The notes under the pieces are model-generated. The model saw only the letters and a program-made list of their open reading frames with translations. It had not been told where the DNA came from and ran no database searches. Both the position numbers and the translations under genes were made by a program. Of a stretch of DNA of 64,000 nt, positions 1 through 64,000 are shown piece by piece. The stretch is from positions 3,617,744-3,681,743 of the forward strand of contig MU004230.1 in the NCBI GenBank assembly GCA_010405405.1, given 5' to 3'. Numbering within the stretch: position 1 is the stretch's first letter; each line of letters opens with the position of its first letter. The stretch comes from Microthyrium microscopicum. Taxonomy: Eukaryota; Ascomycota; Dothideomycetes; Microthyriales; Microthyriaceae.

Positions 1-3000
1 GTACCTTAGGGGATAGTAATTCTAGACCCTATACTTATACTCTATATATAAGAGTTAGCCTAATGACTACTATATAAAGGAGCTTTATCTTTCTAAAGAC
101 TAGTCTTTATTTTAACTACGCTATTCTTAAAAGTACTACTACTTACTTAAATCCTTTAGTTCTAGTCTTTTTAATATAGTCTTTCTAGTTTATTCTTCTA
201 TTTACCTATATACTTAGTACCCTAATACTCTTTAGTATAAGCTTAGTAAATATACTATCTACTATTACTATAGATTATAAGTCTACTTCTAGGTAGTAGA
301 TATTCTAAGTAAAGTATATTACTTAGTACTTATTAGGAGTAAACTTTACGCTATATCTAGTTACCTAGTTAGTATACTTTTAGTAAGCCTCTTCTAGTCT
401 TATATAGTTCTCTTAGGTAATATTACCCTATATAACTAATATAGTATTATCTATAAACCTAAATCTAAAGATATTATTACTTACGTCCTAAAAGTATTCT
501 AGTAGTTCTAATATAAAGAAGAGGAAGAGAATAGGCAAAAGGGGAGATCCCTAGAGGATCCTTATATTAGTTATTATTACTAGGCTTTAGTACTTAGCAA
601 ATATAATTTAGGTTATATAATTAGTAGTAAAGCTTACTACTATATTAATTAGTTACTAAGGGACTCCCTTTATCTCTAAGATATAAAGAAGTTTCTTTAA
701 ATTAACGTTATTATACGCTCCTTAAAGGTTAAGGCTAAGTACTAACACTATAGCTCTTACGTTTCTCTTTTATACTACCTTAATAGTACTCCTTAGGAGC
801 TATACTACTATTAGCATTAATTACTCTACCCTAGCCCCTATCTAATTCTAGGGTAGTAAGTTATTATCTTCTATAAGTTAAGTAAGTCTATTAGCAATAA
901 TCTTTTTAACTAGCTTTGCTATAGCATTCTTAAGGGCAATTAGCTAATAGGCTAATAGTAGTAAGTAGTCTTTCTTGCCTAGCTTTTTTAGTGCTAGTAT
1001 ATAGGATTGCTTTAAGTATTTTAAGATTATACTACTTATTAGCATTTTGCTAATTATAAGTGCTAGTCTTTTACTAAATTCTATTAGTTTTAGATTATTA
1101 CTCTCCTTTTTAGGCTACGCCTTAAGCTTAAGAGCCTTTAGGACCTTATTTAGTATATTAATAGGTCCTATTACCTTATAATTTAGGAGGCTACTAATTA
1201 CGTAATCTATCTCTTTTACTATTACTTTATAATCTATCTCTAGTTTTAGGGATAGAATAGCGTCCTCTATATTACTTAGGTCTACCGCCCTAGTTTAAGG
1301 AAAGAACTTTATAGATAGCATATCTACCTTACCTTAGTTATTATAGGTATAGTTATTACTAGTTATTTATCTAAGTGCTAGTAGGTATAAGTCTTCCTTT
1401 AGTTTACTAGCTTTAGCTCTTATCTATTTACTTATTCTTTATAAGCCTTAGTTCTTATAGTACTTATAATTCTTTATAATCTCTTCTATAAAGGTTCACT
1501 AGGATATTACTTTATCTTAATATAGAGATTTCCTTAGCTAAGCTATAACTAATTTATATACGTATTTATCCTAGTCGTTCCCTATCTAGAAGTATCTTCT
1601 CTTTACGTAGCGCTTTCCTTATATTAGTAGGGTAGTTATAAGCAACTACCTATATAAAGCTTACTTTAAGAGTTTTACTTTTAGGTAGTAAATCTCTAGT
1701 ACTTTTATTATTACCCTATATAGGGCCTCTATTAGTATATCTTTAGTATCCTATAAGCTATTATTTACGTATTTAATAAATTATTCTATATCTAGTTTTT
1801 ATATATTATACTATACTTTTAATACGTACTTTTCTTATCCTAGGGTAAGCTAGATTAGTACTAAGACATAATCTTCTATTAGTACCTAGGTATTAACTAG
1901 GCTATAAAACTTTAGTCTTTCTTAAAGGAATTAAAATATAAATATAAAGTTAATTACTATCTCTACTATTCTTACTCTCCTTTCCTTATATGACCTATAG
2001 GTTAGTTCTTCTTTTAGTATACCTAGGTAGAGTCTCTACTAAATTATATCGTAAAGTAAGGTATTTGCTTAGGGTTTAGTAGCTAATACTACGCCTTCTT
2101 ATTAATAATAGTAATAATTAAAGTCTTCTACTAATAGGATCTCTCCTTCTACCTTATTAATTACCTTTATTAGTATTAGGCATTTAGTAATATAGTTATA
2201 GTTACTTACTACTAAGCCTTTACTATATATATTAACGATTATTAGTATTATATACCTATACTAAAGGTATAGTATTAAGACAAATTAGTTATAATATCTT
2301 ACTTACTAGTTCTCTATATTAAGCGCCTTACTTATTATAAAGCACACTCTTAATTAATTATCTTAGTTATATACTAAAGCATAGCTAAAGGGGTAGTATA
2401 TCCCTCCTAGCTTTATAATTCCTCTAAGGTCTTAGACTACTATAATTAGTTACTTAGTATTATCTAGTAAATTAAAGAATAGCCTTACTTTCCTCCTATT
2501 TAACTTCCTATAGTTATATTATATAATATTAATACTATTTATCTAAGTCTATTATTTAGATTCTACTTATTTTATTACTAGAGGTTAACCTAGGGTTATT
2601 TATGGCCTATCCTACTTTCTTATAGTTATTCTCTTATTAGTCTTCTAAGGTGCTATCTCTTATAGTTTATAAGCTATTATTACCTCTATTAAAGTTAAAT
2701 ATGCTTATAATTAATCTCTAAGTACTCTAGACTAGATTATTATGTACCTTATCCTTTGCTTCTTATAACGCTAATAGTCTTCTAGGGTTCTTAATTTCTA
2801 CTTTTCTTTTCTTTATACTATTTACTATAGTATATTTATTATTATCTATAAGCTAGATTAGTATAATTTAAGTAAGCATTATAGCTTTTATCTATTTTAT
2901 ATATCTTTTATTCGCTATTTAGAATTCTTTTATACTTTTAAAGTAAGTTTAGTATACTTTATATATATTCTTCTACTATATATAGTATCCTTAGCCTTAC

Positions 3001-4180
3001 TCTTTCTCTCTTCTTCTTCTTTTCTTATTATCTTTATAGTTAGAGTACTAGACTAGGCTTATCTTAGTATAGTCCCTAGTGTTATAATTACTTATATATT
3101 TGCTATAGTTTAGTTTATACTAAGTATAAGCTATTTGCGTATAGCCTTAGACTTAGTAGTAGAAGTACTATTTAGTAGTATATTTTAGATTATATAATTT
3201 AATAAAAAGCTCCTTTACCCTAATAACGAACTTCTTCTAAATAACTTTATCTCTTATTACTATTATTAGATAGTATAATACGAGTAATCCCTTAATACGT
3301 ACCTTTCTATACTTTTTTAGTTCTTTTTTTACCTATTTATACTCTACGCCTTTATAGAGCTATTAAACTACTCCTATCTCTAAGCGTTTAAATCTTATCT
3401 TATTTTTATTAACTAGTTCTTTAATTAGTTTACTATTATCTATATTCTTACTATAGGCTACGTCTAGTTTAAGTAAAGCCCTTAGGATCTCTACTAGATA
3501 GTTTTATCATAAGATCTAAACCTTATCTAAGCCTACTTAGCGTAGCCTATTTTAAATATAGTCCTTATCTAATTATATATTAATTATAACGTTAATATTC
3601 TTACTAGGCAATAGCCTAATAGCTATTACTTATAAGATAGTTTCTTTAATCTTTTTAAATAGCTTTACCCTATCTTGCTTATCTTCTTCTAATATATTTT
3701 TAATTACTTTTATAATATTAATTTAGACTATTAGGCTTATAAAGAAGGCCCTTTAGTTAAGGATTAGTAGGTTAAGTCCTTTTATAACCTTTACCTAGGA
3801 GTTAGGAGTTATTTTAATCTTAGTAATCTACTTTACGATTATATTAAGTTTTTAGTTAAGATACGCCTTAAGACACGTTAGCAAAAGGGCCCTATTCATA
3901 GTTAGAGCTAGGTAGAATACTAGTTATTTAATATAGTCTTATACTATAACGAAAGACGCGTAGTATTATATAAAATTAGCCATTAGCTAGTTAAGGAATA
4001 GTCATATTAGATCCTCCTCTTTAGATATAAGTCCTTTTAATAGTACTTTAATTCCTCTCTATACTCCTATAAGTAGTAGTTTTAGGTCATCTTTTCATTT
4101 CTACATTGCCTCATTTTTAATATAGGCAGCCTCCGTAGTAATAATAGCTATCTACTATGAATCTTTATCTATCTCTATAG
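1..4180 (-). mobile_element. RIP-degraded Tad1-like LINE retrotransposon, truncated by the window edge
   Basis: This stretch has no open frames, is dominated by TpA, and CpA/TpG are almost missing, as RIP leaves them. Read on the minus strand through its stops, it keeps the outline of a LINE. Around 2640-2330 there is an APE-type endonuclease start, with a stretch reading YNYRKLNRRKV followed later by RVCFIISKAL. From about 1240 down to 1 there is a reverse transcriptase, with KVIGPINILNKVLKAL, then KKLGKKDYLLLLAY, then LIALKNAIAKLVKKI. Stops sit where Arg or Gln would be expected, which fits C-to-T change. The order endonuclease then RT, and the RT wording, match Tad1-clade elements. The part at 3000-4180 would be the gag-like first frame, but I cannot recognise it. 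The 3' end lies left of the window. Dead element. Confidence 0.75.
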
Positions 4181-4289
4181 CGCTAGCCATTACTTACGTC
4201 TAGTTAAAAGTTATATTATTATAATAGTCTTAATAAGACGAATCTAATAATAATAGTTTTATAGAATAATTCTAAGAAATTAATCTTTT

Positions 4290-7200
4290 AGTGCGATAAT
4301 GCTTCATATTACTAGAATAATAAAATAGAATAAATTAGGTATATTAAAATAGGAAAGCTTCTAGCTAAGATTATTCTTTCTAACGTTTACTTTCTCTTTA
4401 AAAATAATCCTTACTATACTTTCTCTATAATATTATTACTTCCTTATACTTCTATAGCTTCTATATCTAAATAGTACTAATAAATAGATTATATTAGTAA
4501 AGCTATAGTATCTTATATAGAATACGTTACTAAAGATATAAAAATTATTCTAAACGTTATCTTTTCTAGAGATGCTAAAGATAATAACTATTTTTATAAA
4601 ATTTATATTAAAATAAAGTAAAAGAAATAAATCTCTTATTAACTAATAAATTTAGGCTTAAAGCCCTTTAAGAAACTTTATATTAATTTAATTTAGATTA
4701 AGAAAGGCTATAACGATAATTATTAGATTATCTATACTTACTATACTATTATAAAGTTTTATCTACTAGAAATACTTCCTTAAAAAATATAAGAGAACTA
4801 TATTTAATTCTTATACTACGTGCTTACTATTATTAAGAATATAAGTTATAAAGTAGGTAATATTAAATATAAGGTCCTTTAAATCTATAGGGATTATAAG
4901 GCTATAATAGGTAAAAAGTAGGATAATAAGATCTAGCTAAATAGTATTATTAAAGAACTATTCGTACCTTATATTACTTTATAAAATAGTCTTATAGAAG
5001 TATTAGGATAAATCCTAATATTTATTATAAAAGTACTAAAATAATATAGTAGCCTTCTAGATATATTATAGCCTAAACTTACTTACTTAGTAGTTTATTT
5101 ATTTAATAGGATCCTAAAGAAGTAGCTAAACTAGAGAATATCCTTTAAAATAGTATTTAAATAAGTACTAGATCTCTTATTAGTCTAAATTATTAGCTTA
5201 AAAGCCTATATTTATAATCTTAATATTCTAAAGCTTAAGAAGCTTTAATCTTACTTAATTAAAGGCTAGCTAATAAGTTATACTAGAAGTAATATCTTTA
5301 GGGTCTAGATTCCTTTAAATAACTATATTATTAAAGTATAAGATATTATAATTAATAAAACTATTAAATTTAACGCTACTACGCTTACTATAATTAATAA
5401 TTAATCTACTAATATATCCCTAAATATACTACTCTCTTATCTTAAAATAGACGTTAGTAGTAGTATATTTAACCTATAAGAAGCTAAATAATAGCTTAAT
5501 TAAAATTAGGAAGTATAGGATACTTAATAGTAAGAATAAGATAGCTATTAGACTTCTAAAAATAATTCTAATTAATTTATATTTAATAACTAGCTAATAA
5601 TGCCTAATCCTACACTATTACTATTATTTTAGCCTTCTTTATAATATCTAATACCTTCTATAAGTCTATTACCTACTTAAGAATATACTAAATTAAGAGA
5701 GAATACTCTAAAAAATTCTACTCTTATAATTCTACTAGTACTACTATTAGCTACCTTAATAGCTTATATAAAATAATAGTATATTACTAAGTATAAATAA
5801 GAGATCTAAGCCTCTTAAAATATCTCTATACGCGTTATAAGAAGTAGTTATATTCTTAAGGACTATTAATCTAGCACTCTATAAACCTTACTCCCTTACC
5901 TTATTATATTATATATTCTTTATAGCTTTAGTTTAATATTACTATAAAAAAGATATATTAGAATTACTAAAAATATAGTCTAAAATAATAAAATGCCCTA
6001 ATTAAGACTAGTATCTTTTAGCTACTAGAATTAAGATTAAAATACTTTAAGAATAAGGTATATTTAAAGAGGTCTATACTTCTTAAACTAATAAGCCTAT
6101 TCTACCTTTAAAGTAGGTATTCTTAAAGAAATATAATTTAAATAGCTTTTTTCTTAAATATAAGGCTAGAATCTATATAAGAGAAGATCTATAGTACTAA
6201 AATTTAGAACTAGAGATTTATACTACTATTAGAGCTTACTATATATTATATATAATTCTTATACTAATAGCTATATTTAATCTAGATCTTTACTAATTTA
6301 ATACTATAAATATCTTCCTAAATACTATTCTAGATAAAATAGTTTTAGTTTAATACTCTAAAGGCTTTAATATCCTTAAAAAGGTCTTACTACTTTACTA
6401 TACTCTTTATAGACTATTAAGATCTTTATTATTATAATATTAAAATATAAGAGCTATCCTCTATATAATAAAGTTTAAGCCTATTCTAAAAGACTTTTGC
6501 CTCTTTAAATACATTTAGTATTTTATTTTCCTCTTTTATTATATTAATAACTTTCTCCTTCTTTTATTAAAAGTATATTAAGTAAAAATAAATAAGATAA
6601 AATATAAATTTAGTATATACTACGCTATAAAGGATTTAGGTATTTTAAAAAGCTTCCTTAATATTTAAATACTTTAAGATTAAGCTAATTAAAAGCTCTA
6701 GATTTTATAAGACTAGTATATTAATAAAATTAGTACTAAATTCTAACTTAATATTATAAAGAAGACTAAATATATTATTTCTATCTTAAATTTTATTAAA
6801 CTTATTCTAAATAAAGAATAAGTATCTAAAGATTAGATCTATACTTTCTAAATACGTTATAGCTCTATAATCTACCCTATAATAGTATATAAGCTAGATA
6901 TCTATTATATAGCTTCTTATTTAAGCTATTTTAATTAGAATCCTTTTAAGCTTTACTACTATAAAATTAAGAGAACTATTCTATATCTTTAAGTAATAAA
7001 ATACCTTATGTTTAAATATTATAAAACTATTAAAGTATCTACTACTAGTAAAAAAGTATTTCTTATAGCCTATAATACTATATTTATAGATAATTAGAAG
7101 ACTTAAAGATTAACCTAAGGCTTCTTATTTAACTTATTTAGAAAACCTATTAGCTAGTAATCTTTATACTAAAAGATAGTCTTAATATCTATAATAGAAG

Positions 7201-8040
7201 TAAAACTTCTATCTTTCTTAAATACTTTAAAAGAGCTAATTTTAATCTAACGCTTCTTCTTATAGCTTAAGTTTAATCCTAATATTAAAATACTAATATT
7301 AAATAATAATACCTAAATAGTAGGTATTATAATAAAGTAGGCTTAGCTTTTATTTTTTAAATTAAAGTATATTAATATATATTAGTTCTAGCTTTATTAA
7401 GAAGTTATAAAGAACTATATCTCTATTAAATAGGTTCTTATAGGTAAGATATTAGTAAATAGTTTAATAAAAGCTCTCTCTCTATAAGAATATAAGAAGT
7501 TTAAAAAAATACTAAATTTAATAAATATAAAGTACTTAGTACTAGCTTAGGAAGATTCTTCTTAGAATACTATAAATACTTTTATTACTACTATAAATTA
7601 CTAAATCTTCTATATTTTTATATAAGCTAGATTTCTTATACTAAGGCTACTTAATAGTACTCTTTATTTTTTATTTTAACTAGTTTTAATATTTTAATAG
7701 CTTAGTTTTAGAAAACTTAAAAATTAATATTCTTTTATACTTAATATTAAGTATATCTTAAAATTTATAGGTTAGAAACTTAGAAGGTATAATAAAAAGT
7801 TTATTCTAAACCTTAGATTTATACTAGTTTTAATCTAGGATTAAGAAGTAGAAATACTAAAATTTAACCTTTATTAGCTATTATATCTTTTTGCCTTTTC
7901 TACTCCTTTTTATATATTACTTTTACCTTTATTATAGCTTAAATTCTAGGCTCTAAGAAGACACGTTTTATATCTTTAATAGGGTATAAATACTATAGTT
8001 ATTATAGTAGTTAGTTAATTAGATTCTTTAATGTTCTCTT
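4290..8040 (+). mobile_element. RIP-degraded Ty1/copia LTR retrotransposon
   Basis: This TpA-saturated stretch has no usable frame, but a plus-strand translation through stops shows a copia pol in the right order. Near 5080-5130 is an integrase end (YLFNRILKK). Near 6150-6380 is a reverse transcriptase (KARIYIREDL, then FNTINIFLNTILDKIV, then YSKGF). Near 7180-7330 is RNase H (ISIIEVKLLSF, later LNNNT), and near 7350-7480 the copia C-terminal stretch (LKYINIY, then GKILVNSLIKAL). Stops replace Gln codons, as CAA to TAA would give. The LTRs are not resolved: 7600-8040 probably includes the 3' LTR, and the exact left edge is uncertain. Normal base composition returns near 8050. Confidence 0.8.
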
Positions 8041-8859
8041 TACTAATTCTGCATTCCCTAAGCTGCACGGACCGTATTCCGTTACATCGTAAGGCTGAAG
8101 TCATTATACCATAAGGCTGACACATTTCTGCTCTTCATCATACATTGAAGCTTGGGTACTTTAATGCTCTAGAAAATGCTTTGCACTTTGCAAATCCAGG
8201 GTGTGTATTCTCATGCTTTATTATCTACCCAAGTACAGGGAGAAGCTAAATGTCCACCATTTTGGCCCATCTTCAGCCATGAAAATTAGGCCTAGAGGGT
8301 AAACTTTTAAGAAAGCGTGCCAGAGAAACAGATATAGCTAGTCTAACAACCGATGAGAGATAAGTGGTGTTCTTTGACCTGTCAGATTCCATGCATCTGT
8401 TTGTGTACTTTCAAAAGTAGATTATATTAACAGACCCTAAAGTAAAGCCCGCAAAGATAAGTATTATGAACTTCGCCGACCACTCGACACTAGCTTTACC
8501 CCATACTTCAGATATAGTGCCCCTCTCGCCTATGTCTCCTGACTTAGCAAGAAATGAATCTCGCTACAGCAAAACTGATATTGATTCCGGGTTTGAGACC
8601 ATCAGCAAAATCAATCTGATGTGTCTTCGCCGAACATGTATTCGTCGACTCGCCGATTATTTAAAACTTGCTCACAGTGTCGCCTGATGCGAATAGTGAA
8701 GCTGGAAGATTTCCAAATACTGCATATCGACTTGGTTCTAGGCACAATATATATAAGGGCAGCGTCCGATCATGCAATTGTTCTAGTGCAAGTCGCAAAT
8801 ACCTAGTGCTTTCCATAAAAATTCGTTCTTGTGGAAGTTGTTCTTCATCTCTCATCAAG
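8041..8859 (+). promoter_or_regulatory. Upstream region of the multicopper oxidase, with TATA-like box
   Basis: Normal-composition DNA between the copia relic and the oxidase start. A run TATATATAAGG at about 8747-8757 lies some 105 bases before the ATG at 8860 and is a good TATA candidate. A short direct repeat with ATAAGGCTGA-like copies sits near 8090-8120. No gene is seen; the small open frames here are not convincing. Confidence 0.4.
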
Positions 8860-11198
8860 ATGCTGACACCATCTCATACCCATTGGTCGCTAGCTTTGCT
8901 GCTCGCTTTTACATCACTTGCTCAAGGCGAAACCTCTGCGCCTCGATCGCGCAGAAGTCCAGTTTATAAGAACGCTTTTCAACAACCACTACCGATCCCA
9001 GCAATCAAGGAACCTCTAGCTACCTATACCCACCCTGACACTGGAGTACCGATCGACTTTTACCAACTTGAGGTCAAGGATTTTGAAAAGCAGTTTTATC
9101 CAGAATTAAAGAAAGCGAAAGTTAAAGGCTATGATGGGACTTTCCCAGGACCTACATTTCGCGTGGAAAAGGGTCGAGAGACTGTTGTGAGACTTGTAAA
9201 TAGAGCCAGCAACACTTCCAATTTGCATCTTCATGGCTCTTACAGTCGATCACCATGGGACGGCTGGGCAGATGATGTTGTGAAGTCAGGAGAGTATAAA
9301 GATCACTATTATCCAAATTCCGTCAATGGGCGTACTATCTGGTATCATGTAAGCTTCAACACACTATAATTCTTCAGACTCGAGGGGCTAACATGTTTAG
9401 GATCACTCTAACCATTTCGACGCAGTAAACGTCTACAGTGGCCTTTTCGGCATGTATCAAATCATAGACTCAAAACTCGACGAAAAAATCGGCATACCAA
9501 GCGGTCCAAAATACGACATTCCACTAATTCTATCATCCCACTACTTCACTGCCGACGGCGATTTGACAGACGAGTCGAAAGAAAAGTCAAGCATCTACGG
9601 AGATACCTGGCTAGCCAATGGTCAGATCCAACCTTTCCTCCAAGTTGAGCCACGAAAATATCGCTTCCACGTACTCAACGGCGCAGTGTCTAGAACACTC
9701 AACTTCACCATCGAAGACGCAAACCAGGCCATTTCATTCTCAGTCATCGGTAGCGACAGTGGCATCATGGCATCACCAGCTAGCACCAAATCTCTTGTAG
9801 CAACCATGGCAGAGCGCTGGGAAATTGTCGTTGACTTTGCGCCATATGCTGGGAAAAGCTTGACGATGCGAGCGACCAATATGTGGTCAGATATGGAGTT
9901 CGCGGACAGTGATAAGATTATGCAATTCCGCGTCGGTGGCGCTCCTGGACCGGCTAGCAGATACGTGGATCAAAAGTCGGCGCTTCCAGAACGATTTGCT
10001 GGTGTTGATGCACAATTTCCCGTTGATAGGATCTCGGCGACGAGAGACTTTAAAATGGTGAGCCATATGGATCTTATGTGGGGCATCAACTCGTACCACA
10101 TGGACGATCCAATGAAGAGAGTGCTGATGAGGCCTCCACTTGGGACAATCGAGAAGCTGATCTTCAGAAGTTCGGGAATGGGAATGGGTGGCATGGGAAA
10201 TAGTGCAAGCGGGAGCTCAGGTGGCATGATGGGTGGTCATGGGACGTCTGATAGCAAGAGCGAGCCTACAACTTCGCCCAGCATGAGCGGACACGGAAGC
10301 TCTACAGGCATGGCAAATCATGGTACTTCCAGCGGTACGATGAATCAAGGAAGTGGAGACAAGGCTGCTCCTGCGTCACAATCCGGCAGCCATGCAAGTC
10401 ATCACGGCGGCTCTGGAGGAAACATGGGAGGCATGATGAATGGTATGAAGAGGTCGCTCGTTCCAAGTGCCAAGTTCCAGAAAAGGCAAATGGAAGGGAT
10501 GGGAGGAATGTCATCTGGTACTGGTTCAACCTCGTATTGGACACACAGTATTCACCTACATCTTGTGGTAAGTTTCCAGCTCTTCTACCGTTGACCATAG
10601 CTAACGAAATCAGGATATGAAAATCGTCTCTCGTCGCAAGGAAGACCCCACCAAACTGGATGGCCGAGATTATCTGGAGAGCTACGAAAAGAACGCAGTA
10701 AAAGATATCATATTGCTTGGAAGCAACGAGGTAGTTGAAGTGCTGGCAAAGTATCAACCATATCCAGGGGTCTACATGTGGCATTGCCATAATGCAGTCC
10801 ACGAAGACAACGGAATGATGGCAGTTATGAACGTCACGAGGCTGAAAGACTTTGGCTATACTGAACTCGATTCTCAGCTGGAAGATCCCATGGATCAGCG
10901 ATTTCGAGCCCAAAAGTACACTGGCACTGATATCGAGGATGTCAAAACCAAGATCCTCCCTGGCTTTGCGAAATTGAAAGCATATCCGGATCCACATAAG
11001 CTTGAGGAGTTTGAAAACAAGTACTGGTCATCTAAATCACTGCCATCGGCAGAGGAGAGTGGTGAGAACGTTGTTCCAAACACGGATCCGGACAAACAAG
11101 CGATGCATAATTCTCATCATGGGACAGCCACAAGTACTGGGACGAGTCCCCAAAGCACTACGGCTCCTGGCGCACATGGAAATCACCATGGGAGCTAG
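8860..11198 (+). CDS. Secreted multicopper oxidase, bilirubin oxidase / CotA-like, with Met/Gly/His-rich insert
   Basis: Exons 8860-9348, 9401-10567 and 10614-11198 (746 aa); both introns are phase 0. The protein starts with a signal peptide (hydrophobic residues about 10-22). The four copper motifs are intact: HLHG at about 123, WYHDH at about 161 (built across intron 1), HSIHLHLVD before and across intron 2, and HCHNAVHEDNGMM at about 609. Met ten residues after the Cys is the axial type-1 ligand, as in bilirubin oxidases and CotA rather than laccases. Such enzymes oxidise phenols, bilirubin or metal ions and reduce O2 to water. Residues about 420-535 are an added low-complexity loop of Met, Gly, Ser and His, which makes the protein longer than the usual 570-600 aa. 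The C-terminal tail is also His/Gly/Ser-rich. The gene sits between two RIP islands. The substrate cannot be told from sequence. Confidence 0.88.
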
Positions 11199-11454
11199 GC
11201 AAACGACTCGTATATCAGTGAAGAGTCTATGAAGAAATGTGTATAGAGTTCTAAGAAATGCAATCCATGTGTTGAAGCGTAATCGATTGAACATAATAAG
11301 TCCCAATGTATGATTTTTGAAAAGATAATCAGACAAATTGAGCAGTTCTAGAATCGATCACCAGACGGGAGAAACAAATTGTAATATAAATTTAGTGCGA
11401 CTGATTAAGTTTGGGGATACTGTACTGTGAAGACAACATAGAGATGCAGCCCTC
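11199..11454. other. Short intergenic stretch, 3' flank of oxidase
   Basis: About 250 bases of ordinary composition between the oxidase stop and the hAT target-site duplication. No gene or clear signal seen. Confidence 0.5.
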
Positions 11455-11462
11455 GCGTAAGT
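11455..11462 (+). repeat. Left target-site duplication of the hAT element
   Basis: GCGTAAGT, repeated exactly at 14059-14066 on the far side of the AT-rich island. It directly abuts the inverted terminal GGTATACC. Eight bases is the duplication size made by hAT transposases. Confidence 0.8.
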
Positions 11463-14058
11463 GGTATACCATTATACCACCAAGACACTAATTATCCAAT
11501 CAGCATCCAGCATCCCACTTCACCAAAAACACCAATATTAGAATGCCATCACAACTTTGCAATTACTCAACTAAATACAATATTTTTAGTATTATTTTAA
11601 ATATTAAGATCCCCCTTAAACCCCTATATACTTATTTAGCTATCTAGTATATAATTTATAACTACATCTATTGCCACCTAAGTTAATTCCTTCTTTATCA
11701 TAGTATCTTTAATTACGAGCTTATTTACTACTTTACTAACTTTACTAAGTTTTCCTCTATTAAATTAGATTACTAATGCTTAAAAAGTAGCTTATTTAAT
11801 ACATCTTCTTCTAGATAATCTATATTATACTAACAACAAGGTTTAAATAGTAAACTACTAATATAATAGGCCCTTAGCTATACTATAAGTTAATTAAGCT
11901 TCTTCCTATTTATATAGCTAAAAATAAGCATATTTATATAAATATATAATAGTTATATACGATAAGGATTCTAGACCTAATTTAGCATTAAAAAGGCTCT
12001 CTCTAACGATACTAAGTTAGCTATAGTTTCAAATAGCCTAATAGCAACGTTAGCAAGTCTAGGAACTGCTATTTAAAGACATTCTTAGAAGTAAAGCAAT
12101 AATTAATAAGTCTAAGCTTCTCCTTTATCCTAAGAGGTTAAAAATACACCTTCTTATCTTCTAAAGGCTTTAAATTTAAGGGATATCTTAAAAATCTTTT
12201 TTTTAGCTTTTACTCTATTAATTTCGCTAGTAAAAGCTCAAGCTTCAAATCATCTATAGATAGCTTTAATTATAATATTATATCGCGTTATTAAGAGAGA
12301 TTAATTACGTTTAATAGTAGTAGGATTAAGGGCGTAGGCTAGTTAGTTATTAATAGTAATTTATATATTTTATTATTTATTAAGAAGACGAAGAAGATCT
12401 TACTAAATATTATAAATTCCCTTAATTTTAGGATATTCTTTAGTAATATTTAACTAGTAAGATCTAATTCTAAACTAGCCCTTTATTGCCCTTCTTAAAT
12501 AATATTTTAATCCCTCTAAGTCCTTTTAAGTAATATAAATAGGCTCTAAGATATAGTAAAGAAATTTAACATCTCACTAGAACTTAGCGTCTTTTAAAGT
12601 ATTAAAAACAGGCTTATTTTTAGCTTAAGCTATATAGGTATCTTTAAGAACCTAAATAAAGTAAGTAAAAGCTTTAAAGGCTAATTTACTTCTCTTTACT
12701 AATTATATAACCCTAAATTATAATCCCTAGCAAGTAATTACTAATAAACTTAGGCCATAGGTCTTCCAAAGCTTATTAAGCTAAAACTTACAAAATTATT
12801 TAAAGTATAACGGCCTTATTTTAAACTAAATAGCTACTTTAGTAATCCATAATAGAATAGCTTTTAGTAGTCTAATTTTATCTAGAATATTACCTATTAG
12901 TAGCTAAAAACTATAGGAATTATAGAGAATTATTACGTACTTTTTAAATACTTATTAAGAGTATTTATTAAGAATATTTATAATAGCACGTATAGTAGGA
13001 CAAATATTAGAGATAATTAAGTTTACGCACGTTAGATCTCTCTCCATTTATTAATTAAGAGCTTTTAGAAAATATAAAGCTAAATTTAAAGATGTTATAT
13101 ATTCTTTACTTAAATTAATATTTTTAAGAAAGAAGGAACTAAATAATAGCATAATAATATAGAAATTAGCTATCTAGCGACTTACTTTATCTATAGTTTT
13201 ATTTAGAGAGAAGTTAAGAAGAGGTTAATTCCTAAATATGCTTTTTAGCTTTAGTAGATCTTTATTATAGAGCTCTTAGATAAAAGCTAGTATTTATCTT
13301 CTTTATAAAGGTAAATAAGTAGAAATACCTATTAAATTTATAGATTTAATTTTATACGCGTAGGTTATTAAATATAATATTTTATCGTACGTATTAAGTA
13401 GTAAAGCTTCTTAAATTACTCTCTTTATATATTATCAATCCTATCTAATTTATTACTAAATACGTAAAATTGCTATAGAAGATTAACTAATAATAAGAGC
13501 TATAATAGAAATAGTTGGAATCCATCTCTCTTTATAAGAATGTTCTTCTTATTATTTAAGATGTTTTTAAAGAGAATAAGTACAATAACAGCATTATTAT
13601 TACTTCTTTACAGTAGGATTAGGATTAGGTAATAATACTTAGTATTATAGTATATATACTCATTTATTTTAAGTTTAATTTACTCATCTTAGAGCTATTT
13701 TGGCTAAAAGATTACAATATTTTTAGAGGTAGATTAGAGTTATAAATATTACTTAAATTATATTAAATCTAATACTACTATATAGAGCTAAATAAGAAGA
13801 ATACGTAGCTATTAAAATCTTTATTATTTAGAAGCTAAATATTAAAGTAATTGTCTAGTAAAGTTAAGCATATTCTTAGTTAGTAAAAAGATATAAGATA
13901 TTATAAGAAAATCTAATTTAAAGGTACACTAATTCCTATTTAGTAGTTAAGTTTCTTATACAAATACATATCCTCTTATTATACTAATTATATACTATAT
14001 ACCACTACGGATTAGTATACTATAAATAACGGCGGTATACGACGGATCTTGGTATACC
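11463..14058 (-). mobile_element. RIP-degraded hAT DNA transposon
   Basis: A 2596-bp element bounded by inverted ends (GGTATACCA at the left, its complement at the right) and flanked by the 8-bp repeat GCGTAAGT. A second subterminal TATACCRCC motif is found at both ends. The interior from about 11560 to 13980 is TpA-rich with no open frame. On the minus strand near 12060-11970 it reads VAIRLFETIANLVSLERAF, the C-terminal dimerisation region of fungal hAT transposases (ANSVPSERAFS-like). The transposase therefore ran right to left. The leftmost 100 bases still hold many CpA dinucleotides and look little touched by RIP. Inactive: the transposase is full of stops. Confidence 0.85.
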
Positions 14059-14066
14059 GCGTAAGT
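14059..14066 (+). repeat. Right target-site duplication of the hAT element
   Basis: GCGTAAGT, identical to 11455-11462, directly after the terminal GGTATACC at 14051-14058. Confidence 0.8.
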
Positions 14067-14295
14067 AAGAAATACTGCATCACTAAGACAACAACTTTAC
14101 ACAGCCACAATATGTGTTCAGAGGGCAACCGTGAGTGGTCGAGGTTCCTCGAAGTCAATACACTACGCCGCATTTAAACATACATCCCTTTCTCTCTCTT
14201 CAACAATCTTCTCTCACCACATTATCGCCTCTTTTGCCTCTCCATCTTCGATCAACAGTTGCACGCATACATCGTCTGTATCACCAACCGCGAAC

Positions 14296-15103
14296 ATGGG
14301 CTACGAGGAGTTCTCCGTCTCCATGACCAACCGGTCTCTCCGCACCGTCAAAGCAGTCCGTACCCATTTCTCCAGACCTGCTTCGACAATAAACTAACCT
14401 CTCCTAGGAACTCGAATTCCTCGCCGATAACGATGTGATCTCCCGCTCCCAACTCTCTACCATGCTCTCCCAACTCCCTACCGAAACTACCATCCACGCC
14501 GGCAGCGCGCCTACCAACAACATTGCCCTACCTGTCCGCTCCAACGGACTCGCCGCCAACCATAACAACAATAGCTACAACGAAAAAGTGGACACCTACC
14601 AGCAGCAGCAACCCGCATACAACGCGCCTCCAGCGTATAACCCCACACCGTCTCCTGCACCACCACCGCCCGCCCCCGCTGTGCTCTGCCGCGCAGTCGC
14701 GCTCTACAACTACCCCGGCACCGACGCCGGCGACCTGCCACTAGATGTAAATGACCACGTGAGCGTGCTCGAGTACACAAATCAGGAGTGGTGGAAGGGC
14801 AAGAGCGAGCGCACTGGACAAGTTGGTATTTTCCCGCGCAGCTATGTAAGGCTAGATGAGGCGAACAAGGGGCCGGCGCCAAGTACTTATGGTAATGCGC
14901 CGATGGATGTGGCGCAAGGAGCGCAGCCAGTGGCAGAGACAGGAGAGAAGAAGAATGGGTTCGCGAAGAAGGCGGGTGGGAAGTTGGGTAATGCGGCATT
15001 GTTTGGCGCTGGAGGTAAGTCAATTCGCATCGTGTTATACAAGGGAAATGCTAATGGCTGGATAGCGACGATTGGAAGCAATATTGTCAACTCAATCTTC
15101 TAG
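14296..15103 (+). CDS. SH3-domain protein, Lsb1/Pin3-like
   Basis: Exons 14296-14355, 14408-15014 and 15066-15103 (234 aa). The N-terminus has the family helix (MTNRSLRTVKA, then ELEFLADNDVIS). A Pro/Gln-rich linker follows, with PPAY, a PPxY motif of the kind bound by Rsp5/Nedd4 ligases. One SH3 domain lies at about residues 94-148 (ALYNY, then EWWKG, then GIFPRSYV). The tail KLGNAALFGAGAT...NIVNSIF is typical of Lsb1/Pin3 homologues and is completed only by the last 38-nt exon. In yeast, Lsb1/Pin3 binds Las17/WASP and tunes actin assembly and prion induction; a link to actin patches is inferred here. Intron 1 has an unusual GTCCGT donor, chosen because it alone keeps the family frame. Intron 2 is 51 nt without stops, so retention would leave the frame open. 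Confidence 0.88.
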
Positions 15104-15615
15104 GTTGCTACACTACGATGGGGATTGGGTCTGGTGATGGTGGGAGAGTGTTGATCAATTTGAAATGGGGTAGCATTGGATGTTCTTCGAGAACAGGAGG
15201 CCTATGCTACGACTTGGAGGGTAGTATGGGCTACGAGACTATGCAGTGTTGTAAATCAGCGATGAACAATAATAGGTTGTATAAGCGGTCTGTACCGCAT
15301 TACGGAGTAATGGTATCAATGAAGCTTTTCGTCTTGAAGATCGATATTTTGTGAACACATTCCACCTTTCGTATTCAGATAGCCGGAAGTTTTCTTATCA
15401 CGATATACCTATTTTAAACGCACAACTCTTTGGCTAATTATAGCCAAGAATAAAGGCCAACACTGTTCTAATAATTGATTGAGGGTGGTTGTCGAGGCCC
15501 ATTGAGTGTCACAAGCTATGCCAGAAAATACCCACCTCCAAAAATTATATTCCCCAACATGAACTTCCACATCCAACGATCGCCACAACACATTCCATCA
15601 CAACCAGCTCAGAGC

Positions 15616-16692
15616 ATGGCGATCACTATCCTCCCTCCAGCTCCAGCGGAGATCGTCGAATCTCGTACTACCCAACATGACTCCGATTTCGATCTTGATT
15701 CCGATAGCGATGTCGATATGGACGCCCCCACTAAACGCACTCAACAACGACATCTCGTAACACCAGGCGAACTCGTCACCAACGACCCCCAATGGATGCG
15801 GTAAGCACACAATTCTCTCTCGTGATGAAATCCATCAGCTTGACTAACTTTAGACAGTGGTCATGGCACCTACAATCCATCCTCCTCCAGCAGCATCCGC
15901 AGCGCAGTCTTCGGCACCATCCTCAAAACCAACAAACTCCTCTCCATCATCCCCATTCGCGCGCGCTATACCCCTGAGATTGGCGACCTAGTAGTCGGCC
16001 GCATCGCCGAAGTGCAAAACCGGCGCTGGCGCGTGGACGTTGCTGCACCACTCATGGCGCAATTACCGCTCGCTGCCATCAACTTGCCTGGAGGTATCTT
16101 GCGTCGCCGAACTGCTGTTGATGAACTGAACATTCGCACCTTCTTCACGGAAGGCGACTTGCTTGTGGCGGAAGTGCAGAATATTCACCAAGATGGTAGC
16201 GCGTCACTACATACGCGCAGTTTGAAGTACGGCAAGCTACGCAACGGCTACTTTATGGCTGTCAGTGGAGCAGGCGGCCAAGGCACGCGTAGAGGCGGCA
16301 TTGCGCGGAGCAGACGGCAGGTGTTTACAGTGCACACAAGCCGTGGGGGTGGTGAAGTTGATGTGATTCTAGGAGTCAATGGCTACGTGTGGATCTCCTC
16401 ACATGTCGAGCAGAGCAAAGAGGTGGGATTGAATAAGCTGGAGGAGGTGGCGAGCACGGAGATGTATTCGTCGCAAAACGATGATATTTCAGTGGAAACA
16501 AGACGAGAGATTGCACGAGTCGCCGGGTGTATACGTGCGCTGATTGAGGCGGGCAAACGCGTGGACGAGGAGCTGATTGTTAAGGCCTACGATGCGAGTT
16601 TGGAGCTTGATGAGGAAGAAATGGGCATGGGCGGCGAATACTTGGGAGGCGATAAAGGTGCGCGACTGGTTGAGATTGCCATGAATGGATAG
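15616..16692 (+). CDS. RRP4: Exosome complex component RRP4
   Basis: Exons 15616-15800 and 15858-16692 (339 aa). It is a non-catalytic cap subunit of the RNA exosome, which trims and degrades RNA in nucleus and cytoplasm. The conserved start [10 protein letters not shown]...WMRGHGTY spans the 57-nt intron (CG|T restores Arg). The S1 domain lies at about residues 105-180 ([40 protein letters not shown]). A KH domain follows ([10 protein letters not shown]). The length fits fungal RRP4. An in-frame Met at 15559 would add 19 residues; the chosen start [10 protein letters not shown] looks like that of other fungal RRP4 proteins, from memory. The Asp/Ser-rich stretch at about 22-38 is low complexity. 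Confidence 0.93.
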
Positions 16693-17604
16693 GGGAGCCG
16701 TGCTCTATTTCAGGCATGATATGGCCGCTTGTCAGGTCGGTTTCAAAGGCTTCTAGAAGTTCTAGAAGGTGAAGAATGGCGTGATAAAAGCGTGGTGCTC
16801 GAAAAGCATGGTGGTCTGACAACATTGCCAATATCACAAGCTTTTGACGCCGTAAACGACCGTCGGATATTCGTTCGCGATGATTTTTGGATCGCCAACC
16901 CCATCTACATCTCGGAGTCAACTCCTGGACTCTCTCCATAGATCGCGATGATCGAAGATCAATTGATCGACATAGGATATGCTATCAATTGAGCCGTGAT
17001 CTTCATGATGGGACGACCGCAAGGCCGCTCGTGTTCCTATAGCATTCCAATTTTTCAGCATTCCCTCCAAGGACTCGGTCAACTATCTATCCCTTGCAGC
17101 CCCTACTGGTGCTTGTTCCCTGTCTACCATGCTATCTTCAGCTGAAACTAGCTTACGGCAGGACCCGCAAACTCGCTTCCAACGGATTTCAACGGCTGTG
17201 GTGCTACGAATTAGGCCAGTCGCTGCCTATTCAAGCAATTGTGTCAAAGCCAAGCCCGGATACATGCAAAGCCGTAGACACTCAGACGTCATGGCTCCAG
17301 AACTTCGGGAGTCTTTGTTGACAACGCATATTGGCATTCAGCTCGGTGGTACTTTGAGCGCCTGACAAGCGTTTTTCTTGCCGGCGAATGAGTGGATCGA
17401 TGATCGGAATAGCATTTTTATGTAGGAAGGGTTGGGAGAAAGGTATATCACTTCGCTGATCAGCTTTCCTCTCTCTTGGTAACACCTCTCAAACGTAGAC
17501 ACACCACCAGTTTCATACAATAGGTAGTATTGAGAAAAGAAGAACCTATCAATCCATCATTTCTGTTCATATCTCTTACTATACACGCACATCTGTTCGT
17601 CATC
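16693..17604. other. Intergenic region, no gene seen
   Basis: About 900 bases between RRP4 and the six-cysteine secreted protein. The short open frames on both strands lack ATG context, splice partners or recognisable composition. Probably 3' UTR plus promoter. Confidence 0.5.
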
Positions 17605-18381
17605 ATGCTTCAACAACCCAGACTATCAACACTCCTTCTCTTTCCACTCTCTGTCTTCGGCATCCCAGCCTTCCGAAAAGATGTACGTCGAGGGACCACG
17701 TGTCTAGCAACTGCAACAAGCCTATGTATTGAATACACGACATGTAGTCAATCATACGGCGGGTATGCTTTCCCCCTCCTTCCTCTCTTTTCACATACTT
17801 ACTGACGATTGCAACAGTTGCTACAACCTCTGCTCCCCATCAGCCTTCACTCCCCCATCCTGTCCTCCCGCCAGCACAACATACCCACCGTCCCAAGTCG
17901 TCACAGTCGTACACGTAACATCAAATGCCAGCTACGTCAGCTCGTTCACCGCACGCTTCACACCAGCAGCCACAGCACAGCAGACCGCGTTAACTGCACT
18001 GGCGACCGAGACCTCTGTGGCAGCAGTCGTAGGCCAGGCGAAAGTGGTGCAGCAGCCAGCAGCGACAGCTGCCACAGTCGTAGCGGCAGCACAAGCAACA
18101 GTAGCAGACACAGTAGATACAGCAACATCAGCAGTCGCAGCGGTAGAAGACACAGTAGCAGCAGCGGGTAGTGGTCTGATATGCAACTCATGTGCAGACT
18201 ACATGTACTGGGACTGCCCTGATGGAGTTCCCAGACGCTATGGCGGGTAAGCTCGTACGAATCAGCGATATACGTACAAGTCACTAACAGTATCAGATGC
18301 TGGAAAGGCTGCAAAAACCCACTGTTACTATTTCTACCACCCACAGATTGTCCACCCGTCGACGATAGTGGTGAGAAGTAA
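17605..18381 (+). CDS. Secreted protein with a duplicated six-cysteine domain
   Basis: Exons 17605-17762, 17818-18246 and 18297-18381 (223 aa). A signal peptide is likely (hydrophobic residues about 8-20). Two cysteine domains flank a spacer rich in Ala, Thr and Val. Domain 1 (about residues 31-73) and domain 2 (from about 177) both have six Cys in the order C..C..C..YGG-C-x3-C..C-PP. Both introns are phase 2 and fall exactly between YGG and C, so domain and intron appear to have been copied together. I do not recognise the family; it could be a cell-wall or effector-like protein. At intron 2 a second acceptor six bases upstream (18290) is also in frame; the used one was chosen by symmetry with domain 1. 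Confidence 0.72.
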
Positions 18382-18921
18382 GACCTTCACATGAAGTAAG
18401 ATAAATGATTTTTATGCTTTTACTGCGTTGGGAAGCGATGGGCGTTCACAATTGGAATATGGCATGTCTGATTATCAGATCAGACACTAAGCGTTTTTAG
18501 TTTAAGGATACCCGCCATTTGGTCTGCTTTTAGCACTGGACGCTGTTGATTCACGAGTTTTACGATTGTGGAATGAACGGGTCTCTATATTGGACGTAGT
18601 TTAATGAATCGTATCGAACTATGGTAAAGCCTGTTTTGGCAATTAGCTTGTGACTCTAACGATCAATCGCGATTTGCAGGGTTGGATGTGAAATCATTAA
18701 AAAATTAGAGTGTTGTTGTTGTTGTTTTTAATCCGCATGAGGAATCAGAGTTAAAAATGGATAATCATTGGAGGTGGTATGGGATGGATAGGGAGAAAAA
18801 CGTACCATGCTTTGAAATGTTGTGGTTCATGATACAACATTCACCCACAGCGCCAGACCCACAATTCGAAACGTTTCTTTTTCATTCATTCATTCACAAG
18901 ACCTTATAAGCCTACTTCCAC
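18382..18921. other. Intergenic region between convergent genes
   Basis: About 540 bases of 3' flank. Contains a short GTT microsatellite at about 18714-18727. No gene seen. Confidence 0.5.
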
Positions 18922-19983
18922 TTAACCGAACAAGTCAAGACCCATGTCATCGTCAGACTCCTCCTCGGGCTCCTCCTCCTTGGCAGCAGCCGCAGGAGCA
19001 GCTGCTGAGCCACCGGAAGCGGCAGCGCCAGCAGCAGGAGCAGAGCCAGCATACTTGTCGGGGTTCTTGATGCGATCCTTGAGCTCTTCAATGCCCTCCC
19101 ATTCAATATCAGTCTCAACGGCAACAGAAAGAACCTTCTTGTAGGCGTTTACGACGGAATGCATGACAGATGGAAGAGTTGGGTATCCAGTAGCCAAGGA
19201 GATGGTGGCAATGGTGGTAATGGCGGTGGAGAAAGCTTTGAGCAATTGCGACTCTTCAATATCGAGAACTGATGACTCAAAGGTTTGGCCGTCGTCATAA
19301 ATCTGAGTGATTCCCATACCGTAGGTGAAGGGAGAGATGTTGAGCATGTTCAAGAGGGTGGCTTCGGAAGCACCGACTTTGGTGTTGGCCTCAACAAGCT
19401 TGAGATCAGAGGTAATTTCGATAGTACCACGGGCAATCTTGGTAGGGACACCGAGAGCCTGGAAGAACGATGTCTTTCCTGGTTCCATACCAGTGTTTCC
19501 AGCAGGAACCCACACATCATCTGGAGCGAGAGCACCAGCACGAGCGGGAGCAGCGACACGGTTGGCGAGAATCTTGTCACGGGTGGCTTTGAGATCGCCG
19601 TTGGTGAACACGAATCCAACGTTACCCTTCACAAATGGCAAGAGACGGTCGGTGTCAGGGAGACTACCGTCAGCGATGAATCCCTTCAAGGCGCGACGAA
19701 CCATGGTGTTTTTTCCCATGAGAACAACGCCTAAGAATCGATCAGTATGTGTAAAGATTGTTGATGGGTTTATGAACTCGTACCCTCGCCGCGAAGGGAA
19801 ATGCGGATTTCGTGCATCTGCTGGGAGGAGACATTGTCGACGCCGACGATGAAGATGGACTTGTACTCCTCAAGGAGACCCTTGAGTTTCTATATGTAAA
19901 AAGTCAGTAATCAATTCCACAAGACTTGTAGATGAGCGACTTACGTCGAAGTAGGTAGCCTTGTTTCCCGATTTGCCCCCCAT
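18922..19983 (-). CDS. RPP0: 60S acidic ribosomal protein P0 (uL10)
   Basis: Exons 19983-19945, 19889-19784 and 19730-18922 (317 aa). P0 is the base of the ribosomal stalk; it binds 28S rRNA and carries P1/P2 dimers that recruit translation GTPases. The start [13 protein letters not shown] sits in a 13-codon first exon, common for this gene. The body has the L10 fold ([60 protein letters not shown]). The C-terminus has the Ala-rich hinge, the acidic [11 protein letters not shown] stretch and the stalk tail MGLDLFG that contacts elongation factors. Introns of 55 and 53 nt. Codon choice is strongly C-ended, as in highly expressed genes. Confidence 0.96.
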
Positions 19984-20413
19984 TTTCGTCTATCTTTACG
20001 ATGAGATTAGGGATTTTTCAGGCGAAAGCGGATATAATTTTGAGGTCGATTTACTGAATCGATTTGTTGTTGTTGCGATCAAAGATTGGAGTTGGCAGTT
20101 TGGTGTGGGTCAATCATTTTTGCAGATGCGGATCATCGTTTGGCCGCGATGCCGCTAGCTAAAATGGCCCCATCAAATAGCTCCCAATGCAGCCCCTTGT
20201 TGCTGCCTTGACCGATCTTCAAAGCATCGAAGAGGCCGTTATGACTCCCGGAAATACAACAGTTGAAGCGACCGATACCCAAATGTCTCAATGAGAGCAG
20301 ATTTTGCTCCAAGGCTCGTTTTACTTCTCCAGATGGCCCAAACATAGCTCCACGATTTCAATTGAACCCCTTATAAAGCTACCTTACTCAATGAGCATGC
20401 CGCAGGCATCAAC
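19984..20413. promoter_or_regulatory. Divergent promoter region between P0 and the OPA3 homologue
   Basis: 430 bases separating two start codons that point away from each other. It must hold both 5' UTRs and promoters. No clear TATA box or repeated site stands out. Confidence 0.45.
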
Positions 20414-21247
20414 ATGTCTCTTACTCTCAAGCTTGGCTCCTTAGCTATTCGAACGCTTGCCAAACCTCTTGGTGTAAGTCCTGGCACCTAAATATCTACT
20501 CAAGAAGCTCCATCAGGCGCTAAAGTACTATCACAGAACTATATCAAACGAAATGCACGCGAGCATGAGCGATTCCGCAAGTTTTGCATCACCTTTGCGC
20601 AAGGCCTCCATCGTATTGACATGCGCCTGCGTCTCGGTCTACTCCAGGATCCGGCGGTCATCGAAAAGCAAATAGCGAGAGAACTTGCTGATGCCGAAGC
20701 TCGACTCAAAGCTGCTTCGGTGCCCACTGTCAAGACGGAAGCACAGACGAAGTGGACAGAGGAACGATTACAAAAGGAAAAGAAGAAGATCGAAGAGCAT
20801 GCCCGCAGGCCGCCGCGTGTACGCCCACTCTCAGAGGCGAAAGCTATCGAGACTGGTGCCAACTTCATATCTGAAGGCTTCCTCTTCTGTGTAGGGATGA
20901 GCGTTATAGTGTTTGAGTACTGGAGATCAAGGAGAAAAGAAGGGAATAGAAGAGACGAAGTGCAAGAGAGATTGGATGAGCTGGCAGCTGATGAGGCCGA
21001 ACTGAAAGAGCGCCTGGCCACGATGCAAGCCGTTCTAGCCTCGAAGGGAATTGCAATGCCATCCTCCAACCCAAGCAGCAAATTGCCGGCAATAGCTGCA
21101 CCCACTGAGAAGAAAGTTGACCCACAGAAATCCTCAAAGCCTGAAGGCCATCAAGCTACGGAAATTGTCAGTGTCAAATCTGCTGGGAACGAGCCAAAAG
21201 CACCAGCACCCAAGACGAGAGAACAGGCGAAAAGTCCCAGTAACTAA
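20414..21247 (+). CDS. OPA3-family mitochondrial protein
   Basis: Exons 20414-20473 and 20537-21247 (256 aa). The start MSLTLKLGSLAIRTLAKPLG is the typical OPA3 N-terminus, and the 20-codon first exon ends phase 0. The second exon gives NYIKRNAREHERFRKFC, then FAQGLHRIDMRLRLGLL, and later the conserved GANFISEGFLF with a hydrophobic stretch (CVGMSVIVFEYW, about residues 136-155). A coiled coil of charged residues follows. OPA3 proteins are tied to mitochondrial membranes and lipid handling; loss in humans causes optic atrophy. The last 50 residues are Lys/Pro/Ser-rich and poorly ordered, an extension common in fungal copies. Confidence 0.9.
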
Positions 21248-22357
21248 AATCTCCCTTGCGCTCGAGTGTATCCACCTGTTTTGAAGGCAGGAGATATCGC
21301 TCTTCACACTGACATCGACACGGATCGTATTTTCTCTCTTTGCGGAGAATAGTTTACCGGAAGTCCTATTCTCTGGGTATATGGATCCTATTGGTATTTC
21401 CCGCTCTTCAAGCATACATCTCTGCACCTCGATTCTGGGCCCTGACGAACAATGCCACTCCGACACGAGGGCCGAAAAGCGAGCTCACACCATACAATGC
21501 CGACTCTGCTGGAGAATAGACTTACTAGAGCTTGATTGTTTATACCCTTCAATGTCTCCACTTTATGTACAACAATGATACCCCTGTTAAATTACATCAA
21601 GCAAAACATCTTCTTTTACGACCGTGAGCTCTTCAGTTCAGAGTTGCATGGATGCCACCAAACTCCCAAGAGTACTTTATTTTTGTCTCTCACCGTGTTC
21701 GATGCAGAAACCATGGACACCACAATGACGGTTTTGAGCGAAGGTTTTCATCACAAGGGTCTAGACAATGCCCTTGGCCAACGTTACTCAGCGTACTGAC
21801 TCTTATACAATCCCTGAAGCAGATCCTAACACACCCTTATCTTGGTAGCTCAACTACCACCTACCCAGAAGAATGTATGTTCCAAGAAAGCCAAGTTCTA
21901 GTAAAGTTCTTCAATAACTAATTCTAGCTAGCTTCTTCAGCATGAGTAGAAATGCAAGGTACTTCGCAGAAGGGGGATCCACAAGCCTTCGCAGCAATGC
22001 TAGTCGGTTGTTACCTCCTCGGGAACACGACTCATGGTGAATCAGCCTGCTTTCGCCAACGTGTAATGTCTAAAGCTAAAGCACAAGATAGACAGAAATT
22101 GTTTGTCGGTTTGTAGAAGCTAGTGCTTAAAAGTCCCCATTATAGGCAGGAGGCGATTGAGAAGCTGATAGATAGGACTCACATTGCCCATCTACCTATC
22201 TCTGCTGGATGATCAAGATCAAGTCCAAACCAGGGGCCAAAAGTTGTATATACTGAGAATGTTGCGGTGTAACATTTTCTACCCGTTCCACCACACTTCT
22301 TCGTTCTAATATTCCTTTCTAGCACGCTGCTTCTTTCTATTTGTTCAAGCTCTCGTC
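21248..22357. other. Intergenic region, no gene seen
   Basis: About 1.1 kb between OPA3 and the GH114 gene. Open frames here are short and unlike proteins. The last 100 bases (TGTATATACT at about 22245) may hold the GH114 promoter. Confidence 0.45.
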
Positions 22358-23362
22358 ATGCGATCAATTCTTCTTGCTCCTGCTATGGCAGTACTAGCAG
22401 TGGGTGCCGCACATGCGAAAGAAGCTTGCGGTGATTCTGGCATCTGGCAACCAGATGTTGACGTCAAATATCAAATGATCCTGACTGGTGTCGTGGACCC
22501 GACAGCAGACCTTCAACCTGACGATGCTGAAATCTACGACATTGACCTCTTCTATCACCCGAAATCAACAATCGACTGGCTTCACGATCAAGGGAAAAAG
22601 GTCGTTTGCTATTTCGACGCTGGCTCAGCAGAAGACTGGTAACATCCCCCCTTGATTTGATAAAGTGTTTACGACTAACCATCTTCTAGGCGTCCCGATT
22701 ACCACAGATTCGAGGATGCCGACAAAGGACCCTGCTACGTTGGCTGGGCTGGTGAAAGATGGCTCAATGCCACCACAACCAATGTCTGGAGCATCATGCA
22801 AGACCGCATCGCTCTGGCTGCCGCCAAGGGTTGCGATGGTATTGATCCCGACAATGTCGAGTACTACGACGAAGGCAATTTCTTCAACCTAACCAGAGAA
22901 GACGCAATCGTCTACGTCAAGAAAATAGCCGCAGAAGCTCACTCATACGGCATGGCCATGGGGCTGAAGAATGCTGGAGATATCGTCCATGATGTCCTTA
23001 ATGACATTGAGTTTGCTGTTAACGAAGAATGTGCTTCCGGACAAGGAGACGACTGCAAATACTATGAAGAGTTGATCGCGGCTGGAAAACCTGTGCTGCA
23101 CATTGAGTATGTGTCGAACTACACCATGACTGATAATTCGGTGGTCATCAGCAGCACGGATAAGCCGGGCGAGTCCAGTGAAGCCCTGAAGGCCCAGTAC
23201 TGCTTCAAGAATAATACGGGCTATGCGGACACTTTCAGCACTACTATCAAGGTTTTGTCCCTGAATGGATGGGTGTTGTATTGCGATGATACAGTTGCAA
23301 CAACGGTCACGACATCTGATGGTGTCCATAAGGGGCTCATAGATTGTCCTAATGGCAACTAG
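22358..23362 (+). CDS. Secreted glycoside hydrolase, GH114 (endo-alpha-1,4-polygalactosaminidase type)
   Basis: Exons 22358-22638 and 22690-23362 (317 aa), with the 51-nt intron splitting the Trp of EDW|RPDY. A signal peptide is clear (MRSILLAPAMAVLAVGAAHA). GH114 enzymes cut the alpha-1,4-galactosaminogalactan of fungal walls and biofilms. Landmarks of the TIM barrel: KVVCYFDAGSAEDWRPD at about residues 80-97, VGWAGERWLN, then GCDGIDPDNVEYY with the acidic residues expected at the active site, and later MGLKNAG and HIEYVSN. Seven or so cysteines and several N-x-T/S sites fit an extracellular protein. Length matches single-domain members. A role in remodelling the organism's own galactosaminogalactan or that of competitors is inferred. 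Confidence 0.9.
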
Positions 23363-24132
23363 AAGGTGCAGCTTCTTGGCAACTTTATAAATCGCCTAAT
23401 TTTATCGTTGAAAATTTGAAATTCTGTTCATTGATTACGACACTGGTCCACCTTGATCTCTCTCCGCTGCCTCGATTGCCGTTTCAGTTCGTTCTCCCGC
23501 TCTTCGGTTCTGTTCATCTCTTTGAACGCTCCCTTCGTTCCTGAAGACGGCGATGTTCTTCTTATAAAGACTCCAGATAAGTAGTCGATGCAGTCGCTGT
23601 TCCGCTGCTCATTGGAGCTTCATGCCTTATTGACGAGAACACAAGGATCGACAAACGAGATCAAGCGCACCAACCGAACTGTTTTTGCGAACCCAGACAC
23701 GACTTGGAAGCTGCAGAGACGAAGACAGGCGAAGTTAAAATTGGGAGATAGACAGATAATTGGTGCCCATCCTCACTTCAGTGTCTACTGTCACAGTTGA
23801 TGACCAAATCGCATTAGCTTACAGCTTATTCGGCTTGTACACATTCGACTGCAAACGATGTGTTTGATGATAAGACTTCGCAAATGCTGTGGATCTTAAT
23901 CATTCATTGAGGCTTCCTCTGTTCTTAGCTACCTCAAAGGATCGTCTAAACGAGTGGTGAGAAAATATCCTCGCTTTCCATGTCTATTTCTCGTGGGAAT
24001 GGTAAGGTAGTGGCAAATCTCTATAGATGTATCTGGCAATTGTGAACTTTCCTGGTCTCGCAACCATTTGGATTGGCGGTCTAATCCATCAGGCTGATGA
24101 GCCTTGTCAATATCGCAATCGTTGTCTCATCA
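23363..24132. other. Intergenic region between convergent genes
   Basis: About 770 bases. No coding signal, RNA gene or repeat that I can support. Confidence 0.45.
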
Positions 24133-25084
24133 TCATGTAGCACCCTCGTCGCCGGATACTGGTTCTGAAAGTCTTGGTCCTGATATGTTTGTATCCTCAA
24201 GTTCATATACAGGAGCCGGTGCTTGGCCAGTGGGCAACTCGGTGACAGGAGCGCTATCCAGCTCAGGCATCGCTGGAAGAGGCTTTCTCTGAGATACAGA
24301 TTGAATCCACGTTTCCGCCAATTTCTTGTCTGTACCTTCCTCCGCTTCTTCCTCTGATTTTTGCTTATGTCTTCTTCTCATTCGATACCATCTGATAAAG
24401 ATAAGAAGAAGCACCAATACCAGAATCCCGATACCAACACCGACTCCAGCTTTCTTTGCACTGGAGGAGGCAGTCTGTCCTGTATACGCATCGACGTTTG
24501 ATGAAGATGACCCTAGATTTGACGTAGCTGAGCTTGACTCTACTGTTCCTGTTGTTGCCAGGGTCGTTCCCATCATACCTGGTGTTGTCGTCGCCCCGAA
24601 ACCGTTGATTGCTACAGAGGGCAATTCTGTTGGCGCCGCTGGTGCGTCTAGGGTGAGGAAATAATTTTGTACGTCGGTAGGCAAAGAGGTAAACCATGCA
24701 GGAGCAGATGTCCCAGTGTATATTGAAGAGATCACAGCCTCTACGGAATTCGAGTTGGAAAGATCCAGGAACTTTAACGAGGCAGGTAGCGCTGCGGAGA
24801 AAGATGCTGTAGCTTGAGCACTATGAGGATTAGCCTTGGAATACAGTCATGCACTAAGCTGTTTTCCCAACCTACGGGTTTACGGTTCGCTTTTCAAGAG
24901 TGTATGCTGTAAGAAATACCGCATCTAGAGTGTTCATATCGGCGACGAATGGGTCTTCTCGTCTCGACAAGGTCAAGCTATTGTTCTGTAGGCGATAGAT
25001 TTGGCGTCCAGAACTCTTTAAGGTTCCAGATAAAAGAGGCCCTTTAGCAAAGGAGTTCGGGGGAATCGCGTTCGCCTCGCAGTT
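24133..25084 (-). CDS. Single-pass membrane protein with Ser/Thr-rich ectodomain (5' exon unresolved)
   Basis: Two well-supported exons, 25084-24876 and 24820-24133, joined by a 55-nt intron (GTAGGT...CATAG, phase 2) give about 298 residues. The order is a Cys-start segment (NCEANAIPPNSF), an ectodomain with LPASLKFLDLSNSNS and a WFTSLPTDVQNYF motif, a Ser/Thr/Ala-rich linker, one membrane segment (VGVGIGILVLVLLLIFI) and a basic, then Pro-rich cytoplasmic tail. The layout resembles wall-sensor-like fungal proteins, but I do not recognise a named family. The acceptor at 25085 requires an upstream exon with a signal peptide. A candidate is ATG at 25314 (MFLSGEALGAVGIF) joined to LLLASLGDSWQ by a GTTAGT...CTAACGCCTAG intron, but I could not connect it in frame to 25084. 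Confidence 0.65.
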
Positions 25085-26150
25085 CTACCTAAGATCTTGC
25101 GGGAATGAAGTACGGTATCATGATTTCGGGTGAATCCATGGCAACGTGCGAAGGCGCTGCCAGGAATCGCCCAGACTAGCCAGCAGCAGCTAGGCGTTAG
25201 CCAAAATAAGTCATACTCAAGCCGGAATCGTATCATTTCTAGAGATAAATGACTGAGACATATGTACTAACGAAGATCCCGACCGCGCCTAGAGCCTCGC
25301 CGCTCAAAAACATAGGATTGCGGTGAGGGTTGAGAGATTATTGGATACTTCAAATTGAAGTACCATGTACAGCTTCATTGGTCATGGAATTTTGACGTGG
25401 TGATGCAGCGTGGCAGCTATCATAGTACGGGATATCAAGCCATCTTTTGGTCTCGCCGCATTCACACACACACGGCGCTTAGCACATCTGTGACAACGAG
25501 GCTGGGTTTTCTGATCCTGTGCTTTTATACCTATCTTTGTCTTGCGTATTAAAGCTTTCTATAGTTGAATGTCAGAATTCCTGCTTTCCATCTCATCACA
25601 GCGGTGCTGTCACATCGGACCCGAGTGTTCTTGATCGTAAGCAAGTTGATTGTCGTTCTGTTCAACTCGAGCTTCAAGAATCAACGTCCAACGCACTTAG
25701 TGGGGAAAGAAGTGCTTGATATAACGCCTTTATAGAAGGTGTCCTGAACAGGGTGGGCAGTAAGCCTTGCCAACTTGCATTGAAGGACTACCAAGACGCA
25801 AACACCAACTTAGCCCGGCATTACGCTTTTAGCTGGAAATACAATGGAGCGGTTATCTCGCTCACTCGCAGTTTCCTTGCCTATTTTTCTCTGATAGCTG
25901 TAAGCCAAGGTTTCAAGTAGGACCTTGAACCTACTGAAAATATGAGGCAAACGCTGAAAGCATATTAGCGCTTACCTGAATATCTATCGTCCCTTTCTTA
26001 TATTGTTATCGCTTGACTAGATAGGCCATTTGACCCTCTAGATCAAGGAGGAAAGAGGGAGGCATATTTGATATAGGCAAGCACGTTAGGAGTGAAGTTG
26101 AGCGCAAGTGCCAGTTGCCAATTTCTATGCAACACCTGCCTCTTCTGGAC
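25085..26150. other. Upstream and intergenic region
   Basis: Holds the unresolved 5' exon(s) and promoter of the membrane protein (to about 25330), then about 800 bases without any coding signal. Confidence 0.4.
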
Positions 26151-26186
26151 ATGCTGCCTCAGTGCCTCTCTATATCCTCCAGCCAC

Positions 26187-26200
26187 CTTCCTTTTCCTCT

Positions 26201-26238
<38 letters not shown>

Positions 26239-26270
26239 CTCTTCGTTCTTCATCATCTCTCTCTCATCTT
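26187..26270 (+). repeat. Pyrimidine-rich TCC/TCT microsatellite
   Basis: A run of TCC and TCT triplets on the plus strand. Open frames through it (poly-Ser, poly-Leu/Phe) are a by-product of the repeat. Confidence 0.8.
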
Positions 26271-26325
26271 CTTCCCTTTCTGTTCATGCTCAATTCCACT
26301 GAACTTCGTACCGAGCCCTTCCTTT

Positions 26326-26385
26326 ATCATCTCAGCCTTGTCGACGTCGCCTCGCGCAAGGCGACGTTGATAAGGCTGAAATGAT
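26326..26385. repeat. Imperfect inverted repeat at the start of the exon-fragment array
   Basis: Arms 26326-26352 and 26359-26385 are complementary with a few mismatches around a 6-base loop (CGCGCA). The right arm is the sequence that precedes the repeated exon in the parent gene (coding AQGDVDKAEM at 33 kb), so the left arm is a head-to-head copy of it. Confidence 0.75.
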
Positions 26386-27480
26386 TATCAACGAACAAGA
26401 GATCTCCATGACTACCCCCACCAGCTTCCAACTCCATGTTCTATCGACTGTCAAGTCCAAGAGTTTGTTCACACCGCAATTAGATGGATTCGAAGCTTCA
26501 TCAACGAACAAGAGATCTCCATGACCACCCCCACCAGCTTCCAACTCTGTGTTCTATCGACTGTCAAGTCCAAGAGTTTGTTCACACCGCAATTAGATGG
26601 ATTCGAGGCTTCATCATCGAACAAGAGATCTCCATGACCACCCCCACCAGCTTCCAACTCCGTGTTCTCTCGACTGTCAAGTCTAAGAGCCTGTTTACGC
26701 CCGCAATCAGAANNNNNNNNNNCGAACAAGAGATCTCCATGACCACCCCCACCAGCTTCCAACTCCGTGTTCTCTCGACTGTCAAGTCTAAGAGCCTGTT
26801 TACGCCCGCAATCAGAAGAGCCTGTTCCACGCCGCAATTGAATGGATTCGATGATCATCACCAAACAAGAGATCTCCATGACCACCCCTACCAGCTTCCA
26901 ACTCCGTGTTCTCTCGACTGTCAAGTCTAAGAGCCTGTTTACGCCCGCAATTAGAAGAGCCTGTTCCACGCCGCAATTGAATGGATTCGATGATCATCAC
27001 CGAACAAGAGATCTCCATGACCACCCCCACCAGCTTCCAACTCCGTGTTCTCTCGACTGTCAAGTCTAAGAGCCTGTTCACGCCCGCAATTAGAAGAGCC
27101 TGTTCGCGCCGCAATTAGGTGGATTCGAGACTTCTTCGTTCTTGGTACGTTACTCTCTCTAGTAACAGGCCGTAATCTGATGCTAACGATAGTTAGGAAG
27201 CCAAACCAAAAAGCCAGCCTCTCATCCAAATCGACATCCCGCCTGTACGTTCTCTTAGTAAGTCTTTTCTCCACGCCAAAACACTATGTTATTGTTCTTC
27301 CGCTGACGAAGTTCAGGAGAATACTGAGCCAAATATCAAGCCTTCTGCCAAAATCAACATCCCACCTGTTCATGCGACCAAAGTTTCTACCACAATTGTC
27401 AACCAACCTGTTAAAATACTGGATCAGGATTGGACCTTTTTGCCAAATCAGCATCCCGCTTCTTTATACCACTTACATTC
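26359..27480 (+). pseudogene. Pseudogene array of tandem exon-2 and exon-3 fragments of a DUF3712-like gene
   Basis: Six visible copies of an exon-2 fragment (coding EQEISMTTPTSFQLRVL, then STVKSKSLFTP) start at about 26393, 26506, 26619, 26724, 26863 and 27002. The spacing is 113 bp at first and 139 bp later. Neither is a multiple of three, so no single protein can run through them. After the last copy comes a normal-looking 50-nt intron (about 27145-27194, GTACGT...GCTAAC...TTAG). Then follow two or three fragments of exon 3: KSQPLIQIDIPPV-like, TEPNIKPSAKINIPPVHA at about 27317, and a weaker third at about 27450. The parent copy is the intact gene at 30631-33198 on the other strand, where the same words occur once. 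The copy lacks the membrane anchor and everything after exon 3. It holds an assembly gap. Confidence 0.8.
26713..26722. other. Assembly gap (10 N)
   Basis: Ten N inside the tandem exon-fragment array. The true copy number here is unknown. Confidence 0.99.
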
Positions 27481-28107
27481 TAATTTTAAGCCAATACAAG
27501 TACATGTTTAATGCTTCCTAGTCTCATGTAGTCATTGAGTAATTTATCTCCAACGACGAAGTAAAAAACTTGCGGAAGATGCCCGCTATGATGCGGAACT
27601 GTACCGCATTGCACCTCCCACACGCATTCCCCTCGCCTGACATTTCCAGAACAACTTTTGCTTTTAGAGAAGAGAATTGATTCGTAACTGCATCAGTCGA
27701 TGGATTAACTTGGAGCTCTGTAGATTACTATTTTTGCTAACAAATAGTTCGGTTGCGCAGGAGGTAAAATACCCTTTAAAGTAAAAAGAGAACCTCTTTG
27801 AGTTGTGGTAACGATACACAAAGGGGGACTTCGTTCCGCGCAGCTTACACATCACTGCTCAGCACGCCGTTCTGTTCAGCGATGCAACTCATCAAGACCC
27901 TGTGGTGACAAATTTCAGCTCCACTTTGTAATTCTGTCATGTGGAGTAAGGAGGCACCGTACTTGGCAGGCAGGTGTTACCTACATCTATAAAGGCTAGG
28001 ACCGTTGCTACTTCTTCAAGATACTCACAACTTCACCTCTCTAGCTTGAACATTATACACTCACTACCTCATTCAATTTCCACAAGAAAACACAAAATCT
28101 GCTCATC
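27481..28107. promoter_or_regulatory. Upstream region of the quinone reductase
   Basis: No gene seen. CTATAAAGG at about 27987-27995, roughly 115 bases before the ATG at 28108, is a good TATA candidate for the downstream gene. Confidence 0.45.
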
Positions 28108-28880
28108 ATGGCTCCTAAAATTGCCATTGTCTACGTAGGGATCTCCTCGAACTAAGAATCCCAACAACTCTATCGCTAACAACAGCTCTAGTACTCGATG
28201 TATGGCCACATCAAGCAAATGGCCGAAGCAGAGAAGAAAGGTATCGAGAAAGCTGGAGGAACAGTAACTCTATACCAGTACGCTCGACATATCCGCTTCG
28301 TGCTGAGCTGAATGATTGACGGTGTCTTAGAGTCGAAGAGACGCTTCCCCAAGAAGTATTGACAAAGATGCACGCCCCTGCACAAGACAGCTCAATCAAA
28401 ATTCTAAGCGACCCCAATGAGCTCCTCCAGTATGATGCATTTCTTCTCGGAATCCCAACTCGCTACGGCAACATGCCAGCACAGTGGAAGACCTTCTGGG
28501 ACAAAACAGGAGGCATCTGGGGAAGCGGAGGCTACTGGGGCAAACATGCCGGCCTCTTCATCAGCACTGGATCTCCGGGTGGTGGACAGGAGAGCACTGC
28601 TCTCGCCATGATGAGCACCCTTACTCATCACGGAATCATTTACGTTCCGCTCGGATACGCAAAGACATTTGCGCAGGTCACCAACTTGTCCGAGGTTCAT
28701 GGTGGATCACCTTGGGGAGCTGGAACCTTTGCTGTAAGTGCATGAACTCCGCTATGTGTATCCTAGCTAATGAATGAATAGGGTGGGGATGGATCTAGAC
28801 AGCCAACTCCTTTGGAGCTTGAGATTGCGGAGCTCCAGGGCGAGGCATTCTACAACACTGTTGCTAAGGCTCACCCATGA
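28108..28880 (+). CDS. WrbA-type NAD(P)H:quinone oxidoreductase (flavodoxin-like)
   Basis: Exons 28108-28134, 28192-28277, 28331-28733 and 28782-28880 (204 aa), with introns of 57, 53 and 48 nt. It binds FMN and makes two-electron reductions of quinones, which avoids semiquinone radicals; yeast relatives are Pst2, Rfs1 and Ycp4. Landmarks: the FMN phosphate loop [15 protein letters not shown] (completed by intron 1), [18 protein letters not shown] at about 75-95, [31 protein letters not shown] and the C-terminal [16 protein letters not shown]. Length equals that of family members. The spliced Tyr-Tyr at intron 1 and the CA|A Gln at intron 2 are needed to keep the family frame. Cytoplasmic or membrane-associated. 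Confidence 0.94.
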
Positions 28881-28962
28881 CTAGATGACAAGAAAGTAGA
28901 ACCCAACTCGAGCTCGAATGGACAGCAAGATCAAAAAGTTACAAGAGTTATGGAACCGAAAG

Positions 28963-29520
28963 ATGAAGAAACGACAAAAAAAGAAAAGGGGTTGTGTGGC
29001 CTGCCGATAAAGTGCTCGATCATGTGAACACAATCGTTTAGCATGCAAGAAAATGAATAGGCCTTACTGAGATCTAAGCCGTGTGTTATATACTGATACC
29101 GAAGTCTGAATCTATAATTGCCAAACGTGCAAGTGCCCGGACCTGCTGGGAAAACATGAACTACAATCGCATCAACAGACGAGAGACTTGCTAGATTTCG
29201 ACCAGTCCTTTGAGATTAGAAATTCCGAACTGCTCGTCATTGGCTGTCAGATCATGCAATTGATACCCAGGGCTCCTTCGGAAAACCTGGAATGAAGCTT
29301 TAATGATCCAACGTTGATCGCTCATTCTCAATTAGACTCGGAAGATGATTCTGAATCCATTCGCTGGGTGAGGAACGGGCGGACGGTTAGCTTCAAAGTG
29401 TTTTCTAGACGGTACGGGAGATGATGACGAACCAATGGCCAAATACCGTCAATTCGCCAGTCTAAGGAGGTATTCCATTACTCGTTCTATCTGAATGGTC
29501 CTTTTATTGGAGCTTTTCCC
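28963..29520 (+). pseudogene. Relic of a Zn(II)2Cys6 transcription factor
   Basis: From an ATG at 28963 a Lys/Arg-rich start leads into KKRGCVACR, a stop, then SARSCEHNRLACKKMNRPY and another stop. The spacing C-x2-C-x6-C-x6-C matches a fungal binuclear zinc cluster. The fifth cysteine position reads Met, and the sixth is lost behind a stop. The region to about 29290 stays mostly open (LLDFDQSFEIRNSELL) but is interrupted again. No intact version of the gene can be read. Weak coding-like frames continue to about 29917. It lies just downstream of the quinone reductase. Confidence 0.6.
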
Positions 29521-30630
29521 ATAACCGGTCAATCTTGAAGGTCAAAAATACGTGGGACACGTGCAAACTTGAAACGGACTGCTCAGGCTGTGAACAGAAG
29601 CTTTTTTGTAGCCATCAAGAGCTTAAGCTATTTGTTTATTGCTTACAGCAAATGTGGATCATGAGACGGAACACGGCCAAGAGATGGCTACCAAAATCAA
29701 GATGTTATCGGTTATGGTCGGGGAGTACTGGCGCTGGGTTTGCGCAATATTTCACAACAAAGAGCAGAATCACGTTTGGTTAGGCGAGCAGATAGGAAAG
29801 AAGCGAGATAGAAGATGGACGATGAATTTGGCAAGGACTGTTCTCGATTTCCCTGTTCACATTTCCGATTTCAAGGTCTTTTCGTCCCAAATTAAACCAG
29901 CTGGTTCTTCACCATGACGCCAAATCGACTGACGTAAATATCTTGATGGCATGCGCCAGGGCGATAATGATATTTTGCAAATCGTGTGTTAATGACGCAA
30001 GAATCTGACCTAATGGTTGTCAATGGCTGTAGGCCTGGTCTGCATGTTCAGTGTGTGTTCACTGTTGACCTAGAAGTGAGTGTATGAGACCCAATTTTAC
30101 AGCTTTTATACGATTTGATTTTGCATTATTCAACCCTGCCCGGTTTCTACTTTCTAGAGATCCATTAAGATATGAACCCGTGGACGATAGACGATAATGA
30201 AACGTCAAGTGTAAAATTCCAGGTGTCTCACAACTACACCATTAATAACCAATAGGTGCCATAAAAATAGTAGGCAGTAAAGAGGATGAAAGACAAGAAA
30301 CAGATATCATAATCCCCAAGGCAACCCCAACTCCCTCGAGACCCATCTACCTGAAAATCTGTTAGTATAAGATTACATTATCGCGGCTGCTCTGACAAAA
30401 CCATGTGATCTTCGGGGTAAGATCACTTGGCGTGCTTTGGAAATCATCTAATGCTTTGCGAACCACCACATACCATCGCACTACCTTTGGTAATCATAAT
30501 ACTCAGGAGATTCTGAGGTCTCTTGTTGAATCTGATCAACTACGATGGTAGCCATGGAATGCGATGGGAACCAGCAGATGTGATGGCAATTTCCACCGAA
30601 AGGGGTGAAGGTCCTGTGTGAGGGATTATC
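29521..30630. other. Intergenic region
   Basis: About 1.1 kb. 29535-29917 has two open but unrecognised frames that may be leftover of the Zn2Cys6 relic. At about 30551-30572 a GCCATGGAATGCGATGGGAA stretch resembles the repeat core found in the introns of the next gene. Nothing else seen. Confidence 0.4.
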
Positions 30631-33198
30631 TTACCGGCTTCGTCGCATATTCATGCCGGCCATGTCTCCGGCTGCGGACGAGGAGGGTTTGGCTGCAGCT
30701 GCGGAAGAGGCCTCAGGAGCGGCAGTTGCAGATGAAGATGCGCTTGATGAGGAAGAGCTGCTGGAGCCAGAATCGACACCACCGCCGGTGCCGCTTCCAG
30801 AATCACCAAACAGAGAGCTGAGCCCTATCGCGGTCAACGGGGCCTTGAGATCGAGGTTGAGATTGACTGGGGCAGCAGCCTGAAATATGTTAATATAAGT
30901 TCTCAAAGAGTGTCATTGCATAACATGATGGAGGAGGCTAAATCATGTTCTTGCAAGAAATGTATAGAGCACTCTAATAGCCATCGAACGCGAAAAAAGC
31001 CATCGAGTGCGAAAAAGGCCATCGAGTGCGAAAAAAGCCATCGAGTGCGAAAAGAGCCATCGAGTGCTTTGGGGATTACAAGATGTCGCCAAGCATTATG
31101 ATATAGTGCAGGAAATTCTTACCATCGCAGCCTCGAAGTACGGCAGATGTTGACCGGCCTTGTTCGTCACGGAAATCGTTTTGGCTGTGATTGGGAGAAT
31201 GCCGCTCTTGGTCTTGTCGGCAGAAAGGATAGTGATAACAGCGGCTTGGTCGGAGCTGGACGCCATTTCGAAGTAGTTCTTGCCTAAACATTGTCAGTAT
31301 GAAATCGCGATTTTCAAATCAATATCGATCGAAATTCATTCATCTGTTTGTGGCAAAACCCCATGACACTTTATGGCTCCCATCGCACGCGATGGGAGCC
31401 ATTGAGTGCTGCAGAGAAATTTCGCCAAACCAGGCCAGTTGGACTTTTTGAAGAAATGAACGAATCCATGGAGACCGTCACATCAAATGAGGGCCCCAGT
31501 ATGCGATCAGCAATGTAGTAGTTGGCTGCCATCCAATGGGATGTCCGCCACCAGATATCGTGGTCGGTATCAGATGCGATGGAAAAATTGGGGGTTGGCA
31601 TAGGAGCATCTTACCTGGCCTGAGAACGACATTGTTGATAGTAGTGTTGCCGATAGGGGTGCCGTTGGAAGAAATATCTTGAACAAGGTCGCCAATTTCA
31701 AGGGTCATCACGCTAGGATTGGGGATCATGATCCTGCCTTGCATGTTGCTGCCGTCGGGGAACTTTGTGAGGGAAACGTTGATATTGGAAACCTCGATTC
31801 CAGAAAGTTTGTTCAGACCATCCAACTCAGGAGCCTTGTTGAAGTCGACGGTTGTAACTGGCAAAGCACCTAAAATTGGTCAGAATCAGATTACAATCAG
31901 AGCTGACACGCCTGAAACGACCAAATGGTCTCTTTGTGGTGAAATCGTGAAGCTGCCATCGCATTCGGTGGGAGCCACAGCATTCGGTGGGAGCCACAGC
32001 GCTCGATCGGAATTTATTTGCATGGGAAAATCTTACCTAGGTGCAACTTTGTTCTTCCTCGAAGTCCCATACGGAAGTGCTTGGCAGTAGCCACCAGGAT
32101 ATTGTATCTCTTGAATTGTTCCTGGTCAAGGATTTCAACATGTTGATTAACAATTGTGGTAGATACTTTGGTCGCATGAACAGGCGGGATATTGATTTTG
32201 GCGAAGGGCTTGATGTTAGGCTCAGTGTCTTCCTGAAAGCTGTTAGTGTACTATTTTTGAAAACTTATTGGATGATAGCCATCGAATGCCATGGCAGTCA
32301 TCGAATGCCATGACAGCCATCAAATGCCATAACAGCCATCGAATGCCATAACACCCATCGAATGCCATAACACCCATCGAATGCCATAACACCCATCGAA
32401 TGCCATAACACCCATCGAATGCCATAACACCCATCGAATGCCATAACACCCATCGAATGCCATAACACCCATCGAATGCCATAACACCCATCGAATGCCA
32501 TAACACCCATCGAATGTCATGACAGCCATCGGATGCCACGACAATCACCCCGTGTCGTTGGAGGCAGTTGAAGGCATAGACTTGACGATTGGGGGTCTTA
32601 CCAGGAACAGTGAAGCCTCGAACCCATCTAATTGCGGCGTGAATAGACTCTTTGACTTGACTGTGGAAAGGACTCGAAGTTGGAAGCTAGTAGGGGTGGT
32701 CATGGAGACCTCTTGCTCGTTTATGATCATTTCAGCCTTGTCGACATCGCCTTGGGCGATTCTTGGTAGGCCAACGTAGGTTCTAATATCTGGTCAACCA
32801 TAATTCTCGTTTCTCCGCTCTTAGCATTCGCAATACATGTGATTTCAGAAACACAGGATTTTGCTAGAGCTCACCGTTTAATCAGAGCCGCACCAGACAC
32901 CATGTAGACACTGTGGGGACTGCAACTCTCGGTCAAACACCATCCCGGGTTGTACTCTCACCGTGTCCTGGAATCGAGAACTTTCGGACGAGTAAAATAT
33001 AAAAACTTACAAGAGTAATGAGAGTAGCAGAGTGCCGATGACGAAGTTGAGTAGGTGTGCCCACCAATACTTCCTAAAGTGCTGTTTGAATTTGCTCTGT
33101 TGTGGGACCGCCCTGGTTTGAGTGTTGGCGGTGTTGTCATTATATTCGACGGTTTGTGGTTTATACCCTTTGTTATCATTGTAGCCTGGTTCTGCCAT
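30631..33198 (-). CDS. Membrane-anchored DUF3712-like protein with repeat-inflated introns
   Basis: Exons 33198-33011, 32782-32602, 32232-32037, 31869-31615, 31283-31123 and 30879-30631 (409 aa). A short basic cytoplasmic N-terminus precedes one membrane segment at about residues 50-68 (LLNFVIGTLLLSLLLTYVGL). A long extracytoplasmic part follows, with KINIPPVHATKVST, then SNINVSLTKFP, then IPNPSVMTLEIGDLV, then NGTPIGNTTINNVVLRPG. This is the beta-rich pattern of fungal DUF3712 proteins, related to LEA-2 folds and of unknown function. The last exon codes a Ser/Ala-rich tail ending MNMRRSR. All splice junctions keep frame. Introns are 228, 369, 167, 331 and 243 nt, far longer than elsewhere in the window; introns 2-5 carry 19-bp-type repeats. 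A broken, amplified paralogue lies at 26.4-27.5 kb. Confidence 0.85.
30981..31070 (+). repeat. 19-bp tandem repeat in intron 5
   Basis: Units start at 30981, 31000, 31019, 31038 and 31057, exactly 19 bp apart: CCATCGAGTGCGAAAAAAG with small changes. The 11-base core CCATCGARTGC is shared with intron 2; the other eight bases differ. Confidence 0.95.
31373..31402. repeat. Perfect 14-bp palindrome in intron 4
   Basis: ATGGCTCCCATCGC and its exact complement, separated by two bases. Each arm resembles the repeat core of the neighbouring introns (CCATCG...), placed here head to head. Confidence 0.92.
31961..32010 (+). repeat. 19-bp tandem repeat in intron 3
   Basis: GCATTCGGTGGGAGCCACA twice (31961, 31980) and a degenerate third at 31999. 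The core is the CCATCGAATGC core in opposite orientation with one change. Confidence 0.88.
32279..32545 (+). repeat. 19-bp minisatellite, about 14 units, in intron 2
   Basis: Consensus CATCGAATGCCATAACACC, period 19 from 32280. Units 1-3 and the last two are diverged; the middle ones are identical. All three minus-strand frames stay open through it, which gives false repeat proteins. Confidence 0.97.
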
Positions 33199-35045
33199 CT
33201 TGTCTGAAGTGTGAGAACCCTCTCTGAGACACTCTTCGCGATTCGAGGGGAAGGAATAATAAAGACAAAGGAGAAGAATAGTAATGAAATATTTAGGAGG
33301 GTGCGAGGGTATGGGTTCAAAAATTTGTTCAAAGTGTCCTGTCCAGATCTGACAAGTAGGTCCGGATTAATGCAAATAGTCTATGAAGACCGCTCTAGCA
33401 CATGCCCCCAGCGGCCACAGGCGATCTCAAGCTGTAGGACCGGGAACCAAAGCCTGACCGAGGGACAATCACAGGATTGAACGTCATTCGACGATATGAA
33501 GAAGTGTAATATGTGAGCAGGGGTCGATTGCGAGAGAAAATTCATGGGTAGTGACAGGGCACTCTTACAAGGCCAATTAGAAGATCACGGCCGAATTGGG
33601 GTACGTCCCCGTTACATACTGAGGATAACGAAAGGAAAGAAGCATTGCTTCAGTACATTGACAGTGGAAGTAACAGGAGTGTTCTTTTGGTTTGTAAGTC
33701 CTGCTAATGTCGACTTGACAGGTAGTGGCAGTGCTGGTTGGGTCCAGCAGGAGAAATTTGTTTCGATCTTCGATAGCTGATCCCAAATTTTCCAATGGTT
33801 TTGCAATAGCGCCTACCTGGAGTAATACGGTCCTTCCTGGAGTACCTGGGTTGGTTGTTTGCACGATCCGCATTGGAGACACCATTCAGAGCAAGTGGCG
33901 GGGAGGGTTGAGCGCAAATAACTTGGCCATTGAAATGATATGGGCCTGGGATCAGGCAGAATGGGGAATTCAGTTAGATTTCATGCCCTATATGTTAACA
34001 AGGCCAAAGCGATTAAAGCGAGTAATGTAGGTTGAGACACGCAGTTGCATCTTGGGCCGTGCTTGATCCCACTGATCACACCTCTGGCAAAAGTACGAAG
34101 CGCAATATATTTGACGGAGACCATCGCGTTCGCCAAAAGTGAGAACCATAGTTGGTCTGTACTACTGCTTGGATGAAAGAATGGTACGGACGAGAGCCGT
34201 CATGTATCCAGATCTCTAGCGTAGCAATACTATCTCCAGCAGTCGTGCGACGTTGTGTGTCCAGCAAGGGTCGAAGATATAGATTTGATCTTTAATTTAC
34301 ATCGACAAGCTCGTTGAGGTTGATGGAATACGTAGCTTGCGCGATGAGGAGCGAACCAACACCAACATGTTCATGAGGGCAGATATCGAAGAATGCGGTC
34401 TGAGGTGAAGTCAAGTCAAGGTTCTGTTCATCGCAGCAGCTTCGCAAGAGTGTGGGGACTCCGCTCTGGGGAGAGACGCTAAGGAACTCCACTCAGCTCC
34501 ACTCGATAATCTCTGATCTCTGGTCCTCGAGCTGTCAAAAACTCTGTAGGGTGCGGGCATAGAACGTTTGAAGAAGCAGTCGGGCCGAGCAAGGCAAGGG
34601 TATCGCTGATAACTGGTGCTCATGCCTCTGCGTATTGTTCCTGCGCTATGCATGTACGCCTGTGAAAAGCATGGAAGATTCGCACAGTATACGGAGCGCT
34701 TCTGCGCTCTCATACCTGGAAATCCTACAGACGGATATTTGGCCGAATCAATGGAGACCATCCCTTCTTTATGCATATTGATGAAGAAACAAATCAGTCC
34801 TGACAGGATCAGGATAGAAAAGGATGGTGTAACATCACGTGAGGCGTTGGTCAGGACTACCCTGCATGAAAACTAGTGTTGTTTCCATCAGTCGTACCTT
34901 CCCCATTGGTAAATTTGCAAAGTCACCCTCCAACTACTCTTTGAAATGGTTCGCCAACGACTACACTAACCATTGCCCGAGCGAGTGTTCTTTTGGCAAG
35001 TTTCCCGCTCATGCGTTTCACCCGTCTTTAGCACCGCTTACTGCC
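33199..35045. other. Intergenic region, 1.8 kb
   Basis: No gene I can support. The best candidate is an ATG-started minus-strand frame at 33885-33577 (102 codons), with no known motif and no splice partner. Promoters of the two flanking genes must lie here. Confidence 0.4.
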
Positions 35046-36082
35046 ATGGCGCCGAAGAAGAACAACCCAACAAGCGGTGGTGGCGGTAACCAAGAAGATG
35101 CCGAAGACGATTACATGAACATGACCTTTGCCGAGCCCGAAACAAAGATCGAAACGTCCGTGCAAAAAGCAGCACGCCGCAAGAAAGAAGTAAGTGCGCG
35201 AACCCTCCAAACCCTATCTTCTGCGTGACCCACACTCATCTTGTCTTTTCTTGCTCACAGGGCGAATTGCGCGGTCGCGTAAAATCAAAACAGGAGCGCG
35301 AAGAAGAAGAAACCCGTGTCCGTGATGCCGCCCTTTCAAAGTCCCTCGATAGCTCCAACAAGGGCTTCAAGATGTTGTCCAAGCTGGGCTACAAGCCTGG
35401 CACCGCGCTGGGCAAGACGGGCTCTGGTGTGGCGGAGCCTATCACAGTGACTATCAAGGACGACAAGGGCGGCATTGGGCGCGACTCTGAGCGCAAACGC
35501 AAACTCGAACACGCGGTAGAGAGTGCAAGTAAGCGCGCACGCGAGACTGCCGAGGAATACCGCGATCGCGTGCGTGCTGAGCACGAGGAGAAGCGCCGCC
35601 AGGGACAGCTATTTGGGGCGCAAAAGATTGCAGAGAAGTTCGATGTACAAGCGGATGAAGAAGACGACGCTGAGGGCAAGGGCGAAACAATCAATCCGAA
35701 CCTGTCAAAGCTCCGCCTTCTCTCCGCAACCAACGTGCTATGGCGGGGAATAGCACGTGAGCGGTTATTGAAAGAGCGTGAGAGACGGATGCGTCATGAT
35801 CTACTTCAAAGCGGTCCGCGACTCGGGACCTTTGAAGATCCCGATGAGAACGAAGATGACAAGCTTGCTCTAGGTAATAGGGACACTTTAGCCGAGGAGG
35901 AGCTTGAGGTGGACGATGATGAAGAGCTGGCAGAGTTTGAAAGTCTTCCCGTGGAAGATCGTCTGCTCAAAGTGGTCGAGTATCTTCGTGGAACTCATCA
36001 CTACTGCTTCTGGTGCAAGTTTGAGTATCCAGATAAGGAGATGGAAGGATGCCCAGGGCCAAACGAGGACGACCACGACTAA
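35046..36082 (+). CDS. G-patch protein with DUF4187 (GPATCH11 / CCDC75-like)
   Basis: Exons 35046-35189 and 35261-36082 (321 aa), 71-nt phase 0 intron. A Glu/Asp-rich start with DDYMNMTF is followed by a basic segment and the G-patch at about residues 75-115 (GFKMLSKLGYKPGTALGKTGSG, cut here by family Gly residues every few positions). A charged helical middle follows. The C-terminal DUF4187 holds the Cys pair YCFWC near residue 300 and a final CPGPNEDDHD. G-patches activate DEAH-box RNA helicases. Human GPATCH11 belongs to this family; a role in RNA processing is inferred. Length fits the family. Confidence 0.9.
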
Positions 36083-36386
36083 TACCCTGTCACTTGCCAC
36101 GATTCCATGGGTATGCCATGTGCGTACTGCATATCCTCTTACATCACCGTTGTGGGGCAGACTGTCAGATCCTTACGTCCCGAAATGATGGGGATGGAAG
36201 ATGCAACTACTACTTGGCGCCATTTAACCACTGATGCAGCTCAAGAGTGCAGACTAGTCGTTAACGTCTCAAAGGTGCTAGATTCTATGTACCTTGAAAG
36301 CGCATATGCTAGGTAAACCAACATGCAAAACGCCTATTTGGACAACAAGATATCTACATACCTAGCCAACAGACCCAAATCCTTCC
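36083..36386. other. Short convergent intergenic region
   Basis: About 300 bases between two stop codons on opposite strands; both 3' UTRs must fit here. Nothing else seen. Confidence 0.5.
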
Positions 36387-37598
36387 CTAGAGGTTTGCTT
36401 TGTTGCCCTTTAGCCTTTCAATAAGAGACCACGCCGCTTCAGCATATGGATTCAGTTGCTTGGCATAGTCTAGCGCTTTTGCGCTGCTGGCTACTCGCAT
36501 GGCGTATCGAGCAGCAATGCCTTGGATAATGATAGTTCCTCGGTAAAGAGCAAAGGCATCGCCCCAACCGATAACCGGCGCAGGATCCCATCCAGCAACT
36601 TCACGATACCATGCAATAGCTTGTTCCTTCGTTGGGAGACCTTCTAAAGCACCTGGACGGAAGTTGGTGTTTACTCGGGAGTTATCCTCTCCGAATCCAA
36701 GCTGTGCGGTTGTATATGGAGTGAGTAGATTGGAGAGATCCGCAAGTGGGTGACCGATTGTTGCCATTTCCCAACTAGCACTACTGTTAGTCCTCATCAA
36801 TGCTGCCAATGGAATTCGCGGCTTACTCTAGAATACCAATGACTCGTGGTTCTGTCTTGTGGAAAACGACATTGTCGATCTTGTAATCGCCATGTACGAA
36901 AGTACTGCGATCTTCAGGCTGTGTCTTTGGGTTGCCAAAGAAAGCAACCATATCATCAAAATGAAGAATCTTGCCCACCGGCACATCAGTATCCTTATCC
37001 CGTGCTTTTGACTGTGCATCCTGAATAGCATTAAACGTCTTGAGCTGTCTGTTATAAAAGCCATTTGCTCGTCCAAAGTCCGTTAAGCCCACACTTGCGG
37101 GAGATACTGTATGAAATTTGGCCAAAGTTTGCACAGCAGATTTCCACCTATAACCATGTTAACATCACAACTCACCCAAACGTGTTTCGACAATCAATCT
37201 TACAATTCAGTCCTCTCAGCCGGCGAAACACCAGGAAAATGAGCATCCTCAAATATCCTCCCATCCAAAAACTCCATAATATAAAACGGCGTTCCCACTA
37301 CACTAGAATCCTCACAAAGACAATACGCCTTTGGAACCGGCACGTTCGTATTCTCCAGCGCGTGGATTATGCGATACTCGCGCTCGACTTGATGTGCTGT
37401 CTTGCTCAGCAGCTGTCCGGGTGGTTTCTTGCGCATCACATAGCGTTTTCCTGTCGCGTCGGTGAGCTGGTAGGTTGGATTTGACTGGCCATAGCCGAAC
37501 TGCTTGACTTGCAGCGGTGTCTTGATCTGTGGAACGGTTTTGGTGATGTATTGGCTCAAGGCCTCGATGTCAATCGGTTGGCGGATTGCGCCGGCCAT
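36387..37598 (-). CDS. APH-fold phosphotransferase, ACAD10/11 kinase-domain type
   Basis: Exons 37598-37204, 37147-36827 and 36774-36387 (367 aa). The fold is that of aminoglycoside/choline kinases: [12 protein letters not shown] glycine-rich loop at about 33-44, the ATP lysine in RYVMRKKP, the E of EREYRI, the catalytic loop [12 protein letters not shown] at about 218-229 and the metal-binding aspartate in [14 protein letters not shown], completed by intron 2. This subgroup matches the kinase domain of mammalian ACAD10/ACAD11, which phosphorylates 4-hydroxyacyl-CoA. Here it stands alone, without the dehydrogenase domain. All catalytic residues are present. The substrate in this fungus is inferred by family only. 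Confidence 0.9.
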
Positions 37599-39774
37599 TG
37601 TTGGGTGAGTGGGTGGTGCTTGGCCAGGCTGGATTGGGGGAGATGGATATTGTGAGTTTTGGGAGATGTTTTTTGATGTTTCGATATTGGGGATTGGGGA
37701 GTTTGCCGAGGTAGGTCGGTTTATGCATGGTGGGCAATGTGCATTTGCATCCAGGGTTCGGCTGTACTCTACTCTTAGGTTGTGCTAAGATAGCTCTTGA
37801 TTCTCACTTGAAAATTGACTTGGAGAACATATTTACAGGCATTTTTTTGGTGGTCGACATCTTCTTAGTGGTTTTGGAAACAATGTCATTGTGCCTCTGA
37901 AGTTGATTTCGCATATCAATATGGGGAGATGTCAATAGAATACCCATTGACGATAACTAGTACTACTACATCTATATAGAGAATAGATAAGTTTCACGAG
38001 AGTCAAAGTAACTGAACATCTTTCATTCCCTATCGGAATGTTAGGTTATCGTTGGACATAGTAGACTAAACGAGGACCAAGTCGTACCAAACCAGCCCCT
38101 TCTTGGGTTTTTCGAGCCGACACTTATGATTTTGAGATCGATTAAAGAGATACCTAGAAGAATATCAAGTAACTTTTCTTTTAATCGTGTTCCTTCCTCG
38201 TGCTTACGAAATACTTAAAATTGTTTGTCGTCAAAATGTCGATTGCTTCGTGGCGTCAAACGAAGCGACTCGTTTATGGGCAGTCTTTTAGATGACCTAT
38301 AATCCGCGCATATCAACTACGATGTCTATCCATCTACCACATATTTCCATGAAATAGATGTTATTTAACTCAACTCACTCCAGTATCAAATTGAACAAAG
38401 CAGTAAGGCTACTCCACCCAGAAATGCACGAGTCCAATCAAGCTATCGCCCAAAAGGGTTGTGTGGACCCCTTGACCCCTGGATATCAGTTTGGCAAATC
38501 AGCAGTCAGAGGAGCTTTGAACATGCATCAAAAAGCTCCGGACCGTCCAGCAACCAGGAAGGTCAAATTTCTTTCTTCGCGGCAGACGGGTAGGTGCGAT
38601 CCAGCTAGTTTGGTTATGCTTTTTGCATCATGGTTCAGTAGTTTGGAGCGCGGAGTTCTACGACCTTGTGCATTGGTGCTGGGAATATAATATCTAGAGA
38701 TTCTCAACAGATAGACGTTTGGGTCATATATTCAGTACTGGGGGGAGTTCCAGCTCAAATCTTTCGACCCCTAGTACCTTTTAGGATGAACGCTTAATCT
38801 TCCGAAGAGCCGTGCGGTGACTGCGAACGGGTGGGTGATTGTGTATGTCGTGTCTATTGGACGCTTTTGATATGTATAGTTGTCAAACCTCGAAAAGGGA
38901 TATGCATGACGAAGACTAAGAACCTGGATATCTGCGCATTGCTGAAGGCTTTTGTCGGCGTTGCACTGGCTACTGGAGGTACAGGTGCATCTGTGGGTTG
39001 CAAAATGATAATTTCGCGCATACTACTGGATGCTTGACGAACCAATCCAGCGAGTTGAGCCGCAAGAAAATGCATCGAGTTTACTCCAGAGTATGAGTGG
39101 ATGATTCTGATAGATCCACGTAGACGTCGTGTCGACCAATCGACGGGATGAAATGGCGCGTTCTCATAACTAAGGCTTCTCCCATCGCACTGCCTAAAGG
39201 AAATTTACTTTGATTCTCAGCGCATTCAATAGGGAGTGGAACAATGTAGGCATCCAATAGGAAATAAAGCATTTGGTCCTAGAAGGTAGCAGATGGTAGA
39301 CAGCGCACTTGATGGGAGGGCGCGATTATTCTGTTGACAACTTGACGGGTTGTGGTGAAGATGGTGGCTTTTATTAAAATGGAATGGACGCCAATAGTGT
39401 CGAGGTTGCTCTTCCCCTTTGTGACACTCACAATGTCCAAGTCTTCAACCTGCACCTTTCCTGTCTCAATCTCTCCACTGTCCCACCACAAATCTTCTCG
39501 ATAAAACTATCATCCAAAAGCATATCCTGGCTTAACCTCATGCAATCCTGGCTTCCTGGCGCTACTCCCTGTGCATCCCCTTGCATGTTGTTGCTTGCTT
39601 GTTGCTTGCTACCCAAGGATTACCAGATCACCCTAAGGCCCAGACAGGTACAGTAAACAAGCGAGCAAACTCGATCCCGAAATTCAATACCAGTCCCAGT
39701 CTGTAGACAATACAGCCGACTCGGGCAATTTACAGCGTAACTTTGTTTCAACTGTCCACTACTTGCAAGCCGCC
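37599..39774. promoter_or_regulatory. Long divergent intergenic region, 2.2 kb
   Basis: Separates the starts of the APH-type gene and the CAP-Gly gene. Open frames are short, without recognisable protein sequence. A hairpin-like GTCGATTGCTTCGTGGCGTC...AACGAAGCGAC lies near 38237-38270. The last few hundred bases are probably the leader of the CAP-Gly gene. Confidence 0.4.
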
Positions 39775-42347
39775 ATGGCCCTGTCTACTCCCCATCGCCT
39801 CGATCAGCGACCCCCCGGTCTTCGCCCTTCGTTTGCATCCTCAAACATAAACACCGCCTCTCATCCCAACCTCAGTGTCGCTGCCTCTACTGCTATCGCT
39901 CGCAAAGCCTCCCTCAATGCTCTAACTGCCGGACAGAAAGACTCTCCTAATCCACTCGCCAACGCCAGAATGCTGGGTGGAGACGGTCGCCCCATAGCCG
40001 TCGGCGACGCCGTCGAAGTCCCGGGTGCTATGCATGGTGTCGTCAAGTTTATCGGATCTGTTGCGGGCAAGAAAGGCGTTTTTGCTGGTGTGGAATTAAG
40101 TCGCGAGTTTGCGCCGCGTGGAAAGAACGATGGTGATGTGGATGGGTAAGTTTGCTTTGTTTTCATTTTCATCTTCACATCGCACATGTACCTCGTACCG
40201 TTGCCATATGATCAACCACTGCTGTGCAACGAGTCGCGCTACCTTGTATTACCCGTGTTTGAAGACTAATATAAACTTTTCATAGCATCCGATATTTCAC
40301 TACTTCCATACCAGGCTCTGGTATATTCCTCCCCATAAATCGAGCTGCCCGCCGTTCCTCTGCAACCTCATCCGACTTTCCTCTCACACCTTCTACTCCC
40401 GGCTATCCTGATGGCGCCGGCACGCCTCAAACAAAATCCATAGCAATGTTTTCACAATCAGTCGGCCCAGGAGCTCGACCACCTAGTCCGTCGTTCAAGC
40501 CCAAGGGCCGACAGTCTCTTCCACGACCTGGATCACCCCTACGAAAAGGACCCGTTTTAGCTCCCCCTTCTCAGCTGCGCGGACCATCACTTGGACCGTC
40601 CTCTCTCTCGAAGAGTCAAATGGGAGCTCCACGATTTACACCGAGTCCTGCTCCGAAAGCACAACCAATCGTCAAAACACCACAACCTCCACGAACATAT
40701 TCAAGAACAAACTCACGCTTGGGTAGTCGGATATCAACGGACCCTAGCAACGATGTTACACCAACTGGCCCAACGAGAAGTAGCGATGGATCAGGGGTTG
40801 GGTCAAACAGTTCCGGCTCTGGATTTACCCCAATAGCTCGACGATCTGTGGATGATACCCAGGCACAGGAAGAGATCGAACGTCTTAGGAAGCAAATGGA
40901 AGAAAGAGACAAACAACTCAAAGAGCAGGCGGTAAGCTTGGCGGATATGGAGAACAGTCTCATGGAATTGTCCAACCTGATGGCCGAAAATGGACACGGC
41001 CGATCAAGAAGTGGCGATTCACAAGACGATGTTGATGCAGCTCAGCTTCGAGCTATCGTACGGGAAAAGAACGATAAGATCAACATGCTCATCGCAGAAT
41101 TCGACGCGCATCGAGCGGATTTCAGGAGCACAATCGATACTCTCGAATTGGCCAGCACTGAAACAGAGCGAGTGTACGAAAAGCGGGTAGAAGAGCTGCT
41201 AGGAGAAATTCGCGACTTTCAAGATAGGACTGAAGACGTGGACACTGTGGCCCGCCAGCTTAAGCAGCTAGAGGATCTGGTGCAAGAACTTGAAGAAGGC
41301 CTTGAAGATGCTCGTAGAGGTGAAGCAGAAGCTCGTGGTGAAGTTGAATTTCTTCGAGGAGAAGTTGAACGAACACGAGCTGAGCTTCGCCGAGAACGGG
41401 AAAAGTCAGCGGCTGCGCTCCACTCTGCGGAGGAATCAGTCAAGGGCAATGAAGGTTCGCGAGATATCGAGCAGCGCGATGATGAAATCCGAGGTCTCAA
41501 GGCTATAATTCATTCCTTGTCGTCAGGTCCGGATCTATCGGAGGCCTCTAATAGAATGAGCCTTCAACGGAGCGTCACAATGCCTGGTCCAGGAGGAGAA
41601 GAGCTCGGAAGGATGCAGTCGTCCATCGAACGTCTTGAGCGCGAGAAGAAAGAGCTACAAGGTCTGGTCGAGCGCAAAGCATTCCGTGAAGAAGAACTGG
41701 AACGAGAACTCGAGAAGCTCCAGCGCGTCTCTGTGATCAGCAACGCATTCTCGGATCGTACCGCAACCCAAGAAAAACGAAGCTCTGGTCGCGACTCGAA
41801 AGGAACCGTTCTGGAATGGCGCGGCAGTCGAGATGTGAAGCCAATGACACCAATGGCGGAAGCTGATAGTGCTAGTAGTACAGCCGGCAGCGCCATCCTT
41901 TGGTGTGAAATTTGCGAGACTGGTGGCCACGACATTCTGACTTGCCCCAACATTGATACCAAGAAGGAAGAGGATGCCACCGCTGGAGCTCTTCCAAAAG
42001 TTCATGTAAAGAATGCTTCCATCTCTAGTCAAGATCCGGATAAGCCAAAGCCCTTGACAATGGGTAGGAAATCCAGCCCACATGTTCGCTCTCGCTCATC
42101 ACTTCCTCCTCCACCTGGAGCCGCACCAACTGGACCGCTACCAAACCCAATCTCATCTCCTTCCTCTGCGTTGTCCACACCCACTCCACGACCCACTCCC
42201 GCTCCAGTGGTCATATCATCGCCTGCGAACTCTTTCTCCTCCCTCGTCCCAGGCAAAGATGGATCGAAAGACGCATCGAAATGGTGCGCCATGTGCGAGC
42301 ACGACGGGCATGATAGCATGAACTGCTCGCTAGACGACCAATTCTAA
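39775..42347 (+). CDS. CAP-Gly microtubule plus-end protein, CLIP-170 (Bik1/Tip1) type
   Basis: Exons 39775-40145 and 40286-42347 (810 aa), with a 140-nt intron inside the CAP-Gly domain. The domain lies at about residues 75-142: VGDAVEVPGAMHGVVKFIG, then GVFAGVEL, then DGIRYFTTSIPGSGIFLP. A basic Ser/Pro-rich region follows to about 310, where such proteins bind microtubules. A long coiled coil runs from about 325 to 620 (heptads rich in Glu, Leu, Arg). Two CCHC zinc knuckles lie near the C-terminus: WCEICETGGHDILTC and WCAMCEHDGHDSMNC. This domain order is that of CLIP-170, Bik1 and Tip1, which track growing microtubule ends and link them to dynein/dynactin. The final DDQF is not the EEY/F tail of mammalian partners. 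Confidence 0.93.
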
Positions 42348-43012
42348 AGCTCTTGTTGATACCCTTGACTTGGCCTGCGAGTTGCCAAGTCATGAATTTG
42401 TTTTCAAATCATTTCTCATGTGTTCCGAATCAGCGTCTTTGCAGCACCAATGTCATGATACCATGTACTACTATCGAGTCTTTTCTTCTTTCAGCACAGC
42501 ATGGGGTTAACGGGCTGTGGGTTTGGGGATATACTGTTTCTTAGCGTTCTTGTAAGATTTTGTTTGAGAGTGCTCATGTTAATATTGCGACGAGCATGTT
42601 GAACTGGTTACTGGGTTGTGCATACCTCTGGATCATGGGAATGGGCTTGTTATTTTGGCTCCATTTTCTCCTGAAGACTATTAGACTTTAATTAATGATT
42701 ACTTCGTCCTGGCATGGAAACCCCAAGTGTTAAACAAGCATAAAATAATCGAATAACCTCATAACTCTCAATGGTTGGCACATTCATACATTGATCAAGT
42801 ATGCAGTCACGTGATGCGGATCGCGACTCCCAAAAAAGTTGTCGTTCGAATCCTTACTTTCCAACATCTAAACACCCAACTGTCACCATTTACAAACGAT
42901 ACCAACGAGGCCTTAGCTCTTTCGTACACCTGTTACGCCTGCTTCTACGCTCAATTGACTCGTTGGGACCCCTGGATCGCCGCCAGCTACTTTTGAACAT
43001 CGTGATGCTGTT
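42348..43012. other. Intergenic region
   Basis: 3' flank of the CAP-Gly gene and promoter of the uL22m gene. No gene or repeat seen. Confidence 0.45.
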
Positions 43013-44165
43013 ATGAGCTACCGCATACCATCGAGCCGGCTGGTTCGTCCAAGTTCGTACCAATCGCACCAAACGTCTCATTGTCTGTCGCTAACTATGC
43101 TACAGTCACGTCCCTTACTTCCATAACCATCCCGATCCGCCTACTTCCTCATCATGCCCGCCGCTATGCCACCAAAAACGAAAATATCCTCATGGAGCGA
43201 TGGCTCCAGAACCGCGGAGAAATGCCCAATCAAAAAGATCTTCAGCAAGCAGCCAAGGAAAATCTGCAGCGGGGTCAACTACACCAAAACTCCATCTTCA
43301 TTGACGCGGAGAGAGGCTATGCTGCTGATGAGGGAGACATAGTCGATGAAGAAATCAGGCCTATGAGAAACGAGTACAAGGCTTCCTCCCCCGTAGCCTT
43401 GAGCGCCGAGGACGCTGCGATTCAGGCTCTTACGAAAGACGGTGAACGCGATGTAGATCTCCTGAGACGGCGGCTGGATATGGATCCTGAGACTCGGTTT
43501 AAGGCTGAATATCGACGGACGGTCAAGATGATGAGACGGGGCTGGACGATTACTAGAGAGCAGCATATTAAGCGTAGTGAGCGTCAGGTTCGGATGAAGA
43601 GCCCGTGGCTTAAGACGTCGACGAAGAAGTTGGGGCTGATTGCGAGACAATTGCAGGGCAAGACGGTGGATGAGGCATTACTGCAGTTGCGCTTTAGCAA
43701 GAAACGTACTGCGGGCGAGGTTGCTAGACATTTGGAGCATACGCGAGATATGGCGGTTGTGAAATGGGGCATGGGCTTGGGACAGGTAGAAGGGACTGCT
43801 GGTGAACCCATGAACATTCGCGTTAACAATGGTACGAAGCTTGGGAGGAAGAAGCTTATTACTGATCGTACGGAGATCTTTGTGGAATCAGCCACGGTTG
43901 GCAGAGGGCCAATGCAAAAGGAGCCGGAGTTTCGAGCAAGAGGAAAGACTAATATCCTGAAGCATAGGTGGAGTTGTAAGTGTTTGCATTATGCGTTGAC
44001 TTATCTTTGCTAATCCTTATCTTAGGTATAATATTCGTGCTGAAAGAAGAGATAAGTAGAATTCGACAACATGAGGACAAGATGCGGTTGGCGGCACAGA
44101 AGAAACCAAGGATTCCGTTACCAGACAAACCAATTCCTCAACAACGACAATACGTCTTATGGTAA
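43013..44165 (+). CDS. Mitochondrial large-subunit ribosomal protein uL22m
   Basis: Exons 43013-43052, 43106-43975 and 44026-44165 (349 aa). Exon 1 is inferred: no ATG lies in frame upstream of exon 2, but a 53-nt intron (GTTCGT...CTAACTATGCTACAG) joins MSYRIPSSRLVRP to ITSLTSITIPIRLLP. This gives a basic, Ser-rich mitochondrial presequence. The uL22 core is at about residues 175-330: KSPWLKTSTKKLGLIARQLQGK, written here as shorter blocks KLGLIARQLQG, ALLQLRFSKKRTAGEVARHLE, then ATVGRGPM and FRARGKTNILKHRWS. The last exon codes IIFVLKEEISRIRQHE and a basic tail. uL22 lines the peptide exit tunnel. N-terminal 150 residues are the usual fungal extension. Confidence 0.88.
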
Positions 44166-44360
44166 GGTCATCTTCAGACATCACCAAATCTGTACACTAT
44201 CATCATTGTATAAACTCTTTCATCGACTATACCAAATTCAATGTTATGTAGCACAATGCATACACATAGAATAATTCCACAGCCTTATACTCCTTCATCG
44301 TATATCATTCAGTCATCGCCGAGTAAAGTATAAGTACAGTAGCTAGGTACTTCTAATCTC

Positions 44361-45631
44361 TCATGGTAGCTTTGGGAGCCTCGAAAATCCTTCCTTTGGC
44401 GGTTGAAGCCAATTCCTCTCGTCGTACGTTTTCTTCCCCTCTATTATATGGAACGTATCTGCGACCACATTAGTTCTCACCTCAAACAATATCTTCCAAC
44501 CGCAAACTTACAAATAAACCGACTCCTAGCACTCAAATTCTTCTCGCTCTTATGCAAAATATTCCCATGAATCAACACCAACGACCCAGCCTCAACCGGT
44601 CCCATCGTATACTCTACATCACCCACATCCTCCTCCCCTCCCTCCAGCCCAGCCGGAAAGCGTGATCCATCATTCTCCACCATCGCCGTCCCGCCCTCAT
44701 CTACCCGCACAAACCGCGTGTTCACCGCCGCCTTCTTATGACTGCCCGCCGCAAAGCTCAAACACCCATTCTCTGCTGTGGCATCTTCAAGCGCATACCA
44801 GAAGCCGACTGCACTAGGTGGTTCCGTATACAAAAACGTACTGTCCTGATGTGGTGGCACGGCACCGCCGATTTCTGGCTGCTTGCATATCACCATGCTC
44901 TGTAGACAGCGAGCATCTTGATATCCTAGACTGCGTGCTATAGCTGCGTTGCGGGTGCTTAGGGTGGCGGTCTTGAATGGTGGTGATTTTTCATGCAGGT
45001 AGTGGCCTATTTTGTTGATGGCGCGCTCTTTGGGCTTGGCTAAAGTGCCGTTTGGAGTGAATGCATCTTCTTCGAAGAAAAAGCGGACTTTGTCGCCGGA
45101 TGTTAGGAAGTAGTCGTCGCCTACATGGGCATCTTTGGAGGAGCCGGTGGTGAATTTTGTGAGCGGGTGGTTGGTTAGGTCGAAGTTGTTGAGGAGGTTG
45201 TGTGTTTCGGAGAGCAGGGATTTTACTGTGTCGGGGGAAAGTTCTTGGGGGATTATGAGATAGCCGTTTGTGTTGAAGAAGGTTAGTTGGTCGGAGGTTA
45301 GACCGGGTGGCGAGGGTGACATTATCCAGTGGGCTCCGAGTAAGCTGTAGTCTTCTATTTCTTCAGAAAATGGCCCTGGTTCTGGTGGTATAAAGATTCC
45401 TGGAGAATGGAAAGCTACATTCGGAAATTGTCTATCGTGTTTGTAGTTGAGTTGGTTGATTGAGTCAAGTGAAGCTATCGCTGGCCCCGCTGGCAGGGGC
45501 TGTAGCTGGCATTTCGCCTCCACGTCCCAATATGGTCCATTTTGATGTGAGAAGAACTGGAGTGGCTCGACACTGGGGATATCTTCAATTCGTATTTTGA
45601 ACATTGAAGCTTTTGCCATGACTTTTGGCAT
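44361..45631 (-). CDS. Phytanoyl-CoA dioxygenase family protein, PHYHD1-like
   Basis: Exons 45631-44512 and 44458-44361 (405 aa). An Fe(II)/2-oxoglutarate oxygenase: LTSDQLTFFNTNGYLIIP, DYFLTSGDKVRFFFEEDAF, INKIGHYLHEKSPPF, the metal motif PHQD (His, Asp) followed by STFLYTEP, then ALEDATAENGCL, the distal His in LIHGNILHKSEKNLS and the 2-oxoglutarate Arg in SARSRF. Exon 2 adds YTFHIIEGKKTYDERNWLQP, just as in human PHYHD1, so the 53-nt intron is real. The first 103 residues have no counterpart in PHYHD1 (about 290 aa). Met at 45322 (MSPSPPGLTS) would give a 302-aa protein of family size and may be the true start. Substrate unknown. Confidence 0.88.
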
Positions 45632-47012
45632 CACGATGTCGTCGATCTGTCCAGTTGCGTTGTTTGAATGTCACACTATCAGCCTCGCTTAGCTTCCAAT
45701 CGTGTACCATCAAATGATTCCACATATTCCTGGGGGTTTGGCAAACTTTTTCGCTCTGTTCGCTTCACTCGTGGATATCCCCAGACGGGCTCTTCCGCCT
45801 CTAGTCAGCCTCACTGGACATGATGTGCTCGTCTCCATCCCTGGAACGGCGGTTGCAGACTAGTACACATCACTGAATTGTATCAAGAGGATAGAGTTGC
45901 TCCTCATATTACGATTAAGACTAACTACAATGTTACACACCCTCTGGACATTGCTGGACAAAACGTCTAACGGAGAGGTCCCTGGAGTGATGTCGGTATG
46001 GTAGGAAAGGTACCATATACTCTCTTCATCGTCGTTTGGAGCAGACCAGCAACCGCCAGCTCCGTCGTGTAGCTAAACTAATTGTCCCAAATGATCTTTA
46101 CTTGTCCTTTATCGAGGTTTACTCGTTTTCAACGTCATTGTCGAGCACAAGGATATCCATATAAACTTAAAATCTCGCTCTCTGCTCCCCACCATGACGG
46201 CTAAGCCCACCCTCTTGCATGCTGTATGAAGTTTTTGAGGACGGGTGCCACGATATATTCAGCGTGCTAGGGCTTCATTTGATTCTCTTACTCGATCGCG
46301 GACGCAATCGTGGGACCGTTTGTGGAGCTAGCACGAGGTTCTGCAAGCATTCAAATGTTGCTAGACATACGATAGCTTTATCAGATGGTGCGAAATCATG
46401 CATCAAGGCTCTCACTTCTACACGAAACCTCCAGTTTGAGCCCAGAAAGTCGAAAATATAAAGTCCAAAGCTAATTGCATTGTATTTTACAAATTGTAGC
46501 CTTCTATTTGAAAGATCAAATGAACTATCAGAGGTTATGCTGTGCACTTTACAGATCAGTGATCGATGATACAACTATAGCGCGCTTTTCTGGTAAGAAC
46601 CTTGAAACAGTTTACAGCTATGGAAAAACTTTCGTCCACGCTTGTGGGGAAGTTCATGCTCGTGCTGCGTTCCCTGCTCGCTTCGTGCTCTCGATCTCTT
46701 TTCCAATACGCTGGAGAATTATGGACTTGGCGACCTAAGTTGCCGTGATAGAGACAACGCTTCCACGACACTTCGAAATGATGCACTCGAGTCTAGATGT
46801 GGTTACTACGTGTTGGCTGAGGGCCCCGCAGAACTTGATCTTCGATTTATGTCAACTTATTGCGTAAACAGTTTTTATAGCATCTGACCGATGTGTAGAA
46901 CCTATAAGAGCTCTACAAGTCCCAGAAACAACCATCTTCTTACCAAGCCACGAGCTACATGAAGACTGTCACAAAAGAAGCCTCATAAAACCCACAGCAA
47001 AATCATATCATC
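45632..47012. other. Divergent intergenic region, 1.4 kb
   Basis: Between the PHYHD1-like and the Arg/Asp/Asn-rich gene starts. No supported gene. CTATAAGAG at about 46910 is a weak TATA candidate, 100 bases before the ATG at 47013. Confidence 0.4.
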
Positions 47013-48680
47013 ATGCGTTACTCCCTTGTTCTCGCAACCCTCGCGGCCTCGGCCATTGCGACCCCATACATCAACGTAGAAGTCTCCGAGGCTGGTGAAC
47101 TGCTCGACCATGAGCGTCACAACCAGCATGATCAGAACAACGATCATCACAACCGCAACCGCCATGACAGGAACCGCAGCCGGGACCGCAATGACATGGA
47201 CCACCATCACCGTCGGGGCCGAAATGGCCGAAATGATCGCGATGATCGTGATGGTAATGATGACCAGGACAACAATGGCTGGTTCTCTAGCTTGTGGCGA
47301 AGCAAGAATAATAATAACAACAACCGGAATGATCGGGACAATAACGGCCGCAATGATCGGGATAACCGCCGGGGCCGAAATGGTCGCAATGACCGTGGGC
47401 GTCATGGCCGCAATGATAACCAGGTGGGTGGTGGCTTTTCTAGTGTTCGCGGATAGGGACAGATGTGCTAATGAGTGGAAGCAGGATGACTTTAGCCCTG
47501 CTAACTTGATTGATGATCTCTTTGGATCTGACTATGAGTGCATTATCCAAGCTCAGTCCAGCAAGGACGAGCGCAACAATGCTCGTGAGTGCTGCCGTGA
47601 AGTTGGCGGTGAGCTCTACGACACTCCCGGCCGAGTAAGTCACATTCATTCCATATTATAACCTCTTCTGACCATGATAGTGCGTCTTCCGAGATGTCTA
47701 TGAGAACCCTCGTGAGGACTGGCGCGACTGCGCTATGGACCAACGTGGGGCCAGCTTTGCCGACTGCTACACCCGCGAGCAGCGCGAAGTTGACGATGAG
47801 CTAAGCGTAAGATCCTTCTCATACCCATCATCCTGTTTCATCTTGCTGATCCCACCACAGAGCCGTCGCCGCAACAACCAAGAGCACGAGCGAAGCCGCA
47901 ACAGCCGGGACAACCGCTCTCGATCCCGCAACGGCGGCCGCCGCGACAGAGACCGCGACGACAATGACCGACGAGACCGCGACCGTGACGACGACCGTGA
48001 CGACAACGACCGCCGCCAAAGCAACCGCAACCGATCCCGCAACGGCGATCGACGAGACCGAGACCGCGACGATGATCGCGACGACGACGACAATGATCGC
48101 CGCCAAAACAACCGATCCAACCGCCGCAACGGCCGAGACAACCGCGACAACCGCGACCGACGAGACCGTGATGATGAGCGAGACAATGATTACGATTCAG
48201 AGCGCTCTGGCCGAAACGATCGTGACAACCACCGCAATGGCCGAAATGGCCGTGATAACCGCGACAACCGCGACCGACGAGACCGTGATGACCGACGCAA
48301 CCGTGATGACCGCCACCAACAAGTTTTGAGCATTGGCGACAACAATGGCCGCGATAACAATGGCCGGGACAACCACCGCAACCGCCGTGATCAGGAGCAA
48401 TTGCAGTGCGTCGTCTTCCAGGACGGTCAGCAAGATGGCCAGCAGCAGAACCGCCAGGAAATTCTCCAGCAGTGCTGTGAGCAACAGCAAGTTGACGGTC
48501 GTCTGCAGCACGACAACAACGTCGTAAGTATTCCCAAAGTTCCTCCAGAAGATGTTGATGCTGACGAGATGACAGTGCCAAGTCCGTGATGGCCAACAGG
48601 CTGATGAGTTCTTGCAATGCACTGAGGAGCGAGGCGTTCAGCAAGAGCATGCAGACTGCTATCGTCAAGCTGACGAATAG
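47013..48680 (+). CDS. Secreted Arg/Asp/Asn-rich protein with duplicated cysteine domain
   Basis: Exons 47013-47394, 47444-47634, 47681-47806, 47861-48523 and 48576-48680 (488 aa). A signal peptide (MRYSLVLATLAASAIATP) is followed by about 105 residues of Arg, Asn, Asp and His. Cysteine domain 1 spans exons 2-3; about 150 residues of RDRDD/NDRR/RNGRDN repeats follow, then domain 2 in exons 4-5. Both domains read C..CC..|C..C..DCY, and both are split by a phase 0 intron just before the fourth cysteine. Stopping at the first stop (48589) would lose half of domain 2. Intron 1 (49 nt, GTGGGC donor) is chosen because it restores frame; intron 3 (54 nt) has no stop, so retention would also read. 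No family recognised; a wall or extracellular matrix role is a guess. Confidence 0.7.
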
Positions 48681-48906
48681 ATTGCAGAACTTTCTTGGTT
48701 CGCAAGACTCCCTGAGCTTTCAAGAGCTCTTTGGTCATTTGTTTGGCCCCCAAAAGTACTGGTTTCTGAGGTGGTTGCCCCTTTCTTCTTGTACATAGGA
48801 TAGATGGCCCACAAAAGTAATTAACAGCCGATGAAAATCTCCTGATTCATGTCTCTTTATGATCTTGTGATGTTCGCTGAGAATAAGTGATCCAGAAATT
48901 GTTCGT
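48681..48906. other. Short convergent intergenic region
   Basis: 226 bases between two stop codons facing each other; shared 3' flank. Confidence 0.5.
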
Positions 48907-50568
48907 TCAGCGAATATAGATCGGTACTTCGTCCAAGGGTGATGACGGTCCAGAGGGATGCTCTTCCGTCAGTTCCGGACTGTATATGTTGTCGTAGTGG
49001 ACTGGGGTCTCTGGATATACGATTTGAATCGGCACCGCAAGGCGATATACACTGTCGCCCAGCGAGGACTTGATCTCTACACGGAGAGACATGCTGTATC
49101 TCCGGGCAACAAATGGCGTAAAGAATGAGGGTGATGGGAACGAGCTTTCGGCCACTGGAAGAAGCACAGTGATGTCTTTTACCCAAGTTCTTGGATCCTT
49201 TGGATTTTCCTGCTCCCATCCGTCCACTTGCAGATTGCGAATACGTTTTCCAGAAAACTTACACAGTGCTGCCAGAAACGGTGATTCCTGTGATGAAGAG
49301 ATAGTAGGATGAGCTTTCATCTTCGCCACAGAAAGATACGTCGAAGCTTTCAGCATAGAAATAATCTTGATGTTCAATGGCATATCCTCCGGAGACAAAG
49401 AAGACTTCTTCTTCGTCCTCAACGTCAATCGCAAAGGAACCGCCGCCATCGCCAGTCCAGTCTTTGGCTGAATCTCAATAGGCTGTGGTTCCGACGCCGA
49501 AATACTCAAACTAGCCCCCCTAAAGCCAAATCGTCGCAGTCGTTTCTCCTTGGTACACGCATATTCTCCCTTGAAATGCTCCTGGTGGATTGGCGGTGGA
49601 CTCGGATTCTCAGTGTCGAAAAGAGCTACAGTCGCGATAGTGCAGTCGACTAGCTCGTCTTTGTCGTCATAGGCAAATGCCTGCACCTCGTATCTGATCT
49701 GCGAAGTAGCGCTGCAACTGAATCCTCCCGTAGGTGCCCGACATCCGTAACCAGTAACGCTGAGTGTGGATGGCAACATTCCCATTGAGCTTGTAAAATC
49801 TTGCTGTGATTCCCACGGTTTGCGATATAGCGGGAAGTCAAAGGAGAATGCGGCCGATTTCACCTCTGCTTCGGTGAGGGAATCTGAAGATGGCCAGTCG
49901 TGAGCTTCGACGAGATTTAATATCTTTTTTGAAATCCGTTAGTTTTGCGCAAACTCAGAAGTTATGTCTGCACTAACCGTTTCAGCGGCAAGAAGTCTAT
50001 GTGGCTCCAAGCTCGTAGAGCAGTTTGTATGATGTTGTAAAACATTCATCATAGTCCCTGAAAACGATTAGCATATTTTGTAAAGCTGGTAATAATAAGA
50101 CCGAATCTTACCTTTGAGAACAATCTTGACCTTGTCGATATTCCGCGAGCTCCCATTATCAACCTTCAGGGAACCTTTGACACCCTGGCACCTCAAAAAC
50201 ACCGGACTCGCATTTTCCCTCATGCAGTAAGCATTCTCATACTCAAACTGCAACTTCAAATTCTTCTCCGGTGGTGTAAGGTCCTGCGTGCTAGAAGCAT
50301 TCGAAGAATTGGGATACATGGTAAACTGCTCACTAAACTTTTCCAGAAAGCGGCCAAACACCTTCTTTATGCGACAAGATTTAGATTTCCGATGTGAGAC
50401 AGGGGGAGCAGATGCTGGTGCATGAATTAGCTCGGAAGCTGCTGGTGGTGGAGCAGATACACCCACACCAGCAGAAGCATCATGGCTACTAGTAATCGTA
50501 GTACATGTAGTCTCAGACGACTCGTACTTTTGGCGGCACGATTCGTAGCTCTGCACAACCGTACCCAT
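48907..50568 (-). CDS. Arrestin-like protein
   Basis: Exons 50568-50112, 50057-49978 and 49923-48907 (517 aa), with introns of 54 and 54 nt. The first 100 residues are Ser/Thr/Ala/Pro-rich with a basic patch (RKSKSCRIKKVFGRF). The arrestin fold then begins: LKLQFEYENAYCMRENASPVFLRCQGVKGSL is typical of fungal alpha-arrestin N-domains (shortened marks: LQFEYENAYC, VFLRCQGVKG, NIDKVKIVLKG). Later strands read FSFDFPLYRKPWES, LPSTLSVTGYGCRAPTGGFSC, IRYEVQAFAYDD. The C-terminal half has LPLNIKIISML-like strands, and it ends YSPELTEEHPSGPSSPLDEVPIYIR as short blocks. Such proteins are ubiquitin-ligase adaptors for membrane transporters. I see no clear PPxY, so the Rsp5 link is uncertain. Confidence 0.75.
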
Positions 50569-52056
50569 GATTTTTTTTTTATACGCTAAACGAATGATTG
50601 GGATTGGGCTGCAGATACTCGCGCATGAGTGGGATTTCCAGCCCCAAGGGACAGGAGTAGGAAAAGGAAAACCAATAATACGAAAGAGTTGTATGGCGAC
50701 AAAACCTTCTAGACAAGCGTCATACAAGAAAAGTTGATGGAAAAGAAATGCCCCCACGCGACCGCTGTACACCGCAACAAGAAACTTGAGATACGAGTCA
50801 CACACTGCTAAAAGTGTGGATGGGAGGGATATATTTAAAGCATTGAAGAGGATTGACCCTCAGCCTTGCATGCGAATACCCAGCTGAATTGCTGCCAACA
50901 TCACCAGATTATGAGTCTTAGACTTGTCTTAATACGTATCGACCGAGATTGTTTTGCAAGCTTCAGCCAACTTCTCTCGCAGCAGAACCAAGCATCATGC
51001 CAGTATGTATGAACTGCCGGATGTAAAAAAGTCAATTGCTATGTGTTGGCAAAGCTCGCAAGATGAATATCCGCGACGAAAAAAGTGGAGGACGGAGCCG
51101 CATAGCAAGTATCCATGCTCCAGAAGCGTGCTCGATAGGGCTGGCACTGTATAATGGGTGGAGTTATGACCCCCAAGGCAATTGTGCTCGGTATAAGATG
51201 TGCAACTAGGATCAAATCCTGGTCTTTCGAGGTTGTTTTCCATTACTACCAACTATTCGATTCGAAACGGTTCAAATATCCGGCTGGCACTTGGGCTGAG
51301 AGTCTGAGACCCAAGAGCGTGCTCGCTTAAAGTCTGCAGTATTCATCCTGATGTTGGCCGAGGACAAGAAAGAAAAAGGCTAATCGATGTGGTGGGCTGA
51401 GTCTGAAATTCATACCAAGAGCTTCAAAAGAAATGTACGGTAAGGAGGTCAACGGTCTTTTGTGGGTCTAGACAAATAGTCGCGCTGCATCCCATGTGCA
51501 GCCGAAAACCGGAACGCTGGATATCCAATATCTGGGGAGCAGATGGATAAAAAGAATAAAAAGCAAGATATCGATTCTCACCATCCAGTAGGATTCAACA
51601 CCGCGGCGGACCCTTTTGATTTAGTGGCCTGGACATTCTCGTCCTGCATAAACTAGCGCCGCGGATTGTCAGGAACAAATCCCAAGTGGGGCAGAGTGGG
51701 CAGCTTGGGATTGCTGTGATAAAACTTATTTAGTCCTGTATGCAACGCGTGGCAGCTTCTGTAAATAAACTGCCGAATCAGTTCTGGAGTCTGGATGAAC
51801 ATCGTGATCATTGGCGTCTGGAAACGATCAACATTAATAACTTCAGGTACACAGGCAGAATCCAACTCCTCAAATTTGGAAAATGACTTGGTGCCGCGGT
51901 AATTCGTACAAAGCCTACGCAGAAACAGAAAGATACAACGAAACAATGGCAAAGGCATCAGATACCCTAATAAAACGATCCAGTCCAGCGCCTTTCCGTT
52001 CAAAAGGACTTTTGCAAGCTTTAGACATCTAAGTGACCGATATAGTTACATCCCGT
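50569..52056. other. Intergenic region, 1.5 kb
   Basis: Promoter of the arrestin-like gene (AT-rich box at about 50828-50840, poly-T just before the start) and downstream flank of ILV5. Apart from the small frame at 51653-51958, nothing is seen. Confidence 0.4.
51653..51958 (-). CDS. Possible small protein, unrecognised
   Basis: An ATG-started frame of 101 codons: hydrophobic start MPLPLFRCIFLFLRRL, then mixed sequence ending PHLGFVPDNPRR. No family recognised and no splice partner seen. The composition is protein-like, so it is listed, but it could be chance or a remnant. Confidence 0.25.
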   Translation of the reverse strand: MPLPLFRCIFLFLRRLCTNYRGTKSFSKFEELDSACVPEVINVDRFQTPMITMFIQTPELIRQFIYRSCHALHTGLNKFYHSNPKLPTLPHLGFVPDNPRR

Positions 52057-53463
52057 CTACTGGTTCTCGGGTCGGAGTCCACTATGTCAAGTTAGCAAAT
52101 GAAGTATAGGCATGGTTTCATGGAGTCACATACCGCACGGCCTTGCCAGCACGCCAGATCTCAAGTTCACGGATCTCTTGCATCTCCTTCTCATACAACT
52201 CGCGATAATCGGAACGGCTGTTGTAATCTAATGAGCGCTGGGTTTCTGAGCCGTCTTCCACGCGATCATAGAGCTCGTTGAAAACTGGCTTGAGGGTGTC
52301 CTTGAACTTTTTGCTCCAGTCGATAGCGCCACGACGAGCAGTGGTAGAGCAAGCGGCATACATATAGTCCATGCCGTTGGCACCAATGAGTGGGTACAAG
52401 CTCTGGGTGGCTTCTTCAACAGTCTCGTTGAAAGCTTCACTTGGGCTATGACCACGTTCTCGGAGAACCTCATATTGAGCAAGGAACATGCCGTGAATAC
52501 CACCCATCAAGCATCCACGCTCGCCGTAGAGATCAGAGAACACTTCCTTTTTGAAAGTAGTCTGGTAAAGGTAACCACTTCCAACACCGACACCGAGAGC
52601 TACGGCCTTTTCTAGAGCTTGTCCTGTTACATCTTGATAAACGGCAACGGAGGAGTTGATACCGCGGCCTTCCTTGAAAAGGGAACGCACGGTGCGACCA
52701 GAGCCCTTGGGAGCCACGAGAATGACATCGATATCCTCGGGGACATCGACCTTGGTGCGGTCTTTAAATACTGGGGAGAAACCGTGCGAAAAGTAGAGGG
52801 TCTGTACTACGGTTAGTACCAACAATTGAACAAGAGGGATTTGCTTACCTTTCCCTTGGTGAGAAGCGGCTTGATTGTTGGCCATGTCTCACTTTGAGCA
52901 GCATCACTGAGGAGGTTCATGATGATGGAACCCTTCTTGATGGCCTCTTCTACTTCAAAAAGGTTCTTTCCTGGGATCCATCCATCTTGTACAGCGTCTT
53001 TCCATGAAGCGCCATTCTTGCGAACACCGATGATCACGTTGAGACCGTTGTCACGGAGGTTTAGACCTTGACCATGGCCTTGAGATCCGTAGCCGATGAG
53101 AGCAAGAGTATCATCCTTGAAGTAATCCTGCCATCATTAGAATTCATTGCGAAACGTCGCACAACTTGTGACTCACGAGGAGCTTCTCTCTTGGCCAGTC
53201 GTCACGTTCTGGTACAAATTAGATAACATGCTCAATCACTAGAGCACAATAGACTTACCGTAGACAGTCTCCTTGGTACCAGCAAAGTCAATGGTCTTCA
53301 TGCCACGAGTTTGCTGGACTGGTAGACCAACGGCACCACGAACAGCTGCGGGGGCAGCTCTGGCAGCCACCAACGGCGTCATACGGGCGCCATGAATGGT
53401 GGAGGACTTGGTCAATTGGCTCAATGCTGAGCGTATAGCTTGAGGAGCACGTCGAGCGGCCAT
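52057..53463 (-). CDS. ILV5: Ketol-acid reductoisomerase, mitochondrial (ILV5)
   Basis: Exons 53463-53259, 53208-53177, 53127-52849, 52801-52134 and 52081-52057 (402 aa). It catalyses the isomerisation and NADPH reduction of acetolactate and acetohydroxybutyrate, second common step of Val, Ile and Leu synthesis in mitochondria. The start has an Arg/Ala-rich presequence with cleavage likely near QTRGMKTIDF. The NADPH fold has LALIGYGSQGHGQGLNLRDNG; later come the substrate and metal residues in FSHGFSPVF, VILVAPKGSGRTVRSLF, GYLYQTTFKKEVFSDLYGER and the C-terminal EIWRAGKAVRGLRPENQ. The last exon is only 25 nt and codes eight residues plus stop; without it the frame ends in YVTP. A 32-nt exon 3 is also very short. 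Confidence 0.96.
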
Positions 53464-54346
53464 GATGAAGAGTGGAGAGGAAAGTAAAGGGTATTGGGAG
53501 TGTTGTTGGAAAAAGTTTGTTATGAGCGGTCAGCAACTGAGAAAGCTTGGTGGAATTTTTTCACAACAGTCAGGCCAAAAAAAAGTGGTTGGCTGCACAT
53601 GTGCTGTGGTTTCCCGGATCGCCGACATCGGTCCCGAGCTTGACTCATTGGATAAGATTAGATCACTTCCATCTTCTCCTTTTCCTTCTTTAGCTTTAAA
53701 GCTTTTCATACAATTTACAACCTTTGTAAACAACGCGGAATGCCCTACAAATTACGCCTCTAGTGCAGGTTATTTGAAGAGCTAGGATATGCGGAGATCA
53801 AGCTGCTATTCCGCGTTCACTGTCTCCCCGCAAAAGAGCCCTGTTACGAAGCTGCCAATGTCGATCTAGCGGTAGAATAGTACTCTAGAGTCTATGGTAG
53901 ATGACCTTCACGTAGGACAAAGTACTTGAAAATAGCGGCAGATATCGCGCGAAATATACCGAAGCTCTGAGCTCACCAGTTCAATGCCACCAAAGCACTC
54001 TCAGAGCGAGCACGACAATCTTACATGGCCAAATAAGCTTCAAGATCCTAGTTTGCGATTGATACTCCTTGTCCTGACACAGCTTGGCCCATCCTATGAA
54101 TAAAGCAAACGAATCTAGTGCAAGGCGAATTGCATAAATCATACATCCTGGAAGTTATAGGGTGACAAGAATGGTAAATGGAGCAAATGCTGAATAGCAT
54201 GCCCTGCTGCGCTTCCGCAACCTGGGCAAGTTTAGAAACATCACGAGAAACCTCGAACTCTGATGAGTTGATGTATGTAGTCATATTCGCAATCTGAATT
54301 CTACTTTCCTTCATCATCATTGTTATCGTTGCAGCATACTCATATC
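53464..54346. promoter_or_regulatory. Divergent promoter region between ILV5 and the sugar transporter
   Basis: About 880 bases between starts pointing away from each other. A purine/pyrimidine-biased stretch lies before ILV5. No clear conserved element picked out. Confidence 0.4.
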
Positions 54347-56667
54347 ATGGCGAAATCGAAGACAGCGAAATCGAACAAGACTTGGTTTGGGATGACCGGT
54401 GCGAGGCTCACTTTTTGGGTTACTGTAGTGAGTAATCTTCCCAACGGTCTCGTACGATGTCAGAAGAATCTAGATTCTAATGGATGGGTGCTTCAGGCTT
54501 GTGCTACAGATATGACGCTATTTGGGTATGATCAAGGCAAGTCTACACTTCTCCAAAAGAGTCATCCTTTTGCGTCATACATCAAGAGATCACCCAAGCA
54601 TTTTGACTCATTTCTAACATCTTGTAGGAGTTTTTGGTACCAAACTATCTTCCAACTAAAGTGAACACAACTAATACGAAATATAGGTGGTGTTGTAGTG
54701 ACCAAGGACTATCTCAACACATTTGGTTTACGGAACAACCCAAGTTTACTAGGTACCATCACAGCCATCTATGATATCGGCTGCTTCTTTGGTGCGATTC
54801 TGGCCTTCGTGGTGGGAGATCGGCTAGGACGAAAGAAGACGATATTACTCGGTATGTGTAACTCCTTAGCCTCGTGGTATAAACTGCAATACCTTACACA
54901 AGATATTGATCTTGTGATGTATCAGGTACAACCGTCATGTCTGTTGGCGCAATTCTCCAAATCGTATCATGGTCTGTACCTCAACTAATTGTTGGCCGGT
55001 GAGTATTGTGTTTCGAGTTTTGGACTTTGATATCTAACAAACACGGTATAGAATCGTGGCCGGAATCGGAAATGGTCTGAACACTGCCACTGCTCCAGTA
55101 TGGCAAAGCGAAACTTCTAAGACCAGTTGGAGAGGAAAGCTAGTCGTCATTGAAATGGTGTTCAATATCTTTGGATTTTGTCTCAGTAACTGGGTAACCT
55201 TTGGCTTTTCATTCGTCGACAGTCCTGTCTCTTGGAGAGTTCCATTGGCATTCCAATTTCTGTTCATCTTTATCTTGTTCGCCACTGTACCATGGTTGCC
55301 TGAGTCGCCACGGCAAGTCTGCTCTCTGAGGGTAATAAACTTACACAACAATAGCTAACCATGTGTCTACTAGCTGGCTCGTATCCCATGGTCGTATCAG
55401 CGAGGCAGAAGAAATCCTCGCGGATCTAGAGGATACCGGAATCGACGACCCATACATCATCACTCAATCACGAGAGATCCAATGGGCTGCCAACTATGAG
55501 CGTGAACATGCCGTCAGGTGGAGAGATCTGCTCCGCGGACGTACAGGTGATGCTGCAGGAACTTCGACCTTACGCCGCATGATTCTAGGCATGGGGTACG
55601 TATTCTCTACCAAGTGCATACAAACAAATACAAGACTAAACTACCTCCAGAACCCAAGCAATGCAACAGCTGAGCGGTATAAACGTAACATCCTACTATC
55701 TCCCCACAGGTCCGTTCCCGTGCCCTTCTCACATCTCAGTAGCTAACTCATAACAGTTCTTATCGAATCCGTTGGCCAAACCGAAACCATGGCCCGATTA
55801 CTAGCCGCCTGTAACTCCGTCTCCTATCTCCTCTTCTCGCTAATCGGCATACCCAACGTCGAGCGCTGGGGTCGTCGAAAAATGATGATGTACGCTGCAT
55901 TAGGCCAGGGGATCTGCTATCTTATGATAACGATTCTGATTGGTCTCAACGAGACTGAAGGATTCGATTACCAAAAACAGGCAGCAGAAGCCTCAATTGC
56001 CTTCTTTTTTCTCTACTATGTCTTCTTTGGCATTGGATGGCAGGGCGTGCCTTGGTTGTATCCGACAGAGATCAATAGTTTATCCATGAGGACTAAAGGG
56101 GCGGCAGCTGGGACTGCTACGAATTGGATGTTCAATTTGTAAGTTCAACAATTCTCCTTTCACAAAACTTGATGCTGCTTATTCTAGTTCCAATGCTGAC
56201 GGTAATGATCAGCATTGTCGTTGAAATCACACCAATCGGCATCGCAAGTCTGAAATGGCGATTTTACATCATTTGGACTTTAATGAACCTCGCTTTTGTT
56301 CCAATCGTCTACATTTTCTACCCCGAGGTAACCAACCTTCCTTCCCGTCAACTTGTTGAAAGCCTACTGAAATTTCCAGACTGCCGACCGTTCTCTAGAA
56401 GATGTCGATCGTTTCTTCTCCGAGAACCAGAACGTTTTGGTATTTCGCGATAAAGAGGCTATATCTGGGAGGAGACCGGCTCGATATCTAGAACGGGAAG
56501 TGGAAGAATATCGTCAACATTCAGCGAACAATTCACGTCGGAACAGCGTGGGGACAATACGGTATAGAAACCATCCCGCTACTTTGGAGTTGGAAAATAC
56601 AAATGATGCGGAGGGTGGAAGAGCTGCATTGGGCTCCACTGATGGGGCGAATGGCAATAGAAAATAA
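54347..56667 (+). CDS. MFS sugar transporter (sugar porter family)
   Basis: Ten exons: 54347-54427, 54497-54536, 54687-54851, 54926-54998, 55052-55312, 55374-55595, 55651-55709, 55757-56138, 56213-56327, 56380-56667 (561 aa). Twelve membrane segments are expected. Family signatures: TLFGYDQGG in helix 1, GDRLGRKKTILLG between helices 2 and 3, PESPRWLVSHGR after helix 6, QQLSGIN in helix 7, ERWGRRK, and FYPET before the acidic tail. Two introns start with GC instead of GT (54537 and 55313), both GCAAGT; no GT donor near would keep the family sequence. The acceptor of intron 8 is placed at 56212, which gives NFIVVEITPIG. It sits in the plasma membrane; whether it carries glucose, xylose, lactose or another sugar cannot be told. 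Confidence 0.9.
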
Positions 56668-56863
56668 CACGAGGATGACCCAGCAATGGCCAAATTTGTA
56701 TCACTACCTGCTCTACACGTCAGATCTTGTAGAGTAGAGTAGTCCCCAAGAATGAAGGCAAGTAGGTTAAAATTATTCTCCAAACAACATCGAGGTATCA
56801 ATTACACCGCAACATATAGGGGTATTCCATCCAACACATAAAATCATAACTCGCGCAAAAAAA

Positions 56864-59755
56864 CTAACGTATCGTCAACATCTCCAAACAAAACTCTTGA
56901 AACTCTCCAGGCTTCAGCCAATCCTCCACATCGTCTTCCACATAATTGTAGTATTTAGCACGATATTCCTCCTTGACGCGCCTCAAATGGACTTTGTCCC
57001 AATGATATCGCACCAGCCGTGATATCAATAGCTCATAACGATCCTTGCGATCTTCTCGCTCGCGTTCCTTTTCCCGCTGCTTTTCTTTCTCCTTCTCCTT
57101 TTCTCGCTCTCGCGTCTCCCGGTTTTCGGTGCTGAAGGGGTTGAGTTTGGTAATGCTAGATCGCGGCGTAGGATCCCTCGAATCTGCACCTGACGATTCT
57201 GCCGAGGAGCGACGGGATTTCGAGCGTGGTTTGAGATCGAGGAGGGCGTGATATAGCAGCATAGCGTCTCTGGCCGGTCGATTTATCACACCATTGAGGA
57301 TATGTGCAATGACTTCGCCCTAAAACAACATTAGCCAAAGCACCTTAGGAACTGATTTGAAGAACTTACCACTAAATTCTCACTCCTCTGCAACGCAATC
57401 TTCGCAAAATTCCCACCCTCCCTCCGTTCAAACAACCGCAAACACTCCTTCAAATGCCTCTCACTCCGCTGCACACAAATCTGCAACATCGCCGACTCTC
57501 CACCCGACCGTCCTTTAAGCGCACGCACCCATGTATCCACATCCTTCTCCACATACTCTCTCGGAAAACTCTCCTTCTCGTCCTGCCGTCTCGCTTCCAG
57601 CGCCCACATAATCGCCGTACGAAACTTGTCCACCCTCAACTCCTTATCCATGCACTTGACCAAACTATCCCCATAACGTTTGTCGCGGAAATTTTCTTTG
57701 ATCTTTTGGACTTCAGAGTTGGGTCGGCCCATTAGCGCTTCGATGAGAAGTTCGCGTTTGGCGACGGCGGATTGGTACCAGTAGTTTGCCCAGTAGCCTT
57801 CCGACTCCCAGCGGCCGAGGGCGGTGACGTAGGCGATTGTGCGGAGATTGCTGGGGACTTTGAGTTTGATGTGTTTGGCGATATTGATGCCGCGGCCTTG
57901 GTACTTTGCTACGTGTTTATAGGCTGTGTGTAACTCCATGATTTGGTCGTGGCTGAGGACGGGGAGGATGTCGGTGAGGACGCCAAAGTCGGGCTTGGCT
58001 TTGGTGAGTTCGGTGGCGATGTGGGAGGCGTCTTCTTCTGCTTGGTACATGCTGACCGTCTTCTTCTTCGGAGACTTGGAGCGGCGGCGCGAGAGGGATC
58101 GTTGGCGGGAGGAGGCGCGGCCGTTGGTTTTGCTGATGCTGAGGGTGCGGCTTTTGCCGAGACCGATGGAGACGCGCTCTTTGGAGGTGCGTGGGGAGGA
58201 GGGCTCGAGGGGTGAGAGATCGGAGTAGTCGTCGTAGTCATCGTGGGCGCGGATCATGGGGGACGGCATGCCAGGCATGGATTGCCAAGTCCCGCGGTAA
58301 GCTTCGAGGAGAGGACTGGCTGGAGGTAATACACCATGTACGTCTGGCCTGTCACCGCTTACAGATAGACGATCCATTCGGGTTCGCATACCGCCTCCTG
58401 GTGACACGCCTCGAACATCAGGCCGAAGTTGGGATGTCGATAATCGATGCGACTTGGATTTTGACTTTGGCGGAGATATATCTCTAGGGGCAATATCTTT
58501 GATTCTAGCCCCGTCTTCAAAGGCGCGTCCACCAGCTGATATAGGATATTCATCTGGGCCATCAATCGGATAGCCACCCGGCGTTGAAATGGGAAACCCG
58601 GCTGGCGTACTTATTGGATAACCTCCGGGTGTTGAAATTGGGTATGTGTCGGGATGTCCTATAGGTAGGGGAGGCGGTGGAGGAGGCATACCACCCTGAA
58701 ATGGTGATCGCGAAGGCGGTGGCATGCTTGGAGGAGGAGGCATTCCACCGAAGAACCCTCCGTTACCACCAGGGTATGGCAATGTCGTGACATCTTTATC
58801 TTTCTTCTTTTTTGTCGGCTTTCCACCAGGCTCAATTGTCATTGTTGAGTATTGGGTATCAACCACGTCCTCAACCGTCGCAAATTGATCGCTCTTCTTC
58901 TGTTTCTTTTTCTTCTCATCCAAAACTCTAGGAATTGTAGCATAAGGTGTATGTGGTATCAAGGGCGGAGGTTGCCTGATTGGCTGTGATGTATATTTGA
59001 TTTGCGACGGCGGCTTCGCATACTGGTAAGCTCCAGAGGGAGCATTATATCCGTTGACTACTGTCCGCGTAGGCTGTACGGTAGCCGAAGGGCCTGTTTG
59101 TGGATAAGGAGTAAAGGTTGGTACCATGGGCGCAGAATACTGAACGCCCTGGACACCTCCCGGTGGAGTATGATATTGGTTGTCTGGTTGCGCTTCCATG
59201 ATGGGAGAATTCATGGATGAGGTAGCTGCCGAAGGTAATGCGCCAGTCATTAGGTAGTCATCTTCTGTTGTAGAAGAAATCAGTCAGCGTCCAGGAGATA
59301 GAAAATAAGATGTATAATGATTGAAGCTTGGGACGAATCGAACTCGAGAGGGCAATCAGATAGTACAAATGCACAACTGCAGGTATCCGATTCGAGAGCT
59401 GCGCGACATGCTGCTACAGGGCAAAGGAGCAGATGACTAGGCCATGCAGCACTTGAAGCGGCGTATGGGTGGGTACAGAGGCCACCATCAGGTAACAATG
59501 CTTTTGTTTGATGCTGTTTGTTTGATTTGGAGGGATAAACAACAGGGGCGCATCGAGTCTCGAGAATAACAATTGATTTGGTAGCACCATGGTTTTTCAA
59601 CGTACGTGTATGTGAGTGTTCCTGTCAACATGTCAAGTTAGCATCTTGTCGCAACAAACGTTTCTAGTGTTTCTTGTTACCTGTTTGCGACTTGTAGATC
59701 TTGAACGTGATCGCGAGCGTGATGTTCCCAAGGAACCAGTTGGGAATAGCGACAT
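56864..59755 (-). CDS. Annexin-like protein (fungal long annexin, ANXC4 type)
   Basis: Exons 59755-59681, 59621-59606, 59264-57370 and 57319-56864 (813 aa). The N-terminal half is disordered: an Arg/Ser start (GTSRSRSRSRS), Pro-rich stretches, and a repeated GYPISTP/GFPISTP motif at about residues 235-275. The annexin-like core from about 440 has DFGVLTDILPVLSHDQIMEL, HTAYKHVAKYQGRGINIAKH, YWYQSAVAKRELLIEALMGR, then GEVIAHILNGVINRPARDAM, separated from the last repeat (YELLISRLVRYHWDKVHLRR) by a Lys/Glu/Arg run. Classic type-2 calcium sites (GxGT) are not obvious. The first two exons are inferred: a 16-nt microexon and a 341-nt intron link MSLFPTG to QDDYLMTGALP in frame. Without them the protein would start at 59250. 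Membrane or vesicle binding is inferred. Confidence 0.85.
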
Positions 59756-60498
59756 TTAGGATTTCTAGAGAAAAAGAAAATGCGACAGATTTTCAGCTCA
59801 CAGAAGGATGAAGGTTGTAGGACTCATCAAGGCGGAGGATTTGGCGGATCTGACAGTTCCCAGCTTTCAGGCTGTGCCACCAACAGTTGTCTGGGGGAAT
59901 CCACTCTGAGTCTCTGATCCACACCACCAGCGTCAAAAGCGGCTAGCAATCTTCTGAAACATGGCTATTTTGGGGTTAGCCGCCGGTCAACACCATGTTT
60001 GATCAGGCCTCCATCCATTTCTCCCTTCGCTGCCTGGTTGGTCATGATGCTTTTCCTGTCATTCGAAGAGGGCCCGACTCCAATTCAAGCATCTTGTTTC
60101 GCGCACTTGTTTTCGCCCTTGCCGCCTGTTTGCTGACTTGACTCTCGACATCATAAGCCGATGCTCGCACACTCAAGCTCTCAATGAACTATCACGAAGT
60201 CCTCTTCTTCATACCAGCATGAGTCGTAGTCTTGTTTACCGTAACCCAGGTAGTGTTGGAGACGAACGGTGGTTGAATGCGGAAGAGATCAAGCATGTCC
60301 TGGCTCATACCCATGAAAGAACCCCTAATGAACAGGATAATCCCCGTTGAACGCATCTACTCGACGTCCCGACCCGAACTCTAGACATTGAAGCTCTATT
60401 TCCCCTCTAGTTCCCAACAACTTCAATCGAGTCAAATAGCAGGGAAAGTGTATCACTGGAATGGTAATAGACGGCATATATCTCATTAACAACATCCA
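59756..60498. other. Intergenic region
   Basis: About 740 bases. A plus-strand ATG frame at 60219-60350 (MSRSLVYRNPG...) is too short to support. No RNA gene seen. Confidence 0.4.
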
Positions 60499-61579
60499 TC
60501 AAACACAAGCCTCAAACTCCAAAATCCCCTCATCAACCTCCTTCCCCCTCCCCTTCCAATCCCAACAAACCTCCATATCCTCATTACCCCCATCCTCTTT
60601 CGAACCAACCGGTAAATTCACCATCCCCTCCCGAAACACAATCACCCGAAATACATTCCTTCCACTACTCTCACCACCATCTCCTGTAGCTTCCACACCC
60701 ATGGGCCCATAATACCTGACCTCAAAATCAGCAATAACCCCCTCCACCAAAACCTCCACACCAGCCTCCTTCCTCACCGCAACAACATTATACCTCCCAC
60801 ACGCCCGTCGATGAACATGCGTCGTCAATCTCTTCATCCATCTCTCCAATGATGCCGTAGGCCCCACATCGCTGCGAAATGACTGTAACACATCATCTGA
60901 ATTCAACATCTGGCTAGGCAACCATGTAGCCGGAAACGATGCAGATAGCGACGTATCTCGCCCTAAATGTATATTTGATAGGTAGTTATCCGTCGTGTCT
61001 ATGGACGTCGGCACATCCAGCGCGTTAAACAATGAAGGTGCGGGAAATGAGGATAGGCGATCGGAGTGCGTTGAGGATGTTGTGCTTTGTAGCGAGGTAT
61101 TACTTCGACTGGACGTTGTGCTGCGCGCTAATGATTGTGCTCTCCCGTTCTTCGTCGGCGATACGGGGAAACGGGTTGATATTCGTGATGTTCTTGTTCC
61201 GCGGGATGAAGTTGATGATGGTCGTGGTGTTATACGTGTGCGCAGATGTTTTCGTTGCGAGATCAATTTTGTTGGGCGTGTGTTCATGCGGAGGGGGTTG
61301 GTGGTGTCGTGGTAGGGTGCCCATTGTTCGTTGCGTGGTGGTGGTGTTTCGAGGTCGTCGTGGTAGTCGTGTCTCTGGATGGCTTGGAGTTTTTGGCGGT
61401 GGCGTTTGCGGAGGTAGACGATTGTTTGGAGGAGGGTTAGGCCGGTTATGGAGATTATGGAGAGGATTAGAAGGAGGAGGAGTGTTAATGATCTGGATCG
61501 TCAATAGTTTGATCTTGTGGGATTCTTTCGTCGAAACTTACAACATGATGTATGAGATCCTAGAAGATCTATGGGTCAT
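60499..61579 (-). CDS. Single-pass membrane protein, unrecognised family
   Basis: Exons 61579-61542 and 61492-60499 (343 aa), 49-nt intron. After a 12-residue start (MTHRSSRISYIM) comes one membrane segment (LSLTLLLLLILSIISITGL) and a basic stretch (YLRKRHRQKLQAIQRHDY), so the bulk is probably cytoplasmic. The middle (residues about 100-175) is Ser/Thr/Arg-rich and disordered. The C-terminal 150 residues look folded: ASLERWMKRLTTHVHRRACGRYNVVAV, shown in shorter marks as LERWMKRLTTHV and CGRYNVVAVRK, then VEGVIADFEVRYYGP and VFRVIVFREGMVNLPVG. I do not recognise the domain. Starting at the internal Met at 61287 would lose the membrane helix; the upstream exon keeps the frame open throughout. 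Confidence 0.75.
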
Positions 61580-62026
61580 GACAGAGGCATTTCGTCGTTC
61601 GTTTCGGGCATAATGTTAAGCAATAATCAGCTGTAGACTCGGTATGATCCTGCTGCTTCACGACTATGCGAAGTAAGTTGGGTTTGTGTAGCGTGGTGAG
61701 GAATGCTGTTAATGGTTGCCCTGTTACACAGATATCCATAACGAGCACCGCAGCGATGAGCAGAGGGGATTGGATATGCAAAATCGATTTCATTGTGAAG
61801 CTGTTGCTACTGTTTGAATCACCATACCCCAAAGCTGTCAAGCAAAACTAGTAATAATTAGGAGTAAGAAATGAAACATTATTCAATAAAATGTCCACGG
61901 TGTTCCCTCGAACAAATAACCAACCGCTTCTCAAAACCTGTATGCGTATATGTGCTATGCTCGCAAGGAATCCGAAACTCGCTAATCGAAAATGCCGCAA
62001 GTCGGCAGGCCATGTAATCCCAAACT
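61580..62026. other. Intergenic region
   Basis: About 450 bases between the laccase stop and the start of the membrane protein gene, both on the minus strand. Nothing recognisable. Confidence 0.45.
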
Positions 62027-64000
62027 CTACAAACCCGAATCAATTTGATCAGGAATATTAGCGCTCGTCCATGTATCCCACGAGGCGCAAGTATCTGCCA
62101 CAACACTGGGAAAGTCCAACTTCATAACGTCGTCAGGACGTTCCAAAATGTTAATGTAAAGTCCACCGCTGACATGCCACGCAATACTATAACGTGTTAG
62201 CTAAAAGAAGTCACATGGTGGGATAGTACTCACTGGCAATGGAATGGCCAGACTGAAGGATTGTCTTGCGTCCATTGGAGGACAATATACGCGGGTGTAG
62301 TGGCATCTTGCGCTGCACGAACAAGTTGAACATCTCGTCGTTGCGTATTATTAGGATTCGTTACTACACCGTCCCAAGTTCCGAAGCCCTCTGCAAGGAC
62401 GTGGAAGTTATGGCCGTGAAGCTGGAACAGTCAGTGTGTGTCGTGACCACAGGAAGGTGAGAGAAGACTTACATGCATGGGATGCGATGAGAATTGGAAA
62501 GTGTTTTGCACGATCAATCGAACGGAGGAGTTTGATCCAAAATTATACACATTCCACTCCGCAGGGAAACTCAAGTTGCCTTGCTTGACATCTTCGAGTA
62601 CAGGAGAATTGTAGTCTCCTCGGAACGATTCGCCGTTCATGAACCAGATGAAATTGGTGCCGTTGGACTGGAAGACAATGTCGATGTTTTGGACGGCTGG
62701 TGGAGCTGGGTCTGGAGTGATGGCGCATCGAGCTGTGGTTAGACTCAACGCATCGTTTCCACAGTCTTCAAGTTCTGCGGTTGTGAGACTAGATGTAGTA
62801 TTTGGGACCATTGAAGTGTCGGCGTTTTCATAGTAGACGGCGGCAACTGCTTGGGGGGAGACACCGTCGGTGTTTGAACAGCCGGCTCCAATGGTGCCTA
62901 GATCTGAGCGCATCCAGTATGCTGAGCCTGCTGTTCCGTTTGCGAGAACCTGAATATGCTATTAGTAAGGAGGGCAGTCAATTAGGAACCCTACTTACAA
63001 TAATATCAGACCGCTGTCCAACGCCTAGGGTAATGACACTAGTGTTGTACGGTGTGATAGGAACAAAATCGTTCGCTACGACGGTGAAACTATGCCCATC
63101 GATGGTAAACTTTTCGATTCCTTCACCGGAAGTGTTAATCACACGAAGGAGGTATTTCTTGCCAGACTGAAACTGAAACTTGCTGATTCCTGCATTTGGT
63201 ACGCAAGCTGCGGTGGTATTCTCGCATGGATAGTTCATTTTACCATTGATCTGAAAAATTAATTTGACTCTTTACACCAGTCATGGGGTTTGAATGTCTT
63301 ACCAAGTTGTTGTTTGAGACTGGAGCTCCGCCTTGCATTGTTTCATTCACGAGAGTAAAGTAATCAGAATGATACCAGTCGGTGACCATAACTGGACCGA
63401 TGTCAACGTCGTAATCTCCAAGCTTTGGTCCATGGATAACGATGGGCCCAAGGGCACCTCCTGAGTACTGAGCACTGTAATGAGCTGCGAGATATTAGCG
63501 CAAGGCAAGTAAGTTTTCCGGGCTACACTTACAATGATACCATGAGCTGCCGTATTGCTCAGCTTTGAAAGTATAAACCATGGTGGCACCAGGGGCAATT
63601 GGACACTGACTAACAGATGGCACACCGTCGTACCAAGGTGTGCCTACTTGTAGTAGTCCATGCCAATGTAGTGAAGTTCCCTCGTCAGTGAGGTTATTGT
63701 GAACTGTCACTTGAATACTGAAAGTTGGAGTCAGTTTATTCCCATGTCGCAACAAGTCTTTCTGCAAGGACTTACGTATCTCCCCAATTAGCTTCGATCA
63801 ATGGACCAGGAAAGCCTCCGTTGATAACAAGCCCATTCTTAACAACACCATCCGGTGCAATGTTTTGATAAGAGACAGTCAAGTCATAGGATACGGTAAC
63901 TCCAGTATCTGGTGCTGTGCCGCAAACTTGGCCAGTACCGTTGTTGACGGCCAGTGTGGGATTGTTAATGAGGCCCCATTTAGAATTGCCGTTCGTGACG
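62027..64000 (-). CDS. Laccase (ascomycete multicopper oxidase), 5' end beyond the window
   Basis: Exons from the right: >64000-63776, 63717-63533, 63484-63303, 63250-62999, 62949-62473, 62421-62234, 62186-62027; about 540 residues are present. All copper sites are intact: SLHWHGL, SSWYHSHYSAQ (completed by intron 2), [12 protein letters not shown] (across an intron) and [16 protein letters not shown]. The residue ten after the Cys is Leu, as in higher-potential ascomycete laccases. The protein ends in DSGL, the C-terminal plug that fills the solvent channel in ascomycete laccases. Many N-x-S/T sites and Cys residues fit secretion. The first visible residues [10 protein letters not shown]... 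belong to the start of the mature enzyme, so the signal peptide and propeptide lie just right of the window. It oxidises phenols with O2; pigment, lignin or detoxification roles cannot be separated. Confidence 0.95.

Follow-up and report, generated by a model that had tools for sequence, protein, structure and literature searches.

The origin of new introns is an old open question. The closest described parallels to the introns reported here are the introner-like elements (ILEs) of Dothideomycetes. In the sections of PMC4457414 available to us these are spliceosomal introns carrying both splice sites, which have multiplied into unrelated genes, decay towards ordinary introns, and are gained near positions that hold ordinary introns elsewhere; internal symmetry or a stable structure is described for them in the available part of PMC8469720. 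The family reported here resembles them in its spread through unrelated genes with both splice sites, in its decay and in its internal symmetry, and may do so in its sites of gain. It differs in having no near-identical copies among those seen and a variable number of 19-bp modules in its stem, with arrays of up to ~14 modules, a 134-bp block repeat and a copy lying antisense inside another intron. The sister stwintrons and cropped sister introns of Hypoxylaceae and Xylariaceae (available sections of PMC8469720 and PMC12403724) are likewise sequence-similar, propagating introns with internal symmetry; they too hold a short palindrome and have inverted repeats near their ends. Stwintrons are nested, whereas the present introns are single and canonical, and the palindrome described there is WTTCTAGAAA, in contrast to the CCATCG..CGATGG of the central stem here. 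Introners described as non-autonomous DNA transposons (Gozashti 2022, PMC9860276) also form families of similar introns dispersed within one genome, but the present family is distinguished by a strong central palindrome with tandem modules. Among introners, those of ascomycetes stand out as exceptions, and how they are copied is not settled (PMC9860276).

The window is the whole 64-kb stretch of DNA analysed here (C1:3617744-3681743). It is part of a genome, judged fungal by the genes it carries and the style of its introns, that totals 36.9 Mb over 20 contigs. Its minus strand carries a gene for a DUF3712 protein of 409 aa (30635..33198), with exons modelled from the reading frame at 33198-33011, 32782-32602, 32232-32037, 31869-31615, 31283-31123 and 30879-30635. 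The spliced translation is open once introns A to D are taken out, and the product matches PF12505 (Pfam, E 9.6e-32) over residues 131-251, a match that runs over junction B at residue 188. The introns are assigned from the sequence and its reading frame, and we infer that they are spliced from the RNA. All lie on the minus strand. Introns A to D, numbered 2 to 5 in the first-pass annotation, comprise A (32233..32601, 369 nt, phase 0, GTAAGACC...GCTTTCAG, the frame being kept on removal), B (31870..32036, 167 nt, phase 1), C (31284..31614, 331 nt, phase 1) and D (30880..31122, 243 nt, phase 0). Their lengths of 167-369 nt compare with 52 and 59 nt for the two introns of a neighbouring paralogous fragment; intron 1 of the host gene (33010-32783 in the gene model) is also long, 228 nt, and has no match to the ILE profile described below. 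The first-pass annotation had noted related repeats in four introns. These repeats were confirmed, and a fifth ILE-derived element, E (30351..30634, minus strand, 284 nt, GT...AG), was identified from the profile and its junction letters. Element E starts within the stop codon of the host gene, whose frame would end in CGG TAA if unspliced and in CGG TAG if spliced.

Tandem-repeat detection located 19-bp arrays in the window introns, as had been proposed from the sequence: 13.7 modules in intron A (32279..32538), 4.7 modules in intron D (30979..31067) and, in intron B (31961..32000), a right-arm module of the ILE standing 2.1 times in a row, which the ILE profile supports as well. All are on the minus strand. 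The palindrome reported earlier in intron C is present (31375..31400, without assigned strand), and is larger than the size given for it, consisting of two perfect 12-bp arms around 2 nt, GGCTCCCATCGC-AC-GCGATGGGAGCC. With up to 2 mismatches, the core CCATCGARTGC has 53 matches in the window, compared with a mean of 24.8 and a maximum of 35 in 100 shuffles. Across the genome the exact core occurs at 350 sites (18 for the reversed pattern) and exact core pairs at 19-bp spacing occur 28 times (none in the reversed control), an enrichment over the whole genome; 11 of these pairs make up two of the window arrays and the other 17 are at 13 other places. The 16-bp palindrome CCATCGMRYKCGATGG was found 91 times in the genome and not at all when reversed.

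Searching with a 191-nt intron from C1:235521, with 40 of the 66 candidates scored, produced 51 matches. The 41 non-self matches with E < 1e-11 show 78-90% identity and centre on a common 72-bp stem, and conservation extends outward from this stem as far as a GTAAGATTTCCCCGTG-like donor and a CTGACAAATTCCAG-like acceptor. An ILE profile of 225 positions was built from 18 aligned introns, those of the window being excluded, and the window introns match it nonetheless. Judged by these matches, intron B appears strong, C, D and E clear, and A weak. Intron B, probably the best-preserved ILE of the host gene, matches profile positions 107-225 at 31986-31870 (E 6.2e-24), with a donor piece (1-20 at 32036-32017) reaching only E 4.7. 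Intron C matches in two pieces (1-174 at 31614-31434, E 5.5e-07; 115-225 at 31402-31284, E 5.3e-07), suggesting that it is ILE-derived and possibly two fused ILEs. Intron D matches positions 1-85 at 31122-31036 (E 6.2e-08), its acceptor side (126-225 at 30992-30880) reaching only E 0.17, and element E matches 59-222 at 30576-30355 (E 7.6e-08). The match of intron A is weak (1-150 at 32601-32475, E 0.0083, plus stem pieces); it appears to be ILE-derived through its stem modules, with ends that match weakly. Profile position 1 lies at the donor G in A, C and D and, with E 4.7 only, in B; position 225 lies at the acceptor G in B and C and, with E 0.17 only, in D. The ILE ends coincide with donor and acceptor, though more weakly at both ends of A, for the donor of B and for the acceptor of D. 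Away from these introns and element E, the best match in the 64-kb window was E 0.1 (39164-39191), and in the reversed window E 6.8.

The similarity is also seen with the palindrome left out. A model of the 5' flank without it gave E values in the window of 2e-4 for D, 0.022 for C and 0.33 for B, and one of the 3' flank gave 1.4e-13 for B, 0.0027 for E and 1.2 for C, with E >= 2.6 in the remaining window and E >= 2.1 in the reversed window. Intron A matched neither flank-only model. Genome-wide, a 25-base 5'-flank pattern without the palindrome had 15 matches at up to 3 mismatches, and none when reversed.

Elsewhere in the genome, introns that are similar from donor to acceptor lie in unrelated genes, as seen in a sample of 74 loci (L009-L083 minus L044) that holds 25 distinct full-length ILE copies. 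GT/GC...AG ends are present in 24 of these 25, a figure that is partly circular because the profile contains those letters. Exact removal of the ILE restores reading frames: the shorter arm of the joined open frame averages 52 codons, compared with 26 and 25 when the cut is shifted by 1 or 2 nt, and reaches at least 30 codons in 18 of 24 cases, compared with 9/24 for either shift. Exact removal was strictly best in 14 of the 24, tied in 3 and not best in 7, the last including three tandem pairs with the partner retained (L056, L072 and L077). Ten joined products, an author-chosen subset of the 24, were scanned with Pfam, and in seven a domain runs across the junction (kinase, GH18, ADH_zinc_N, FHA, MFS, NadN and AA_permease); among the other three, P450 begins at the junction in one and two have no Pfam family. 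A codon-bias classifier for the flanking coding strand called 47 of 53 places noncoding on both sides, contradicting the Pfam results, and recognised only 48 of 500 random real 120-mers as coding; it was discarded on both grounds. A second region rich in ILEs was seen at L078 (C3, ~1,080 kb), where seven ILE pieces lie within 3 kb on one strand, in a transporter-like gene and its surroundings. Reversed sequence of 30 loci, L078 among them, gave no ILE matches. Since the loci were selected as ILE holders, such clustering is not a genome-wide rate.

Pairwise identity among the 18 seed introns is 77% at best, with a median of 61%, and no near-identical copies were found among them. The available text of PMC4457414 also counts less similar families as ILEs, as in Dothistroma, so that low identity points to an old family and does not exclude it from the ILEs; as far as can be seen from its sequences, the present family would fit as an old one. 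Its size can be estimated roughly from a right-arm stem pattern that, at up to 3 mismatches, has 76 matches in the genome and none when reversed, the 76 including both arms of one element in some cases (C1:235607/235566, C3:295998/295957 and C3:296116/296157). The same pattern finds only 5 of 36 known elements, made up of 4/31 extra elements in the loci (one of these four, L074, possibly through its neighbour) and 1/5 in the window. The ILE is therefore likely to have several hundred copies at as many places in the genome, as a rough estimate.

We regard introns A to D and element E as, very probably, degenerate copies of a single introner-like element with a modular, array-forming stem. A spliceosomal intron of ~225 nt, carrying its own donor, branch point and acceptor, would have multiplied as a unit, its middle formed by a 72-bp palindromic stem in which 19-bp modules are joined. 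Cores that recur almost unchanged every 19 bp would then be open to tandem duplication by slippage or unequal exchange, and a stem prone to such duplication would account for module numbers from 2 to ~14 and for arrays with uniform interiors and ILE-like edges. The arrays most likely have no host function, the ILE being a selfish and now decayed family.

The number of modules varies among copies. A stem module consists of the 16-bp palindrome CCATCGnnnnCGATGG plus 3 nt, making 19 bp. Among 62 stem rows, some of which are the same place read on both strands, those of 38, 57 and 76 nt correspond to two, three and four modules, and the common row of 73 nt is a four-module row short of a single 3-nt spacer. 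The scheme suits two other rows, 77 and 84 nt long, less well. Since the ILE stem itself consists of 19-bp modules, the period of the arrays is probably inherited from it. An ILE fragment at L085 (profile 85-190) has the right-arm unit TCGAGTGCTGTGGCCACCA three times in succession. The kinase gene at L010 has a full-length ILE and, in a different intron of 232 nt (986-1217), a 19-bp array of 9.4 copies; removal of the array intron joins the frame, and its profile match is confined to the stem part. One plus-strand ILE of 484 nt (L049:1311-1794) contains a 134-bp block repeated 2.6 times, a second level of growth; the three stems inside it have 3, 3 and 4 modules.

The spacers of the two longer window arrays point the same way. 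In array A, the first unit has 3 mismatches to the spacer of the ILE left arm and the last three have 3, 2 and 2; of the remaining units, one has 4 and nine inner, mutually uniform units have 5. A random 8-mer lies within 3 mismatches of that spacer with a frequency of 0.028. In array D the last unit has 3 mismatches and the others 5-6. An edge-to-centre gradient such as that of array A is expected from repeated duplication of inner units, and if a separate mutated copy was the starting point of each array, a constant core with a variable spacer would follow. The first-pass annotation had held that this combination is not what simple slippage gives, which is probably mistaken: the ILE stem supplies both the period and the core, and growth resembles tandem duplication of one module, as indicated by the in-place repetition at L085 and the gradient within 32279-32538. 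Its observation that the spacers of introns A and D differ stands, but unrelated origins are not required, as the edge units are ILE-stem-like. It had also suggested a small self-propagating repeat that lands in introns; this comes close, but it would be the intron in full, splice sites included, that was copied, with the repeat as its stem.

No report of module-array growth in ILEs was found in the literature on introners, the coverage of which was partial, so that absence from print is not established; a literature search with six DNA words of stem and flank returned no paper. Relative to the part of the ILE literature covered, the modular stem, the arrays of up to ~14 modules and the block repetition are new. 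The modular palindromic stem offers a tractable signature, because the number of its units can be compared across copies and strains, and the host gene would illustrate both the spread of introns and the birth of tandem repeats inside them.

Clues to the copying mechanism come from several loci. At L018/L062 an ILE (profile 7-218) lies antisense within a 314-nt intron, removal of which joins a transporter-like frame. Two ILE pairs on the minus strand (L056:1446-1860 and L082:1448-1881) are arranged head to tail with an AG|GT junction, leaving a zero-length exon. Antisense and back-to-back copies bear on whether insertion is at the DNA or the RNA level, and the antisense copy fits DNA-level insertion better than reverse splicing, although one instance cannot settle the matter. 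Pairing of the donor heptamer (>=6/7, G-U allowed) is possible within the final 45 nt of 20 of the 24 copies, compared with 9 of the 24 when an internal stretch of the same length is taken, a likeness to the near-terminal inverted repeats of the Xylariales stwintrons (PMC12403724). No TSDs were evident by eye in the 12-nt flanks of 24 copies, and the only terminal inverted repetition seen was a near-terminal complementarity of 6-7 bp. Ascomycete introner families are described as having neither TSDs nor TIRs (PMC9860276).

An alternative that we consider unlikely, and that survives best, takes the 19-bp palindromic module as the primary mobile or self-amplifying unit, entering introns, intergenic DNA and ILEs, with the ILE as a mere carrier. 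It draws on a sample from contig 1, which holds the first 30 of the 350 core sites; these merge into 19 separate places. ILE sequence extends to both ends at 3 of the 19 and on one flank at 5 (two of these weak, at 12 and 18 bits, and one, L021, a satellite-like array); 4 have the palindrome alone and 7 no ILE match. With 11 of the 19 lacking an ILE flank, the module also exists outside recognisable ILEs, and arrays without ILE flanks occur at L084 (five copies, with ILE similarity limited to module matches), L019 and in the 47-bp array of L029. Against a module that moves by itself, conservation among copies spans donor to acceptor, well beyond the palindrome, and the position of the stem is constant in aligned full-length copies. 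The palindrome-only places may be ILE remnants with decayed flanks, and the module outside ILEs may represent such remnants or an independent repeat. A more specific form of the proposal, equally doubtful in our view, is that the module is a propagating DNA unit, its hairpin-prone replication giving rise to stems, arrays and satellites, and that ILEs are stems captured between splice sites. If true, growth inside ILEs, the outside arrays, the AG|GT pairs and the antisense ILE would be products of one DNA-level process and not of reverse splicing.

The satellite-like array at L021:1365-2302 has units of 118-121 bp with related palindromes and contains an N stretch. Stem matches at C7:1013127-1013427 are spaced 135 bp apart. 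The 47-bp tandem array with the palindromic module at L029:1481-1668 lies just past the apparent stop codon of the upstream gene.

Far less probable is a selected array of protein-binding sites, kept in the introns of the host gene for splicing, chromatin or transcription, as the palindromic 16-bp module and the constant core with varying spacer might suggest. The exact core sites are spread over the genome, including introns of unrelated genes, and spacing and core are already present in the ILE stem. Compensatory change among copies, a possible trace of selection on the stem, was looked for and not found: for a long hairpin 79.9% of cells are paired, compared with 79.7% in shuffles (209 of 500 as high), for two local hairpins 86.6% compared with 87.1% (451 of 500), and RNAalifold returned a weak alternative structure only. 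As there is no compensatory change beyond chance, no selection on stem structure is claimed. Self-complementarity of the module leads to the prediction of a single long RNA hairpin for the array of intron A, the predicted fold of this intron being markedly stable (-153 kcal/mol, z -6.25, 0 of 100 shuffles equally stable), and the hairpin is a possible Dicer substrate. The fold of intron B is not unusually stable (z +0.93), and that of L068 is mildly so (z -1.94, 8 of 200 shuffles equally stable). By growth of its stem, a mobile intron would turn into a minisatellite with the potential for a long hairpin in the RNA.

The weakest proposal is that the introns are old and of the ordinary kind, and that slippage produced a separate, unrelated minisatellite in each, the core being shared by chance or composition. 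It can appeal to the ordinary introns of 52 and 59 nt at position A in the paralogous fragment, which imply that an intron there can predate the array, but is barely credible given core and palindrome counts far above the reversed controls and the homology that the flanks of B, C, D and E show when the palindrome is left out. The same occupancy of position A bears on intron A by itself, which may be an old intron with acquired modules or a case of parallel gain, as reported for ILEs at ordinary intron positions in the available sections of PMC4457414; we think that an ILE is its more probable origin than an old intron into which modules came. A distant paralogue (23% identity) is stop-free across residues 101-294, which cover positions A, B and C. 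The neighbouring paralogous fragment lies inverted at 26348-27430 of the window (plus strand) and is broken, with 82-85% DNA identity to the DUF3712 gene in pieces. Besides its two introns it includes a short N run and an exon-2 piece that is tandemly repeated several times, in units of 113 and 139 bp.
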